Shown here: piece after piece, positions 1-64,000 of the stretch
Layout: the number at the start of each line of letters is the position of its first letter
Numbering within the stretch: position 1 is the first letter of the stretch
DNA from: Caminibacter pacificus
GTDB taxonomy: Bacteria > Campylobacterota > Campylobacteria > Campylobacterales > Nautiliaceae
Length of the DNA stretch: 64,000 nucleotides
Direction: 5' to 3'
Assembly (NCBI RefSeq): GCF_003752135.1
Contig: NZ_RJVK01000002.1
Span: 186,001-250,000, forward strand
Program-made: the position numbers and the translations under genes
The notes under the pieces: generated by a model
What the model was told of the DNA's origin: nothing
Seen by the model: only the letters and a program-made list of their open reading frames with translations
Databases searched by the model: none

Positions 1-622
1 TAACGTTTGCTACGGTGATATTTATAGGATTTCCGTCAAACGTCATATTATCAAAAAGATTAGTTACGTCTTTATAAGAAATATATCTTATAAACTGACT
101 ATCCCAACTTACGTAATCAAAACCTTCAGTATCACTAAATCCTTGCGTGTCTACATTTACATCTACATAATCGCCGTCGTTTATTTTTATTTTTGCTTCT
201 TTTGCTTTTTGAATATCGTCACTATCGTCATAAATAAACCCGGTCCAATAAAGTCTTGCGTATATAATTTTACTTCCTGCCGGAATAGTTAAATCCGAAC
301 TTGAAGAATCATATGTAGTATTGTCATTATCAACATCTATATATTTTAAAAAATTAAAGTTGTTTACTTTCAAATCCCCTACGTATGTCCACCAATTATT
401 TACCAATAGATATTCTACTTGACCGTTATTTACATTATATCCCCAATCTCCGTCTAAAGATTGTACCCAACCTTCATAATTATAATTTGTATTTACTTCT
501 AATACCGCATTACCTATAAACTTATAATTTCCGTGAATATTATAAGATTTTGTCAAAGTAAACTCATGCTCCGCTGCGAAACTAAACACCATCAATAATA
601 TATACAGTAATAATTTTTTCAT
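1..622 (-). CDS. Secreted surface protein, N-terminal part (runs off the window)
   Basis: Reading leftward from an ATG at 622 the frame stays open for 207 codons to the window edge, so the C-terminus is missing. A GGGGT ribosome-binding stretch precedes the ATG. The first 17 residues ([17 protein letters not shown]) form a signal peptide. The mature part is rich in Asp, Asn, Tyr and Trp. Near residue 120 it has the pattern [18 protein letters not shown], which resembles the module that precedes DUF11-type repeats in large secreted or adhesin-like proteins. The exact function is unknown. A TATAAT-like box lies in the divergent gap with the radical SAM gene. I am confident that this is a secreted protein but not of the family. 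Confidence 0.7.
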
Positions 623-743
623 TTTTAACCCCTTAGCATTAAGCCTTATTATAATTATACATCATTTTTACATCAATTTAACAATTATAGTATTTGAATT
701 TGACACCAATATGATAAACTTTCTACAAAAAAGGCCAAAAATT

Positions 744-1652
744 ATGCTTTGTTATATAGAAAAAAAGGCTCTAAAATATCCTCTAACCAACTATATAATC
801 GGCAAATTCAAACCGAAAATAATAGAAATTTCCCACTATAAAGACGTTTTTAACCGTACACATCAAAATTTCAATTTTCAAAAATCCCAAAATAGGATAA
901 TTTTAGCCGTAAAAGAAAATATTTCCTTTTACAAGGGAAGTAAATTTTGTAACAATAGAGGATATGATAATTTTTATTATTCGACTCAAATATTAGGATG
1001 TATCTATAATTGCCAATACTGTTATATTGGAGGTATGTATCCTTGCGGATATCCGGTGATTTTCGTAAACGAAGACGATTTTATAAATGAAGCCGAAAAA
1101 CTAAAAAACGCCTATATTCCAATAAGCTACGAAACCGACCTTTTGGCATTTGAGGGAATATATCCTTTTCATAAAAAATGGATAGAACTTGCAAGAAAAA
1201 GAGAAGATTTATTAATCGAAAGCAGAACTAAATCGGCAAACGCTAAAAGACTTCCCGACAATCCTCCTAAAAATTTCCTTTTAGGTTTTTCTCTATCACC
1301 AAAAGAGATAAACAGATTCGAATTAAAAGCGCCTCCCCTTGAAAAAAGAGTCGAATCGTTAAAAATCGCAATCCAAAAAGGCTACAATGTAGAAATAGCA
1401 ATAGACCCCGTAATCAAAACCGACAACTATAAAACAATATATAAAAATTTTATAAAATACCTAAAAAACGAAATCGATTTAAGCAAAATAAATATAGAAA
1501 TCGGGGCTTTTAGAATGAATAAAGACTTTTTAAAACGTCTAAGAAAAATTCACCTCAGCGAAGTAACTTGGTATCCTTATAAAATAGAAAAAGGCGAGGC
1601 GAGATACGAAGACGAAAAAAAGATAATTGAATACATAAAAGGACTTTTATGA
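744..1652 (+). CDS. Spore photoproduct lyase-like radical SAM protein
   Basis: The protein carries the radical SAM cysteine triad CIYNCQYC (C86, C90, C93 from the start chosen), which should bind a 4Fe-4S cluster and S-adenosylmethionine. The flanking text (YIEKKALKYPLT near the N-terminus, then the triad and YIGGMYP) matches the SplB/spore photoproduct lyase family, DNA-repair-like enzymes also found in bacteria that make no spores. After the triad the only further cysteine is in YPCG. At the place where the Bacillus lyase has its hydrogen-donor cysteine (a CTSD-like motif), this protein seems to read SYETD, so true thymine-dimer chemistry is uncertain. I chose the ATG at 744 because AAAAAAGG precedes it and homologues begin just before YIEK. 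An ATG at 711 would add 11 residues but has no good ribosome-binding site. The gene overlaps the next by 4 bp. Confidence 0.8.
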   Translation: MLCYIEKKALKYPLTNYIIGKFKPKIIEISHYKDVFNRTHQNFNFQKSQNRIILAVKENISFYKGSKFCNNRGYDNFYYSTQILGCIYNCQYCYIGGMYPCGYPVIFVNEDDFINEAEKLKNAYIPISYETDLLAFEGIYPFHKKWIELARKREDLLIESRTKSANAKRLPDNPPKNFLLGFSLSPKEINRFELKAPPLEKRVESLKIAIQKGYNVEIAIDPVIKTDNYKTIYKNFIKYLKNEIDLSKINIEIGAFRMNKDFLKRLRKIHLSEVTWYPYKIEKGEARYEDEKKIIEYIKGLL

Positions 1653-2284
1653 AAATAATACTCACAGGTGCAAGCAGCGGAATCGGTGCGGCGATAAAAG
1701 AGGAGCTGAAAAACTACGAAATAATAGAAATATGCAGAAATTGCAAACACTCACTAAACCTTGCAAATCCCGGTGAAATAAAAAATCTGAAATTCAACGA
1801 CGTAATAGGAATTATTCACAATGCCGGCGTCGGATATTTCGGGCAATTTGAGGATATTAAAATAGAAAAAATAGAAGAGATGATAAACGTAAATTTTCTC
1901 TCACCTATGATTCTTACGAAAAACCACCTAAAAGAGATCAAAAAAAATAGAGGATTTATAATCAACATCTCATCGACATCCGCAATTCATCCGGCAAAAA
2001 TGGGTGTTGTTTACGCAGCTACAAAAGCAGCACTTAGACACTTCGGGAATTCACTATTTGAAGAGGTAAGAAAATCGGGGGTAAAAGTTTGCAATATCAT
2101 TCCCGATTTAACGCTAACAAATTTCCATAACAATACGTTTTTTAAGCCTTCATCCGAAGAAATGGCTCACTTAAAACCCCAAGACATCGCAAAAATCGTA
2201 AAAGATATTATCAATTCTCCAAAACATCTCGTTATGCAAGAAATAGTAGTAAAACCGCAGTATTTTAAACTTGAGAAGAATTAA
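1649..2284 (+). CDS. Short-chain dehydrogenase/reductase (SDR family)
   Basis: This is a classical SDR of 211 aa. The N-terminus has the dinucleotide-binding motif TGASSGIG (residues 6-13), NAG lies at 58-60, and the catalytic set is Ser109, Tyr122 and Lys126 (YAATK). The substrate cannot be read from the sequence; the family oxidises or reduces alcohols and ketones with NAD(P). The ATG overlaps the stop of the radical SAM gene (ATGA), so the two are probably co-transcribed and translationally coupled. The 3' end overlaps the convergent murI gene by 20 bp. Confidence 0.88.
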   Translation: MKIILTGASSGIGAAIKEELKNYEIIEICRNCKHSLNLANPGEIKNLKFNDVIGIIHNAGVGYFGQFEDIKIEKIEEMINVNFLSPMILTKNHLKEIKKNRGFIINISSTSAIHPAKMGVVYAATKAALRHFGNSLFEEVRKSGVKVCNIIPDLTLTNFHNNTFFKPSSEEMAHLKPQDIAKIVKDIINSPKHLVMQEIVVKPQYFKLEKN

Positions 2285-3011
2285 GCCACTCTTTTGCTCT
2301 ACTTCTTAATTCTTCCGGATTATCACTTGCAAAAAGTTTGATTTTCGACTCTTTTTTCTCTTTAAGAGAAAAATCGTTTTTTAACATTTTTACTATAGCT
2401 TGACCCGAATGAATAAGTTTTGCGTTTTTGAAGTGTTTTTTAAAAGATTTTTCCAAAAAAGGATAGTGAGTACATCCTAAAATAATCAAATCTATTTCAT
2501 CTTTTTTTATATCGTGAAAATATAAATCAAACACCTCATCCACGATTTTTCCCTCAACAATTCCCTCTTCCACAAGCGGTACGAATAGAGGTGTAGCTTT
2601 TGGAATTATTTTTTTAAAGCCTTTTTGTTTTAATAGATGCTGGTATTTTTGAGAGTTGATAGTTCTTTTTGTACCGGTTAGGAGAATATTTGCATCTTTT
2701 TTTTCGTTTTCTATCGCTTTTACTCCGGCTTCTATAACACCTATTACCGGAAAAGAGGCTTCTTTTTTTAATTCTTCAATAGCAACCGAACTTGCTGAAT
2801 TGCAAGCTACAATCAAAAAATCAATATCGAAGTTTTTTAAAAATTCCAAAGCTTCAAGAGAGTAGCGAATAATTGTAGATTCGTTTTTGTTGCCGTAAGG
2901 CACTCTTGCGGTATCTCCGAAATAGATAATTTCATCAAAAAGCTTAGCGTTTAAAATCTCTCTTGCAACGCTAAGCCCGCCTATTCCGCTGTCAAAAACA
3001 CCGCACTTCAA
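2265..3011 (-). CDS. murI: Glutamate racemase
   Basis: The 248-aa cytoplasmic enzyme converts L-glutamate to D-glutamate for peptidoglycan. The N-terminus has FDSGIGGLSV with the substrate-binding Asp-Ser. The two catalytic cysteines are C70 (VACNSAS) and C180 (LGCTHYPF), both in their conserved settings. The length is normal for the family. It lies 4 bp downstream of rho on the same strand, so the two probably share a transcript. Confidence 0.96.
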   Translation of the reverse strand: MKCGVFDSGIGGLSVAREILNAKLFDEIIYFGDTARVPYGNKNESTIIRYSLEALEFLKNFDIDFLIVACNSASSVAIEELKKEASFPVIGVIEAGVKAIENEKKDANILLTGTKRTINSQKYQHLLKQKGFKKIIPKATPLFVPLVEEGIVEGKIVDEVFDLYFHDIKKDEIDLIILGCTHYPFLEKSFKKHFKNAKLIHSGQAIVKMLKNDFSLKEKKESKIKLFASDNPEELRSRAKEWLNSSQV

Positions 3012-3015
3012 TTTG

Positions 3016-4341
3016 TTACTCGTTGATAATACTTAAAAATTCCTGATTATTTTTGGTTTTTAGCATTTTCGAATATAGAAGTTTAAGAGCTTCGATTTCG
3101 TCCATTTCGCTTATAATATTTCTAATCGCCCATACTTTTGCAAGCTCTTCAGGGTTTAGAAGCAACTCTTCTTTTCTTGTACCTGATTTTAAAAGGTCGA
3201 TTGCCGGATAAATTCTTCTATCGGCGATTCTTCTGCTAAGTACCGCTTCCATATTTCCGGTACCTTTGAATTCTTCGAAAATCACTTCGTCCATTTTAGA
3301 CCCGGTCTCAATTAACGCCGTTGCGATAATAGTTAAACTTCCGCCCTCTTCTATATTTCTTGCGGCACCGAAAAATCTTTTCGGTTTATGTAATGCGTTT
3401 GCGTCAACCCCACCGCTTAGGACTTTTCCGCTTGCAGGAGTTACGGTATTGTACGCTCTTGCAAGTCTTGTAATGGAATCAAGAAGAATTACGACGTCTT
3501 TACCCATTTCTACCATTCTTTTTGCTTTTTCAATAACAAGTTCGGCAACTCTTACGTGGTTTTGAGCCGGTTTATCAAAAGTCGAGCTGAATACTTCACC
3601 CTTTACACTTCTTTGCATATCGGTAACTTCTTCCGGTCTTTCATCCACCAAAAGTACCATAAGTTCCACTTCAGGATGATTTTTTGTAATTCCGTGAGCT
3701 ATCTCTTTTAAAAATACCGTCTTACCGCTTCTTGGAGGCGCTACGATAAGTCCCCTTTGACCTTTACCGATTGGTGCGAATAAGTCGAGCACTCTTCCGG
3801 TTAATTTTGTAGGGTCGTATTCTAATTTTAGTTTTTCTTGCGGATATAGAGGAGTTAAGTTATCAAAAAGCGGTCTTTTTTTCGCTTCTTCAGGCGGAAG
3901 ATAATTCACCGCTTCTATTTTCAAAAGAGCGTAATATTTTTCTTGGTCTTTCGGAGGTCTTACCTGTCCTGTTACGATATCACCCGTTCTAAGAGCGAAT
4001 CTTCTGATTTGAGTTTGAGAAACATATACGTCGTTTACCGAGTTTTCGAAGTTTCCACCGATACTTCTTAAAAATCCGTAACCGTCGGGCATAATTTCCA
4101 AAATACCGGTAAATAATAGATATCCGCCTTGCTGTACCTGAGCTTTTAAAATTTCAAACATCAAGTCTTGACGTTTATACTCTTGAGGGTTTTCAACACC
4201 CAATTTTTTTGCTATTTCTATAAGTTCGTCAGTCGTCATTTGACGAAGTTCTTCGATAGTATAGCCCTCAACCGGAATATGAGTTCTTTGCTTTTTTGAC
4301 TCTTCTTGAGTCGTAACACTATTTTTTTCTTGATTTTCCAT
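3016..4341 (-). CDS. rho: Transcription termination factor Rho
   Basis: This 441-aa hexameric RNA helicase ends transcription at Rho-dependent sites. After a short hydrophilic extension there is the Rho N-terminal domain (around 27-70), an RNA-binding cold-shock-like fold (around 75-150, with GYGFLRS), and the ATPase domain with Walker [10 protein letters not shown] (201-209), Walker [16 protein letters not shown] and the Q/R-loop region ([20 protein letters not shown]). All key motifs are intact. Few intrinsic terminators are visible in this window, which fits heavy reliance on Rho. It heads the rho-murI pair. Confidence 0.98.
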
Positions 4342-4441
4342 ACAAATAGTCCTTCGTAGAATTTTGGGGTATGTGAAGTTTTAATGCGATTTTAATGAAT
4401 TTATATTTTTTTGTCAAGCTGCGGCCAAATTGCAAGAATGG

Positions 4442-4471
4442 TATAATTTTATAAAAAAAGGAGCAAATATA
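4442..4471 (+). promoter_or_regulatory. TATAAT promoter, ribosome-binding site and probable ATA start for rluD
   Basis: A perfect TATAAT lies at 4442-4447. Ten bases later comes AAGGAG (4458-4463), followed after five bases by ATA (4469-4471), in frame with the pseudouridine synthase. The metE gene has the same layout: TATAAT at 45545, ten bases, AAGGAA, then ATG. The only conventional start codon upstream in frame is the TTG at 4430. It lies before the -10 box and would be missing from this transcript. Confidence 0.6.
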
Positions 4472-5413
4472 AAAAAAGAAATAATCGCCACGACAAACGA
4501 AAGAGTCGATAAATTTTTATCAAAAGAGCTTAACGAAAACAGAAACCAAATAGAACAACTTATAAAAAAAGGGCTTGTAAAAGTAAATTCAAAACCTATA
4601 AAAAAAGGTGGAGTAAAGTTAAAACAAGGCGATATTATAGAAATAACATTTCCTAAAACCGAAGAAAAAGAGAGCAAAAAAGCCGATTTCGACATACCTA
4701 TATTGTATGAAGACGAAGATTTGCTGATAATAAACAAACCCCCTGGAGTCGTCGTACACCCGGCTCCGAGCTATAAAGAAGCAACACTTGTGGATTGGCT
4801 GAAACAAAAAGGCTACAGCCTCTCGACAATCGCGGGAGACGAGAGATTCGGAATAGTTCATCGAATAGACAAAGAAACAAGCGGAGCGCTCGTAATAGCC
4901 AAAAACAACAAAACCCATGAATTCTTAAGCAATCAACTAAAAGATAAAAGTATGGGTCGATACTACCTTATGCTTTTAAACGAACCTCTAAAAGAAGCAA
5001 AATGCGTTGAAGCGCCTATTGCCAGAAATCCCAAAAACAGACTGAAAATGGCAATAGTAAACGGAGGAAAAGAAGCCAAAACCTTATTCGTACCGATTCA
5101 AGACAACCTTACAGCCGCAAAACTTTTTACCGGTAGAACTCACCAAATAAGAGTCCATTTGACAAAACTCGGTCGTTATATCTTGGGAGATACTACATAC
5201 GGAAAAAAAGAGCAAAAAATCCCGCGTGTAATGCTACACGCAAGAGAGCTCTATCTCACTCATCCAAACGGCCAAAAACTTAGTATAATAGCACCATTGT
5301 TTGATGATTTCAAAACTTTAATACAAGGAATTGACGATGAAAAAATATCTTCTCTTAGCAATATCTTTGCTACTTATGACGGGATGTGCGATAAACAACA
5401 AACCGGCGCCTAA
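4469..5413 (+). CDS. rluD: RluD-family 23S rRNA pseudouridine synthase
   Basis: The enzyme isomerises uridine to pseudouridine in 23S rRNA. An S4 RNA-binding domain (TNERVDKFL through KLKQGDII) is followed by the RluA/RluD catalytic domain with GIVHRIDKETSG, whose Asp (D134 from the ATA start) is the nucleophile. The open frame extends upstream to a TTG at 4430, but that codon precedes the TATAAT box. The ribosome-binding site points to ATA at 4469, giving MKKEIIATTNERVD with ATA read as Met. The choice between RluD-like paralogues is not certain. The 3' end overlaps the next lipoprotein gene by 77 bp. Confidence 0.9.
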   Translation: MKKEIIATTNERVDKFLSKELNENRNQIEQLIKKGLVKVNSKPIKKGGVKLKQGDIIEITFPKTEEKESKKADFDIPILYEDEDLLIINKPPGVVVHPAPSYKEATLVDWLKQKGYSLSTIAGDERFGIVHRIDKETSGALVIAKNNKTHEFLSNQLKDKSMGRYYLMLLNEPLKEAKCVEAPIARNPKNRLKMAIVNGGKEAKTLFVPIQDNLTAAKLFTGRTHQIRVHLTKLGRYILGDTTYGKKEQKIPRVMLHARELYLTHPNGQKLSIIAPLFDDFKTLIQGIDDEKISSLSNIFATYDGMCDKQQTGA

Positions 5414-6536
5414 ATCAAACCCTAACTTACCGACGGTGAAAAATTTCAAAGCATATCCTGATAGAAACGCTATGGCTCTATTTTGGGACCCTGTTAAAAA
5501 TATGAGCGGATATTATATTCAAAGATATTCACCAAAAACTAAAAAATGGACGCAAATAGCGACGATAAACGACCCTTACAAATCTATCTACGTAGATAAA
5601 AAGCTAAAACCGAATACTATTTACAAATACAGAATTGCGACTTTTGATAAAAACCAAGTCCCTTCATTAGCGGTAGAAACGTCTCAAAAAACGCTTCCGC
5701 CTTTAAGTGCCGTAATCCCTGTTGAGAGCAAACCTCTTGAAAAAGGGATGATAAAAATAATTTTCAGACCTCATCAAAACGAAAGAGTGGAAGAGTATAA
5801 AATCCAAAGATTCAACGACTCAAAAGCAAAATGGGAAACAATTGGTACCTTATCTCCGAGACTAAACGTGGAATTTATCGATAGAGGATTAAAAGACGGA
5901 AAAATCTACAAATACAGAATCATAGCGATAAGTTTTGACGGGATTAAATCTTATCCTTCAAAAACTATCGTAGTTTCTACATACCCTAAACCACCTGTGG
6001 TTTTGAACCTAAAAGCAAGTGTCGATTTACCTAAAAAAATAAAAATCACTTGGTCGCCGGTACCGAATGCTGTAGCATACAAAATCTACTACTCTACTTC
6101 CGCCCAGGGAGCTTTTTCGCTTCTTGCAAAAACTCAAAATACTTACTATATCGACAATATCGGAAAAGACGGAGTTAAAAGATTTTATAAAGTAACAGCC
6201 GTATCAAAATACGGCACCGAATCTTTACTTAACGAATCTCCGGTTGTTATGGGAATGACTCTCCCGGCACCAGCAAAACCTATCGTCTCTACAAATATTA
6301 CGGCAAACCAAGTCGAATTTATTTTTACTTCACCTGATAACAGAGCGGCAAAATATCTGATTATAAAAAAAGAAAAAGAAGGCTTTTTAAAATACAAAAC
6401 GACAAAATACGTAACTTCAAAAAACAGCTTTATCGACACTATCAATCCTAAAAAAGAGTACGAATACGAAATTTACGAAGTAGATAAATACGGACTTATT
6501 TCAAAAAAACCGGCGGTTGTGGAAATAGGAGGATAA
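5337..6536 (+). CDS. Fibronectin type III lipoprotein, FlpA-like
   Basis: The start is the ATG at 5337, with AAGGAA just upstream; a TTG two codons earlier is less likely. Residues 1-19 (MKKYLLLAISLLLMTGC in part) are a lipoprotein signal with lipobox LMTGC, so the protein is probably lipid-anchored in the envelope. The rest is three to four fibronectin type III repeats of about 90 residues, each with a Trp-containing start (ALFWDPV, IKITWSPV) and a K-Y-R-I strand. The layout and its position between rluD and trmB match FlpA of Campylobacter jejuni, a fibronectin-binding adhesin. In a presumed non-pathogen the ligand is unknown. Confidence 0.85.
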   Translation: MKKYLLLAISLLLMTGCAINNKPAPKSNPNLPTVKNFKAYPDRNAMALFWDPVKNMSGYYIQRYSPKTKKWTQIATINDPYKSIYVDKKLKPNTIYKYRIATFDKNQVPSLAVETSQKTLPPLSAVIPVESKPLEKGMIKIIFRPHQNERVEEYKIQRFNDSKAKWETIGTLSPRLNVEFIDRGLKDGKIYKYRIIAISFDGIKSYPSKTIVVSTYPKPPVVLNLKASVDLPKKIKITWSPVPNAVAYKIYYSTSAQGAFSLLAKTQNTYYIDNIGKDGVKRFYKVTAVSKYGTESLLNESPVVMGMTLPAPAKPIVSTNITANQVEFIFTSPDNRAAKYLIIKKEKEGFLKYKTTKYVTSKNSFIDTINPKKEYEYEIYEVDKYGLISKKPAVVEIGG

Positions 6537-7658
6537 ATGCCCCATATTGTAATCGATAAAATAAAAAATATCGACTATCCCGTAAAATCGGGAGACGTCG
6601 AATTTTTATTTAAAGCCGAGAATCTAATAGGAGTCAAAACTCCAAATGCCAAATTCTTAATTAAAGTTTTACCGAAAGAGAAAGGTTATTTGGTAAAGTA
6701 CGACAAAATCACAAGACCTCTTATAAGCGATATAAAAAAAGCGTACGAAGAGTTTGTAAAATTAAACGAAGCGAATATTCTTTTTGAAAATATAAAAGGC
6801 ATAAAAGAGAAACTACCGAATAAAAATCTTCTTGATATCACAAGCGACCTTAGTGATATCGATATCGTAGAGGTGGGATTTGGTAGCGGTAGGCATCTTA
6901 TTCATCTCGCTAAAGAAAACCCGGATAAAATTATTTTAGGTATTGAAATTCACAAACCTTCAATCGAGCAAGTATTAAAAAGAATAGAACATGAAAAAAT
7001 AGAAAACATAAGAGTTTTGAATCACGACGCAAGAATAATTCTAAGCAAAATCCAATCAAACAGACTAAGCGCAATCTACGTTCATTTTCCGGTGCCTTGG
7101 GATAAAAAACCTCACAGAAGAGTAATGAATAAAGATTTTATAAACGAAAGTATAAGAACTCTAAAAAAAGACGGCTTTTTACATCTAAGAACGGACAGCC
7201 CTAAATATTTCAACTACTCTTTAAATCTATTTTTGGATTACGACGAAATAGACATAAGAATCAAAAAAAACAGACCTTACGTAGTCTCAAGCAAATATGA
7301 AGACAGATGGAAAAAAATGAATAAGGATATTTTCGATATTTATATGTATAATTTCACGATTTCAGAGCCGCTTGTGGAGAATTTCGACTTTTCTTTCGAA
7401 AAAAGACTCGAAAACTTGGATTTTAAGCCAAAAATTTATAATAATTTCGTTATACATATAGAAAAAGTTTTTAAAATTGACGAAACTAAAGAGCTAATAA
7501 GAGCTACAATCGGAAATTTCAATCGACCCGAACACATCTACATATTAAACAAAGACAAACCGGAATATTTCAAAATGCCGGCACCTATAAAAGAAAATTA
7601 CGAAGCTCATTTGGAGTTAAAAAGGTTATTTAATGGCGATAATAGTCGATGCGAATAA
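6537..7658 (+). CDS. trmB: tRNA (guanine-N7-)-methyltransferase
   Basis: TrmB makes m7G46 in the variable loop of tRNAs, using SAM. The class I methyltransferase motif is EVGFGSGRHLIHLAK (about 112-126), followed by GIEIHKPS and the family motif VHFPVPWDKKPHRR, where other TrmB proteins have FPDPWPKKRH. At 373 aa it is longer than the usual 210-240. It has an N-terminal extension of about 90 residues and a C-terminal extension, as Campylobacter homologues do. The start follows the FlpA-like stop directly, and the end overlaps ftsE by 26 bp. Confidence 0.94.
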   Translation: MPHIVIDKIKNIDYPVKSGDVEFLFKAENLIGVKTPNAKFLIKVLPKEKGYLVKYDKITRPLISDIKKAYEEFVKLNEANILFENIKGIKEKLPNKNLLDITSDLSDIDIVEVGFGSGRHLIHLAKENPDKIILGIEIHKPSIEQVLKRIEHEKIENIRVLNHDARIILSKIQSNRLSAIYVHFPVPWDKKPHRRVMNKDFINESIRTLKKDGFLHLRTDSPKYFNYSLNLFLDYDEIDIRIKKNRPYVVSSKYEDRWKKMNKDIFDIYMYNFTISEPLVENFDFSFEKRLENLDFKPKIYNNFVIHIEKVFKIDETKELIRATIGNFNRPEHIYILNKDKPEYFKMPAPIKENYEAHLELKRLFNGDNSRCE

Positions 7659-8295
7659 TTTTTCGATTTTTTACGACAACACACAAATCATAAAACCCTC
7701 TTCTTTTAAAATAAACACCGGGGATTTCGTTTTTTTAACGGGAGTTTCGGGAAGCGGGAAGACATCTATCATAAAAGCTCTTTACGGAGAGATAAGACCA
7801 AAAGGTTCTCTTAGAATAGGCGAATTTGAGATGAGTAAAATCTCAAAATCCCAACTTGCAACACTCAGACGACATTTAGGAGTCGTTTTTCAAGATTTCA
7901 GACTTATCCCGGAATGGACTATCTTAAAAAACGTTATGCTTCCTCTTTTAATAAAAGGCATCGACAAACAAGAAGCCGAAGCATTAGCTCTAAAAGAGCT
8001 CAAAAAAGTAAAACTATCCCACAAAGCCGACAAATATCCGGCGGAGCTTAGTGGTGGTGAGCAGCAAAGAGCGGCAATCGCAAGAGCGATTATCCACAGA
8101 CCCATAATGATTTTAGCGGACGAACCGATTTCCGGGCTTGACGAGTATTCGGCATCGCTTGTTATGGATTTGTTTAAGTTGGCAAACGACAGCGGGATTA
8201 CTATTTTGGTGGCTTCACACTCTATGCCTCAAGATTTCAGCCGGGAATACAGACAGTTACATATTGAAAAAGGTGAAGTTTATGAACTCTCTTAA
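7633..8295 (+). CDS. ftsE: Cell division ATP-binding protein FtsE
   Basis: This ABC ATPase partners FtsX at the septum and powers activation of peptidoglycan hydrolases. Walker A is GVSGSGKTS (about 37-45), the signature is LSGGEQQR (about 136-143), Walker B is MILADEP, and the switch His is in VASHS. The length of 220 aa is normal. The ATG lies inside the end of trmB, and the stop overlaps the ftsX start, so the three are translationally linked. Confidence 0.93.
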   Translation: MAIIVDANNFSIFYDNTQIIKPSSFKINTGDFVFLTGVSGSGKTSIIKALYGEIRPKGSLRIGEFEMSKISKSQLATLRRHLGVVFQDFRLIPEWTILKNVMLPLLIKGIDKQEAEALALKELKKVKLSHKADKYPAELSGGEQQRAAIARAIIHRPIMILADEPISGLDEYSASLVMDLFKLANDSGITILVASHSMPQDFSREYRQLHIEKGEVYELS

Positions 8296-9064
8296 AAGTC
8301 ATATTACGTTAATTTTAGCGCTAATTTCGATACTTTTCAGTATATTTTTATTCAGGGTTTTTTCTGAGATAATGCATCTATATCAAAAAAATATCGTCGA
8401 TAACTACTCTATCGTTATCGTTTCCACTTCAAAAATAGATAGCGTAAATATTCCGGTTGTAGAAAAGACAATCCCGATAGATACTACAAAACAACTAAAA
8501 ACACTTCAAAAAAAGTTTAAAAACATAGACTTCACCAAAGTACAACTTCCATATTTTTACAAGCTAAAACTAAAACGACTGCCGTCTCCAAAAGAGCTTA
8601 AACATTTAGAAGAGAGACTAAAAGAAAAAGCATACGTTAAAAGAGTACTGACCCACTCTTCTTCACAAACCAAAATTTACAATCTTTTAATGCTTTTAAA
8701 TATCATAACGAAAACTTTTATGGTGATAATAGGAATTTTAGGATTTTTATTAATCGTAAAACAGCTTGAAGTTTGGAAACTTCTACACAACGAAAGAATG
8801 TATATTATGGAGCTTTTCGGAGCGCCGGTTTGGTTTAGAGGAGCTGCGTTATTTAAAATTGCGTTTTTAAATTCTATTTTCGCGTTGATAATTACATACG
8901 TTTTAATCTATTTTGTTTCAAACAGCTACTTTTTCAATATGGTTATCAACGAACTGAATATAAGTTTCAATATCGATTATCTAAAAGAGTTCGGTATTTT
9001 ATTCGTTATAGCGATGGCTATATCGTTAATTTCGTCAATATTGGTGGTGGTTGCTAAAAAATGA
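8282..9064 (+). CDS. ftsX: Cell division protein FtsX
   Basis: The 260-aa membrane subunit is the partner of FtsE. I chose the ATG at 8282, which has AAAGGTGAAG upstream and starts directly before the first membrane helix; the open frame continues upstream through ftsE without a better start. The topology is that of FtsX: one helix near the N-terminus (HITLILALISILFSIFLF), an extracytoplasmic loop of about 110 residues, then three C-terminal helices. It probably passes the ATPase signal to the EnvC-like protein encoded next, with a 4-bp overlap. Confidence 0.88.
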   Translation: MNSLKSHITLILALISILFSIFLFRVFSEIMHLYQKNIVDNYSIVIVSTSKIDSVNIPVVEKTIPIDTTKQLKTLQKKFKNIDFTKVQLPYFYKLKLKRLPSPKELKHLEERLKEKAYVKRVLTHSSSQTKIYNLLMLLNIITKTFMVIIGILGFLLIVKQLEVWKLLHNERMYIMELFGAPVWFRGAALFKIAFLNSIFALIITYVLIYFVSNSYFFNMVINELNISFNIDYLKEFGILFVIAMAISLISSILVVVAKK

Positions 9065-10161
9065 GGTGGATTGTAATATTTTTAGCGGTTTTGGTTTTCG
9101 GAGCAAGTGTTACGACTACGAAAAAAGAGATAAAAAAAACACAAATCATTATCTCCAAAATGAACGACAAACTTGATAAATTGGCTCGAGAAATAAGAAA
9201 AAAACAACAAAGCATAAACTCTTTAAACTCCAAAATCAACTCTTTAAACAAAGAAATAGCAAAACTCCAAGAAACACTAAAAGACGCAAACAAAGTCTTA
9301 GGAGAGCTAAACGACTTAAAAAAAGGTTATGTCGAAAAAGAAAATAGAATAAAAAACGAAATAATCGACTTTTTATCTACAAACTACTATCTCGACACAC
9401 AAGAAGTCGATAACGTAAACGATTTGATATATAACGAAATTTCAAAAAAAATCTTAGAAGCAAACGCGCAAAAAATCGCCAAAATAGTAAAACAGAGCAA
9501 AACGATAAACCAAAACATCTCTTCGATTAACAAAAAAATAGACCAGATAATCAAAAAACAACAAGAACTAAAATCAAAAAAAGAAAAACTGCTAAGCCTG
9601 TTAAAAGCCAGAAAAAAAGAGATTCAAGCCCTAAACAGACAAAAACTTCTTTATAAAAAACGACTCGAAGCGCTTATAAGAAAACAAAAGAACCTCCAAA
9701 ACAGATTGGCTCAGTTAAAAATTATCAAAAAAAGAAAAAATAATTATCAGCCGAATTATAAAGTAAAAACGGCAGTATATAGAGGCCAAAAAACGATTCC
9801 TCCTCTAAAAGGTAGGGTTATTAAAAAATTCGGAAGTTATATCGACCCGGTATATAAAATCAGAATTTATAACGATTCAATTACGATAAAACCTTATCAA
9901 AAAAATGCGGTTGTCAGGGCCATTATGCCAGGCAAAGTCGTATATATAGGCGAAAATAACGATAAAAAAATTATTGTTATTAAACATAGAGGGGATATTT
10001 TCAGTATTTACGCAAACCTCGATAAAATCTCTCCGCTTATAAAAAAAGGAAAATACGTAAAAAGAGGACAAATAATCGCAAGAGTTACCGATACTTTGGA
10101 ATTTGAAGTAACTTACAAAGAAAAACCGATCAATCCTTTAAAAGTGATTTCTCTTAGATAG
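9061..10161 (+). CDS. envC: EnvC-like murein hydrolase activator (coiled coil + degenerate LytM)
   Basis: A signal peptide (about 1-17) is followed by a long Lys/Gln/Glu coiled coil (about 20-225) and a C-terminal LytM/M23 domain (about 245-366). The zinc-binding residues are lost: the HxxxD motif reads YNDSIT, and the HxH motif reads IYANL. Only the KH of IVIKHRG remains. This is the pattern of EnvC, which does not cut peptidoglycan but activates amidases under control of FtsEX. It sits directly after ftsE-ftsX, and a lipoprotein amidase is encoded 5.4 kb downstream in the same run. The role is inferred from architecture and context. Confidence 0.88.
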   Translation: MRWIVIFLAVLVFGASVTTTKKEIKKTQIIISKMNDKLDKLAREIRKKQQSINSLNSKINSLNKEIAKLQETLKDANKVLGELNDLKKGYVEKENRIKNEIIDFLSTNYYLDTQEVDNVNDLIYNEISKKILEANAQKIAKIVKQSKTINQNISSINKKIDQIIKKQQELKSKKEKLLSLLKARKKEIQALNRQKLLYKKRLEALIRKQKNLQNRLAQLKIIKKRKNNYQPNYKVKTAVYRGQKTIPPLKGRVIKKFGSYIDPVYKIRIYNDSITIKPYQKNAVVRAIMPGKVVYIGENNDKKIIVIKHRGDIFSIYANLDKISPLIKKGKYVKRGQIIARVTDTLEFEVTYKEKPINPLKVISLR

Positions 10162-10174
10162 TTTTTGCAAATTT

Positions 10175-10187
10175 TGGTAAAATACCA
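10175..10187 (+). promoter_or_regulatory. Promoter of pyrH with -10 box inside a small palindrome
   Basis: The gap before pyrH has a T-rich stretch and then TGGTAAAATACCA, a perfect 5-3-5 palindrome that contains a TAAAAT -10 box (10178-10183). The AAGG ribosome-binding site follows at about 10195. The symmetry could be an operator or chance. Confidence 0.45.
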
Positions 10188-10193
10188 TTTTAA

Positions 10194-10931
<738 letters not shown>

Positions 10932-11135
10932 ATGAGAATTGAACAAGTAAACGCAAAAGCGCTTGAGAGAGTTGATTATGACAGATATCTTTTAGCCCAA
11001 GCCGTTGCAAAAAGAGTAAACGAACTTCTAAACGGAGCGAAACCTCTTATAGATTTACCTAAAAAAAATATGCAATTAACTGAAATCGCAACACTTGAAA
11101 TCGCGGAAGGTTTGATTAAGGTTAAAGAATCTTGA
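10932..11135 (+). CDS. rpoZ: RNA polymerase omega subunit
   Basis: The 67-aa omega subunit helps assemble RNA polymerase and is linked to ppGpp binding in other bacteria. MRIEQVNAKALERVDYDRY and LAQAVAKRVNEL match the family, including the conserved RYLLAQAVAKR helix. It starts right after the pyrH stop and overlaps the TTG start of spoT by 4 bp, a conserved rpoZ-spoT pairing. Confidence 0.93.
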   Translation: MRIEQVNAKALERVDYDRYLLAQAVAKRVNELLNGAKPLIDLPKKNMQLTEIATLEIAEGLIKVKES

Positions 11136-13252
11136 AAAAAGATTTCGAACAACTTTTACAACGAATTCAAAACATAAAAACAACCGAAGAAGCTAAAAAG
11201 CTTCTTTTATCTCGCGTAGATACTCCAAAAATCAGAAAAGCCCTCGATTTTGCAATAAAAGCTCACTCAGGTCAAAAAAGAAAAAGTGGCGAAGATTATG
11301 TAATTCATCCGATTTTAGTAGCGACGATTACGAGTTATTTCAACGACAGCGAAGATGTAATAATCGCGGCGATTTTACACGACGTCGTAGAAGATACCGA
11401 ATATACAATCTGGTACATCAAAGACGAATTCGGAAGCGAAGTGGCTAATTTAGTAGAAGGTTTAACAAAAATAGTCGAAATAAGAGGCTCTTCACTTGCA
11501 CCTTCCACATCAAACGAAAAGCTTGCAAAATCGGCAATGACGTTTAGAAAAATGCTTTTAGCGTCAATCAACGACATAAGAGTACTCGTAATCAAGCTTT
11601 GCGACAGACTTCATAATATGATGACGCTTGACGCACTACCTCCTCATAAACAAAAAAGAATAGCGGAAGAAACTCTTGTGGTTTACACCCCGATAGCCCA
11701 TAGACTCGGGATTGCCACTATCAAAAACATACTTGAAGATTTGGCTTTTAAATATCTTCTTCCCGAAGAATACAAAAAAATAGACGACTATATAAAAAAA
11801 CACAAAGAAGAGTTTCAATTAAGACTTAACGAATTCATTCAAAAAATCGAAAAACTGCTATTAAAAAACGGCTTTAAAGAAAACGAATTCGAAATAAAAA
11901 GCAGAATAAAACATTACTATTCGACATACCTCAAAATGCAAAGAAAAGGTATTTCGATTCAAGAGGTTTTGGACCTTTTAGCGGTTAGAATAATAGTAAA
12001 AAAACCTATCGAATGTTATGAAACTTTGGGGCTTGTGCATTTGAATTTCAGACCGTTAATCAGTAGATTTAAAGACTATATTGCAATTCCTAAAGAAAAC
12101 GGATACCAAACAATACACACCACGGTTTATGACGGAAACTCGATTATAGAAGTACAAATAAGAACCGAAGATATGGATAAAAACGCAGAGTTCGGTATTG
12201 CCGCGCATTGGAAATACAAACTAAACACAGCCCTTCCGAATTTGGAGTGGCTAAAAGATATGAAATACGAAGAAGATGTCGAAGATTTCTACGAACTTGC
12301 CAAAAACGACCTATTTAGCGAAGATATCGTCGTATATTCTCCTAAATTCGATACCTTCACTCTCCCAAGAGGAGCTACGGCGCTTGATTTTGCATATGCG
12401 ATTCATACCGACGTAGGAAATAAAGCCGTAGAAGCGTATGTAAATAAAGAAAAAGTATCGTTACTTCATCAATTAAAAACCGGAGATATCGTAAGAATCG
12501 TCACGGGAGATAAAAGTATTCCGAGATGTAGTTGGATAAACGCCCTAAAAACCAGCAAAGCCAAATACGAACAAAAAAGACTTTGCCGCCAAAAAGAATT
12601 AGAAATAGACAGAAAAGTGGCAATTGCGATTTTAAGTACGATTTTCGATTTGGATAAATTCAAAATAAGAGCGCTTATCAAAGCAAATAATTTATGCGAA
12701 AGCGTACCTAAAATAGTCGATGATAAAAATTTCTTAAAAGAAGTCGTCAAAAAAATCTATCAAACTATTAAAAAAAGAAACCTTTTATATTTCAAAAACA
12801 TAAAATTAAAAGAGTATGTTTTCGGAAACATAAAAATTTTAAGCAACAAGCCGATTCAGGATATAAGTTTTCATTATTGCTGTCATCCTAAATTCGGAGA
12901 CAAAATAGTAGGGCTTCTTGACAAAAAAGAAGTTGAAATTCATCACAGATTTTGTAATAATGCCGAAAACAAAATCCAAAAAGCAGTTTTCGTCGAGTGG
13001 GTTAAAAATGACCAAAACAGATACTTTTTAGTAGTTTCGTTGCCGAATAGAAAAGGTGAACTATCTAAATTCATAAACTTTTTAACGCGTCTTGATATTT
13101 TCATCCACTCGATTTCTTTAGGAAAAGAATCAAACAACTGCAAACTCGAAATAGAGTTTGACGATAAAAAAAGAGATTTGATTAAAAACAAAATCTCAAA
13201 AGAGTATAGAGTTATAGAATTCATACCAATAAAGGATGCATATAATGGTTAA
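11132..13252 (+). CDS. spoT: Bifunctional (p)ppGpp synthetase/hydrolase
   Basis: This Rel/SpoT protein makes and degrades the stringent-response alarmone. The hydrolase domain has its metal-binding His (GEDYVIHP) and HD pair (ILHDVVEDT). The synthetase domain has [15 protein letters not shown] and [13 protein letters not shown] domain follows ([19 protein letters not shown]), then a short C-terminal ACT-like region. Both catalytic halves look intact. At 706 aa it is typical for a single Rsh enzyme. It starts with TTG at 11132, coupled to rpoZ; no ATG fits the N-terminal alignment. Confidence 0.96.
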
Positions 13253-14468
13253 AGAACTACCAAAACACCCTAACCTAAGTGAAGCGATGGCCGAAATTCA
13301 AAGAGGAACAAGCGAAATTATCGGCCTTGAAGAGATAGAAAAATTAGTAAATAAATATTTACATACAGGTGAGAGATTTACTATAAAAGCGGGCTTTGAC
13401 CCAACTGCTCCAGATTTGCATTTAGGTCACACCGTACTACTTCAAAAATTAAAAACTTTCCAAAAATACGGAGCGAGAGTGCAATTTTTAATCGGTGATT
13501 TTACGGCTCAAATAGGAGACCCTACGGGAAAAAGCGCAACTCGTAAAATGCTAACCCCTGAGGAAGTTCAAGAAAACGCAAAAACATATAAAGAACAGGT
13601 ATTTAAAATTCTCGATAAAGATTTAACCGATGTGGTTTTCAACTCAAAATGGCTAAACGAACTCGGAGCTGCCGGAATCGTAGAGCTTACGACAACTTAT
13701 ACGGTTGCAAGAATGCTTGAAAGAGACGATTTTGAAAAAAGATTCAAAAGCCAAACTCCTATAGCAATCAGCGAATTTATCTATCCTCTACTTCAAGGTT
13801 ATGATAGCGTAGCGTTAAAAAGCGATATCGAAATAGGAGGAACTGACCAAAAATTTAACCTTTTAATGGGAAGACACCTCCAAAAAGTATATAACGTAGG
13901 AAAAGAACAAAGCGTAATTATGATGCCGCTTCTTGTGGGACTTGACGGCGTAAATAAAATGAGTAAATCTCTTGGAAACTATATCGGTATAACGGAAGAT
14001 CCGAATACTATTTTTGCAAAAGTATTATCTATTTCCGATGAACTTATGTGGGATTGGTATGAGCTTTTGAGTGAAAAATCTCTAAAAGAAATAGAAGAAT
14101 TGAAACAAAAAGTAAAAGATGGAATGAACCCTAAAATAGCAAAAGAGATGCTTGCAATCGAAATTGTAGATAGATTCCACGGAAAAGGTGCCGGATTAAA
14201 AGCAAAAGAACATTTCGATAAAGTGCATAAACAAGGACAAATTCCGGACGATATACAAGAGTTTGAAATTGAACCGATGAACGTAGTAGACGCTCTTGTA
14301 ACTACGAAATTAGCAAACTCAAAAAGCGAAGCGAGACGTCATATCAAAGGCGGAGCGGTCAGAGTAAACCAAGAAAAAATAAGCGATCAAAACTTAATGT
14401 TGGAATCAGGAAAAGAGTATATACTACAAATAGGAAAAAGAAAGTTTGCAAAAGTAAAGGTTAAATAA
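13245..14468 (+). CDS. tyrS: Tyrosyl-tRNA synthetase
   Basis: The class I synthetase charges tRNA-Tyr. The HIGH-like motif is in DLHLGHT, the KMSKS motif is intact (KMSKSLGNY), and a C-terminal S4 domain ([17 protein letters not shown]) binds tRNA. I take the ATG at 13245, giving 407 aa. An ATG at 13236 overlaps the AAAGGA ribosome-binding site and cannot use it. The start overlaps the end of spoT by 8 bp. Confidence 0.97.
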
Positions 14469-15553
14469 TGAATCCGTTAAAAATAGGAAAACATACGATA
14501 AAACACCCTATCATACAAGGTGGTATGGGGCTTGGAATAAGCTGGGACAGACTTGCCGGGAATGTTAGCAAACACGGAGGTTTAGGAGTTATTAGTGCGG
14601 TTGGTACGGGATATTACGAAAACAAAAAATACGCTAAAAAGTTAGTTGAAGGCAGACCTCTTAGCGAAAAAGACTTTTATAATAAAGATGCATTATTCAA
14701 AATATTTGAAAACGCAAGAAAAATCTGCGGTGATGCGCCTCTTGGAGTAAATATTTTATACGCTATCAACGACTATGGAAGAGTTGTTAGAGACGCTTGT
14801 GAAGCGGGAGCCGATATTATTATTACAGGTGCCGGGCTTCCTACGGATATGCCGGAATTTACAAAAGATTTCCCTGATGTGGCGCTCGTGCCTATCGTTT
14901 CTACCGATAGAGCGTTTAAAGTTATTGCAAAAAGATGGGAAAAAAGATACAAAAGATTACCTGATGCGGTAATTGTCGAGGGACCTCTAAGCGGAGGACA
15001 TCAAGGTTTTAAATACGAAGATTGCTTCAAAGAAGAAAATCAGCTTGAAAATTTAATCCCGAAAGTAAGAGAAGAAGTAGATAAGTGGGATAAAAACATC
15101 CCGGTTATCGCAGCAGGAGGTATTTGGAATAGAGAAGATATCTTAAAATTCCTATCTCTTGGAGCCCAAGGCGTACAAATGGGTACGAGATTCGCACTGA
15201 CTTATGAATGTGACGCAAGTGATGAATTTAAACAAACTCTTTTAAACGCAAAAAAAGAAGATATCATCCTTATGAAATCACCGGTAGGATATCCGGCAAG
15301 AGGAATAAGAACTCCGCTAATAGAAAAAGTTGAAAAAAGAGAAGGTCCTATTATCAAATGTATCTCAAACTGCGTACAGCCTTGTAACAGAGGTGAAGAA
15401 GCAAGAAAAGTCGGATATTGTATCGCAGACAGACTCGCGGACGCATACGAAGGAAACAAAGATTTAGGACTATACTTTAGCGGTGCGTACGCTTATAAAG
15501 CCGACAGATTAATGCATGTAGAAGAACTTATAAAAGAGTTAATCGGAGAATGA
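14468..15553 (+). CDS. Nitronate monooxygenase / 2-nitropropane dioxygenase family flavoprotein
   Basis: This FMN-binding TIM-barrel protein has 361 aa. IIQGGMGLGISWDRLAG and HGGLGVISAVG near the N-terminus, EGPLSGGHQGF in the middle, and PVIAAGGIWNRED with GAQGVQMGTRFALTYE form the flavin site typical of the family. Members oxidise nitronates, and relatives are enoyl-ACP reductases of the FabK type, so the true substrate is uncertain. It begins on the last base of tyrS and overlaps the amidase gene by 4 bp. Confidence 0.85.
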   Translation: MNPLKIGKHTIKHPIIQGGMGLGISWDRLAGNVSKHGGLGVISAVGTGYYENKKYAKKLVEGRPLSEKDFYNKDALFKIFENARKICGDAPLGVNILYAINDYGRVVRDACEAGADIIITGAGLPTDMPEFTKDFPDVALVPIVSTDRAFKVIAKRWEKRYKRLPDAVIVEGPLSGGHQGFKYEDCFKEENQLENLIPKVREEVDKWDKNIPVIAAGGIWNREDILKFLSLGAQGVQMGTRFALTYECDASDEFKQTLLNAKKEDIILMKSPVGYPARGIRTPLIEKVEKREGPIIKCISNCVQPCNRGEEARKVGYCIADRLADAYEGNKDLGLYFSGAYAYKADRLMHVEELIKELIGE

Positions 15554-16863
15554 GAAAAGTAATATTTCTTTTCTTTTTCGTTTTTTTATTTGCTTGTGAT
15601 ACGTCATCGTATAATGCCGCATACAAAGACTACTATACAAACCAACAACGCTATATCGAAAGCCTGCTTGACGGAGATAAACAAAAAGAAATAAAAGCAC
15701 TAAAAGAGATAATTCAGTGCGGGAAATACCTAAATTTCGATATCAGAGAATACCAAACGAAACTAAATAAACTTTTAAAAAAATATCCTCAAAAAACAAA
15801 AAAAACAAAACAATCAAATTCTTCAAACAAAAAAGAAACAAAAAAAACAATCTATTCGAAATATATAAAAATTCATTCCATAAACCCCCTAAGAATCACT
15901 ATTCCCGATACAAACATAAAAACTTTTACTATAAAAAGAAAAAACGTTTACAAAAAAGTAATAGACATAAAAGACGCCATCACTCCTAAATTTTATAAAA
16001 AGAAAATAGGAAATATATTACTCAGAATAGCACAATTCAACAAAAACACCGTAAGAATAGTCTATTCTTCAAACAAACCTTTTAAATTCAAATACGAAGT
16101 AAAAAACAAACTTCTTCTAACATATCTAAACCCCGAAAACTCAAAATCAAAACCGAAACTATTCTTACCTACAAAACCTAAAAAAGTAAAAAGAAAAATC
16201 ATAGTAATAGACCCCGGACACGGCGGAAGAGATGTAGGCGGAGTCGGACTTGGCAACAGATATGAAAAAATAGCAGTACTGAAAATTGCAAAATATCTAA
16301 AATACTACCTTCAAAAAGAGGGATACAAAGTCTATATGACCCGCTCAAGAGACGTTTTTATTCCTCTTAAAAAAAGAACTCATTTCGCAAATGAAAAACA
16401 CGCCGATCTTTTTGTATCGATTCATTGTAATATCGCTCCTAAACACTTAAAATCACCTCATGGAATAGAAACGTACTTTTTATCTCCGACTAGAAACGAA
16501 AGAGCGATTCAAGTCGCAAGACTTGAAAATAAAGAGATAAAAGGGTTAAATTATTTAGACCAAAGAGTTATTCTCAATTTCCTTAATCGAGATAGAATAA
16601 TAGATTCGAATAAACTTGCTATCGACATTCAAAACGGAATGCTTAGAAGTTTAAGAGCGAAGTATTCAGGTGTTAAAGACGGAGGAGTCAGACCGGCTCC
16701 GTTTTGGGTACTTGTGGGTACTCAAATGCCGGCTATTCTTATAGAAACCGGATATCTAACCAACCCTATAGAAGCGAAAAGACTTTTTAACAGCGACTAT
16801 CAAAAAAGACTTGCAAAAGGAATTGCAAAAGGGATTGCGAACTATTTTAAAAAGAACAAATAA
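15550..16863 (+). CDS. amiC: N-acetylmuramoyl-L-alanine amidase, lipoprotein (AmiC type)
   Basis: This zinc amidase (Amidase_3) cuts the bond between muramic acid and the stem peptide during daughter-cell separation. The catalytic domain lies at about 215-437: DPGHGGRDVGGVG with the first His ligand, a Glu in YEKIAVLK, FVSIHCN with the second His, and the catalytic Glu in ILIETGYLTN. The N-terminus (MRKVIFLFFFVFLFACDTS) has a lipobox-like LFAC, so the protein looks lipid-anchored. A Lys-rich linker and a probable AMIN-like segment (about 95-190) come before the enzyme. It is the likely client of the EnvC-like activator. Confidence 0.92.
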   Translation: MRKVIFLFFFVFLFACDTSSYNAAYKDYYTNQQRYIESLLDGDKQKEIKALKEIIQCGKYLNFDIREYQTKLNKLLKKYPQKTKKTKQSNSSNKKETKKTIYSKYIKIHSINPLRITIPDTNIKTFTIKRKNVYKKVIDIKDAITPKFYKKKIGNILLRIAQFNKNTVRIVYSSNKPFKFKYEVKNKLLLTYLNPENSKSKPKLFLPTKPKKVKRKIIVIDPGHGGRDVGGVGLGNRYEKIAVLKIAKYLKYYLQKEGYKVYMTRSRDVFIPLKKRTHFANEKHADLFVSIHCNIAPKHLKSPHGIETYFLSPTRNERAIQVARLENKEIKGLNYLDQRVILNFLNRDRIIDSNKLAIDIQNGMLRSLRAKYSGVKDGGVRPAPFWVLVGTQMPAILIETGYLTNPIEAKRLFNSDYQKRLAKGIAKGIANYFKKNK

Positions 16864-17730
16864 ATGGCAAGTCTTTTATTCGTCTTTTTATTAGGATATA
16901 TCTTTAAAAAAATAAAAGGTGACTACTCAAAAGAGATAATCGAAATAATCACCAATATCGTTATGCCTATTTTTATTTTTTATTACATCACAAAATTAGA
17001 AATAACCCCAAAACTTCTTATTATTTCCGCTATTACGCTTCTTAGTATATCGCTTGGAATAATGATTTCTCTTATGATTTCTCTGATTTTAAAATTAGAC
17101 AAACCTTCAACCGGCGCGTTAATGCTCGTAACTTCATTCGGAAGTTCTTCTTTTGTCGGAATACCTATCATAAAAGCCCTATATCCTTCAAAATTTTTAG
17201 TTTATATTATATTTTACGGTCAGACAAATTTTCTTTTTTTTCTAATTTTTGGAAGCATAATCATCTCTCTTACATCTCCTAAAAACGATAAAAAAGAGCT
17301 GAATTTCATCAAAAAACTATTAAAAACGCCGACTTTTGACGCTTTTTTATTTGCTTTAATACTAAAGCCTTTAAAATTAAATGTAGATTTTTTAAAAATA
17401 GTGGCGGACTCTTTAATTTTCCTTGCCATTTTAACAATAGGCATGAGATTTGAATTTAAAAAGCTTTTTAAAAATATAAAAATCGCATTTTTGGTAAATT
17501 TTTTAAAAATGTTTCTTATTCCTACTATTGTTTTTTTAATTGTAAAATATTTTTTGGGAATCAATTCCGCACTTAAAATAGCGATAATAGCAAGTGCCAT
17601 GCCAAGCATGGCTTTAGCGGTTATTTACGGACTTCAAGCAAAACTAAAAGAAGAGATATTAATAAGTGTAATGAGTCTTGGAATTCTTTTGAGTTTTATT
17701 TGGATTCCGATATTTACGAAAATAATTTAA
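16864..17730 (+). CDS. AEC-family transporter
   Basis: A polytopic membrane protein of 288 aa with about ten hydrophobic helices in two inverted halves. The family features are the N-terminal GYIFKK and the central GSSSFVGIPIIKAL, with SAMPSMALAVIYG in the second half. AEC (auxin efflux carrier-like) proteins export or import organic acids; the substrate cannot be deduced here. The start directly follows the amidase stop, and it is the last gene of the rightward run. Its end overlaps the convergent carbonic anhydrase by 4 bp. Confidence 0.85.
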   Translation: MASLLFVFLLGYIFKKIKGDYSKEIIEIITNIVMPIFIFYYITKLEITPKLLIISAITLLSISLGIMISLMISLILKLDKPSTGALMLVTSFGSSSFVGIPIIKALYPSKFLVYIIFYGQTNFLFFLIFGSIIISLTSPKNDKKELNFIKKLLKTPTFDAFLFALILKPLKLNVDFLKIVADSLIFLAILTIGMRFEFKKLFKNIKIAFLVNFLKMFLIPTIVFLIVKYFLGINSALKIAIIASAMPSMALAVIYGLQAKLKEEILISVMSLGILLSFIWIPIFTKII

Positions 17731-18362
17731 AACTCCGTCTCCTTTGTAATAAGCTCAAATTCTTCTTTTTCAAAATTGTAATTATAAACATCACCCGTTT
17801 CGATAATATAATACCACCCGATAAGTTTTAATTTTCCGCTATCGACCCTCTCTTTTACAAATGGATATGTAAGCAAATTATCAAGCTGTTTTACTACGTT
17901 TAGTTGCTCAACTTCCCACTCTCTTAATTTTTCATCTTCAATATGAATTACCGACTCTTTTACATCATCTATTAACTCGAGCCACTTTTTAACAAGAGGC
18001 AGTTTTTCAAGCTTTTCAGGCGGATAAAAGAGTGCTTTTAATCCCCCGCAGTTGCTATGACCGCACACAAGAATATTATCAACTTCGAGGTATTTAACGG
18101 CATATTCGAGTATCGAAGCCGTACATTTATAAGTTCCGTCATTTAAATCGTAAGGAGGAATAATATTTGCGATGTTTCTCACTACAAAAAGCTCACCCGG
18201 AAGCGTTTTGGTTATAAGATTCGGAACTATCCTGCTATCACTACACCCAACATAAAAAGTATGAGGTTTTTGACCTTCTTTTAACCCTTGAAAAAACTCT
18301 TTGTTTTTTTCGAAATCTTCAGTCTTAAAATGAATAACCCCGTGAAATAATTTTTCAGCCAT
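17727..18362 (-). CDS. Beta-class carbonic anhydrase
   Basis: The enzyme interconverts CO2 and bicarbonate. Zinc ligands are visible in YVGCSDSRIVP (Cys, with the catalytic Asp-Arg pair) and in CGHSNCGG (His and Cys), the classic beta-class set. The length of 211 aa is typical. In an autotrophic member of this phylum it would supply bicarbonate or CO2 for carbon fixation (inference). It overlaps pepD upstream by 8 bp and is probably co-transcribed with it. Confidence 0.95.
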   Translation of the reverse strand: MAEKLFHGVIHFKTEDFEKNKEFFQGLKEGQKPHTFYVGCSDSRIVPNLITKTLPGELFVVRNIANIIPPYDLNDGTYKCTASILEYAVKYLEVDNILVCGHSNCGGLKALFYPPEKLEKLPLVKKWLELIDDVKESVIHIEDEKLREWEVEQLNVVKQLDNLLTYPFVKERVDSGKLKLIGWYYIIETGDVYNYNFEKEEFELITKETEF

Positions 18363-19536
18363 TGTTTAACCTTTCAATCAAATTTTCAACGACGCTAACA
18401 ATTTTCTCAACACTTTCGATTTTCACTCTTTCATTAACGGAATGAGGATTTTCGATTATCGGACCGATTGAAGCCATAGAAACATTCGGAAACTTATCTT
18501 TCAAAACCGCACACTCAAGTCCGGCGTGTATTACTTTATATCTCGTATTCATAAGCTCTCTTAATATTTCCGCCAATTTTGTAATTTCAGGTTTCCAAGC
18601 GGGATATTCACCCTCAAACTCTACATTCGGAGCTTTTAATTTCAGGTAATCTTTTACTTCTTGAAGTTTTTCGTTTGAATTTGCTCTTAGAGACAGGATA
18701 ATTTCATCGTTATTGATAATCGCAAGATTTATAGATTTGCTAACTACGTCAAATTCAAAATCATATTCAAGCACTCCATGAGGTAAAGAGTTTATGAAGT
18801 TTATATACCCTTCGTTAAACACTTCCACCTCATCCGCGTAATCGTTTTCATAAAAAACTTTTGCTCTTGCGTTTGCCGCAATAGAGTTTCTTCTCTCTCC
18901 TCCAACAAATTCGCTCACAATTTCTATTCTTTCGGCAAGTTCTTTTATTGCATTGGGAATATTTTTATGAATATCCACTCCACTATGACCCCCAGGAAGT
19001 CCTTTTATTTCCATTTCGGCAAAAAAACCTCTTTTTTTCACCTTTTTTATAGGATATGCTATTTTTCCGTCAACTCCCCCGGCACAGCCGATATAGATAT
19101 TTTCATCTTCGCTATCGAGATTAAGCAAATAAGGAGACTCTATTAAAAGGTCCAAATTAAATGCTCCAATCAATCCAATCTCTTCGTCGTTTGTAAATAA
19201 AAGCTCCAAATTGTCATATTTTTTCATAAAATAAAGCATCATAGCAACACCCATTCCGTTATCCGCACCCAAAGAAGAATCTTTTGCCCTTAACCATCCG
19301 TCTTCTTCTATTATCTCAATATCAGGCGCTTTTCCTACACAAACCATATCGTAATGAGATTGAAGAGCTAAAATCGGAGTATTTTTCTTTGCCAAAATAT
19401 TCCCGGCACTATCCACCTCGCACCGGTATCCGTAATTTTTAGCAAAATCGATTATAAAATTCTTAAGCTCTTCGGTGTTCCCGCTACAATGAGGAATTTT
19501 CGTTATTCTTTTGAAGATTTCAATTACTTCTCTCAT
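18355..19536 (-). CDS. pepD: Aminoacyl-histidine dipeptidase (M20 family, PepD)
   Basis: This cytosolic metallopeptidase cleaves Xaa-His and related dipeptides. The M20 features are HYDMVCVG (metal His and catalytic Asp), GADNGMG (bridging Asp), FTNDEEIGLIGA (catalytic Glu and metal Glu), and GLPGGHSGVDIH in the lid domain. I place the start at the ATG at 19536 (AAAGGAAAATC upstream), giving 393 aa. The longer open frame from 19626 would run through the divergent promoter and adds unrelated sequence. Confidence 0.93.
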   Translation of the reverse strand: MREVIEIFKRITKIPHCSGNTEELKNFIIDFAKNYGYRCEVDSAGNILAKKNTPILALQSHYDMVCVGKAPDIEIIEEDGWLRAKDSSLGADNGMGVAMMLYFMKKYDNLELLFTNDEEIGLIGAFNLDLLIESPYLLNLDSEDENIYIGCAGGVDGKIAYPIKKVKKRGFFAEMEIKGLPGGHSGVDIHKNIPNAIKELAERIEIVSEFVGGERRNSIAANARAKVFYENDYADEVEVFNEGYINFINSLPHGVLEYDFEFDVVSKSINLAIINNDEIILSLRANSNEKLQEVKDYLKLKAPNVEFEGEYPAWKPEITKLAEILRELMNTRYKVIHAGLECAVLKDKFPNVSMASIGPIIENPHSVNERVKIESVEKIVSVVENLIERLNNG

Positions 19537-19573
19537 GATTTTCCTTTGATATAATTTTAAAAAAGGTTTGAGA

Positions 19574-19762
19574 GTGAAATACCTATTAGTTATAATACCA
19601 CTTTTTTTTATAGGTTGTGTAAGCAAACAAGGAATTTCTTTTAAATATTACCCTCAATGTGAAGAAAATTACGATATGTACGGGGTGTATTATAAAAAAT
19701 GCAAAGAAGACATAAAATTTCACAAAAAAAGAAAACCGCCTTTATGCCTACAATGTAATTAA
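19574..19762 (+). CDS. Small cysteine-rich lipoprotein
   Basis: A 62-aa protein starting at GTG (19574), seven bases after an AAAAGG ribosome-binding site; a TTG at 19568 is possible. MKYLLVIIPLFFIGC is a clear lipoprotein signal with lipobox. The mature peptide has four more cysteines, including a C-terminal CLQC, and is rich in Tyr and Lys. I do not recognise a family. A TATAAT box lies a few bases upstream in a 37-bp divergent gap with pepD. It is followed 8 bp later by cmoB, so the two are probably co-transcribed. Confidence 0.6.
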   Translation: MKYLLVIIPLFFIGCVSKQGISFKYYPQCEENYDMYGVYYKKCKEDIKFHKKRKPPLCLQCN

Positions 19763-19770
19763 GGAATGAA

Positions 19771-20652
19771 ATGAATATAAATGAAATATTAAAAGAACGC
19801 CAAAAATGGTTTTCGTGGAAAAATATAGCTCCTATTAAGGAAGAACTTGATAAATTGGAAGTAAAAGAGGCTTCTTTTAGCATAAAAGACGCAATAGAAA
19901 TAAAAACTCAAGAATCTTTAATGCCTCAAATAGAAAAAATTGCAAAAATGTTAAAACCTTGGAGAAAAGGTCCTTTTAAAATAAACGACCTTTTTATAGA
20001 CAGCGAATGGAGAAGCTATATAAAATGGAATACTCTTATACCTTTTTTAGACCTCGAAAACAAAGACGTTTTGGATGTCGGATGTAACAATGGATATTAT
20101 ATGTTCAGAATGCTTGAGATGAATCCTAAAAGCATTACGGGATTCGACCCGAGCGCCCTTTTTAATCTTCAATTCGATTTTATAAATAAATTCTTAAAAA
20201 GCGATATCGAATATAAGCTTTTAGGTGTAGAACATGTGCCGTATTACGAAAAAAAATTCGACGTTATATTTTGTATGGGAGTTTTGTACCATAGAAAAGA
20301 CCCGATTGATATGCTAAAAGAGCTAAAAGCCGGCTTAAATAGAGGCGGTGAAGTAATTCTTGATACGTTAATGATAGAAGGAAACGAAGAAGTAGCACTC
20401 TCTCCGATGAGATACGCAAAAATGAAAAACGTCTATTTTATCCCTACTCTAAAAACTCTTTACAATTGGTGCGAAAGAGCGAAATTCAGCGATATTGAAT
20501 TTATAGGCAAAAGATATACCACAACAAACGAACAACGTAAAACGGAATGGATTGAAGGTGAAAGTTTGGATAGTTTCTTAAATAAAGAGCAGACAAAAAC
20601 GATAGAGGGGTACGAACCGCCTCTAAGAGTTTATCTAAAACTTAAAAATTAA
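19771..20652 (+). CDS. cmoB: tRNA U34 carboxymethyltransferase
   Basis: CmoB transfers a carboxymethyl group from carboxy-SAM to 5-hydroxyuridine at tRNA position 34, making cmo5U. RQKWFSWKNI near the N-terminus, the KPWRKGPF segment, and the methyltransferase motif VLDVGCNNGYYMFRM (about 96-110) are typical, with GMGVLYHRKDPI and MRYAKMKNVYFIPT further on. The length of 293 aa is slightly short but normal for this phylum. CmoA is not in the window. Confidence 0.94.
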   Translation: MNINEILKERQKWFSWKNIAPIKEELDKLEVKEASFSIKDAIEIKTQESLMPQIEKIAKMLKPWRKGPFKINDLFIDSEWRSYIKWNTLIPFLDLENKDVLDVGCNNGYYMFRMLEMNPKSITGFDPSALFNLQFDFINKFLKSDIEYKLLGVEHVPYYEKKFDVIFCMGVLYHRKDPIDMLKELKAGLNRGGEVILDTLMIEGNEEVALSPMRYAKMKNVYFIPTLKTLYNWCERAKFSDIEFIGKRYTTTNEQRKTEWIEGESLDSFLNKEQTKTIEGYEPPLRVYLKLKN

Positions 20653-20738
20653 GCCGCTTTTACCATATAGTAATATACTAATGCGATAAATGCAAATGTT
20701 GTTATAAACCCTGATGCGATAATAATTCCAAAGCTCAT
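20649..20738 (-). CDS. Single-helix membrane microprotein (29 aa)
   Basis: A short frame reads leftward from an ATG at 20738 to a TAA at 20649. It has an excellent ribosome-binding site (AAGGAG at 20744-20749, six bases from the ATG) and a TATAAT box further up, in the divergent gap with pyrB. The product starts MSFGIIIASGFITTF and ends YYYMVKAA: one hydrophobic helix of about 22 residues with a short positive tail. It resembles the size and shape of small subunits such as CydX or CcoQ, but there is no partner gene nearby and I do not recognise it. The stop overlaps the last bases of cmoB. Confidence 0.6.
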   Translation of the reverse strand: MSFGIIIASGFITTFAFIALVYYYMVKAA

Positions 20739-20789
20739 TTCTTCTCCTTTTTTATTATATTTAGTAAAATTATACAAAAAAGGACTTAA

Positions 20790-21662
20790 ATGTCAAAACA
20801 TTTAACCCATACTAAAGATTTAAGCAAAGAGGAGATATTACGAATCTTCTCATATGCAAAAGAGTATCTTGACGAGAAAAAAAGAGATGATTTAAAAGGT
20901 AAGCTTATTATTAATATCTTTTTTGAAAACTCTACAAGAACGAGAAGCTCTTTTGAAATAGCCGCTCTTAGACTCTCAGCCGACGTAGTTAATCTTGACG
21001 TAGCAAGAAGCTCTACTGCAAAAGGAGAAACTCTTTTTGATACCGCCGCAAATCTTGACGCTATGGGTCCTGATGCGATTGTAGTACGTCATAACCGCGC
21101 GGGAGTTCCTAAAATATTATCGAAATACGTCAATTGTTCTATCATAAACGCAGGAGACGGAGCACACCAACACCCGACTCAAGGACTTCTTGATTTATTC
21201 ACACTTCTTCAAAAATGGGGAAGTTTGGAAGACAAAACTATAGCGATAGTAGGAGATATAAGAAACAGCAGAGTAGCAAACAGCGACATAGAGCTTTTCA
21301 CAAGATTCGGAGCAAAAGTAATTCTCGTAGGTCCTCCTCAGTTTTTACCAAAAACCCACTTGCCGACAACCCACAACCTAAAAGAAGCCATCGACCAAGC
21401 CGACGCTGTAATAAGTCTAAGAACTCAAACGGAAAGACACGCAAACGCAACTTTCGCTTCTCTAAACGATTATGCAACTAACTTCAAAATAACAAAAGAC
21501 CTTATAAAAGATAAAGATATTATCATAATGCACCCGGGGCCGGTCCACAGAAACATAGACATTGCGGATGAAGTTTTGGAAGATGAAAGATGTCTTGTTT
21601 TAACGCAAGTAAAAAACGGCGTGGCCGTTAGAGCCGGAATCTTAAAATATCTAATCGGGTAA
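20790..21662 (+). CDS. pyrB: Aspartate carbamoyltransferase catalytic subunit
   Basis: The enzyme joins carbamoyl phosphate and aspartate in pyrimidine synthesis. STRTRSSFE is the carbamoyl-phosphate loop, HPTQGLLDL is the conserved central motif, RTQTERH provides aspartate-loop contacts, and HPGPVHRN closes the site. The length of 290 aa is normal. No regulatory pyrI follows. The stop overlaps the pabB start by one base. The divergent 5' gap is shared with a microprotein gene. Confidence 0.97.
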
Positions 21663-22564
21663 TGAAGTTTTTTTTAATAGATTTTAACGGAAACATTTTT
21701 ATCGAAGATATCTCGAAATTAAAGGATATCTATTTTTCTTTTCCCGCTTTAACTCTTAGCGCACCGAAAACTCCTAAAAAAAAGCTTATTTTAAAAAAAG
21801 AGCCTATTTCTTTTGAGAGATATCAAAAAGCTTTTAGCGAAGTAATAAGAGAAATAGAAAAAGGAAACACCTATCTTTTAAATTTAACATTCCCTACAAA
21901 AATAAAAACCAATTATACTTTGCTTGATATCTACAATCACTCAAAAGCGAAATTCAAACTCTTATTCAAAGACAAATTCGTCTGTTTCTCACCCGAGAGG
22001 TTCGTAAAAATACAAAATGACAAAATATACACCTACCCTATGAAAGGTACGATTGACGCTTCTATTCCTGAAGCGAAAACTTTAATTTTAAACAATGAAA
22101 AAGAAATGGCCGAACATACGATGGTTGTGGATTTATTAAGAAACGATTTGGGAATAATTGCAAGAGAAGTAAAAGTAAATAAATTTAGATTCATAGATAA
22201 AATTAAAGCCGGAGATAAGGAATTACTGCAAGTTAGCAGTGAAATAGAAGCGACTCTTCCTAAAAATTGGCATGAAAATTGGCTTGAGCTTATTTTAAAA
22301 ATGCTTCCGGCAGGCTCAGTTACGGGTACGCCTAAAAAAAAGACGGTTGAAATAATAAAAAGAGTCGAAAATTACGACAGAGGTTTTTATACCGGAATTT
22401 TCGGCATAACTGATGAAAAAACATTCTTAGATAGCGCAGTAATCATAAGATACGTTGAAAAAAATGACGACTTTATTTACAAAAGCGGTGGGGGAATTAC
22501 TATCGATAGTAACATAAAAAAAGAGTATGAAGAGCTGATAAATAAAGTCTATATTCCGATTTGA
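21662..22564 (+). CDS. pabB: Aminodeoxychorismate synthase component I (chorismate-binding)
   Basis: The protein converts chorismate to 4-amino-4-deoxychorismate, the folate precursor. The chorismate-binding domain is complete: TYPMKGTID, DLLRNDLG, and LPAGSVTGTPKKKTVEII. The Lys in PMKGT marks PabB rather than anthranilate synthase, which has Ala there. At 300 aa it is short, because most of the N-terminal domain of TrpE/PabB proteins is missing; this fits the compact forms I recall from this phylum. A PabC-like lyase is encoded at 25354. No glutaminase subunit is in view. Confidence 0.88.
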   Translation: MKFFLIDFNGNIFIEDISKLKDIYFSFPALTLSAPKTPKKKLILKKEPISFERYQKAFSEVIREIEKGNTYLLNLTFPTKIKTNYTLLDIYNHSKAKFKLLFKDKFVCFSPERFVKIQNDKIYTYPMKGTIDASIPEAKTLILNNEKEMAEHTMVVDLLRNDLGIIAREVKVNKFRFIDKIKAGDKELLQVSSEIEATLPKNWHENWLELILKMLPAGSVTGTPKKKTVEIIKRVENYDRGFYTGIFGITDEKTFLDSAVIIRYVEKNDDFIYKSGGGITIDSNIKKEYEELINKVYIPI

Positions 22565-23746
22565 TTATTGGATAATCACCCTATTTCTTCCGCTTTCTTT
22601 AGCTTTATAAAGTCTCTCATCGGCAATTTTTATCATTTCAGCAAGCGTCTCACCCTCATCCGCAATTCCTGCGGAAAATGTAAAATCGTAATCTTTTAGT
22701 GCTATTCTTATTTTTGTTACCACTATTAAAGCTTCTTTTTTATTTACATTAGGCATAAAAATCAAAAATTCTTCACCGCCGTACCTAATCGTAATATCCC
22801 CTCTTCTAATCGTATTTTTTATAACTTTTACAAACGTTTGAAGAACTTCATCACCGCATTGATGCCCGTAAGTGTCGTTTATCTGTTTGAAAAAGTCGAT
22901 ATCAAGCATTGCAATGCTTTTTGTTTCATATATTTTGAAAAGACCATCAAGTTTCGTTTGAAGATATAGTCTATTGTAAGCTCCCGTTAAAGGGTCGGTC
23001 ATTACTTCTTTTTTGTATTTTTTAATCGATTCGAACATTTCAAGAAGATTATTGACCCTAACGATAAATTCCTCTTTTTCAAAAGGTTTGGTTATAAAAT
23101 CGTTCGCACCTTTTTTTAACGCTCTTGAGGAGGTATTGTCATGATTTGAAGAGACGGCTAAAATAGGAAACTCTTCGATAGATTTCTCTTTTCTCACTCT
23201 TTTAATTACTTCGATACCGTCAGTTTTCGGCAAATTTATATCCGTAATAAGCAAATCTATATCGTTTTGCTTTAGTTTTTCAAGTCCTTCTTCTCCGTCA
23301 CTTGCGGTTATAACGTTTATATTAATTCTTTTTAAAATATTCGCCTGAAAATTTCTCATAGCTTTTGAGTCTTCTATAAGTAAAACATTGATATTTTTAT
23401 TCTTTTGAAGTCTTTTAATAAGACGAGAGAGATATTCGATAGTCGAAGAGTCGTCTTTTTTCAAAAAATCAACAATTTTATCATTAAATTTTTCTTTTAT
23501 TTCACTACTATCACTCGCCGAAATAATGATTACGCTTTTATTTTTTTCAAGCAAAAAATTTATCTGCTCACCGCTTGCATCCGGAAGATTGAAATCCACA
23601 ATAAACAAATCGTAATCGTAATTATTTTTTAATTCTTTAAAGGAAGAAATCGTGGAAAATGAAGCGAAAAGTATCTTTTTACTCAAATAATTAATCAAAA
23701 TTTTAGAATACATTGCGTTATCTTCAACAATAAGAATATTCAACAC
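22565..23746 (-). CDS. Response regulator diguanylate cyclase (REC-REC-GGDEF)
   Basis: This 393-aa PleD-like protein makes cyclic di-GMP. The first receiver domain has its phosphoacceptor at D51 (FIVDFNLPDASG), the second at D169 (LLITDINLPKTDG) with the conserved Lys in FITKPF. The output domain has an intact active site, GGEEF at 323-327, and an RxxD product-inhibition site (RRGD, 314-317) exactly five residues before it. No signal peptide or membrane helix is seen, and no histidine kinase is adjacent. The PilZ protein at 37662 is a possible effector of the signal. Confidence 0.93.
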   Translation of the reverse strand: MLNILIVEDNAMYSKILINYLSKKILFASFSTISSFKELKNNYDYDLFIVDFNLPDASGEQINFLLEKNKSVIIISASDSSEIKEKFNDKIVDFLKKDDSSTIEYLSRLIKRLQKNKNINVLLIEDSKAMRNFQANILKRININVITASDGEEGLEKLKQNDIDLLITDINLPKTDGIEVIKRVRKEKSIEEFPILAVSSNHDNTSSRALKKGANDFITKPFEKEEFIVRVNNLLEMFESIKKYKKEVMTDPLTGAYNRLYLQTKLDGLFKIYETKSIAMLDIDFFKQINDTYGHQCGDEVLQTFVKVIKNTIRRGDITIRYGGEEFLIFMPNVNKKEALIVVTKIRIALKDYDFTFSAGIADEGETLAEMIKIADERLYKAKESGRNRVIIQ

Positions 23747-23794
23747 CCCGCCTTTTTAGAGGGATTATAACAAAAAAAGAGGGAAAGAAAGAAA

Positions 23795-25261
23795 TTAGCA
23801 AGAGTAGCTTGTAATAAATTCGTATGGATGCGGTCTTCCCTCAACAGGAATAATTTCTGTTTCGTATTTATAATCGATGTATGTTTTTAGGAAGTTGTCA
23901 GTAAATACTCTACTTCCGTCTTTTAAAGTAACTTTTAAGAAGCTGTCTTCTTTTGCAAGCTCGTCTTCTACAGCGTAAATAGCTTCTCTTAGAGTAGCCG
24001 GAAGAGTTCTAATTCCTCTTTCTTTAATTTCATCAAGAGTTAATTCGAATAGGTCTTCGTTTAGAGGTTCTCTTGCAGCTTCGTAAATTTCAGCGTTGTT
24101 TTTAATACCCCATAGACCAGCAAGAAGCATTACACTGAATGCTAAATAAGGATTAGCCGTACTATCAGGGAATCTGAATTCAGTTCTTACTGATTTTTCA
24201 CCTGCACCCCAAGGAATTCTACAGCTTGCACTTCTGTTTTTAGCGCTGTAAGCTAAGATATTCGGAGCTTCAAATCCAGGTTGAAGTCTTTTGTAAGAGT
24301 TCATACTTGCGTTTGTAAACGCAGCAACTGCGTTAGCGTTTTCAAATACACCAGCGATATATTGAAGAGCAACTTTGCTTAAGTTTGCATATCCGTTTGG
24401 ATCATAGAACATATTTCTTCCGTCTTTCCAGATAGATTGGTGAGTATGCATTCCGTTTCCGTTATCACCATATAGAGGTTTTGGCATAAACGTAGCTGTT
24501 TTTCCGTTTAGATGAGCTACCATTTTTACAACGTATTTTAATTTTTGTACGTTATCAGCAGCTTCTACAAGAGTTCCGAATTTAACACCGATTTCACCTT
24601 GACCTTGTGCAACTTCGTGGTGAACTACGAATGTTTGAAGACCTACTTCTTTAAGAACTTTTACCATTTCAGCTCTTAAGTCCATCATGCTATCAACAGG
24701 AGGTACCGGGGAATATCCACCTTTTGTTCTTGGTCTGTGTCCGATGTTAAGCTCATCACCGAATTCGGCAATATAATCGTTCCATGCACCTTCAATTGTA
24801 TCAACTTCATAACATTGAGAGTTGATTTCATCTCTGATTACTACGTTTTCGAATACGAAAAATTCATTTTCAGGTCCGAAGTAAGCAACGTCACCGATTC
24901 CTTGCTCAGCCATATATTGAAGTGTTCTTTTTGCGATGCTTCTTGGACATTTTTCATACGGAGTTCCGTCAGTATTGTAAACGTCACAGAAAACTACCAT
25001 TGTTGGGTCGGCTGTGAAAGGGTCTATAAAGTGAGTACCGATTTCAAAATCAGGTTTTAATACCATATCTGATTCGTTAATTGGTTGCCACGCAGGAATT
25101 GAGCTACCATCAAACGGAAGTCCGTTTTCAAGCACTTCTTCGTCAATTGCATCGATATCGTAAGTTACGTGATGCCATACCCCTTTAATATCAGTAAATC
25201 TGAAGTCAATAAATTCGATTTCGTTTTCTCTACATTGTTCAAGAAATTCTTTTGCAGTCAT
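23795..25261 (-). CDS. glnA: Glutamine synthetase, type I
   Basis: The dodecameric enzyme assimilates ammonia into glutamine. Visible are FDGSSIPAW, the metal-binding [10 protein letters not shown], the ATP-site region [15 protein letters not shown], and [11 protein letters not shown]. At 488 aa it is slightly longer than the usual 470. The place of the adenylylation tyrosine (NLYDLP in enteric bacteria) reads EDLFELT, with Phe405 instead of Tyr. The enzyme therefore should not be controlled by GlnE, as reported for Helicobacter pylori. It has AGGAGAGCAA upstream of the ATG at 25261 and its own divergent promoter region. Confidence 0.97.
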
Positions 25262-25353
25262 TTGCTCTCCTTTTTTAAATTTGCAATAATTATAACTAAG
25301 CTAAGATAAAACAAAACTTAAAAATTGTATAAATTTTAATCAGTGGAGGAAAA

Positions 25354-25935
25354 ATGGATTTAATTGAAACGATGCTTGTTACGAATCGTAACATTCAAAA
25401 TTTCGAGCTGCACATCGACAGAGTCAAAAGAAGCTGCGAATACCTAAAATGGAAATTCGATATACAAGAATGGGAATCGATTAAAGATAAATTTCCATAC
25501 AACGAATCAATCAGACTTAGAGTTACTTATAACCAAAAAGGAATAAGAGATTTGGAGCTTTTCAAGATTCAAAAAAGAGAATTTAAAACTTTTAAAGTCG
25601 TTCAGATCGATTTTGATTATTTTTTAAAGAAAAAAAATAGAAAAAATTTCGAAACCTTAAAAAAAAGATACCCAAAATTCGACGAACTTATTCTTATAAA
25701 AAACGAATTGGTTACCGATACTACGATATCGAATCTCGCATTTTTTACGGGAAACGAATGGATTACTCCTAAATTCCCACTGCTAAAAGGAACAAAAAGA
25801 GAAGAACTTTTAAAAAAAGGGCTTTTAAAAGAAGAGATTATAAAAAAAAGCGATTTGAAATATTTAAAAAAAATAGCCATGATTAACGCTATTTTGGGCT
25901 TTTTTGAAATAGACGAATATGATATAATAAAATAA
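25354..25935 (+). CDS. pabC: Aminodeoxychorismate lyase-like protein (class IV aminotransferase fold)
   Basis: This PLP-dependent protein of 193 aa would release p-aminobenzoate from aminodeoxychorismate. It keeps class IV features: METMLV-like start with FELHIDRVKRSC, a Lys-containing LKKRYPKFDELIL segment, and VTDTTISNLAFF followed by WITPKFPLLKGTKREELL. It is shorter than usual PabC (about 270 aa), but this size is common in the phylum. pabB lies 2.8 kb away. The GTGGAGG before the ATG is a good ribosome-binding site. Confidence 0.8.
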   Translation: MDLIETMLVTNRNIQNFELHIDRVKRSCEYLKWKFDIQEWESIKDKFPYNESIRLRVTYNQKGIRDLELFKIQKREFKTFKVVQIDFDYFLKKKNRKNFETLKKRYPKFDELILIKNELVTDTTISNLAFFTGNEWITPKFPLLKGTKREELLKKGLLKEEIIKKSDLKYLKKIAMINAILGFFEIDEYDIIK

Positions 25936-25947
25936 AAAAGGATAATA

Positions 25948-27678
25948 ATGAATTGGGATTTAACACCGCTTTTCAGCTCTATTAGCGAAGCCGAAGAGTT
26001 TTTAAAACAAGCGGAATTTAAGGCTATAGAATTTGAAAAAAAATACAAAAACAGACTCTACACCCTAACTCCCGAAGAGTTTTTAAACGTATTGAAAGAA
26101 TTCGAAGAAATTTGGGAAAATATTGGAAGAGCATTAACTTATATATACTTAGTTTTCGCAACGGATTCTACAAAAGGAAACTTCTTAGGAAAATTCCAAG
26201 AACTCGCTACAAAAGCGGAAGAACACCTCGTTTGGTTCGAACTTGAATTTATCTATTTACCTATCGATAAACAACAAAGATTTATCGACAACGCAGGAGT
26301 TTACAAATACTACTTGATTCATCTTCAAGAAGAAGCGCCTTACAGACTAAGCGAAAAAGAAGAAAAAATCTTAATGAAAAAAGATTTGACAAGCTCAAGC
26401 GCTTTTTCAAGACTTTTTGACGAAACTCTCAGCAGACTCAGATTTTTCTTCGAAGGTAAAAAATATAGCGAAGAAGAGATTTTAAGCAAACTCTATTCAC
26501 CGGATAGAAACGTAAGAAAAAAAGCGCAGGTCAGCCTAACTTTAGGACTAAAACCTCATCAAGAACTTTTGGCTTACATTTACAATCAAGTAAAAAAAGA
26601 TTGGAAAATAGACCATATTGAAATCAGAGGTTACGACTCCCCTGAAGACCCTCGCCATTTATCAAACAGAGTCAGCAAAAAAAGTGTTGATGCGCTTGCA
26701 AATAGCGTAAACGAAAACACAACTATAGTAGCTGATTATTACGAAATCAAAAAAAGACTCTTAGGATACGACAAACTCTTCGACTACGACAGATACGCAC
26801 CTATAAAACTTACGGATAAAACTCCTGAAATTTCGTTTGAAGAAGCAAAAGAGTTAGTATTAAACGCATTTAAAAATTTTTCAAATACGTTTTATGAAAT
26901 CGCTAAAAAAGCTTTTGATGAAAAATGGATAGACGTATATCCTAAAGAAGGAAAAAGAGGAGGAGCGTTTTCTCACTCCGCAACACCAAAAGCCCACCCT
27001 TACGTACTTTTAAACTACACCAACCAAAGAAGAGACGTATTTACGTTAGCTCACGAATTAGGTCACGCAATACATCAATACCTTGCAAGAGAAGTAGGAT
27101 ACCTAAACCAAGACACTCCCCTAACCACAGCCGAGACCGCAAGTATTTTTGCGGAAATGCTTCTGTTTGAAGAGATTAAAAGCTCACTTGATAAAAAAGA
27201 GCTCATAGAAACATACGCGGCAAAATTAGAAGACGTATTCGCTACCGTATTCAGACAAATAGTATTTACCAATTTTGAGAGAAAAGTTCATAAATTCGAC
27301 GAGCTAAAACCTGAAGATTACAATAAAATATGGATGGAAGAAAATCAAAAAATGTTTAAAGACAGCGTAATTTTGACCGAAAACTACAAAATTTGGTGGA
27401 GTTATATTCCTCATTTCATACACTCTCCGTTTTATTGTTACTCTTACGCTTACGCGCAGCTTTTAGTATTCACGCTTTATAAACTATATAAAGAAGGCTT
27501 TGAAAACTTCGAAGAAAAATATATAGAGTTCCTAAAACAAGGCGGAAGCATACCTCCTAAAAAACAACTAAAAGAGCTTTTCGGCTTAGATATCGAAAAT
27601 GAAAACTTCTGGGAAAAAGGTATTGCCGTTATTAGAGAAATGCTAAGCGAATTCAAAGGATTATGCGATGATATTTGA
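25948..27678 (+). CDS. pepF: Oligoendopeptidase F family metallopeptidase (M3)
   Basis: This 576-aa cytosolic zinc peptidase degrades oligopeptides. The zinc motif HELGH lies in TLAHELGHAIHQY, with the third ligand Glu in TAETASIFAEMLLFE. A second conserved stretch, IPHFIHSPFYCYSYAYAQ, lines the cleft. The length fits the M3B clade. It follows the PabC-like gene by 12 bp and overlaps the next gene by 11 bp, so the three form an operon. Confidence 0.94.
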   Translation: MNWDLTPLFSSISEAEEFLKQAEFKAIEFEKKYKNRLYTLTPEEFLNVLKEFEEIWENIGRALTYIYLVFATDSTKGNFLGKFQELATKAEEHLVWFELEFIYLPIDKQQRFIDNAGVYKYYLIHLQEEAPYRLSEKEEKILMKKDLTSSSAFSRLFDETLSRLRFFFEGKKYSEEEILSKLYSPDRNVRKKAQVSLTLGLKPHQELLAYIYNQVKKDWKIDHIEIRGYDSPEDPRHLSNRVSKKSVDALANSVNENTTIVADYYEIKKRLLGYDKLFDYDRYAPIKLTDKTPEISFEEAKELVLNAFKNFSNTFYEIAKKAFDEKWIDVYPKEGKRGGAFSHSATPKAHPYVLLNYTNQRRDVFTLAHELGHAIHQYLAREVGYLNQDTPLTTAETASIFAEMLLFEEIKSSLDKKELIETYAAKLEDVFATVFRQIVFTNFERKVHKFDELKPEDYNKIWMEENQKMFKDSVILTENYKIWWSYIPHFIHSPFYCYSYAYAQLLVFTLYKLYKEGFENFEEKYIEFLKQGGSIPPKKQLKELFGLDIENENFWEKGIAVIREMLSEFKGLCDDI

Positions 27679-28087
27679 AGATTTGGAATTTAGAAACTTA
27701 AAAGAAAAACACGCAAAAGAGATATTAAGTTTTCTTTTGCAAAAACAAGAAGAATTCGATATCCTCTGCGCTTACAGAGATATCGACTTTAACCCTTCTC
27801 TTCCAAAACACATCTCAAGCCAATTTAAAGACGTAATTATTTTTTCTCTAGCCAATTACACTCTCTCAACCGCTCATTTCGAAGGTGAAAAGTTGGTATT
27901 CGAAGCGGGATTCGGGGAAGAGAATTTCGGAAGTGTAGTAAGCGTGCCGATTGAGACCATACTTCAAATCTCTCAAAACGACACGCCTCTTTTTATAAAC
28001 GTTTCGGCAAGTATTCCAAAACCTAAAGAAGAAAAACCGAAAAACCCTTTTGCTCTCAATCCTCGAAATAAGAAGCTTTTGGATTAA
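27668..28087 (+). CDS. SspB-like protein, candidate ClpXP specificity adaptor
   Basis: A 139-aa protein usually left hypothetical. Residues about 10-100 follow the pattern of SspB: an N-terminal helix (AKEILSFLLQKQEEFD), a DVIIFSLANYTL strand, then KLVFEAGFGE and VVSVPIETILQI, which line up with NARFGG and VSVPLAAVLAIY of E. coli SspB. A Lys/Pro-rich linker and a short charged tail (NPRNKKLLD) follow, where SspB has its ClpX-binding tail. SspB delivers ssrA-tagged proteins to ClpXP. The assignment rests on pattern similarity only. The gene overlaps pepF by 11 bp. Confidence 0.5.
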   Translation: MIFEDLEFRNLKEKHAKEILSFLLQKQEEFDILCAYRDIDFNPSLPKHISSQFKDVIIFSLANYTLSTAHFEGEKLVFEAGFGEENFGSVVSVPIETILQISQNDTPLFINVSASIPKPKEEKPKNPFALNPRNKKLLD

Positions 28088-28953
28088 GATTTAATAAAAT
28101 TCAAAATAGCTTCGATATCTTTCGTTTTTTCTTTATAAACGACATACGTTTTTCTTTTTAGATTCATTCCTTTAATTTTTGCGGCAAAAAGTTTTTTATC
28201 TCTAAGCTCTTCTTTGATTACCATTTTAGAAATTATAGAAACGACTTGGTCATTTGCATTCATAACCGTATATTTTAAAGCTGTCGAATTATGCACCAAA
28301 CTTATAATATTTAAAGTATCACACTCGAATTCTTGCGCTTCAAAAACGTTTTTAATGAATTCTCTTGTAGAAGAGTTCGGCTCACGACAAATCATTTTAT
28401 AATTTTTCAAATCTTCAAGCTCTATAGTAGACGGAAGCGGCTTATTGGAAAAGACCACAAGCTCGTCTTCTATCCACTCTACGTAATTAAGTCCGTTTTT
28501 TTTCTTTTTGGTTACGAAAGCCATATCAATCGCCGAATTTGCAACATCTTCGAACAAAGCGTCGTTGCTTTTGATAATAAGATTGATTTCTTTATTAATG
28601 AGGGTTTTATAATATTTTATACATTCAGGCAAATTGTAATTACCTACAGTCGGAGAAGCTCCTATTAAAAACGGAGAATCCAAGTTTTTGAATTTGTCTA
28701 TTTTATTTTCGAAATCCTCTAAAAATTTTTCAAACTCTTTTGCAATAGTCAAAAAATTTTGCCCGTCTTTTGTGAGAATAACTCCGTTTTTTTTACGTTC
28801 AAAAAGCGTAACTCCCAAAAAATTTTCCAAAATTCTTATCTGCTGAGTAACGGCAGGCTGAGAAATCCCCAAAATTTTACTCGCTTTTGAAAACGAAGCT
28901 TCTTTATTAATCACCAAAAAAGTATATATTTTATCTAAATACTTTATAACCAT
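28084..28953 (-). CDS. LysR-family transcriptional regulator
   Basis: This 289-aa regulator has the LysR winged helix at the N-terminus (IYTFLVINKEASFSKASKILGISQPAVTQ and IRILENFLGVTLFER) and a periplasmic-binding-like effector domain (about 90-289). I start it at the ATG at 28953, preceded by GAGGGTG. The longer open frame to 29148 runs into the divergent helicase gene and is not homologous. The neighbours do not reveal a target; LysR proteins often regulate themselves and a divergent gene, here a helicase, which makes a specific link doubtful. Confidence 0.92.
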   Translation of the reverse strand: MVIKYLDKIYTFLVINKEASFSKASKILGISQPAVTQQIRILENFLGVTLFERKKNGVILTKDGQNFLTIAKEFEKFLEDFENKIDKFKNLDSPFLIGASPTVGNYNLPECIKYYKTLINKEINLIIKSNDALFEDVANSAIDMAFVTKKKKNGLNYVEWIEDELVVFSNKPLPSTIELEDLKNYKMICREPNSSTREFIKNVFEAQEFECDTLNIISLVHNSTALKYTVMNANDQVVSIISKMVIKEELRDKKLFAAKIKGMNLKRKTYVVYKEKTKDIEAILNFIKS

Positions 28954-29022
28954 TTTCACCCTCAAATATTTTTTATAGTAATTATAACTAAAACTTATAA
29001 CTTTTTGCAAAATTTTTTTTGT

Positions 29023-29028
29023 TATAAT
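29023..29028 (+). promoter_or_regulatory. TATAAT promoter of the helicase gene
   Basis: TTTTTTTTGTTATAATT precedes the uvrD-like gene: a T-tract, then TATAAT at 29023-29028, then a GAAGG ribosome-binding site about 12 bases later. There is no recognisable -35 box, as is usual for sigma-70 promoters of this phylum. Confidence 0.6.
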
Positions 29029-29048
29029 TAAAATAAAAAGAAGGTAGT

Positions 29049-31040
29049 ATGAAGTTTTTAGACGAATTAAATGATGTCCAAAAAGAAGCCGCAACTCATA
29101 TCGACGGCGCTCTTTTGATTTTAGCAGGAGCCGGAAGCGGTAAAACAAAAACTATTACGACAAGACTCGCTTATCTTTTATCGTTAGGAATAGACCCGGC
29201 AAACACCTTGACACTCACTTTCACCAACAAAGCGGCAAACGAAATGAGAGAGAGGGCTCTTAGTCTGCTCGAAGGGCAAAACATCCCTCACCCTCCTTTA
29301 CTATCGACGTTTCACAAATTCGGTCTTATGTTTTTAAAACTATACATTCATCTTATAAATAGAGACAACAATTTCGTAATCATCGACAGCGACGACCAAA
29401 GAAAAATAATAAAACAAATCTCAAGCGACTTGCCTCCTAATTTTATCTCAAAAGAGATTAGCAAATATAAAAATTCGTTTTTAACTCCTGATGAAGTTTA
29501 CGCTTTAGCAACGGATAGCGTATATAAAAATTTGGCTCATATTTACGAAAAATACCAAAACTACCTGCTTGAAAACAATCTCGTAGATTTTGACGACCTT
29601 TTGTTGCTAACATACAAAATTTTAAACGAAAATGACGACTTGGCGGATGAGATAAGCGACAAATACCAATACATTATGGTCGATGAATATCAAGATACCA
29701 ACGAAATTCAATTACTGCTTTTAAAAAGATTATGTAAAAATCACAACAACATCTGCGTCGTAGGTGACGATGACCAATCGATATACGGCTTTAGAGGCGC
29801 AAACCACAAAAACATACTCGATTTCGAAAAAGACTTCAATGCAAAAGTGATAAAACTTGAAATCAACTACCGCTCGACAAATCAAATACTCAACGCCGCA
29901 AACAACCTGATAAGTTTCAACAAAAACAGATACGGCAAAAAATTAATCTCCGCAAGAGGCGACGGAAAAGATATAGAAATTTTGAGAAACTACAACGAAA
30001 TCGCCGAAGCGGAAATGATAGCCAAAAAAATCAGAGATTTGATAAACCAAGGAGTAGACCCGAAAGAAATCGCAGTACTTTACAGAATAAACGCCCTTTC
30101 CCGCTCTATTGAAGACGGACTTAGAAATTACGGCATACCTTACAAGCTCGTCGGCGGTATGAAATTCTACGAAAGAGAAGAGATAAAAGACTTAATTAGC
30201 TATTTAAGACTTCTTGTTAATCCTCACGACGATTACTCTTTTAAAAGAGTCGTAAATAAACCCAGAAGAGGAATAGGAAAAGCGACTATCGCAAAAATAG
30301 AAGAAGCAAAAGGAGATAAAAGTTTTATCGAATACATAAAAGAAAACGACCTCTCAATTATTAGCAAAAAAGCTGCAAAAACATTAAAAGATTTCGTAAA
30401 TACTCTTGAACTATTAAGCAAAATGTCATTGGACGAACTGCCTGAAAATTTAGAAGAGATATTCGAACTATCAAAAAGCTACAAAGATGAAGACAAAGCA
30501 AGAAATATCGAAGAGTTTTACGGAATGATGAGAGAAAGAAGCGATTTGAATATCAGAGAATTTCTAAACGAGCTTTCATTAGAAACGGACCAAGATAAAA
30601 TCACTATGGATATGATAAACGTTATGACGATTCACGCAAGCAAAGGTCTTGAATTCGATCATCTTTTCGTTATCGGAATGGAAGAAGGGTTTTTCCCTCT
30701 AAACGACGCCGATATCGAAGAAGAAAGACGCCTTGCTTATGTAGCTATCACAAGAGCGAGAAAAGATTTGACTCTTTCATATGTCGAGAGCAGATATATT
30801 CACGGGAAAAGAAGTCCCGTTAACAAAAGCAGATTTTTAACTGAAGCCGGATTGATAAAAGGCGAAAGAGTGGAGCTTAAAGAATCAAGCGCAATAAAAA
30901 CAGGTTCTCTTGTCAAACACAAAGTTTTCGGAACGGGAAGAGTACTTGGTATCAACAAAGCCGGAAATAAAACAAAACTAAAAATAGATTTCGGAGGAAG
31001 TGTTAGAGAGATACTTAGCGATTTTGTGGAGAAAGTGTGA
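29049..31040 (+). CDS. uvrD: UvrD/PcrA/Rep-type ATP-dependent DNA helicase
   Basis: This superfamily 1A 3'-5' helicase (663 aa) acts in repair or restart of replication forks. Motif I is GAGSGKTKT, motif Ia TLTFTNKAANEM, motif II MVDEYQDTN, motif III DDQSIYGFRGA, motif IV INYRST, motif V VMTIHASKGLEFDHLF and motif VI AYVAITRARKDL. The C-terminus has the small tudor-like module that contacts RNA polymerase in PcrA/UvrD (SLVKHKVFGTGRVLGI). Rep versus UvrD cannot be settled from motifs alone. Confidence 0.93.
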   Translation: MKFLDELNDVQKEAATHIDGALLILAGAGSGKTKTITTRLAYLLSLGIDPANTLTLTFTNKAANEMRERALSLLEGQNIPHPPLLSTFHKFGLMFLKLYIHLINRDNNFVIIDSDDQRKIIKQISSDLPPNFISKEISKYKNSFLTPDEVYALATDSVYKNLAHIYEKYQNYLLENNLVDFDDLLLLTYKILNENDDLADEISDKYQYIMVDEYQDTNEIQLLLLKRLCKNHNNICVVGDDDQSIYGFRGANHKNILDFEKDFNAKVIKLEINYRSTNQILNAANNLISFNKNRYGKKLISARGDGKDIEILRNYNEIAEAEMIAKKIRDLINQGVDPKEIAVLYRINALSRSIEDGLRNYGIPYKLVGGMKFYEREEIKDLISYLRLLVNPHDDYSFKRVVNKPRRGIGKATIAKIEEAKGDKSFIEYIKENDLSIISKKAAKTLKDFVNTLELLSKMSLDELPENLEEIFELSKSYKDEDKARNIEEFYGMMRERSDLNIREFLNELSLETDQDKITMDMINVMTIHASKGLEFDHLFVIGMEEGFFPLNDADIEEERRLAYVAITRARKDLTLSYVESRYIHGKRSPVNKSRFLTEAGLIKGERVELKESSAIKTGSLVKHKVFGTGRVLGINKAGNKTKLKIDFGGSVREILSDFVEKV

Positions 31041-31049
31041 AGGAAAGGG

Positions 31050-31097
31050 GTGAATTAGTGAATTAGTGAAATTGTGAGTTTGTGAAATTGTAAAATT
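31050..31097. repeat. Period-8 tandem repeat, block A (GTGAAWTW type)
   Basis: Six octamers in direct tandem: GTGAATTA, GTGAATTA, GTGAAATT, GTGAGTTT, GTGAAATT, GTAAAATT. The array starts ten bases after the helicase stop. The period of 8 does not fit a coding repeat. The same octamers recur at 31296-31327 and, inverted, at 50474-50621. Function unknown. Confidence 0.75.
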
Positions 31098-31130
31098 AAG
31101 CAACTCGAAACAATTGTAAATTTCAATGAA

Positions 31131-31188
31131 AAAAAAGCGTTAAAAAAAGCACACAAGCGCGAAGCGGTCCGGGCTTTTTAGCTTTTTT
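31131..31188. terminator. Long stem with A- and T-tracts, probable intrinsic terminator
   Basis: The left arm (31131-31150) reads AAAAAAGCGTTAAAAAAAGC and the right arm (31173-31188) GCTTTTTAGCTTTTTT. They pair over most of their length with small bulges. The 22-base loop contains a small CGC-GAA-GCG hairpin (31058 bases after position 100; at 31158-31166). Stem plus T-tract suits termination of the helicase transcript and, by symmetry, of anything coming from the other side. Confidence 0.6.
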
Positions 31189-31295
31189 GTAGTGGTCGAA
31201 ATTTGCTCTTTTGTTGAGGGTGGTTAATTTTAGGATAAATATGGTGGAATGGTGAAAAAGAGGTAGAGATGGGAAAAAGATGAGGAAGATATGTG

Positions 31296-31327
31296 GTGAA
31301 ATTGTGATATTGTGAATTCGAAAAATT
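31296..31327. repeat. Period-8 tandem repeat, block B
   Basis: Four octamers in the same phase: GTGAAATT, GTGATATT, GTGAATTC, GAAAAATT, followed by a partial GTGAC. A GA-rich segment (31254-31290, with GATGAGGAAGA) precedes it. Together blocks A and B, the terminator-like stem and the GA-rich segment fill the 326-bp gap between the helicase gene and truB. I see no gene in this gap. Confidence 0.7.
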
Positions 31328-31366
31328 GTGACAGATAAAGATATACAAAAACAAAAAAGGGAATAG

Positions 31367-32194
31367 ATGCAGGATTGTCAAAACAGGCTTTTTGTAGCGA
31401 GAAAGCCGATGTTTATAAGTTCAAACAAATTTTTAAACACTCTAAAGAAAAAATACGGAATTAAAAAAATGGGATTTTCCGGTACCCTTGACCCATTTGC
31501 TTGCGGAAATTTGATTATTGCAAGCGGTCAATACACCAAACTTTTCAGATTTTTAGACAAAACTCCGAAAACTTACATAGCAACATTGATGTTGGGAGCT
31601 TATTCTCCGAGTCTTGATATAGAAAAAATAGAAACGATTAAAAGCGTAGAAAAAATTGACGAAGAAAAAATAAAAGAGGTTTTAAACTCTTTTTTAGGAA
31701 AACAAAAACAACTTCCTCCCAAATACAGCGCAAAAAAAATAAACGGCGTTAGAGCATACAAACTCGACGATGAAAAGGACTTTTTAGATAAAGAAATAGA
31801 AATAGAGATTTTTGATATCAAACTTATAAACTATTCTCACCCTTTTATAACATTTCAAGCAAGTGTAAGTGAAGGTACGTTTATAAGAACTTTGGGATAT
31901 GATATTGCTAAAAAGTTGGGTTTTGAGGGAGCTTTAACTTATCTTGAAAGAACAAAAGAAGGAAAATTTCAATACGAGTGCGAAAAACCATTAAACCCTC
32001 TTGAATTTTTAAAAATACCTCAAAATTTTTATTTAAACGACCCTAAAAATTTGATTCTGGGAAAAAAACTTGATATAAAAGATTTCGAAATTCAAAAAAG
32101 CGGAATTTATTATGTAAAATATGATAACTATTTTGCTATTATCGAAATCGGGGAGAATGTAAAATATATTTTAAATAGGATTGGGCTATGTTAG
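31367..32194 (+). CDS. truB: tRNA pseudouridine-55 synthase
   Basis: TruB makes pseudouridine 55 in the T-loop of tRNAs. The catalytic Asp is D42 in GTLDPFACG, with KPMFISSNKF as motif I and the RAYKLD / GTFIRTLGYDIAKKLG motifs later. The length of 275 aa is normal. The start has AAAAAAGGGAATAG upstream. It overlaps csrA by 7 bp; truB-csrA-ispE is an order I recall from Campylobacter. Confidence 0.96.
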   Translation: MQDCQNRLFVARKPMFISSNKFLNTLKKKYGIKKMGFSGTLDPFACGNLIIASGQYTKLFRFLDKTPKTYIATLMLGAYSPSLDIEKIETIKSVEKIDEEKIKEVLNSFLGKQKQLPPKYSAKKINGVRAYKLDDEKDFLDKEIEIEIFDIKLINYSHPFITFQASVSEGTFIRTLGYDIAKKLGFEGALTYLERTKEGKFQYECEKPLNPLEFLKIPQNFYLNDPKNLILGKKLDIKDFEIQKSGIYYVKYDNYFAIIEIGENVKYILNRIGLC

Positions 32195-32421
32195 TAATAA
32201 GCAGAAAAGAAGACCAAAGAATAAAAATCGGAGATGATATAGAAATCGTTATCGTCTCTATTGAAAAAAACCAGGTCAAAATCGGTATCGAAGCACCAAG
32301 AGATGTGCAAATCTTAAGAAGCGAATTGATTGATGAGATTAAAAAAGAGAATATTAAAGCAAACAAAGAGATAGATTTGGATAAATTAAAAGATTTTTCA
32401 AAGGCTATGAATGAAAATTAA
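32188..32421 (+). CDS. csrA: Carbon storage regulator CsrA
   Basis: A 77-aa RNA-binding protein that represses translation by binding GGA motifs. MLVISRKEDQRIKIGDDI is the typical N-terminus, and KIGIEAPRDVQILRSEL contains the conserved RNA-binding face. In this phylum CsrA is counteracted by the FliW protein and mainly controls flagellin; a flagellar operon lies 1 kb downstream on the other strand. It overlaps both neighbours. Confidence 0.97.
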   Translation: MLVISRKEDQRIKIGDDIEIVIVSIEKNQVKIGIEAPRDVQILRSELIDEIKKENIKANKEIDLDKLKDFSKAMNEN

Positions 32422-33151
32422 AGCGCATGCGAAGGTGAATATTTTTTTAAAAATCGTCGGTCACGACGGAATGTATCACCTTATAAAATCGAGATTTATG
32501 AAAGTAAAAGATTTATATGACGAAATAGAAATAGTAGAAGCCGAAAAATTCAATATAGTAGGAGATATTAACTGCGTACTTAGAGAAAACACCGTTTTTA
32601 AAGCTTATGTTGAACTCACAACCGCATATCCGGATATCAAAAAATGGTTCATAGGAAAAGAGATAAGAATCCACAAAAATATCCCTGAAATGGCGGGACT
32701 TGGCGGCGGAAGCAGCGACGCTGCAGCTTTTTTGAGACTTGTTAATGAAAAAAGCGGTCTTAATTTGGATACTAAAGAATTAATGGAAATAGGCAAAAAA
32801 ATAGGAAGCGACGTGCCGTTTTTCATAACCGATGCCGAAGTTGCGGATGTTTACGGCAGAGGTGACATCGTAGAAGTTAGAGACGAAAAAGCACTCGATT
32901 TGGAAGTATTCACACCTCCGATAGAGTGTTCTACAAAAGACGTTTATAATGCATATAGAATGAACTTTTTCAATCCTCAAGATACCGATTTTGATAAAAA
33001 AGAAACCCTTGAGCTTCTTCAAAACTATAAACCCGCAGAGCTTAACGACCTATTAAAACCGGCTCTTATGCTATATCCGGATTTATATAAATACCAACAT
33101 TTGGGTTATTTTTCGGGTAGCGGCAGCAGCTTTTTTAATCTAAAAAAATAA
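32411..33151 (+). CDS. ispE: 4-diphosphocytidyl-2-C-methyl-D-erythritol kinase
   Basis: This GHMP kinase works in the MEP pathway of isoprenoid synthesis. The N-terminus has AHAKVNIFLKIVG, and the ATP loop is PEMAGLGGGSSDAAAF (about 92-107). GSDVPFF and a C-terminal GSGSSFF complete the family motifs. At 246 aa it is a little short. The ATG overlaps the end of csrA by 11 bp. It ends 2 bp before a convergent flagellar gene. Confidence 0.94.
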   Translation: MKIKAHAKVNIFLKIVGHDGMYHLIKSRFMKVKDLYDEIEIVEAEKFNIVGDINCVLRENTVFKAYVELTTAYPDIKKWFIGKEIRIHKNIPEMAGLGGGSSDAAAFLRLVNEKSGLNLDTKELMEIGKKIGSDVPFFITDAEVADVYGRGDIVEVRDEKALDLEVFTPPIECSTKDVYNAYRMNFFNPQDTDFDKKETLELLQNYKPAELNDLLKPALMLYPDLYKYQHLGYFSGSGSSFFNLKK

Positions 33152-33153
33152 CC

Positions 33154-33408
33154 CTACCCCTGATAATCAAAAGCACAACTACTATTTTGATTATAAAAAT
33201 TTTTCAATTTTTTTATCTCTTTCATTTCTAATGAGAGTTTTCTCTTTTCTTCTTCTAAAATTTTAGTAGCTTCGTTTATAAAATAGATAAGCTCTTTTGC
33301 TTCATTTTCACTTGAAAAAGCGGGAGTCATTCTTGATAACTCCTCTAATTTTTTCAAATCTTTATTAATTACGGCTATTTTTATTTCGTTCAGTGTAAAT
33401 TTTTCCAT
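33154..33408 (-). CDS. FliT-like small helical protein of the fliD-fliS operon
   Basis: The 84-aa protein is mostly alpha-helical and highly charged (LEELSRM, then EEEKRKLSLEMKEIKKLKNFY), with no signal peptide. Sequence alone does not identify it. Its position directly after fliS is where FliT, the export chaperone of the filament cap protein FliD, is found in other bacteria. FliT assignment is therefore an inference from context and size. Confidence 0.55.
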   Translation of the reverse strand: MEKFTLNEIKIAVINKDLKKLEELSRMTPAFSSENEAKELIYFINEATKILEEEKRKLSLEMKEIKKLKNFYNQNSSCAFDYQG

Positions 33409-33417
33409 TTTTTTTCC

Positions 33418-33789
33418 TTATAATCCCGTCTCTTCTTTCCAAGCTTCGATTAAACCTTTCAAAACCCTAATCACATCATCAATATATTCGGGCTTATTTT
33501 CCGCATTCGCTTTTGCAAGAAGTTCAAGCTGATAAGCATACAACCCGTTTAGATAATAAGCTATATCCCCGCCTTTTTCAAAATCGAGCGAATTTATAAG
33601 TTCGATAAATATATTCGATACTTTAATAATATACTTCACCTTATCCTCGATATTTCCCTCTTGAATCGCTTTTTTTGCAAAAACCGCAAATCTCAAAGCT
33701 CCTTCATAAAGCATTAAAATAAGTTTTTCAGGTTTTTCGATACTATTATTAATTTGATTATAACTATTAAGTGCTTTATTATACGTCAT
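33418..33789 (-). CDS. fliS: Flagellin export chaperone FliS
   Basis: FliS binds flagellin in the cytosol and keeps it from polymerising before export. NKALNSYNQINNSIEKPEKL, LILMLYEGALRF and ELINSLDFEKGGDIAYYLNGLYAY are family hallmarks. The length of 123 aa is normal. It lies 9 bp downstream of fliD in the flaG-fliD-fliS operon. Confidence 0.95.
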   Translation of the reverse strand: MTYNKALNSYNQINNSIEKPEKLILMLYEGALRFAVFAKKAIQEGNIEDKVKYIIKVSNIFIELINSLDFEKGGDIAYYLNGLYAYQLELLAKANAENKPEYIDDVIRVLKGLIEAWKEETGL

Positions 33790-33798
33790 CGGTTATCC

Positions 33799-35505
33799 TT
33801 ATTGTTTAGAATTTATTGTTTGTTCTATTGCCATATTCAACGATTGACTCATCGTATTAAATTTATTAATCATCTCATCATATGCGGCAAATTGTTTTGC
33901 CATTACTTCATATTTCGTTTCAAGATATTTATTCATGGCATCGATTCTATCTTGATAACTTTTTTCTTCATCTTTTATTTGATTATCAAGAAGAGAAAGA
34001 TTCGAATTATCTCCCGTAATCGTTCTATCAAAATCGGTTTTTAATTTTGTGAAAATGTCTTCCGAAAAACTTTTCGTTAAATCGGGATTGTTTTGATAAG
34101 ACTCCCTAAATTTTGTCTCGTCAAAACTTAACATCCCGTTTCTATCCATACTAAAGCCCAAATCCGCAGCACTAAAAAGCGCGTTTTGTTGATATGAATT
34201 TCCGTTTCTGTCCGTCGAATCTACCGTATATGAACGAATAGTTCCGAACAAATCGTTACTAAAAATAGAGCTAAGCATTGTAAAATCGCTATCTCCTTGA
34301 AAAAGACCCACTGTTTTTTGGTCTTTATCATACGCCGTTAGATTTTGCAAATTCGAAATCATAGCGTTATAATCGGCTACGAATTTTTTCATCGCATCTA
34401 CGATATCATCCACATTATTTTTTATATCTACTGTCGATTCTCCGGTCGAATTCAGGGTAATTTTTACACCCGTAATCAAATCCTCAACGGTATTACTGCT
34501 TCTTTCCACCTCGACTCCGTTATATGTAAATAGCGCGTCTTGAGCGGTTTGAAGTCTGTTTGAGTTGGTAAAGTCGGTATTGTCATTAAAATTAGTAAGC
34601 AACCCCGTATCGTCAATAGAAATATCTCCGATTGCTTGTACGTCGAATTCGATTTTTCCCGTATCACTATTAAAGCTTGCATTGACTTTCAAAGAATTTC
34701 CGTCACTGTCTTTTAAATCTCCGTTATTTAAAGCACTTATAAAATCACTAACAGTCGTTCCGTCCGCCACACTCATTGAATATTGAGTCCCGTTTACAGT
34801 GATTGAAAACGTTTGATCGCTTCCGGAATTATTTACAACATCCGTATCGCTGCTAAACTGAGCGGACGTATAATTCGTAGCGTTAAATCCCAAATCTTCA
34901 AGAGCGGAATAATCGAATTGAATATAATTATCTTCTCCGGTTTCGTCCGCTTTTAAGACAAGTTTATAAGGGTTGTCTCCTATTCCGGTATCGATAATAC
35001 TTGCCGTAACTCCGGCATTCGCATTATTAATCGCGTCTTTTAAATCCTGAAGCGTAGCACCCGCTTGTAAAGTAAACTCCGTCGTCACTCCACCAATTCC
35101 GATAGCAAGTTTTACGTCACTTCCCGTATTATTTACAACGCTGTCACTTGAAGCGAATCCGTTTGATTCATATACGTCGTTTTGAGCGAGTTGGTTTACG
35201 TTTATCGTAAATTCTTGCGGGGTAACCCCGTCATTCGCATCCACACTAACACTACTTCCGCTAACATCGGTATTGACTTTTGCAAACAAAGTTCCGTCCG
35301 CAATATCCAAAATATCGGTTTTAACTTGAGAGCCGATAGTAATAAACTGAGAAAGTGCCGATTCTTTTTTCTTTAACAAATCGAGTTTATCTTCAAGAGG
35401 TTTTACCATTATGTCTTTATCGGCGTTTTTTAATTTGTCGATAACATCATAATTCAATACCCCACTTCCTATCCCGAGTGAGCTTAATGTACCTAAATCT
35501 GCCAT
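33799..35505 (-). CDS. fliD: Flagellar filament cap protein FliD
   Basis: FliD forms the cap at the filament tip where flagellin subunits are inserted. MADLGTLSSLGIGSGVLNYDVIDKL is FliD_N, with coiled-coil starts and ends (DKLDLLKKKES and LLDNQIKDEEKSYQDRI). The middle, rich in Asp, Asn, Thr and Ser, holds the variable surface domains. The C-terminal part has YNAMISNLQNLTAYD, and the end MAIEQTINSK is helical. At 568 aa it is within the range for the phylum. Neighbours are flaG upstream and fliS downstream. Confidence 0.96.
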   Translation of the reverse strand: MADLGTLSSLGIGSGVLNYDVIDKLKNADKDIMVKPLEDKLDLLKKKESALSQFITIGSQVKTDILDIADGTLFAKVNTDVSGSSVSVDANDGVTPQEFTINVNQLAQNDVYESNGFASSDSVVNNTGSDVKLAIGIGGVTTEFTLQAGATLQDLKDAINNANAGVTASIIDTGIGDNPYKLVLKADETGEDNYIQFDYSALEDLGFNATNYTSAQFSSDTDVVNNSGSDQTFSITVNGTQYSMSVADGTTVSDFISALNNGDLKDSDGNSLKVNASFNSDTGKIEFDVQAIGDISIDDTGLLTNFNDNTDFTNSNRLQTAQDALFTYNGVEVERSSNTVEDLITGVKITLNSTGESTVDIKNNVDDIVDAMKKFVADYNAMISNLQNLTAYDKDQKTVGLFQGDSDFTMLSSIFSNDLFGTIRSYTVDSTDRNGNSYQQNALFSAADLGFSMDRNGMLSFDETKFRESYQNNPDLTKSFSEDIFTKLKTDFDRTITGDNSNLSLLDNQIKDEEKSYQDRIDAMNKYLETKYEVMAKQFAAYDEMINKFNTMSQSLNMAIEQTINSKQ

Positions 35506-35508
35506 CCC

Positions 35509-35862
35509 TTATCCTTTCTTATCAAATAACATTCCGACAAGTTCTCTCATTTTTTCCATAAGTTTAAGAGCTTCTTTTGGCGGAAACTCTCTTATTACTT
35601 GATCGGATTTTTTATCTACTACTTCAACAACCAGCTCATCAACTTTGTCGTTAAATCTGAACTTCAAATCGGTATTCAAAGGATTCATAGCTTTGTTTAA
35701 CTCTTCCACTACTTGTTGCAACTCTTTTTGAATCTCTTCTTTTGACTTCTTATCCTGAAGATGTTCGCTCATTTTCTGAACGTGATTAACATCGTTGGTA
35801 GGTTTTACTGTCGTATAGTCCATCTTTTTGGCTACTACGTTGATTGAGCTGAAAATATCCAT
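35509..35862 (-). CDS. flaG: FlaG family flagellar protein
   Basis: The 117-aa protein has a polar N-terminal half and the conserved FlaG core LKFRFNDKVDELVVEVVDKKSDQVIREFPPKEAL. FlaG influences filament length in Campylobacter. It is the first gene of the flaG-fliD-fliS operon, with a sigma-28 promoter about 30 bp upstream. Only 3 bp separate it from fliD. Confidence 0.9.
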   Translation of the reverse strand: MDIFSSINVVAKKMDYTTVKPTNDVNHVQKMSEHLQDKKSKEEIQKELQQVVEELNKAMNPLNTDLKFRFNDKVDELVVEVVDKKSDQVIREFPPKEALKLMEKMRELVGMLFDKKG

Positions 35863-35889
35863 AGTAAATCCTTTTTTTTACTTTATAAA

Positions 35890-35916
35890 AAATCGGCACT
35901 ATTCATAAAAAATTTA
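35890..35916 (-). promoter_or_regulatory. Sigma-28 (FliA) promoter of flaG-fliD-fliS
   Basis: Read leftward, TAAATTTT (35916-35909), an 11-base spacer, and GCCGATTT (35897-35890) match the flagellar sigma-28 consensus TAAAGTTT-N11-GCCGATAA at 13 of 16 positions with exact spacing. The predicted transcript would start near 35882, about 20 bases before the flaG ATG. This makes the operon a late (class III) flagellar unit. Confidence 0.8.
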
Positions 35917-35949
35917 ATTTTTGATAAAATATTAAGCAAAAAGGTAAAA

Positions 35950-36246
35950 ATGAAATTCAAAATTGAGTGTGATTCCCCACTGTTACAATATGCTCTTGAA
36001 AAATTTCTTAAAGAATATCTCGACGAAAACGGAGTCGTAATTACCGACAATCCTGAAAAAGACGGAATATTAATAGGAAGAGAAATCACAAAACCTTTTA
36101 GTAAAACGACTCTTTTATTACAACTTGAAAAATACGTACCAGTCGTTTCTCAAAAAGAGAGCTTTGAAGAAAAACTCGATAAAATTTTTGAAAATTTCAA
36201 AACCGAAATAAAAAACCTTATAAAGGAATACTATGGAGAAAAGTAA
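35950..36246 (+). CDS. Conserved hypothetical protein (98 aa)
   Basis: I do not recognise this protein. It is soluble, acidic in its first half (ECDSPLLQYALEKFLKEYL, then VVITDNPEKDGILIG) and helical and charged in its C-terminal half (EEKLDKIFENFKTEIKNLIKEYY). The first part resembles a receiver-like or helicase-like alpha/beta fold in pattern only. AAAAGGT precedes the ATG and a TAAAAT box lies upstream, overlapping the sigma-28 promoter region. It overlaps rsmD by 14 bp, so translation is probably coupled. Confidence 0.7.
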   Translation: MKFKIECDSPLLQYALEKFLKEYLDENGVVITDNPEKDGILIGREITKPFSKTTLLLQLEKYVPVVSQKESFEEKLDKIFENFKTEIKNLIKEYYGEK

Positions 36247-36820
36247 TATCAAAATTATCGCCGGAAAATATAGAGGTAAAAAACTATATATGAATGACAA
36301 AGAAACAACAAGAAGCACCAAACAAATTTTAAAAGAATCTATTTTTAATTCTCTTCAATGGGAAGTTCCGGATTCTACTTGGGTTGAGGTATTCAGCGGA
36401 GTCGGTAGTATCGGGCTTGAAGCCATAAGTAGAGGCGCAAAAAAAGCCTACTTTTTAGAAAAAGACCCCGAAGCCGCAAAAGTTTTAAAAAGAAATATCG
36501 ATTCGTTAAAGCCTGAAGATAGCGAAAAATGCGAAATAATATTAGGAGATAGCTTCGATACTATTTGGGATGTTATCGAAAAACTAAAAAGAGAAAAAGA
36601 CAAAGCGATATTCTATTTCGACCCTCCTTTTGCAATAAGAGAAGGGTATGAGGATATTTATGACAAAGTCCAAAACTTAATAAAACAACTTCCTAAAATG
36701 AACGTAGAAAAAATCCTAATCGAACATCAAAGCGATTACGAGTTTCCGGAATATTTAGGAAAATACAAAAAAACAAAAACTAAAAAATTCGGTAAAAGCG
36801 CCGTAACATTTTACGAATAG
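36233..36820 (+). CDS. rsmD: 16S rRNA (guanine966-N2)-methyltransferase
   Basis: RsmD methylates G966 of 16S rRNA using SAM. The N-terminus IIAGKYRGKKL is diagnostic, TRSTKQILKESIFNSL follows the family TRPTxxxxREALFN pattern, the SAM site is EVFSGVGSIGLEA, and the catalytic motif is FDPPF (DPPY-like). At 195 aa the length is normal. Confidence 0.94.
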   Translation: MEKSNIKIIAGKYRGKKLYMNDKETTRSTKQILKESIFNSLQWEVPDSTWVEVFSGVGSIGLEAISRGAKKAYFLEKDPEAAKVLKRNIDSLKPEDSEKCEIILGDSFDTIWDVIEKLKREKDKAIFYFDPPFAIREGYEDIYDKVQNLIKQLPKMNVEKILIEHQSDYEFPEYLGKYKKTKTKKFGKSAVTFYE

Positions 36821-36828
36821 GATTGATC

Positions 36829-37661
36829 ATGAAAAAGTTTCTTTTAATTATACCGGCTCTTTTTTTAGGCTGTGCCTTAACCCAAAACAATGCTGAAATA
36901 GACAAAAAAATAGAACAAACAAAAATAGAAAACAAACTTATAAAAAGATATCAAATCTCATCTGAAGCATTAATTCCTACTGATGACGGATATCTTTTTA
37001 CTCTGCCACAAGGTGACGGAATAGCTATTTATAAACTAAACAAAAACTACGATTTGGTGCAAAAAAAAGTTTTTCCTCTTTTGCTTGACGTTAAAAAAGT
37101 AAAATATAAAAATGGGAAAATATATATTATAGGTTACGATCAAAATAAAAACAAACCGGCTTTTCTTGAAACCGACAAAGATTTAAAATCTTACAAATTA
37201 AAACATTTCGCAAACAAATACGATATTCCTAACGACTTTTTAATAGAAAACGGAAAACTTATTGTGCTGTTAAATACCTTTAAAAACCACAATCCCGATA
37301 TCGAACTTTATATAAATGGAAAAACAATTATTTTCCCGAATCCTGACAGTGAAAACGGTAAATTTTTAATCAAAAAAGACGGCGGTTATTATATTATAGG
37401 TTCTATTCAACACCCGGGAGAAGATTTACTGATAATGTTCGTAAAAAACGGTAAAATAATTTGGAGTAAAACATATGACTTCGGAATGGAAGATTCTCCA
37501 AGCAGCGTAACCGTAAAAGACGGAAAAATTATAATTGATGTAATTTCTCAAGATTATATGGGTGCTCAAAACGAATTTTTAATAACGATTGACAATAACG
37601 GCAAAATCATCAAAATAAAAAAAGGTATCGAATTTAAAGCGCTACCTACAAAGTTTAGGAC

Positions 37662-37665
<4 letters not shown>
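36829..37665 (+). CDS. Lipoprotein of unknown function, probable beta-propeller
   Basis: The start is the ATG at 36829, after a TAGGA site that overlaps the rsmD stop. The signal peptide ends in the lipobox FLGC (MKKFLLIIPALFLGCAL). The mature part contains repeated strands of the type GKIYIIGYD, GKLIVLLN, GGYYIIGS, GKIIIDVIS and NGKIIKI, with regular turn motifs, suggesting a beta-propeller with five to seven blades. Family and ligand are unknown. It overlaps the PilZ gene by 4 bp, so the two may work together. Confidence 0.75.
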
Positions 37666-39849
<2,184 letters not shown>

Positions 39850-39865
39850 TTAATACCTTTTTTGT

Positions 39866-39871
39866 TATAAT
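39866..39871 (+). promoter_or_regulatory. TATAAT promoter of the COG3400-aroB-mscS run
   Basis: CCTTTTTTGTTATAATTC lies in the 49-bp divergent gap with tgt. TATAAT is at 39866-39871, and an AAAAGGG ribosome-binding site follows before the TTG at 39899. Confidence 0.6.
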
Positions 39872-39898
39872 TCTTGAAATTTTACCAAAAGGGCTGTA

Positions 39899-41311
39899 TT
39901 GAATAAAATCTTAATTTTCGCAGGCGCTAAAGAATCACGCCTTTTAATACAAAAAATTTATAATAATCATCTGAATTTAGGAGAATTTCATATAATTTAC
40001 GACGATGAGGAAATAAAAGAAGGTTTTGACGAAAAAGATAATATATTTTTTTATAAAATCAATTTTTTCGCATACGAACTTTATAAACCTCTTTTATACA
40101 AAGATTTTAATAAAATCATTCTTTTCATAAAAAACAAAAATGAAGCCGAATTCGTACTAAAAAAAGTTAAAAACGTCCCTACTCCCATACTTTTCGTAAA
40201 ATTTTGGCAGGATTTCGAAGTCCCTACCCAAAACAACATAGAAATCATAGACGTCCCGGAAGTAATAACCAATAAAATCATCGACTTTTTACCGGAAGTT
40301 CCTCTTTATGCAAGAGATATAGGTCTTGGAAAAGGCGAAATTATGGAGGTGGAGGTTCCTCCTCACTCGCCTTTTATCTACAAACAAGTCAATATTTTCG
40401 ATAGATACGGCGTAAAAGTTGCGGCAATTTATAGAGACAACGCACTAAAACTGCCGGAAGAAAACACAACTATCCTACCTTATGACAAACTTATTTTGAT
40501 AGGAAACCCGGAAACTCTAAAAGATATTTTCAATCAAATAAAACAGATAAAAGGTGCTTTTCCGCAACCGTACGGAAGAAATATATATTTGATTTTGGAT
40601 ATGAAAAATATGTCAAAAGAAGATATCTCAAAACTTCTAAAATCGGCCCTTTTCTTACATAGAAAACTAAAAAACAAAAAACTAATCATAAAAATCATCA
40701 ACCCGACTCCTAAAAGTCACTCTATTTATAAACTCTACAAATTCGACAATATCGACATTACTACAGACTATTTCGAAACGGACTATAAAAAAGTATTGCT
40801 TGACGATATCAACAAATTAAGTATCGGTCTTGTCATTACTACAAATCAATTTTTCAAAAAATATTCCGAAGTCTTTTTCCAAATTAAAAAACCTATTTTA
40901 AAAGTCGGCGAAGAATCTATCAAAAAATGTGAAAAACTTTATATAATCTTAAATGAAAAATACATTACCAAAATAGCACCGACAATTTTCGATTTATCAT
41001 ATCAACTAGGGCTCAAAGCCGTGTTTTTAAACGCGGACCCGGAAAACGACAACAAACAGATAATAGAATATTTACAAACATTGGCAAAAAGTTTCAATTT
41101 CGCTCAAGTAGAATTTGAAAAACAAGAAGAAAACCCTATAACTTACTTGGCAAAAAAAGAAAACATCTGTCTTATAGACACGTTCGCAACAAAACCGAGA
41201 AATAAATTTTTACAAATAATTTCACCTAAAATAGAAGATTCGTACATTATGTTAGATAAATTTTCACAATTTTTAATACCCGTAAAGGAAGATAATGAAA
41301 GTAACGGTTAA
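39899..41311 (+). CDS. COG3400-type protein with TrkA-like/RCK_C regions
   Basis: A soluble 470-aa protein starting with TTG. The N-terminus (ILIFAGAKESRLLIQKI) looks like a nucleotide-binding fold but without a clear GxGxxG. Residues about 140-215 (RDIGLGKGEIMEVEV through LPYDKLILIGNPETL) match the RCK_C domain of potassium-channel regulators, with its NTTxLxxxDxLxLxG end. The remaining 250 residues are unassigned. The MscS channel gene two positions downstream suggests, but does not prove, a role in ion or osmotic control. Confidence 0.75.
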   Translation: MNKILIFAGAKESRLLIQKIYNNHLNLGEFHIIYDDEEIKEGFDEKDNIFFYKINFFAYELYKPLLYKDFNKIILFIKNKNEAEFVLKKVKNVPTPILFVKFWQDFEVPTQNNIEIIDVPEVITNKIIDFLPEVPLYARDIGLGKGEIMEVEVPPHSPFIYKQVNIFDRYGVKVAAIYRDNALKLPEENTTILPYDKLILIGNPETLKDIFNQIKQIKGAFPQPYGRNIYLILDMKNMSKEDISKLLKSALFLHRKLKNKKLIIKIINPTPKSHSIYKLYKFDNIDITTDYFETDYKKVLLDDINKLSIGLVITTNQFFKKYSEVFFQIKKPILKVGEESIKKCEKLYIILNEKYITKIAPTIFDLSYQLGLKAVFLNADPENDNKQIIEYLQTLAKSFNFAQVEFEKQEENPITYLAKKENICLIDTFATKPRNKFLQIISPKIEDSYIMLDKFSQFLIPVKEDNESNG

Positions 41312-42320
41312 TACACCAAATAAAACATACGACATCATAATCGACAAATTGCCGCAAATCACTATCGATTCCAAAGTCGCAATTATCACAAATCCGAAAG
41401 TCAGCGGACTTCATATTAATTATCTAACGAACAAACTAAAAGCAAAAGAGCTTCATATAATTACTCTACCTGACGGGGAAGAGTATAAAAATTGGCAAAG
41501 CATAGAGTATGCTCTTGATAGACTATTTGATGCTAAGTTTGATAGAAACTCGACTCTTATAGCGTTTGGCGGAGGTGTTATAGGAGATATGACGGGATTT
41601 GCGGCAAGCATATTTTTAAGAGGAATAAAATTCATCCAAATCCCAACGACACTTCTTGCTATGGTGGATAGCTCGGTAGGCGGCAAAACCGGTATCAATA
41701 ACAAATACGGAAAAAATTTAATCGGAAGCTTTTATCAACCCGAAGCCGTTTATATCGACACTCATTTTCTTTCAACACTTGACAAAAGAGAATTCGCAGC
41801 GGGAATGGCGGAAATTATAAAAATGGCCGTAATGTTTGACAAAGAGTTTTTCGAAAATATCAAAAAAGGAAACTTAACGCTTGAAGAGATGATTAAAAGA
41901 AGTGTGGAGTTAAAAGCCGAAGTCGTAAATCAAGACGAAAAAGAAAAAGGCATAAGAAGCGTACTAAATTACGGACACACTTTCGGGCACGTTATCGAAA
42001 ACCTGACAAACTATAAAACATATCTCCACGGAGAAGCCGTAGCTATCGGTATGATTATGGCAAACGAGCTTTCACGTGAGCTAGGATTATTAAGCGAAAA
42101 AGAAGCAAAAGAGATAAAAGAACTTTTAGAAAAACACAACCTACCTACCGATTTTAAAATAGACGATGTAGATGATTTTTACAATCACTTTTTCTTAGAC
42201 AAAAAAACGGCGGATAATAAAATCAAATTCATTATCCCCGAAAAAATAGGCCAATATAAAATCGTAAAAGATTTGGACGAAAATTTAGTAAAAAAAGTAT
42301 TAAAGAAGTTTGAGAGATGA
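41295..42320 (+). CDS. aroB: 3-dehydroquinate synthase
   Basis: AroB catalyses the second step of the shikimate pathway. LPDGEEYKNW, GGGVIGDMTGFAAS, VDSSVGGKTGIN and the metal-binding EKEKGIRSVLNYGHTFGHVIE with HGEAVAIGM are all present. The length of 341 aa is normal. The start lies inside the end of the previous gene and the stop overlaps the channel gene by 4 bp. Confidence 0.97.
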   Translation: MKVTVNTPNKTYDIIIDKLPQITIDSKVAIITNPKVSGLHINYLTNKLKAKELHIITLPDGEEYKNWQSIEYALDRLFDAKFDRNSTLIAFGGGVIGDMTGFAASIFLRGIKFIQIPTTLLAMVDSSVGGKTGINNKYGKNLIGSFYQPEAVYIDTHFLSTLDKREFAAGMAEIIKMAVMFDKEFFENIKKGNLTLEEMIKRSVELKAEVVNQDEKEKGIRSVLNYGHTFGHVIENLTNYKTYLHGEAVAIGMIMANELSRELGLLSEKEAKEIKELLEKHNLPTDFKIDDVDDFYNHFFLDKKTADNKIKFIIPEKIGQYKIVKDLDENLVKKVLKKFER

Positions 42321-43828
42321 AAAAACTATTTTTAATAGTTTTTTTTATCCTCACACTATTTGCGGCAGATAATAACACTACTGCAGAAACTAACGAAACA
42401 AACAAAACAAATACGCTACTTCACTATCAAAAAAATGAAATCATAAAAAGACTTAAACAAAACGAATTTTATATAACATATAAAGATTATCTCGATTATA
42501 AAGCCCTTCAAGAAAGAGTAGCATTACTTGAAAAAAAGGCGCGTTACAATAAAAAATACAAAAAAGAGCTTCAAAGATTAAAAACGGAACTAAAACTTCT
42601 CAAAAAAAACAACGATATTTACACATCATTAATTAAATTATCAAGTTTGCCAAAACCGCCTGAAATCAACAATCCTTTTGCAATTATCACAGGACTAAAT
42701 TATGAAAAAGAGATTCAATCGATAGTCGAAAAAAATCAAAAAGAGTATCAAATTTTCAAACAAACCCTTAATGATTTACAACGATTAAAAGAGATAGAGC
42801 AAAAACTAAAAATAAAAGATAAAGAACTCGAGCAGATGCTTCAAGATTTTAACGTTATAGACAATATTTACAAAACGAAGTTAAACACCCTCCAAGCGGA
42901 AGCGAAAATCAACATTCAAAAAGTCAATTCCCAAATCCAAAGAGAAATAAATAAATTAATCTTTTTGGCAATAACAATCGCAATAAGTTTTATAATTTTT
43001 ACACTCATAAAACTTGCAGTTAGAAAATACGTAAAAGAAGAATCGGTTTACATTACGAATAAAATACTAAACTTCATAAACTTCACCGTAATTCTTTTAA
43101 TAATAGCATTCTTTTACATCAACAACGCAACATATCTAATCACAATCTTAGGTTTTGCATCAGCCGGTATCGCAATTGCTATGAAAGACTGGTTTATGAA
43201 TATTTTCGGCTGGTTCGTTATAATGACCAGCGGAAATTTTAAAGTCGGAGACAGAGTTAAAATATACCTTCAAAACGGACAAGTAAAAATCGTAGGCGAT
43301 ATTATCGATATTTCCTTAAACAGAATCGTAATTCAAGAAGACGTAACTCTTACGACTTATCTTTACAACAGACGTGCCGGAAGAATAGTTTTCGTTCCTA
43401 ACAACGTAATTTTTACAAACCCTATTTTTAACTATACCCACCACGGTCTCTCAACCGTTTGGGACGGAATTGACATAACTATCACTTTTGATTCCAATCA
43501 CAAAAAAGCGGTCTATTTAGCAAGAGAAATTGTCAGCAAATATTCAAAAGGATATACCGACATCACAAAAAGAAGACTACAAAAACTAAAATCGGTATAT
43601 CATATCAAAAACGCAAACGTCGAGCCGAGAATTTATACTTTTATAAGCGAAAACGGAATAACAATCAGCTGCTGGTATCTTAATAACTACGCTACTCTAA
43701 ATCTAAGAAGTACGATATCGGCGGAAATTATAGACGCTTTCAATAACGCAGAAGATATAAAAATAGCATACCCTACATACAGCATAAAAATGGAAAAGAC
43801 AAACCATGAAAAATTTGATGAAGCTTAA
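42317..43828 (+). CDS. MscS-family mechanosensitive channel
   Basis: A 503-aa inner-membrane channel that relieves osmotic pressure. It begins with a signal peptide (MKKLFLIVFFILTLFAADN) and a large periplasmic coiled-coil region (about 45-215). Three helices follow, the last being the pore helix with the small-residue pattern ILGFASAGIAIAMKDWFMN. The beta domain (FKVGDRVKIYLQNGQVKIVGDI) and a C-terminal domain complete it. The long periplasmic part distinguishes it from E. coli MscS and is like larger paralogues. Confidence 0.92.
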   Translation: MKKLFLIVFFILTLFAADNNTTAETNETNKTNTLLHYQKNEIIKRLKQNEFYITYKDYLDYKALQERVALLEKKARYNKKYKKELQRLKTELKLLKKNNDIYTSLIKLSSLPKPPEINNPFAIITGLNYEKEIQSIVEKNQKEYQIFKQTLNDLQRLKEIEQKLKIKDKELEQMLQDFNVIDNIYKTKLNTLQAEAKINIQKVNSQIQREINKLIFLAITIAISFIIFTLIKLAVRKYVKEESVYITNKILNFINFTVILLIIAFFYINNATYLITILGFASAGIAIAMKDWFMNIFGWFVIMTSGNFKVGDRVKIYLQNGQVKIVGDIIDISLNRIVIQEDVTLTTYLYNRRAGRIVFVPNNVIFTNPIFNYTHHGLSTVWDGIDITITFDSNHKKAVYLAREIVSKYSKGYTDITKRRLQKLKSVYHIKNANVEPRIYTFISENGITISCWYLNNYATLNLRSTISAEIIDAFNNAEDIKIAYPTYSIKMEKTNHEKFDEA

Positions 43829-44450
43829 ATATCTTTATAAATTAAAAGAAGCGGGAGTTGAGTATTTCGAAGGTTTCGTAAGCGAAGATAAAAAAGTAGA
43901 TATGCCAAATGAACTAAAAGAACTTGAAAAAATATGTAAAAATTGCACTCTTTGCGACCTAAGTAAAACAAGAACCAACGTAGTTTTCGGAGAAGGAAAC
44001 CCTAAAGCAAAACTAATGTTTATCGGTGAAGGACCGGGGGAAATGGAAGATAAAACGGGTCGCCCTTTTGTGGGAAGAGCGGGAAAATTACTTACGAAAA
44101 TTATTGAAAATGTGTTAGAATTAACAAGAGAAGACGTCTATATCGCAAATATAGTAAAATGCAGACCGCCTAATAACCGAGTACCGAGTATAGAAGAGGC
44201 CGAAAGTTGCAAACCGTATCTTTTAAAACAGATAGAGATTATAAATCCGGAAATTTTAGTTTGTCTTGGAAAAACGGCATTTATGTATTTATTAAACGAA
44301 AATCTGCCTATTAGCAGAGTTAGAGGACAAATATTCGAATACAAAGGAAGAAAAGTGATACCGACATATCATCCAAGCTTTTTATTAAGAAATCCTTCGG
44401 CGAAAAAAGAAGCTTATAAAGACTTTTTACTTATAAAGAGTATGCTATGA
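43806..44450 (+). CDS. Family 4 uracil-DNA glycosylase (Fe-S type)
   Basis: The enzyme removes uracil from DNA. The N-terminal KICKNCTLCDLSKTRTNVVFGEG gives two of the four Fe-S cysteines, and the other two lie in VKCRPPNNRVPSIEEAESC. The uracil-binding motif is GEGPGEMEDKTGRPFVGRAG, and the second motif is PTYHPSFLLRNP. It is common in thermophiles, where cytosine deamination is fast. The ATG overlaps the channel gene by 23 bp. Confidence 0.94.
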   Translation: MKNLMKLKYLYKLKEAGVEYFEGFVSEDKKVDMPNELKELEKICKNCTLCDLSKTRTNVVFGEGNPKAKLMFIGEGPGEMEDKTGRPFVGRAGKLLTKIIENVLELTREDVYIANIVKCRPPNNRVPSIEEAESCKPYLLKQIEIINPEILVCLGKTAFMYLLNENLPISRVRGQIFEYKGRKVIPTYHPSFLLRNPSAKKEAYKDFLLIKSML

Positions 44451-45517
44451 AAAAAATAATCGCACTACTATTTACGGCAATTTTAGTATTTGCACAAACT
44501 GAAGTTATTGTCGAACCCGATAACGAACAAGTGGAAGTTTTTGACGATAATTTCGTCTCGCAAAAAGTAAGCGTAAACGTAGCGGTTGTGATAGATAAGA
44601 AAAAATTTTTCAAATTCATTCCTTCGATTATGAATTCGATAAATTCTTATTTCATATATAAAGCTTCAAACTATCACATAAAACTTTTCGATATCGACGC
44701 AAATTTATCTCAAATCACTCAAAACTACAAAGACATCGTTTATATCACTACCGATAAACAAAAAATAGAAGAATTAAAAAATTACGACGCTCATTTTTAC
44801 GTACCCACTTTCAACGCAAGCGATTTCAAAACGACAAATCAACAACCATTAGAAAACAACGAAACTACGGCAAATCCTTTCGAATATACAGAAGAAGAAA
44901 ACTCAACAAAACAACTTGATAATGTTGATTTCGGTCTTATAGATTTCAAATCCCAAGTAAATACTTTAGCCCAATATATCGATGATAATTATGCAATCGC
45001 AATAAATTCAAAAGGAACGATTCCTCAAAAACTTCTTCAATACGAAAGCGAACTTAATATAATGTTGGATACTTATGATTTCCCTAATATTCCTTATGAG
45101 AAATTAAATAATCACTATATTTTTTTCAATACCAGCGCAAGTAAAACGGCTCAAATCTTAGCCCAAATCACATACAAAAACATAGAAACCAAACTCCAAC
45201 TCGCAACTCAAATAGATTACGACCCTCTGTTAATATCAATCACTCAACCTCAAGACGTCGAAAAACTGATAATCGCAAATTCAATCTTAAATATTCCTAT
45301 CGATTTGGAAGATACCAATATGAACTTAAACAGCGATATAAGATTTAATTGGCTAAATTACGACATCAGCATACTTCTAAACAAAATTTACAACAAACAG
45401 ACAAACGACGACGAATATTATATGAACGATTTTCACGTATATATTTTCGATCATCAAATCAACTACAATACAAAACTCTACCAAATTATAAACGGCGCGT
45501 TTAAGCCTATTCAATAA
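44447..45517 (+). CDS. Exported protein of unknown function
   Basis: The 356-aa product has a signal peptide (MKKIIALLFTAILVFAQ) with a cleavage-like AQ-T and no lipobox, so it should be periplasmic. I do not recognise a domain. The mature protein is rich in Asn, Asp, Thr and Ile. It contains KVSVNVAVVIDKKKFFKF near the start and several segments of mixed alpha/beta pattern; no cysteines. It overlaps the glycosylase by 4 bp and ends the rightward run before metE. Confidence 0.7.
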   Translation: MKKIIALLFTAILVFAQTEVIVEPDNEQVEVFDDNFVSQKVSVNVAVVIDKKKFFKFIPSIMNSINSYFIYKASNYHIKLFDIDANLSQITQNYKDIVYITTDKQKIEELKNYDAHFYVPTFNASDFKTTNQQPLENNETTANPFEYTEEENSTKQLDNVDFGLIDFKSQVNTLAQYIDDNYAIAINSKGTIPQKLLQYESELNIMLDTYDFPNIPYEKLNNHYIFFNTSASKTAQILAQITYKNIETKLQLATQIDYDPLLISITQPQDVEKLIIANSILNIPIDLEDTNMNLNSDIRFNWLNYDISILLNKIYNKQTNDDEYYMNDFHVYIFDHQINYNTKLYQIINGAFKPIQ

Positions 45518-45544
45518 CCTCCTTTTTCTTTTTTTTTATTTTGG

Positions 45545-45566
45545 TATAATTCCGCTAAAAAAGGAA
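45545..45566 (+). promoter_or_regulatory. Promoter and ribosome-binding site of metE
   Basis: TATAAT at 45545-45550, ten bases, AAGGAA at 45561-45566, then ATG at 45571. The predicted leader is only about 15 bases long, so there is no space for a cobalamin or SAM riboswitch. TCCTTTTT at 45520-45527 is complementary to AAAAAGGA around the ribosome-binding site. Confidence 0.65.
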
Positions 45567-45570
45567 GCAT

Positions 45571-47829
45571 ATGGCAACTTATGTTATCGGGTTCCCGAGA
45601 ATCGGCGAACAAAGAGAGCTTAAAAAAGCACTTGAAGCGTATTGGAGCGGTAAAATCAGCCAAGATGAACTAAAACAAACTGCAAGTGACCTCAGAAAAA
45701 GACACTGGACTTATCAAAAAAATGCCGGCATCGATATGATTAGCGTTAATGATTTCAGTTTTTATGACAATATGCTTGATATGACCGTTATGTTAAATGC
45801 GGTACCTGAAAAATACAAAGATATCGACAATTGTATGGATAGATATTTCGCAATGGCAAGAGGTGATGCGAATCACAAAGCTATGGAAATGACAAAATGG
45901 TTTAACACGAACTACCACTATATCGTACCTGAACTCGATATCGATATGGATTTTAAAGCGAATATCGATAAAATCGTTTTGGAATACAATGAGGCAAAAG
46001 AACTCGGAATCGAGCCGAAAGTAAATTTAATCGGGCCGATTACATACGTAAAACTTAGCAAAATAGTAAACGGAGACGAAAAAGCAATTATCGAAAAATT
46101 GGTACCTGTTTACAAAGAAATCATCGCTAAATTAAAAGAATTAAACCCTAACGTAACTATCCAAATGGACGAACCTTATTTTGTTACGAATCCGACAAAA
46201 GAAGACCTTGAACTTCTTGAAAAAGTTTATAATGAACTTGCAAGCGATGCAAATATTTACGTTGCAACATATTTCGAACATTCAAACGAAGCAAACGAAG
46301 TACTTGCTAAAACTCCTATTAAAGGTATGTTTTTAGATTTCGTACACGGAAGTGAAAACAGCATTAAAGCGTTAGTTGACGCCGGAAAAGAAGTTGGTAT
46401 CGGAATCGTAAACGGAAGAAACGTATGGGTTAACGATATCGAAAAATCGGCTGCGTTCGTAAAAGGTCTGACTGAAGCGGTTGAGAGTGACAAAGTACAC
46501 GTAGGAAGCAGCTGTAGTTTACTTCACGTACCATACACTCTAAAATACGAAACAAAAATGGACGAAGATATTAAATCTTGGATTTCATACGCACTTGAAA
46601 AACTTGACGAAATAAGAGTTATCAACAAACTTGTAAAAAATGAAGAGCTTAGCGAATACGACAAAGAAGTACTTGAAGGCAACAAAATCGCAATAGCTAC
46701 AAGAAAAACTTCAAGCAAAATCCACGACCCGATCGTTCAAGATAGAGTAAGCAACTTAACTGAAAAAGACAAACATAGAAGTATGCCGTTTGAGGAAAGA
46801 ATCAAACTTCAACACGAAAACCTAAAATACCCTATTTTACCAACGACGACAATCGGAAGTTTCCCACAAACTCCTGAACTTAGAAAATTAAGAAGAGATT
46901 TCAAAAACGGGCTTATCAGCGAAGAAGATTACAAAGCTCAAATTAAAGAAATGATTAAAGACCTTGTAAAATTCCAAGAAGAAATCGGTCTTGACGTACT
47001 TGTACACGGTGAATTCGAGAGAAACGACATGGTTGAATATTTCGGTGAACAACTAAACGGAGTTGCGTTCTCTCAAAACGGATGGGTTCAAAGTTACGGT
47101 AGTAGATGTGTAAAACCACCTCTAATTTACGGAGATGTTTCTAGACCTAAAGATATGACGGTTGAATGGATTACATACGCTCAATCTCTAACAGAAAAAC
47201 CTATGAAAGGTATGCTAACAGGTCCTGTTACTATGCTTAACTGGTCATTCGTAAGAGACGACCAACCAAAAAGAACGACTGCATATCAAATGGCAATCGC
47301 TATTAGAGACGAAGTGGAAGCTCTTGAAGCTGCCGGAATTAAAGTAATCCAAGTTGACGAAGCGGCACTTAGAGAAGGATATCCTCTAAGAAACGAAAAA
47401 AGAGCTGAATACGAAGATTGGGCTATTACGAGCTTTAGAATTACAACAAGCAGCGTAAAACCTGAAACTCAAATTCACACTCATATGTGTTATTCTGAAT
47501 TTAGCGACATTATGGACGCTATTGAAGATATGGACGCTGACGTTATCTCTATTGAAAACGCAAGAAGTGACAACAGCCTGCTTAAAATCTTTAAAGAAAG
47601 AGGATACAAAGGCGAAATCGGACCTGGTGTATATGACATCCACAGCCCGAGAATCCCAAGCAAAGAAGAAATCGTAGAGCAAATCGAAGCAATCCTTGAA
47701 GTACTTCCGGCTGAAAAAGTTTGGATTAACCCGGATTGCGGTCTTAAAACAAGAAAATGGGAAGAAGTTAAACCAAGTCTTAAAAATATGGTTGACGCAA
47801 CTATCGAAGTTAGAAAAAAACTTCAATAA
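45571..47829 (+). CDS. metE: Cobalamin-independent methionine synthase
   Basis: MetE transfers a methyl group from 5-methyltetrahydropteroyl-triglutamate to homocysteine, using zinc. The N-terminal barrel begins GFPRIGEQRELKKALEAYW. The C-terminal barrel has TTTIGSFPQTPELRKLR, the zinc ligands in IHTHMCYSEF (His and Cys) and NPDCGLKTRKW (Cys), and SIENARSD. The length of 752 aa is typical. metK, which uses the product, is encoded 1.5 kb downstream. No vitamin B12-dependent MetH is seen in the window. Confidence 0.97.
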   Translation: MATYVIGFPRIGEQRELKKALEAYWSGKISQDELKQTASDLRKRHWTYQKNAGIDMISVNDFSFYDNMLDMTVMLNAVPEKYKDIDNCMDRYFAMARGDANHKAMEMTKWFNTNYHYIVPELDIDMDFKANIDKIVLEYNEAKELGIEPKVNLIGPITYVKLSKIVNGDEKAIIEKLVPVYKEIIAKLKELNPNVTIQMDEPYFVTNPTKEDLELLEKVYNELASDANIYVATYFEHSNEANEVLAKTPIKGMFLDFVHGSENSIKALVDAGKEVGIGIVNGRNVWVNDIEKSAAFVKGLTEAVESDKVHVGSSCSLLHVPYTLKYETKMDEDIKSWISYALEKLDEIRVINKLVKNEELSEYDKEVLEGNKIAIATRKTSSKIHDPIVQDRVSNLTEKDKHRSMPFEERIKLQHENLKYPILPTTTIGSFPQTPELRKLRRDFKNGLISEEDYKAQIKEMIKDLVKFQEEIGLDVLVHGEFERNDMVEYFGEQLNGVAFSQNGWVQSYGSRCVKPPLIYGDVSRPKDMTVEWITYAQSLTEKPMKGMLTGPVTMLNWSFVRDDQPKRTTAYQMAIAIRDEVEALEAAGIKVIQVDEAALREGYPLRNEKRAEYEDWAITSFRITTSSVKPETQIHTHMCYSEFSDIMDAIEDMDADVISIENARSDNSLLKIFKERGYKGEIGPGVYDIHSPRIPSKEEIVEQIEAILEVLPAEKVWINPDCGLKTRKWEEVKPSLKNMVDATIEVRKKLQ

Positions 47830-47836
47830 TCCCCTC

Positions 47837-47895
47837 TTTTCATCCTTCCTTTTTTGTTACAATATCTTAATCGGATTAAGGGGGAAGGATGAAAA
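47837..47895 (+). promoter_or_regulatory. Inverted repeat enclosing promoter, palindrome and ribosome-binding site
   Basis: TTTTCATCCTTCC (47837-47849) is an exact 13-bp complement of GGAAGGATGAAAA (47883-47895), which contains the ribosome-binding site and the ATG at 47889. Between the arms lie a TACAAT -10 box (47858-47863) and the palindrome CTTAATC-G-GATTAAG (47866-47880). RNA reading through from metE could fold over the start codon; RNA from the inner promoter could not, because the left arm would be missing. Confidence 0.5.
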
Positions 47896-49247
47896 AACTA
47901 CTTTTATTTTTACTAACAACCTCACTTTTCGCACTTACTACGAATAACACTTTTAGAATCACTTTTCAAAATCTCAAATTCCAAAACGAACATATGGGAT
48001 TGCTTGAAACGAGTTATCTTTTTGATTTCGGTAATTTTTATACGGGTCTTAGCGTTTATTCGGCAATAACAGGAAAAAGAGGAGGATTTTTCACAGGAGG
48101 CGTCAATTTAGGATACAAATATCCGCTTGAAAAAATCACACTTGATAGCGGACTTTTTATAGGTGGAGGCGGTGGCGGACACGCACCTCAAGGTAGCGGT
48201 CTTATGCTAAAAATCTACGCCGGAGCACTTTATCCTCTAAATAAAAATTTCAATTTAGTAGCAAATCTCAATCATATTAAATTCAAAGACGGAGAGATAG
48301 ACTCCACACAGCTCGCTTTAGGGGTTGATTATAATTTTCAAGACGTATATTTTCTAAAACCATTTAACGGCTACGGATATTTTTCAAAAGAGAGGGTCTT
48401 TTTTTCTCCTTTCGTACTTGAATATATTCCTTTTGATTCGAAAACCACCGCCCGAACAAAACAAAAACGTTTTTCTTTAATAGGCGCCGAAATTGGAAAA
48501 TATAAAAACGAAAATACGTTTTATTTTATCTCTACGGGCGGTGCGTTTAGAGGAGAGAGCGACGGATACGCGGAATTTTTATTCGGAATGGGGAAAAAAT
48601 TTCCTTTTCTAACTTTAAAAGCATCTCTTGGAGCCGGAGGCGGTGGTGAAGTCGATACCAAAGGCGGAGCTATTTATAAAATAGAAGCTCAAAAAAATAT
48701 CTCTTTTTTAAATATTTCCGCAGGATATATGGGAAGCTTCGGCGGAGTTAAAGCTTATTATTTAAAAGCCGCAATAAATAAAAACTTTAATTTCGCAAGT
48801 GTAGGAGAAAAATATTTAAAAATTGAAACGAAAAAATTCAGAATTTCTCTATATAGCGAATCGTATCTGCCATCAAATACGATAAGAAAAGACGACGATT
48901 CAAAAAGACTTGACGTTATGAACGTGGATTTGGGATATTTTATCGATGAAAATTATTACGCTTTTATAAACGCGGCAAGCGCATATAACGGAGGAAGCGG
49001 AGGATATGCCGTAGGAATGTTCGGAGTAGGATATGAAAAAAACTTTTTTGCAAAAATTGCCGTAGGAGCCGCGGGAGGTGGAAGAGTGGATGTAGGCGGA
49101 GGGCTTTTGGCAAAAGCGATTATAGGGTATAAATTTAAAAACTTTTCAATCGGTATCGGCAGAATCAAAGCGTTTGAGGGAAGACTTGATACGACTATTC
49201 TTGATATAGGAATCGATTTTGATTTTTATAAAGGAATAGTTGAGTAA
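47889..49247 (+). CDS. Envelope protein with three glycine-rich repeats
   Basis: A 452-aa protein with a signal peptide ([15 protein letters not shown]). The mature part has three related units of about 130 residues. Each has alternating beta-strand patterns with a glycine cluster followed by strands ending in -[18 protein letters not shown] (92-104), [13 protein letters not shown] (248-260) and [13 protein letters not shown] (393-405). Each unit is preceded by a YxG/GG turn such as [18 protein letters not shown]. This looks like an outer-membrane barrel or a beta-rich surface protein. No family is recognised. It lies between metE and metK with its own promoter. Confidence 0.75.
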
Positions 49248-49287
49248 TCAATATGATATACTTCTAAAAATCTTTCAAGGAGAATTA

Positions 49288-50436
49288 ATGAGAGAATATC
49301 TTTTTAGTAGCGAAAGTGTAACGGAAGGTCATCCGGATAAAATGGCGGACCAAATCAGCGACGCGATTTTAGATTATATTATCGAAAGAGACCCTAACGC
49401 AAAAGTGGCTTGCGAAACACTTCTTAGTAACGGATATTGTATTATTGCGGGAGAGCTCAAAACCACTACGTACGCTCCAATGCAAGAAATCGCAAGAGAA
49501 GTTATTAGAGAAATAGGCTATACCGATGCAAGATACGGATTTGATTATAGAACGGCCGGTGTTTTAAACGGTGTGGGAGAGCAAAGCCCGGATATCAGAC
49601 AAGGTGTGGAAAGAGGAGAAGAAATCGGAGCTGGAGACCAAGGTATGATGTTCGGATACGCATGTACCGAAACTCCGGAACTTATGCCGCTTCCAATCAT
49701 GCTTGCTCATAAACTTACAAAAAGACTTGCAGTTGCTAGAAAAGAAGCTATTATTCCGTGGCTAAGACCGGACGGAAAAGCACAAGTGAGCGTAAAATAC
49801 GTAGACGGAAAACCGGTTAGCGTTGAAAAAGTCGTAGTTTCGACTCAACACGAACCGGATATTAACTATTCGGAAATTAAAGAGGCTGTAATCGAAGAAG
49901 TTATAAAAAAAGTAATTCCTGCAAATATGCTTAGCAAAAACGTTGAATATTTCATAAACCCGACAGGAAAATTCGTAATCGGAGGTCCTCAAGGAGATGC
50001 CGGACTTACAGGTAGAAAAATTATAGTCGATACGTACGGTGGTGCGGCACCTCACGGCGGAGGAGCGTTTAGTGGAAAAGACCCTACAAAAGTTGATAGA
50101 AGCGGAGCATACGCAGCAAGATACGTAGCTAAAAACTTAGTAGCAGCAGGTGTTGCTGAAAAACTAACCGTCCAAATCGCATATGCTATCGGAGTAGTAG
50201 AGCCGGTAAGTATTTATATCGATACTCACGGCACCGCGAAAGTTGACGAAACAAAAATAGAAGAAGCAGTTAGAAAAATTTTCAACCTAACACCAAAAGG
50301 TATTATCGAAACTCTTGATTTATTAAAACCTATTTATAGAAAAACGGCGGCTTACGGGCATTTCGGTAGAGAAGAGTTCTCTTGGGAAAAACTTGACAAA
50401 GTAGAAGAAATAAAAGATTACCTAAACCTAAAATAA
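49288..50436 (+). CDS. metK: S-adenosylmethionine synthetase
   Basis: MetK makes SAM from methionine and ATP. The start is the ATG at 49288 after AAGGAG, giving 382 aa; the open frame from 49240 adds 16 non-homologous residues. [48 protein letters not shown] and [16 protein letters not shown] are the signature motifs. It supplies SAM to the many methyltransferases and radical SAM enzymes in this window. Confidence 0.98.
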
Positions 50437-50473
50437 CCTCCTCTCCCCTCTTTTACGTTTTTATAAAACTCGA

Positions 50474-50621
50474 TACATTACAACTTCACCTTTTTTACAA
50501 AATCCCTATTTTCACAAACTCACAAACTTACTATTTCACCCTATTCCTCATCTATTCCTCATCTTTCCCCTATTTTTTTTCTATCCTACAATTTCACAAA
50601 CTCACTGATTCACAATTTCAC
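50474..50621. repeat. Period-8 repeat region, inverted copy (blocks C, D and E)
   Basis: The same octamers as at 31050, on the other strand. Block C (50474-50489): TACATTAC, AACTTCAC. Block D (50508-50539): ATTTTCAC, AAACTCAC, AAACTTAC, TATTTCAC. Block E (50582-50621): TATCCTAC, AATTTCAC, AAACTCAC, TGATTCAC, AATTTCAC. Between D and E is a CT-rich segment with CCTCATCTATTCCTCATC, the complement of the GA-rich segment near 31280. It lies between metK and the DUF59 gene; I see no gene in this 257-bp gap. Confidence 0.7.
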
Positions 50622-50653
50622 CTATTTTACATCCCTATCTCTTCTCCACCCAA

Positions 50654-50687
50654 CTCCTTTTTGCGCTATAATTCGCAAAAAAAGGAG
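50654..50687 (+). promoter_or_regulatory. Promoter inside a hairpin that pairs with the ribosome-binding site
   Basis: CTCCTTTTTGCG (50654-50665) is complementary, with a two-base bulge, to CGCAAAAAAAGGAG (50674-50687), which ends in the ribosome-binding site. The loop CTATAATT contains the TATAAT -10 box (50667-50672). The own transcript would begin near 50679 and leave AAGGAG free. Confidence 0.5.
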
Positions 50688-50693
50688 AAGATT

Positions 50694-51002
50694 ATGGATT
50701 TTTTCGAAATTGTAAAAACAATCGAAAGCATACAACACCCGGCAATTGCCACAAGTTTAACTAATTTAGGTATTTTGCAAGATGTGGATATCGAAGGAGA
50801 TACGGTAAAAGCTACATTCGTATGGCCTTTTGCGAATATTCCGATAAAAGAGCAAATTATCAACTCGGTAAAAGCACCACTGAACGCAAAAGGCTTAAAA
50901 TTAGAATATAACGAAAGAATTATGAATGAAGACGAGAAGCAAAGATTTTTAGAATTAGAAAAGAAATATTGGAGAGGTGGACCTGCCGCTTGCGGAATGT
51001 AA
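50694..51002 (+). CDS. DUF59/MIP18-family iron-sulfur cluster assembly protein
   Basis: The 102-aa protein has the DUF59 fold: a start of the DxxEIVKTIESIQHPAI type, DVDIEGDTVKATFVWPFANIPIKEQI, and a C-terminal extension ending GGPAACGM with one cysteine. Relatives (SufT, Mrp-fused domains) act in Fe-S cluster assembly or delivery. I use the ATG at 50694 with AAGGAG upstream; the frame from 50661 overlaps the promoter. It lies 111 bp before a ferredoxin, which fits an Fe-S role. Confidence 0.8.
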   Translation: MDFFEIVKTIESIQHPAIATSLTNLGILQDVDIEGDTVKATFVWPFANIPIKEQIINSVKAPLNAKGLKLEYNERIMNEDEKQRFLELEKKYWRGGPAACGM

Positions 51003-51014
51003 AACCGTTGTCAC

Positions 51015-51036
51015 AAATGGAAACATCCATTTTTAA
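51015..51036 (+). terminator. Weak terminator-like hairpin after the DUF59 gene
   Basis: AAATGG-AAACAT-CCATTT (51015-51032) followed by a few T residues. The stem is short and AT-rich and the T-tract is poor, so this is a tentative call. Confidence 0.3.
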
Positions 51037-51113
51037 GGAATCAGAGTTTAAGCAAATATTAAGAATTTAATGATATATTTTTAAGTACAATAAATCTAAA
51101 AAAAGGAGCTAAA

Positions 51114-51392
51114 ATGGCAGTAAAAATTACTGATACTTGTATTAACTGCGGTGCATGTATTGACGAGTGCCCGGTAGAAGCAATCGTAGACGATAGCGAT
51201 AACCCAACTGGAGAAGAAATCTACTACGTTTATCCTGATAAATGTGTAGAATGCGTAGATTATGCTGACTGCCCACTATGTGCGGAAGCATGTCCTACTG
51301 AGGGATGTATCGTTTGGGATGAGTGCAAAGAAGGTCAACCATGTCATCCAAACAGAGGTGAAGTTGGTGAGCCTGTAATGGACGCGTGCTAA
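51114..51392 (+). CDS. 2[4Fe-4S] ferredoxin, Alvin type
   Basis: A 92-aa electron carrier with two clusters. Cluster I uses CINCGACIDECP. Cluster II uses CVECVDYADCPLCAEACP, where an insertion between the second and third cysteines marks the Allochromatium vinosum (Alvin) type with very low redox potential. The C-terminal tail has three further cysteines. Such ferredoxins supply electrons to pyruvate and 2-oxoglutarate synthases of the reductive TCA cycle in autotrophs of this phylum (inference). AAAGGAG precedes the ATG. Confidence 0.92.
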   Translation: MAVKITDTCINCGACIDECPVEAIVDDSDNPTGEEIYYVYPDKCVECVDYADCPLCAEACPTEGCIVWDECKEGQPCHPNRGEVGEPVMDAC

Positions 51393-51426
51393 TTTCTTCC
51401 CTCTTCTTTTTTTCTTCAAATTTTTG

Positions 51427-51454
51427 TATAATTCCTCTCTAAAAACTCAAGGAG
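51427..51454 (+). promoter_or_regulatory. Promoter and ribosome-binding site of ndk
   Basis: TTTTTGTATAATT gives a TATAAT at 51427-51432, and AAGGAG lies at 51449-51454, seven bases before the ndk ATG. Confidence 0.6.
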
Positions 51455-51461
51455 AGTAAAT

Positions 51462-51875
51462 ATGGAAAGAACTCTATCAATTATTAAACCTGATGCGGTT
51501 GCTAAAAATGTTATTGGTAAAATCATTGACAGATTCGAAAGTAACGGACTTAGAATCGCTGCAATGAAAAAAATTAAACTTACAAAAGAAGACGCGGCTA
51601 AATTTTATGAAGTACATAAAGAAAGACCGTTTTTCAACGACCTATGCGAATATATGAGCAGCGGTCCTGTGGTAGTTATGGTACTTGAAGGTGAAAACGC
51701 AGTAGCTAAAAACAGAGAACTTATGGGTGCTACCGACCCTAAAGAAGCGGCACCTGGTACAATCAGAGCCGATTTTGCGGAAAGTATCGAAGCAAACGCG
51801 GTACACGGAAGCGACAGTCTTGAAAACGCTAAAAAAGAAATCGCATTCTTTTTCGCTGAGAGGGAGATTTTATAA
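51462..51875 (+). CDS. ndk: Nucleoside diphosphate kinase
   Basis: Ndk balances nucleoside triphosphate pools. [26 protein letters not shown] and the active-site [15 protein letters not shown] with the phosphorylated His are all present. The length of 137 aa is normal. It heads the run ndk-DUF177-rpmF-plsX-fabH. Confidence 0.97.
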
Positions 51876-52205
51876 TTGAAAGTTGAAAAAACTTTTGAAG
51901 GACTTACGCTTAGCGGCGAGTCTGTAAAAGATAGAGATGGAAACTTTACTATTACGGGAAAACTGAGCGGTGAAGTTGAAGTCGAGTGTGTAAAATGTCT
52001 AAAACCTTTTAAAAGAAAAATAGACGAAGAAGTTAAATTTAAAGTTGTAAAACCTCCGTATGAGGGGTTTGATAGTGAATACGATATTATAGAACAAGAA
52101 AGATACGATATAGAAGAGATTTTAAAAAGCGAAGTCGAATCTATAAAAAACGACTATAATATCTGCCCTGATTGCGAAGAAGAAGAATTTAACAAAGAAT
52201 TTTAA
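51876..52205 (+). CDS. YceD/DUF177 family protein
   Basis: The 109-aa protein carries the two CxxC pairs of the DUF177 family (ECVKCLKPF and ICPDCEEE) and the acidic YDIIEQERYDIEEILKSEV stretch. YceD proteins are linked to 23S rRNA stability and ribosome assembly and nearly always precede rpmF, as here. It starts with TTG at 51876, one base after the ndk stop. Confidence 0.85.
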   Translation: MKVEKTFEGLTLSGESVKDRDGNFTITGKLSGEVEVECVKCLKPFKRKIDEEVKFKVVKPPYEGFDSEYDIIEQERYDIEEILKSEVESIKNDYNICPDCEEEEFNKEF

Positions 52206-52214
52206 GGAGAAATT

Positions 52215-52364
52215 ATGGCAGTTCCTAAGAGAAGAAACTCAAAAACAAGAGCGGCAAAAAGAAGAACTCACTATAAAATCAGACTTAGTGCAGTTGTAAA
52301 ATGTAGTCACTGCGGTGCGTACAAAAGACCGCACAGAGCATGCCCAAGCTGTGGTGAGTATTAA
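52215..52364 (+). CDS. rpmF: 50S ribosomal protein L32
   Basis: A 49-aa protein too short for automatic ORF lists: AAGGAG, then ATG at 52215. [20 protein letters not shown] is the L32 N-terminus, and two CxxC pairs (CSHCG, CPSCG) make it the zinc-binding form. Its stop overlaps the plsX start by one base. Confidence 0.97.
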
Positions 52365-53350
52365 TGAGAATAGCAATTGACGCAATGGGAGGGGACTTCG
52401 GTCCTCAGCCTATAGTTGAAGGTGTTGTAAAAGCTTTGGAAGAAAAAGATTTTACGGCTTATTTGGTTGGAGATGAAAAACAGATAAAACCTCTCATCCC
52501 GAACAAACTACTTGATAAAGTTAGATTTATAAATAGTGAAGATTTTATAAGAATGGATGAGAGTGCTACCGAAGCATTAAAAAGAAAAGAGTCCACTATT
52601 TATAAATCTATCGAACTTCTAAGAAACAAAGAAGTCGATGCCGTAGTCTCTGCCGGTCATAGCGGTGCCACAATGAGCTTGGCAACTCTTAGAATCGGGA
52701 GAATCAAAGGTATCAGACGTCCGGCTATTATCACTTTTATGCCTACAATAAAAAAACAATACGCATTCTTACTTGACGCCGGCGCAAATGTCGATTGTGA
52801 CGCTCATAACCTATATCAATTCGGCTTAATGGGTGAAGTTTATGCAAAAGTGGTCTTAAACAAAGACGATGTTAAACTCGGTCTTTTAAGTAACGGAGAA
52901 GAAGAGAGCAAAGGTAACACCGTTACTAAAGAAGCGTTTGGAATGTTAAAAGAATCGTTTCCGAATTTCGTAGGAAACGTAGAGGGCGGAGATATTTTCA
53001 AAGGCGAAGTAGACGTAATTATTACGGACGGTTTTATCGGTAATATAGTTTTAAAAACAAGCGAAGGCGCCGCTGATGTTATTAGCAAACTCATAAAAGA
53101 AGAGATTAAAAATTCAGGACTTTTACAAAAAATCGGGGCTCTTTTATTAAAACCGGTTTTCAAAGGCTTGAAAAAAGCGATAGATTACGCGGAATACGGC
53201 GGAGCACCGCTACTTGGTATTAACGGATGTGTTATAATAGCGCACGGGAAAAGTAACAGCAAAGCAATAAAAAACGCGATTTTTCAAGCGATAAGATACG
53301 TTGAAAACGACGTAACAAATAGAATAAAAGAGTCTTTAAAGGTTCATTGA
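52364..53350 (+). CDS. plsX: Phosphate acyltransferase PlsX
   Basis: PlsX makes acyl-phosphate from acyl-ACP for phospholipid synthesis. [15 protein letters not shown] is the signature N-terminus. [20 protein letters not shown] and [13 protein letters not shown] are family motifs, as is [18 protein letters not shown]. The length of 328 aa is normal. It sits in the classic rpmF-plsX-fabH order and overlaps fabH by one base. Confidence 0.97.
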
Positions 53351-54315
53351 TGTATGCAAAATTTACCAGCATAGGAGCTTATGTTCCTCCTAAGATTTTA
53401 ACGAATGAAGATTTGGAAAAAATAGTCGATACGAGTGACGAATGGATTACTAAAAGAACCGGCATCAAAACAAGACACATCGTAGAAAACGAAGTAACGA
53501 GCGATTTGGCTTATAAAGCGGCACTTGACGCTTTAAAAAATGCAAAAATGAGTGCCGAAGATATAGATATGATTATTGTAGCCACAATTACTCCGGATTA
53601 TTTTACAATGCCTTCTACAGCTTGCGTTGTTGCGGACAAATTAGGTATTGCAAGACCTGCGGTTGATATCAGTGCAGCGTGTACCGGATTTATCTACGCT
53701 TTAGCTCACGCAAAAGCTTTTATCGAAAGCGGAATGTATAAAAACGTGCTTATCATAGGTGCCGAAACTTTAAGTAAAATCGTAAATTGGAAAGATAGAA
53801 CAACTTGCGTATTATTCGGAGACGGAGCCGGTGCCGCCATAATCAGCGCTACCGAAAATAAAGAAGAGGCTATTATCGATATCGATATTAATTCCGACGG
53901 AAAATATCAAGATTATTTAATAACCCCCGGGCGCGGTGTAAAATACGGATGTGATACGGATAGAATATGGCTTGAGATGAAAGGTAACGAAACTTTCAAA
54001 GTTGCGGTAAAAACTCTCTCTCAAAGCGTTAGAGACATCCTAAAAAGAAACAATATGACCAGTGACGATATCGACTGGTTTATTCCTCATCAAGCAAACT
54101 ACAGAATCATAGACGCAGTTGCAAGAGCCATTAAAATGCCAAGCGAAAAATCGGTTCTCACCGTTCACAAATACGGAAACACTTCAAGTGCTTCGATTCC
54201 TATGGCAATTAATGATATGTATAAAGAAGGAAAGCTTAAAAAAGGCGATATTATGCTGCTTGACGCCTTCGGAGGCGGATTTACTTGGGGAAGCGCTTTA
54301 GTCCCTTTCAATTAA
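53350..54315 (+). CDS. fabH: Beta-ketoacyl-ACP synthase III
   Basis: FabH starts fatty-acid synthesis by condensing acetyl-CoA with malonyl-ACP. The catalytic triad is visible as Cys in SAACTGFIYA, His in IPHQANYRI and Asn in HKYGNTSSAS. The start is the ATG at 53350, which shares its A with the plsX stop; a TTG one codon earlier is unlikely. The length of 321 aa is typical. The 3' end overlaps the next, convergent gene by 18 bp. Confidence 0.97.
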   Translation: MYAKFTSIGAYVPPKILTNEDLEKIVDTSDEWITKRTGIKTRHIVENEVTSDLAYKAALDALKNAKMSAEDIDMIIVATITPDYFTMPSTACVVADKLGIARPAVDISAACTGFIYALAHAKAFIESGMYKNVLIIGAETLSKIVNWKDRTTCVLFGDGAGAAIISATENKEEAIIDIDINSDGKYQDYLITPGRGVKYGCDTDRIWLEMKGNETFKVAVKTLSQSVRDILKRNNMTSDDIDWFIPHQANYRIIDAVARAIKMPSEKSVLTVHKYGNTSSASIPMAINDMYKEGKLKKGDIMLLDAFGGGFTWGSALVPFN

Positions 54316-55107
54316 TTTTCTCTCGCACTCCTCTACTGCTAATAAAACACTCATCTCTATTTCCGGTACGTGAGAAAACGCCATTTTAAAAGGAATTTGA
54401 AGTTCGTCTATTTCTATTTTTGAGAGTCTATCTTTTATTCTGTTTACCATTTTTACAACTATCTCAAGATTATTAAACGTCAAAATTTTAAACGTATTTT
54501 CAACTCTAAAAACAAAATCGATATCCCTAATGGAATTTTGTATCTCTTTTGCAAAGGTTTTTAATACTTTGAGTTTAAAATTATGCCCGTACAAACTCTC
54601 CAAAATCGACAAATTTTCAAGTCTTATCATAATAATACCAAGCGGCTTATCAAGTTCGTTGCTTTCTTCTATCATAACTTCGAAATATTTTTGATTATAG
54701 ACATCCGTAAGAGGGTCTTTTATAGCGATAAAACTAATTTTTAAACTCAATGTCTCAAAACTTACTTCTCCTATTAATTTAAAATCCTCCATTACGGGAG
54801 CAAAATCGAGTTTTCTTCTTCTAAGATCGTTATATGCATCGATAATATGCATATCGGCGTTAAGTGTATATATTTCTTTTTTGTTTTGCTGAATATAATC
54901 TTTAACTTTCATATCTTTTTTATTTTGTAAAAAAATATCGACTATTTCTACCGGCGTAAATATATATAACGGCTTTTCATCCTGGAGTATATAGAGTCTG
55001 GGATTGTTTTTAGTTTGAAAATAAGCAATTACGTCTTCTAATGTTTTTTCAGCTATTTCGGTATATTCTTTAGAATGTACGGGGTCTACGTAATTTTTGA
55101 TTTTCAT
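54298..55107 (-). CDS. CBS-domain protein with degenerate GGDEF domain
   Basis: The 269-aa cytosolic protein has a CBS-like pair in its first 125 residues (ending KLIGEVSFETLSLK), then a GGDEF-type domain starting at DPLTDVYNQKYFEVMI. The active site is lost: RVENTF (201-206) stands where RYGGDEF should be, so it cannot make c-di-GMP. It may bind nucleotides through CBS and act as a sensor or scaffold. The ATG at 55107 has AAAAAAGG upstream; a TTG at 55113 is also possible. Confidence 0.78.
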   Translation of the reverse strand: MKIKNYVDPVHSKEYTEIAEKTLEDVIAYFQTKNNPRLYILQDEKPLYIFTPVEIVDIFLQNKKDMKVKDYIQQNKKEIYTLNADMHIIDAYNDLRRRKLDFAPVMEDFKLIGEVSFETLSLKISFIAIKDPLTDVYNQKYFEVMIEESNELDKPLGIIMIRLENLSILESLYGHNFKLKVLKTFAKEIQNSIRDIDFVFRVENTFKILTFNNLEIVVKMVNRIKDRLSKIEIDELQIPFKMAFSHVPEIEMSVLLAVEECERKLIERD

Positions 55108-55156
55108 AATCAAAACCTTTTTTTATAATATTCTATCACAAAATAAAACTTTATGG

Positions 55157-55185
55157 TATAATTTCACTTCAAATCCAAAAAGGAG
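55157..55185 (+). promoter_or_regulatory. Promoter and ribosome-binding site of rpmI-rplT
   Basis: TATAAT at 55157-55162, then AAAAAGGAG ending at about 55184, six bases before the rpmI ATG. No infC gene precedes, so rpmI and rplT have their own promoter here. Confidence 0.6.
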
Positions 55186-55190
55186 CGGCC

Positions 55191-55385
55191 ATGCCTAAAA
55201 TGAAAACAAACAGAGGGGCGGCTAAAAGATTTAAAGTTAAAAAAAGCGGAAAAATCAAAAGAGGAAGTGCTTATAGAAGCCACATCCTTACTAAAAAATC
55301 TCAAAAGAGAAAAAGAAATCTAAGAGCCCCTAAATACGTAGACCAAACAAACATTAAAGAAGTAAAATTATTACTTTGTATCTAA
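55191..55385 (+). CDS. rpmI: 50S ribosomal protein L35
   Basis: The 64-aa protein has the L35 pattern: [20 protein letters not shown], then [16 protein letters not shown]. Normal length. It is followed by rplT after an 89-bp gap with secondary structure. Confidence 0.96.
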
Positions 55386-55400
55386 TTTAAGTGTAGAAAC

Positions 55401-55456
55401 GGCAAAGTGAAGCGAAAAAGCTTCCGCGCAAAGCGCTAAGTTGCAAGATGCACGCC
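55401..55456 (+). ncRNA. Possible structured leader between rpmI and rplT
   Basis: Two adjacent hairpins: GAAGC-GAAAAA-GCTTC (55409-55424) and GCGC-AAA-GCGC (55426-55436). GGC (55401-55403) and GCC (55454-55456) could close a multi-branched structure around them. In other bacteria L20 represses its own operon by binding a leader that mimics 23S rRNA; this may be such a site, but the sequence match is untested. Confidence 0.4.
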
Positions 55457-55474
55457 AAAATGAAGGAGTAAAAC

Positions 55475-55825
55475 ATGAGAGTAAAAACTGGTATTGTTAG
55501 AAGAAGAAGACATAAAAAAATATTAAAAATGGCAAAAGGCTTCTACTCAGGTAGAAGAAAACACTTTAGAAAAGCTAAAGAACAAGTTGAAAGAAGTTTA
55601 GTATACGCTTTTAGAGACAGAAAACAGAAAAAAAGAGACTTCAGAAAACTTTGGATCGTTAGAATCAACGCTGCATGTAGATTAAACGACATAAGCTATT
55701 CAAGATTCATCAACGGTCTTAAAAAAGCGGGTATCGAGCTTGATAGAAAAATCTTAGCCGATCTTGCAATGAACGAACCTGAAGTATTCGCTTCAATCGT
55801 AGAAAAAGCAAAAGCGGCTCTATAA
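55475..55825 (+). CDS. rplT: 50S ribosomal protein L20
   Basis: The 116-aa L20 protein initiates 50S assembly. [41 protein letters not shown] and [20 protein letters not shown] are diagnostic. AAGGAG precedes the ATG. A possible autoregulatory structure lies in the gap upstream. Confidence 0.98.
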
Positions 55826-55841
55826 TTTCGAGCCCTTTCTC

Positions 55842-55913
55842 TTTTATTAACTCAAATTTCCCTCGGACACTATTTTTCAAGACAAAAAAGAGAAAAATCA
55901 AGAGTTAATAAAA
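55842..55913. repeat. 12-bp inverted repeat between rplT and the acyl-CoA ligase gene
   Basis: TTTTATTAACTC (55842-55853) and GAGTTAATAAAA (55902-55913) are exact inverted copies 48 bp apart. A second, overlapping pair, TTTCTCTTTT (55835-55844) and AAAAGAGAAA (55886-55895), offers an alternative fold. The right arm covers the last codons of the convergent gene. It may end transcription from both sides, but a long AT-only stem without a T-tract is unusual for that. Confidence 0.4.
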
Positions 55914-57448
55914 TCCTCCAATTTTTCTCTTAAAACTCTTTTTAAGACTTTACCCGTAGCGTTTTTAGGAAGATTATCCACGATATATATCTCTTTTGGA
56001 AGTTTATAGTTTGCAAGGTGAGATTTTAAAAACTTTCTAAGTTCTCTTACATCCACTTTAACATCCTCTTCAGGCTCTATAAAAGCAATAGGGATTTCAC
56101 CGTGATTTTCATCTTTTTTACCTACTACCGCACACTCTTTCACACCAGGGAACTTCAAACAAACCTCTTCAATTTCTCTTGGATAAATATTAACTCCCCT
56201 ACTAATAATCAAATCTTTTTTTCTATCGAGAATATAAATATACCCGTCCTCATCCACTTTTCCGATATCTCCGGTTAAAAGCCAGCCGTTAATAATCGTC
56301 TCGGCGGTTGCGTCTTCTCTTTTATAGTAGCCTTTCATAACGTTATCGCCTTTTACGATAATCTCACCGGCTTCTCCTACCGGTACCTCAACCAAATCGT
56401 CATTTACTATTTTTACCTCTACTCCGGGTATCGTAGGTCCTACAGAGCCTGGTTTTTGAAGTTCCGGTCTATTTACGGCGACAACCGGAGATGTTTCGCT
56501 AAGCCCGTATCCTTCAAGCAAAGGCGCTTTTTTAAATTTGGCTTTGAATCTGTTTAACACCTCTCCCGGCAAAGGAGCGGCACCCGAGATAAAAAACCTC
56601 ACTTTATTCAGCCAATGAAAATAAAACGGAAGCTTTGCACGACTAAGAGCTGAATAAACATCAGGCACTCCCGTAAAAATTGTCACTCTTTTTAAAAGAG
56701 TCTGTTTAATAATATTGCTAAACGGCATAATCGAACGAATAATCACAACGGGCGAAGCCGAGTACATAGGCAAAAGTAAATTAACGGTCATCGTAAAAGA
56801 GTGAAACATCGGAAGATATGCAATAAATCTGTCTTTATTGGTAATTTTTACTATTTCATTCACACCTAAAATATTCGAAAAAATATTTTTATACGTAAGC
56901 ATTGCACCTTTTGGTTTTCCGGTAGTTCCGGAAGTGTAGATAATAACAGCCAAATCTTCGAGTTTAGGAAGTTCGATACTCTCATGAGCTTCATAATTCG
57001 CCAAAATTTCGCTAAAAGAGATATTGTTTTCATCAAGGTCTTTATAATCGCCTTCCCAAATTATTTTTTTCACTTTTGTTTTCGAGCGAATCGTTGGAAT
57101 ATTACAGGCAAGTTTCGAAGAAGCGACCATAAGTTCGGCTTCAACGTCATTTACGATAAAAGCAACTTCGTCTTCTTTTAAAAACGTATTGATAGGTACG
57201 GGAATCGCTCCTATTTTTTGAGTAGCCAAGTATGCGATTATAAACTCCAAAGAATTGGCGACGTAAATAGGAATTTTATCTTCTTTTTTTACTCCTAAAA
57301 GTTCTAAAGTTCTCGCAAAAGTATCGACTTTTTTCTTAACTTCTTCCCAAGTAACTTTTTTATCGTCAATAAAGTAAGCGGGCTTTTTTCTAAATTCTCT
57401 TGCGTTTCTTTCCAAAACTTCATAAAAATTATTATACAAATACTTCAT
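55898..57448 (-). CDS. Long-chain acyl-CoA synthetase family (AMP-forming ligase)
   Basis: A 516-aa enzyme that activates a carboxylic acid through an acyl-adenylate. The AMP-binding P-loop is IYTSGTTGKPKG, the second motif YGLSETSP, and WLLTGDIGKVDEDGYIYILDR with KNATGKVLKR marks the C-terminal domain and the catalytic Lys. Substrate specificity (fatty acid or other) is not readable. It stands alone, convergent with rplT and divergent from the kinase gene. Confidence 0.9.
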   Translation of the reverse strand: MKYLYNNFYEVLERNAREFRKKPAYFIDDKKVTWEEVKKKVDTFARTLELLGVKKEDKIPIYVANSLEFIIAYLATQKIGAIPVPINTFLKEDEVAFIVNDVEAELMVASSKLACNIPTIRSKTKVKKIIWEGDYKDLDENNISFSEILANYEAHESIELPKLEDLAVIIYTSGTTGKPKGAMLTYKNIFSNILGVNEIVKITNKDRFIAYLPMFHSFTMTVNLLLPMYSASPVVIIRSIMPFSNIIKQTLLKRVTIFTGVPDVYSALSRAKLPFYFHWLNKVRFFISGAAPLPGEVLNRFKAKFKKAPLLEGYGLSETSPVVAVNRPELQKPGSVGPTIPGVEVKIVNDDLVEVPVGEAGEIIVKGDNVMKGYYKREDATAETIINGWLLTGDIGKVDEDGYIYILDRKKDLIISRGVNIYPREIEEVCLKFPGVKECAVVGKKDENHGEIPIAFIEPEEDVKVDVRELRKFLKSHLANYKLPKEIYIVDNLPKNATGKVLKRVLREKLEDFINS

Positions 57449-57495
57449 TTCCTACCCTCTTTTTATGTTATTATAGCAAATAAAAAGGCTTGATT

Positions 57496-58443
57496 ATGGA
57501 GCTTCCTAAAAGCCAACAAGAACTCCTCCAAAATCTTGAAAAACTGATAGAGCAGACATACGAAGCGGAAAAAGAATTTATAGAACTAAAAAATATTCTT
57601 AACGGAGTAATAGAGTTTTTGCCTCAAGCTTTATGGGTTGTCGATAAAAGCGGAGAAGTTATCGTCAAAAACTCTAAAGCTGATGAGTTTGACTTTATTC
57701 CGCAAAAAGGCGAAATAGAAGTAAACGATAAAGTATTTTTGGTGCAAACTTCCAATATCAAAGACAAAACGATTATAAGCGCTACTGATATTACAGAGCA
57801 AAAAAGAAACGAAAGATTAATTGCCATGGGACAAATGGCGGCTCATTTAGCCCACGAAATCAGAAATCCTATAGGTTCCATTTCAATTCTTTTGGCACTA
57901 CTTAAAAAATCATGCCCTCAAAACGAAATGATAGACGAAATGAAAAGCGCAATATTCAGAATCGAAAGAATTATAAAATCAACTCTTCTCTTTTCAAAAG
58001 GAATACGCCTAAACAAAAGAAAATTCTTATTAAGCTCTTTAAAAAAAGAGCTTGAAGAAAATATCAAATACTATTCGCATTCAAAAGAGATAAATTTCGT
58101 TTATTTCTTACCCGATATCGAGATAAAAGCCGATTACGATTTGCTTTTATTGGTCTTGCAAAATATGATTATAAATGCGATAGACGCTATAGAAGACGAC
58201 GAAAAAGAAGAAGGTTTAATAGAAGTTTTATATGAAAAGAACGATAAATATCACATTATAAACATTTACGACAGCGGCAAGGATTTCGAAGATACAAACA
58301 TCCTTTTCGAACCTTTCAAATCGACAAAAACAAAAGGAAACGGACTCGGACTTGCATTAAGCAAAGAAATAATAACGGCACACGAAGGAAAAATAGAACT
58401 TTCAAAAGAAAAAAAAGGATTTAAAATATATTTGCCTATCTAA
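57496..58443 (+). CDS. flgS: Cytoplasmic sensor histidine kinase, FlgS-like
   Basis: The 315-aa protein has no membrane helix. A helical N-terminus leads into a small PAS-like domain (LPQALWVVDKSGEVIVKN) and then the dimerisation domain with the phosphorylated His in AHLAHEIRNPIGSI, a Mg-binding QNMIINAIDAIED box and the ATP lid KTKGNGLGLALS. Architecture and the H-box closely resemble FlgS, which activates sigma-54 flagellar genes through FlgR in Campylobacter and Helicobacter. FlgR is not in the window, so the name is tentative. Start ATG at 57496; a TTG at 57490 is an alternative. Confidence 0.7.
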   Translation: MELPKSQQELLQNLEKLIEQTYEAEKEFIELKNILNGVIEFLPQALWVVDKSGEVIVKNSKADEFDFIPQKGEIEVNDKVFLVQTSNIKDKTIISATDITEQKRNERLIAMGQMAAHLAHEIRNPIGSISILLALLKKSCPQNEMIDEMKSAIFRIERIIKSTLLFSKGIRLNKRKFLLSSLKKELEENIKYYSHSKEINFVYFLPDIEIKADYDLLLLVLQNMIINAIDAIEDDEKEEGLIEVLYEKNDKYHIINIYDSGKDFEDTNILFEPFKSTKTKGNGLGLALSKEIITAHEGKIELSKEKKGFKIYLPI

Positions 58444-58939
58444 ACCAATGTTTTTTTATAACTTTTCCTCCCTTTATTTCGTCAATTACGATTTTATCCT
58501 CTTTTTTAAAAATGTTATAAATGATATCTCCGTTGTCGATAATATATATATTTCCGATTTTCTCATATTTATGATGTTTAATTTTGTCGAAAATTACAGA
58601 CAAAATATAATCGCTCTTCGGAAAAGAAAAACCATCAAGCGAGTAATTATCGAAAAAATACGCCATTAAAAGCTTTTTTTGAAGATAAATAGTGGAAAAA
58701 TAGATAGAATTTTTCCGTCCGATATCGGTTTTTTTAAGTTTGTTAGTGATAAAAGGCAAAAGATAGATTTTATCAAGCTTTACACAACTAAACCCTATAA
58801 GACTCAAAATATTTTCGTCTTTGTATTTTTGGATATTTTGATAGGTGCAGAGATTATTATACTTTTTTTCAAAAAAGTCTTTGAGAATATCTGCTTTCAA
58901 AAAAGAAAAAACGAAAAGAAAAATTAAAAAAAACCTCAT
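58436..58939 (-). CDS. Exported protein of unknown function (167 aa)
   Basis: A signal peptide ([17 protein letters not shown]) is followed by a Lys-, Ile-, Tyr- and Phe-rich mature domain with several short beta-strand patterns ([20 protein letters not shown]) and two cysteines (NLCTYQ, GFSCVK) that could form a disulfide. I recognise no family. The ATG overlaps the prfB stop by 4 bp (ATGA), so the two are co-translated; the end overlaps the kinase gene by 8 bp. Confidence 0.7.
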
Positions 58940-60045
58940 CCTTCTCCCTGAGTACTTTTTTGTGAAATTAACACGTCTTCGATTATTTCGTCCAAATCCC
59001 CGTCAAGTATGTCATCTACTTTTGAATACGCTTTGTTGCTTCTATTGTCTTTTACTTGCTGATATGGAAACAACACGTAACTTCTAATCTGATGTCCCCA
59101 ACCCATTTCATCTTTTGGTTTTCCTTCTTCTTCGGCTCTTCTTTTTTCAAGTTCGAGCTCGTAGAGTTTCGATTTTAGCATTTTAAAGGCCATTTCTTTA
59201 TTTTTGTGCTGTGACCTATCTTGCTGACAGCTAACGACAATACCTGTCGGAACGTGCGTAATTCTAACCGCACTTTCGGTTTTATTTACGTGCTGACCAC
59301 CGGCTCCGCTTGCACGGAATACGTCGATTCTAATGTCTTTAGGGTCTATTTCGATTTCGATATCATCGTCAATTTCCGGAGAAACTTGCACGCTTGCAAA
59401 AGAAGTATGTCTTCTTCCAGCACTATCAAAAGGCGAAACCCTAACAAGTCTGTGAATTCCGTTTTCAACTTTCAAATACCCGTAAGCGTTTTCACCTTTG
59501 ATTAAAAGAGTCGCGTCTTTAATACCGGCCTCTTCTCCGGCTTGATAATCAAGTACGTCAACTTTCCAACCTCTTCTTTCGGCAAATCTCATATACATTC
59601 TATAAAGCATACTCGCCCAATCGTGAGATTCCGTTCCACCGGCACCAGGGTGAATGGTAATAATAGCGTTTTTCTCGTCGTTTTCGTCGCTTAGCATTAC
59701 TTCTATTTCAAGGTCTCTAATAGCTTTTTCGAGCTCTTTTACGTCGTTAAAAACTTCATTTAAAGTCTCTTCGTCCTCTTCCATACTCGCAAGCTCGTAC
59801 ATATCTTTATTGTCCATTAAAGCCTGTTTGGCCTTTTTATATTTATCAAGTTTTCTTTGGATAATGTTTTTTTCTTTTTGGATTTTCGCACTTTTTTTCG
59901 GATCGTTCCAAAAATTAGGGTCGTTTTCCATTTGAGCTATTTCATCAAGTCTTTTTTGAAGCTCTTCAGGTTTTAAAATCGACTCGATATTCGATAATTT
60001 GTTCTCCAAATCCTTTATCAACTCGCTATATTCAAAAGCATCCAT
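58936..60045 (-). CDS. prfB: Peptide chain release factor 2
   Basis: RF2 ends translation at UGA and UAA. The GGQ motif that triggers hydrolysis is in [12 protein letters not shown], and the stop-codon recognition loop is in the preceding SPF-type region ([18 protein letters not shown]). The 369-aa frame is continuous from its ATG. There is no programmed +1 frameshift near codon 26 as in E. coli, so that autoregulation is absent. Confidence 0.97.
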
Positions 60046-60100
60046 TAACTACACTCCTTTTAATCTTAAAATAACATTATTGATATAACATATTTTTTAT

Positions 60101-60106
60101 TATAAT
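60101..60106 (+). promoter_or_regulatory. TATAAT promoter of panC
   Basis: TATTTTTTATTATAATTC gives TATAAT at 60101-60106 in the divergent gap with prfB. AAAGGG precedes the panC ATG. Confidence 0.6.
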
Positions 60107-60144
60107 TCTATCAAAATTTCAAGCGAGAGTTTTAAAGGGCGTAT

Positions 60145-60963
60145 ATGGAAATACTCAAATCTCCAAAAGAAGCTGTTAATTTCAGAAATAATTTAAAAGG
60201 AAGCGTCGGTTTCGTACCTACGATGGGAGCCTTGCACGAGGGACACCTCTCTTTGATAAAAAAAGCAAGAGAAGAAAACGATAACGTTATAGTCTCTATT
60301 TTCGTAAATCCGACTCAATTTTTACCGGGAGAAGATTTCAACAAATATCCAAGAAGACTCGAAGCGGATTTTGAGATATGCAAAAGAGCGGGAGTCGATG
60401 CCGTATTTACTCCGAATCCGGAAAATATGTATACCGATGATGAAATTTTAATAAAAGCCCCGAAAATTAAAGGCTACATTTTAGAAGGATTTTTCAGACC
60501 GGGACATTTTGACGGAGTTTTGCAAGTAGTAAACAAACTATTCAACATAATACGCCCTACACGCGCATATTTCGGGAAAAAAGACGCCCAACAGCTATAT
60601 TTAATCAAACAAATGGTAAAAAATTTCTTTTTTAACATCGAAATCGTAGAAGGCGAAACCGTAAGAGAAAAAGACGGACTCGCTCTATCAAGCAGAAATA
60701 TATATTTGAGCGATGAAGAGAGAAAAAGAGCGCTTAGTATTTCAAAAGCCCTAAAAAGAGCCGCAAAACTCTCTACCAAAACCGATGATATCGAAACAAT
60801 CAAAAAAGAGATGCTTGACATCTTAGAAGTGGACGAATTACAATATATCGCTTTTGTAGATAGAGATTTCAACTACATTCAAAAAATTCAACCCGGAAAC
60901 ACAATCGTACTCATAGCCGCATACGTCGGAACTACGAGATTAATCGACAATATTTACATTTAA
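60145..60963 (+). CDS. panC: Pantothenate synthetase
   Basis: PanC condenses pantoate and beta-alanine with [20 protein letters not shown] is the HIGH-containing ATP site. [52 protein letters not shown] and the KMSKS-equivalent [11 protein letters not shown] complete the family. The length of 272 aa is normal. It is followed by the transpeptidase gene after 9 bp. Confidence 0.97.
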
Positions 60964-60972
60964 AGGGGTTAA

Positions 60973-61935
60973 GTGAGACGTATATTAGCATTAATTTTCA
61001 TAACTACCGCCGTATTCGCGCAAAATCTTATCGATACGTATAGATTCGAAGGTGTGAACTCTTTGATAAAGCAGATTGAAAAAACAATTCAATCAAAAGA
61101 TTATTGGCTAAAAAGAATAAAAAACGACGACGTCAAATTCGGCTATTTTCAATCTCCACATTTTATTCTTTTTTGTAACAAAAGAGCCAAAACTCTTCAA
61201 GTTTTCGCATATAAAGACGGAAAACTAAACGAAGTAGCCATGTTTTCGAATATTATCGTAGGAAAGTTAGGAGATAAGGAAAAAGAGGGAGATTTAAAAA
61301 CTCCTATCGGCGTTTATACTTTAATAAATAAAATCAAGCCTTCAAACACCTTTTACGGACCGCTTGCTTTCGTAACGTCATATCCGAATCTATTTGATAA
61401 AGTTCATCATAAAGACGGATACGGTATATGGATTCACGGAAAACCACTTGACGGAGAGAGAGGAGATGTCAGCAAAGGATGTATAGTTTTAAATAACGAC
61501 GAAATTTTAAGACTTGACAGATTAATAAATTACAAAAAAACAACTCTTGAAATTACAGAGTATCCTCTTTTTGCGAGAAAAGAAGACGTAGCTCAAATTT
61601 TAGCCACTCTTTATAAATGGAGATATGCCTGGAAAAATTCCGATATAAAAAAATATATATCTTTTTATGATAAAGATTTCCAAAGAAGTAACGGAATGAA
61701 TCTAAAAGAGTTCATAGCTTATAAAAAGAGAGTTTTTAGAAACAAAAGAGGCAAAAAAGTTGAAATTTATTTTAAAAACATCAAAATAGTACCTTACCAA
61801 AACATAAAAAATTTACCTATTTACGAAATAACTTTTCATGAAGATTATATATCTCCGGGCTATGAATTCCACGGCTACAAAGAGATATATATGATAAAAA
61901 GAGGTGATAAATTTAAAATTTTAATAGAAAAATAA
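60973..61935 (+). CDS. L,D-transpeptidase/carboxypeptidase family, Csd6-like
   Basis: The 320-aa protein starts with GTG (AAAGGGG upstream) and has a signal peptide ending VFAQ. The YkuD domain (about 60-200) has the catalytic IHGKP...SKGCIVLN set (His and nucleophile Cys). A C-terminal domain (about 210-320, starting TLYKWRYAWKNSD) has the NTF2-like pattern found in Csd6 of H. pylori and Pgp2-related proteins. Csd6 is an L,D-carboxypeptidase that trims peptidoglycan peptides and sets cell shape. I infer the same process here; transpeptidase activity is the alternative. Confidence 0.85.
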   Translation: MRRILALIFITTAVFAQNLIDTYRFEGVNSLIKQIEKTIQSKDYWLKRIKNDDVKFGYFQSPHFILFCNKRAKTLQVFAYKDGKLNEVAMFSNIIVGKLGDKEKEGDLKTPIGVYTLINKIKPSNTFYGPLAFVTSYPNLFDKVHHKDGYGIWIHGKPLDGERGDVSKGCIVLNNDEILRLDRLINYKKTTLEITEYPLFARKEDVAQILATLYKWRYAWKNSDIKKYISFYDKDFQRSNGMNLKEFIAYKKRVFRNKRGKKVEIYFKNIKIVPYQNIKNLPIYEITFHEDYISPGYEFHGYKEIYMIKRGDKFKILIEK

Positions 61936-62175
61936 TTACATAAATTTAAGTCCTATAAGCATTAAAACAAGACCGAAAAGTATAGGCATTGCAATTTGCA
62001 ATGCTCCCTCGAATCTCTTATAAAAAAACCAAAAAAGCCATAAAACGAAAAGATTAAACATCGCAAAAAAAACATACTTCCCGAAATAATTCAGCCCTTC
62101 ATACAAAACATAGTCTATTTTATACATACCGACAGCACCAAGCACCAATCCGACAATAAGCCCTATATATCTCAA
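61936..62175 (-). CDS. Small membrane protein (79 aa)
   Basis: A very hydrophobic protein with three predicted helices: residues 2-18 (RYIGLIVGLVLGAVGMY), about 30-52 and about 58-78, with few charges between. I recognise no family. It ends directly at the stop of the convergent transpeptidase gene. The promoter would lie in the 60-bp divergent gap shared with rimO. Confidence 0.65.
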   Translation of the reverse strand: MRYIGLIVGLVLGAVGMYKIDYVLYEGLNYFGKYVFFAMFNLFVLWLFWFFYKRFEGALQIAMPILFGLVLMLIGLKFM

Positions 62176-62235
62176 AACAGCCCTTTTTTGCGAAATTATA
62201 CCATTTTTGATAAAATCATAATAAAAAGGAAACTC

Positions 62236-63537
62236 TTGAAAAAGCTCTATTTGGCTTCTCTTGGATGTGTAAAAAATTTGATAGACAGCGAAGTAATGCT
62301 CGGTCGTTTAAAAGATGAATACGAGCTAACTCAAAACCCGAGCGAAGCGGATTTGATAATAGTAAATACCTGCGGGTTTATCAATCCGGCAAAAGAAGAA
62401 TCTATCGAAACTATCTTAGAACTTGCCAACGAAAAAAAAGAAAACGCAAAACTCGTAGTCACGGGATGTCTTAGCGAGAGATATAAAGATATCCTGCCTC
62501 AAGAAATTCCTGAAGTCGATATTTGGAGCGGTGTTGGAGATTTCGGAAATATCGATAAAGTAATAAAATCGAATAAAAAGAAATATTTTTCACCGAAAGT
62601 TTATTTAATCCATAATGAAGATAGAGTAATCACCGGAAGTGCGTATCACGCTTATATTAAACTTAGCGAAGGGTGCAATCAAAAATGTGCATTTTGCGCT
62701 ATTCCTAACTTCAAAGGCAGATTAAATTCCCGTCCTATCGAAGAAATAATAGAAGAGATTAAAAGATTAAAAGCAAAAGGCTACAAAGACTTCTCACTCG
62801 CAAGCCAAGACAGCAGCTCGTATCTAAGAGACAAAGGAATAAAAGACGGACTTGAGAGACTTATTGACGAAATAGATAAAATCGAAGGTATTACCGTTCG
62901 AATACTATATCTCTACCCGGCAACCACTACAAAAAGATTGATAAGAAAAATTTTTTCATCAAAAAAAGTCCAAAATTATTTTGATATGCCGATTCAACAT
63001 ATCAGCCCTAAAATGCTAAAAATTATGAGAAGACCGGGCAGTGTCGAGAGATTAAAAGAACTTCTTTACGAAATGAGAAAAGAGTTTTCTTTTGTCAGAA
63101 CTTCCGTGATCGTAGGTCATCCGGGTGAAAGTGAAGAGGATTTTAACGAACTTAAAGAGTTTTTAAAAGAGTACGAATTTGACAGAGTAAACGTTTTTGC
63201 TTATTCCGACGAAGAAGATACGCCTGCATTTAAAAGAAAAGACAAAATCCCTCAAGACATAATCGAAAAAAGAGTAAAAGAGATTAGCAAAATAGTCAAA
63301 AAAACAACTAAAAAAGCTCTTAAAAAATATGTCGGTAAAATTTGTGAATGCTATATGGACGGATTAACCAAAGATAATCTTTTCTATTCGGTAAGACCGA
63401 AACTTTGGGCTCCCGAAGTTGACGGAGACATTTTAGTAAACGAAAGCGAAATAGAAAATTTAAAAGTCGGCGAACTTTATAAAGTAAAAGTGGAAAATTT
63501 AGCCGGAGAAGATTTAATTGGAAAAATCATCAAATAA
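62236..63537 (+). CDS. rimO: Ribosomal protein S12 methylthiotransferase RimO
   Basis: RimO methylthiolates an Asp of ribosomal protein S12 using two 4Fe-4S clusters. The UPF0004 domain has LASLGCVKNLIDSE, NTCGFI and TGCLSERY with the first cluster's cysteines. The radical SAM motif is CNQKCAFC in LSEGCNQKCAFCAIPNFKG, and a TRAM domain ends the protein. LGCxKNxxDSE and the FKGRLNSRPIEEI text favour RimO over MiaB. The start is the TTG at 62236 (AAAAGGAAACTC before it), 433 aa; the frame upstream to 62188 crosses the promoter. Confidence 0.95.
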   Translation: MKKLYLASLGCVKNLIDSEVMLGRLKDEYELTQNPSEADLIIVNTCGFINPAKEESIETILELANEKKENAKLVVTGCLSERYKDILPQEIPEVDIWSGVGDFGNIDKVIKSNKKKYFSPKVYLIHNEDRVITGSAYHAYIKLSEGCNQKCAFCAIPNFKGRLNSRPIEEIIEEIKRLKAKGYKDFSLASQDSSSYLRDKGIKDGLERLIDEIDKIEGITVRILYLYPATTTKRLIRKIFSSKKVQNYFDMPIQHISPKMLKIMRRPGSVERLKELLYEMRKEFSFVRTSVIVGHPGESEEDFNELKEFLKEYEFDRVNVFAYSDEEDTPAFKRKDKIPQDIIEKRVKEISKIVKKTTKKALKKYVGKICECYMDGLTKDNLFYSVRPKLWAPEVDGDILVNESEIENLKVGELYKVKVENLAGEDLIGKIIK

Positions 63538-64000
63538 TCTTTTGGCATTTTCCGCCGGAGTAGACTCTACAGCCCTATTTTTTTGGCTGCTTGAAAAAAA
63601 TATTCCCTTTGATATTGCAATCGTAAACTATCACACAAGAAAAACAAGCGACGAAGAAGTAGAATACGCAAAAACGCTCGCAAAAAAATATAATAAAAAA
63701 ATTTACATAAAAGACTGCTTTTTAGAAAAATTCTCAGAAAACGAAGCAAGAAAATGCAGATATGAATTTTTTGAAGAAATTATGAAAAAACATAATTACG
63801 ACACTCTCATTTTAGCTCATCAACTAAACGACAGATTCGAATGGTTTTTAATGCAACTCTCAAAAGGAGCGGGCTTAAAAGAGTTAATAGCGATGGAAAA
63901 ATGGGAGGAGAGAGAATGGTATAGAATATATAGGCCTTTTTATAACGTATCTCGTGATGAAATTTTAACATTCCTAAATGAAAGAGGAATTAAATACTAC
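63518..64000 (+). CDS. tilS: tRNA(Ile)-lysidine synthetase, N-terminal part (runs off the window)
   Basis: The frame starts with TTG at 63518, inside the end of rimO (20-bp overlap), and is open to the window edge (161 codons). The PP-loop is FSAGVDSTALFFW near residue 11; the common SGGxDS reads SAGVDS. IVNYHTRKTSDEE, KCRYEFFEEIM and LILAHQLNDRFEWFLMQL are TilS motifs. TilS modifies C34 of tRNA-Ile so that it reads AUA codons. The C-terminus is missing from the window. Confidence 0.9.
   Translation, partial: MEKSSNNLLAFSAGVDSTALFFWLLEKNIPFDIAIVNYHTRKTSDEEVEYAKTLAKKYNKKIYIKDCFLEKFSENEARKCRYEFFEEIMKKHNYDTLILAHQLNDRFEWFLMQLSKGAGLKELIAMEKWEEREWYRIYRPFYNVSRDEILTFLNERGIKYY

What the first reader, a model, noticed from the sequence alone, without database searches (positions are those of the whole stretch)
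47837..47895. Promoter lies between a ribosome-binding site and its exact 13-bp complement
The sequence complementary to the ribosome-binding site and start codon of the triple-repeat protein lies just upstream of that gene's own -10 box. RNA continuing from metE would hide the ribosome-binding site and start codon in a 13-bp stem, while RNA from the inner promoter would be free. This could insulate the gene from read-through and make its translation depend on its own promoter.
Basis: partly seen in the sequence, partly recalled or inferred. Interest (0 to 1): 0.5.

Follow-up and report, generated by a model that had tools for sequence, protein, structure and literature searches.

The report
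Promoter inside a start-blocking hairpin
In this bacterium the start of one gene can fold onto a matching stretch lying just before that gene's own promoter, so RNA running on from the gene before would be hard to translate; the match is real and strong, but it is missing from the two closest relatives that could be checked and may still be a lucky by-product of the promoter's sequence.

Summary
47837-47849 and 47883-47895 are an exact 13-bp inverted repeat covering GGAAGG-ATG-AAAA, with a -10 box (TGTTACAAT, hexamer 47858-47863) between the arms; in RNA it extends to an 18-bp stem. Opening the start site of read-through RNA is predicted to cost 10-11 kcal/mol more than for RNA from the inner promoter, at 55 and 37 C. 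This is the T4 lysozyme (gene e) layout. The pairing is in 1 of the 3 genomes with this gene after metE: one relative keeps a T/C-rich tract and a -10 but no match, the other has no room for it. A match this strong is expected about 0.08 times among the 241 comparable genes sampled, or 0.29 times by exact length among 1253 starts, so chance is not excluded. In this genome, tandem genes with their own gap show more such pairings than swapped controls (8 vs 1.6 without this gene), but a held-out third alone did not, nor did other species. Two other genes in the family support the layout better: ybgF, and a hydroxyacid dehydrogenase whose arms covary. Best reading: a lineage-specific T4-type occlusion stem, selected or accidental.

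The parts
45571..47829 (+). metE, cobalamin-independent methionine synthase, source of the presumed read-through RNA; a strong -10 (TGGTATAAT, hexamer at 45545) precedes it
   Evidence: Pfam PF01717 and PF08267; -10 score
47837..47849 (+). left arm TTTTCATCCTTCC, exact complement of the start site; 7 nt lie between it and the metE stop codon
47850..47854 (+). left half of the stem extension (UUUUU pairing GGG by G-U and AA by A-U)
   Evidence: fold
47858..47863 (+). -10 hexamer TACAAT, preceded by TGT (fits gnTAnaAT)
   Evidence: motif from a passage of PMC3847290
47868..47872 (+). predicted transcription start (not mapped)
   Evidence: inference from the -10 and the 4-8 nt spacing
47878..47884 (+). 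Shine-Dalgarno core AAGGGGG; 47878-47882 is the right half of the stem extension
47883..47895 (+). right arm GGAAGGATGAAAA, holding the start codon (47889)
47889..49247 (+). 452-aa protein with signal-like N-terminus and three Gly-rich segments (by eye); no Pfam, NCBIfam or PDB-sequence match
49288..50436 (+). metK, S-adenosylmethionine synthetase, next gene downstream
   Evidence: start and stop (one search lists the frame from an upstream TTG)

Best explanation
A T4-lysozyme-type conditional occlusion stem, present in this lineage only. RNA that runs on from metE would carry both arms, fold an 18-bp stem over the Shine-Dalgarno, start codon and first lysine codon, and be poorly translated. 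RNA starting at about 47868-47872 from the TGTTACAAT promoter lacks the left arm and folds much more weakly. Shown by the sequence: both arms, the -10 between them, absence of a terminator-like site. Predicted: stem and opening costs. Inferred: read-through, the start site, the effect on translation, and that the arrangement is selected rather than an accident of a T/C-rich promoter facing a purine-rich start site. The confidence is for 'the stem forms and lowers translation of read-through RNA'; I give about 0.3 to it being selected for.
For: Exact 13-bp repeat; fold of read-through RNA; cost to open SD-to-AUG 20.9 vs 9.8 kcal/mol at 37 C and 14.5 vs 4.4 at 55 C, read-through vs own RNA; best duplex energy of 241 sampled tandem genes, 0.08 expected; difference long minus short RNA ranks 4 of 1107 starts. 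Class evidence in the same genome: tandem genes with gap 30-260 have duplex energy <= -18 in 9 of 241 (8 without this gene) vs 1.58 expected from swapped pairs, and <= -15 in 17 vs 6.7, while tight tandem genes (1 of 419 vs 0.60) and divergent genes (1 of 178 vs 1.91) show no excess at <= -18 in the first 864 kb. A D-2-hydroxyacid dehydrogenase gene with the same layout keeps the pairing through differing arms: 12 orthologs without G000, own -14.0 vs swapped -10.8 kcal/mol, permutation P 0.0004; 0.0006 without G000 and G002. Precedent: T4 e, soc, 49, I-TevI (passages of PMC3014915 and PMC2988022).
Against: Pairing absent in both relatives with the gene after metE; core of the focal arms found in 1 of 21 family genomes. 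The held-out 400 kb of the same genome alone showed no clear excess (<= -15: 4 of 76 vs 2.20; <= -18: 1 vs 0.66), nor did the promoter-anchored version (<= -16: 2 of 78 vs 4.1, also 2 vs 2.9 with a -10 threshold). No significant excess in G001, G016, G017 or G018 taken singly (G018 came nearest, 2 of 38 vs 0.54 at <= -15, P 0.1). Divergent genes have a similar tail of start-blocking differences (12 of 266 vs 13 of 241 at >= 7 kcal/mol), which I put down to the neighbour's own ribosome site. Four of five other ortholog sets chosen from G000 showed no significant covariation without G000 (P 0.08, 0.15, 0.54, 0.81), and one control set, metE starts, came out at 0.03. No RNA data.
Confidence: 0.5

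Rival explanations
1. By-product of composition: the left arm is simply the T/C-rich tract upstream of the -10 box, and the right arm a purine-rich Shine-Dalgarno plus ATGAAAAAA. Such pairs match now and then by chance, with no selected role and perhaps no effect because read-through is low.
For: G002 keeps a T/C-rich tract (CCCCTCTTTTCTTCTCTC) and a -10 but no match. The focal left region reaches <= -20 with 18 of 1252 other genes' start sites (2 of them at or below the focal value) and the focal start site with 7 of 1252 other left regions (2 at or below). Exact runs this long are expected 0.29 times in the starts sampled. Held-out and other-species tests show no clear excess.
Against: Own pairs exceed swapped pairs in the tandem genes of this genome taken together and one ortholog family covaries; the swapped control already carries the base composition.
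Confidence: 0.42
2. Translational coupling rather than insulation: ribosomes ending metE translation at 47829 cover the first part of the left arm, open the stem, and allow the downstream gene to start on read-through RNA when metE is translated.
For: Only 7 nt separate the stop codon from the left arm; removing the arm's first 5 nt lowers the opening cost from 20.9 to 14.1 kcal/mol at 37 C and 14.5 to 8.6 at 55 C. In G001 the gene starts 18 nt after the metE stop, so it is presumably co-expressed with metE.
Against: Even then the start site stays more closed than in RNA from the inner promoter (14.1 vs 9.8 and 8.6 vs 4.4). The gene has its own promoter-like sequence, unneeded for pure coupling.
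Confidence: 0.05
3. A DNA operator: two inverted half-sites around the promoter bound by a regulator.
For: Two 13-bp inverted sites flank a promoter-like sequence.
Against: Of 21 family genomes only this one has the core pattern, and there only at this place; the right half coincides with ordinary start-site letters.
Confidence: 0.03

Closest known systems
Bacteriophage T4 gene e (lysozyme) leader, and the same design in soc, 49, I-TevI, I-TevII, I-TevIII, segB and Aeh1 mobE
   Same: Longer transcripts sequester SD and/or AUG in a helix; for gene e and I-TevI a promoter next to the ribosome site makes shorter RNA lacking the 5' part of the helix, which is translated (passages of PMC3014915 and PMC2988022).
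   Different: There structure and 5' ends were determined for T4 e, some related phages have similar leaders, and the timing makes sense (early vs late). Here it is a bacterial chromosome gene with a vegetative-type promoter, predictions only, no conservation at this locus.
IS10 / IS50 protection from read-through transcription by fold-back at the element's end (recalled; not confirmed by any search: searches and passages in 58, 67, 68 did not show it)
   Same: Read-through RNA from outside carries an extra complementary arm that hides the ribosome site.
   Different: The gene here is no transposase by family search (no family match) and the arms are not known element ends.
pyrC start-site switching of enteric bacteria (recalled; one search did not show it)
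   Same: Which of two RNA 5' ends is made decides whether a hairpin can cover the ribosome site of a chromosomal gene.
   Different: There the two starts are a few bases apart in one promoter and answer to nucleotide pools; here the longer RNA would come from the gene upstream.
ybgF (cpoB)-type gene start hairpin of this family, found here
   Same: Stem over SD and start codon; a -10-like TACAAT overlaps the left arm, so the gene's own RNA should lack part of it.
   Different: Arms identical in 16 of 17 family genomes examined, with a 4-nt predicted loop in G000; the focal stem is known from one genome and has the promoter inside its long loop.

Membership tests
T4 gene e-type conditional ribosome-site occlusion | SD and/or start codon lie in a stable helix in the longer transcript | tested here: met
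   Prediction only: 18-bp stem, mean unpaired probability of SD to AUG 0.02 at 37 C and 0.06 at 55 C
T4 gene e-type conditional ribosome-site occlusion | A promoter lies so that its transcript lacks the 5' arm | tested here: inconclusive
   A good -10 lies between the arms at 47858-47863; start site not mapped, and the generic sigma-70 scan found no promoter
T4 gene e-type conditional ribosome-site occlusion | Read-through transcripts from upstream really exist | not testable with these tools
   No terminator-like site found in 47500-48300; no RNA data
T4 gene e-type conditional ribosome-site occlusion | The arm reduces translation of the longer transcript | not testable with these tools
   Needs a reporter
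T4 gene e-type conditional ribosome-site occlusion | Similar leader structure in close relatives (reported for some T4-type phages; not strictly defining) | tested here: not met
   1 of 3 genomes with the gene after metE; 1 of 21 genomes with the core of the arms
IS10/IS50 fold-back protection (recalled) | Transposase gene with the arm at the end of a mobile element | tested here: not met
   No Pfam or NCBIfam match for the gene
Known Rfam leader or riboswitch | Match at gathering score | tested here: not met
   In 44000-51000 only a miRNA-family match at E 0.97, 22.1 bits vs gathering 77

The most novel reading that the evidence does not exclude
In this bacterium, and partly in its family, promoters of genes inside tandem runs have come to carry, in the stretch just upstream of or overlapping the -10, the complement of the downstream ribosome site. 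The promoter DNA doubles as an antisense arm, so RNA from upstream genes is transcribed but not translated at that gene: operon insulation without terminators, spread over perhaps ten genes, including the focal gene, a hydroxyacid dehydrogenase with covarying arms, and the family-wide ybgF hairpin.
Probability: 0.18. Interest if true: 0.72.

Novelty: new member of a known kind. Interest (0 to 1): 0.36.

Why it matters
Compact genomes have many tandem genes with short gaps. If promoters there double as antisense arms, transcript maps would misjudge which genes are translated from which RNA, and it would be a terminator-free way to insulate neighbours. For the focal gene alone it would be one chromosomal instance of a design known from phage T4.

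Tried and rejected
Genome-wide excess as a firm result: the first 864 kb gave 8 of 165 tandem genes at <= -18 vs about 0.9-1.1 expected (focal gene included), but the held-out 400 kb gave 1 of 76 vs 0.66, and a promoter-anchored version without the focal gene gave 14 of 171 vs 5.3 at <= -16 in the first part and 2 of 78 vs 4.1 in the held-out part. So I report it as suggestive only. The gap range 30-260 was widened from 30-130, so the class was not fixed beforehand. Gene starts come from a simple ORF caller of mine (80 aa or more) and some are surely wrong (rRNA stretches appear lists).

Distant homologs: 8 of 199 order genomes, own included, have a relative of the 452-aa protein. I looked at the upstream stretches of the five outside the family (33-51% identity); none was used in a count. 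The search for related loci found no relative in genome contigs; tblastn none in plasmids.

Rfam gave nothing above gathering score. IS10/IS50 read-through protection and pyrC switching could not be confirmed in the library (searches; passages 58, 67, 68). Two searches for chromosomal cases listed none that I recognised; only titles and abstract starts were seen, and most subscription journals are missing from the library. The 'gap' printed picks the longest upstream frame, not the nearest gene, and is not used; whether the L050 orthologs are all tandem was not checked.

Rows dropped. ybgF set: 17 of the 20 matches (G020, a contig-edge fragment in G010, a second short G019 match left out). L061: 19 of the 20 high-identity matches (G020, at contig edge). 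w50694: 11 of 12 (second G015 match). L135: 10 of 12 (partial G005, short G016). P234: 8 of 10 (two G006 fragments). L050: the 13 matches of 68% identity or more; paralogs near 30-36% left out. metE set: 18 of 19 (partial G005 out), 17 in the control (G008 out); metK 17, pal 17, fkbp 13 rows found by crude patterns. Some start codons were moved by 3-18 nt by eye. In the focal set the G002 and G001 starts were off by 3 nt each; with the right starts one search gives -25.1 (G000), -2.9 (G002), -8.1 (G001). In the ybgF set the own-vs-swapped P was 0.05, uninformative because the arms are the same in 16 of 17.

Full report
WHAT IS THERE. The exact inverted repeat is real: 47837-47849 (TTTTCATCCTTCC) and 47883-47895 (GGAAGGATGAAAA), 33 nt apart. 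It sits in the 59-nt gap between metE (45571-47829) and a 452-aa ORF (47889-49247); metK follows at 49288. In RNA the stem grows by three G-U and two A-U pairs to 18 bp and takes in the Shine-Dalgarno core AAGGGGG (47878-47884); the 84-nt stretch folds at -22.3 kcal/mol against -14.2 +/- 2.5 for shuffles, none of 200 as good. Between the arms is TGTTACAAT, hexamer 47858-47863; sites that good occur 0.27 per kb on the + strand of the window by a scoring of my own. In C. jejuni 948 of 992 start sites have gnTAnaAT 4-8 nt upstream, with no -35 (passage of PMC3847290), so the start is predicted at about 47868-47872 and the left arm falls in the upstream part of the promoter, outside the gene's own RNA. 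No terminator-like site was found in 47500-48300.

WHERE IT COMES FROM. The window is in G000 (1.86 Mb, 8 contigs). I therefore also folded at 55 C.

PREDICTED EFFECT. Cost of opening SD to AUG: read-through RNA 20.9 kcal/mol, own RNA 9.8 (37 C); 14.5 vs 4.4 (55 C); 11.2 vs 2.4 (65 C). The difference is 9-11 kcal/mol, but the own RNA is not fully open. If a ribosome ending metE hides the first 5 nt of the left arm, the cost falls to 14.1 (37 C) and 8.6 (55 C), still above the own RNA.

CHANCE. Among 459 starts in 464 kb, and 850 starts in 864 kb, no other start has an exact upstream complement as long as 13 (not run on the held-out part). But pairing one gene's upstream with another's start gives 13 or more in 17 of 73,847 pairs, 0.29 expected for the 1253 starts sampled; by duplex energy the expectation is 0.08 in 241 tandem genes. 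The focal start site reaches <= -20 with 7 of 1252 foreign left regions and the focal left region with 18 of 1252 foreign start sites, 2 in each case at or below the focal value: both are 'sticky' types, T/C-rich and purine-rich. By the difference in opening cost the gene ranks 4 of 1107 starts, and divergent genes have a similar tail (12 of 266 vs 13 of 241 at >= 7 kcal/mol; tight tandem 1 of 600), where I take the neighbour's own ribosome site to supply the complement.

CONSERVATION AT THE LOCUS. 4 of 21 family genomes have the protein. In G002 (61%) and G001 (56%) it also follows metE; in G009 (43%) the two are on different contigs. G002: metE stop, then CCCCTCTTTTCTTCTCTCTTTTTT, a -10-like TATAAT, and a start site AAGGTATCAATATG that does not pair (own duplex -2.9). 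G001: 18 nt between the metE stop and a TTG start, no room for arm or promoter. G003 has metE then metK without the gene. The core of the two arms occurs in 1 of 21 family genomes. So what is shared with G002 is the promoter-like T/C tract, not the complementarity.

IS IT A CLASS? I compared the duplex energy of each gene's own pair (-75..-22 with -14..+10) with swapped pairs. First 864 kb of G000: tandem genes with gap 30-260 (165) at <= -18: 8 observed, 0.9-1.1 expected; tight tandem (419) 1 vs 0.60; divergent (178) 1 vs 1.91. Held-out 400 kb: tandem (76) <= -15 4 vs 2.20, <= -18 1 vs 0.66: no clear replication. All 241 together: <= -18 9 vs 1.58 (8 without the focal gene, Poisson about 2e-4 by my arithmetic), <= -15 17 vs 6.7. 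G001, G016, G017, G018 singly: no significant excess (<= -15: 0, 1, 1, 2 observed vs 0.35, 0.49, 1.19, 0.54). A promoter-anchored test without the focal gene gave 14 of 171 vs 5.3 at <= -16 in the first part and 2 of 78 vs 4.1 in the held-out part; the four other species together 9 of 234 vs 4.1 (P 0.026), falling to 6 of 230 vs 4.2 with a -10 threshold. I read this as suggestive.

ORTHOLOG TEST. Five other G000 genes with the layout were followed into relatives, comparing own with swapped pairs within each set, with G000 removed because it was the reason for choosing the gene: D-2-hydroxyacid dehydrogenase family gene (L050; 12 orthologs) -14.0 vs -10.8, P 0.0004; KaiC-domain gene (L135; 9) P 0.08; L061 (18) P 0.15; w50694 (10) P 0.81; P234 (7) P 0.54. 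Controls: metK 0.78, pal 0.74, fkbp 0.47, metE 0.03 (the last unexpectedly low). Without G000 and G002 the dehydrogenase keeps P 0.0006 (11 genomes), and six spread genomes give 0.007. Relatedness makes these P values too small. In G000, G002, G014, G012 and G001 the helix pairs the SD with a T/C-rich run next to or upstream of TATAAT; in G017 and G019 a different hairpin that overlaps the -10 does it; G003, G015, G016 and G018 show little.

A FAMILY-WIDE CASE. The gene after pal (ybgF/cpoB type; TIGR02795 51.2 bits, below that model's cut-off of 90.1) starts ..TACAATTCCTTAAAAAAGGAATTGTATG..: a 12-bp stem with loop AAAA in G000 that takes in the A and U of the start codon, -14.1 kcal/mol for 51 nt, z -4.9, with the probable -10 TACAAT inside the left arm. 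The arms are identical in 16 of 17 genomes examined while the spacer varies from 6 to 10 nt. The pattern occurs once in each of 13 of 16 family genomes and in 0 of 183 other genomes of the order drawn. Variable spacing and single occurrence fit an RNA hairpin better than a regulator's operator, but the arms do not vary among those 16, so there is no covariation evidence.

WHAT IT WORKS LIKE. T4 gene e: longer early transcripts fold the start site away, reducing lysozyme synthesis 100-fold, while transcripts from late promoters next to the ribosome site lack the 5' strand (passage of PMC3014915); the same for I-TevI and others (passage of PMC2988022). The focal locus works like that on paper. 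Filing it as a proven member would need mapped RNAs and a reporter; the resemblance among some T4-type phages has no counterpart here.

VERDICT. Observation confirmed. Mechanism plausible by structure, unsupported by conservation, with chance complementarity of a T/C-rich promoter and a purine-rich start as the main rival. The more interesting lead is that the design may recur in this genome and family (ybgF, the dehydrogenase).

Noticed in passing
L030:16917-16943 (minus strand; G000:C2:136917-136943): Hairpin ACAATTCC-N6..10-GGAATTGT-ATG over the start of the ybgF/cpoB-type gene after pal, left arm overlapping a -10-like TACAAT; identical arms in 16 of 17 family genomes examined, absent from 183 other genomes of the order drawn.
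   Followed up: partly
L050:5663-5720 and L228-L240 (upstream of the start at 1501, after orienting): D-2-hydroxyacid dehydrogenase family gene whose C/T-rich run upstream of TATAAT pairs with the SD; in the orthologs own pairs beat swapped pairs (P 0.0004 without G000).
   Followed up: partly
window 50654-50687, before the gene at 50694: CTCCTTTTTGCG / CGCAAAAAAAGGAG with TATAAT (50667-50672) between: same layout two genes downstream; none of 10 orthologs pairs at <= -15.
   Followed up: partly
L135:8940-8995: KaiC-domain gene with TAGCCCCTTTTTAG / CTAAAAAGGGGCTTA around TTAAAAT (13-bp predicted stem); orthologs show weak covariation (P 0.08 without G000).
   Followed up: partly
downstream of metE in L010, L013-L016, L019-L022: In these 9 of the 18 metE loci printed an open frame of 78-86 aa with a MQNSSLPNKYxYC-like stretch begins at or overlaps the metE stop; the T-rich tract after metE in G000, G002 and G003 may be a relic of its start (guess).
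   Followed up: no
window 47889-49247: 452-aa protein with three Gly-rich segments has no Pfam, NCBIfam or PDB-sequence match; relatives are patchy (4 of 21 family genomes, 8 of 199 of the order, own included).
   Followed up: partly
window 47823-47856, minus strand: The left arm read on the other strand is itself a good start signal (AAAAAAGGAAGG-ATG-AAAAG) but its frame stops after 6 codons: a mirrored, empty start site.
   Followed up: no
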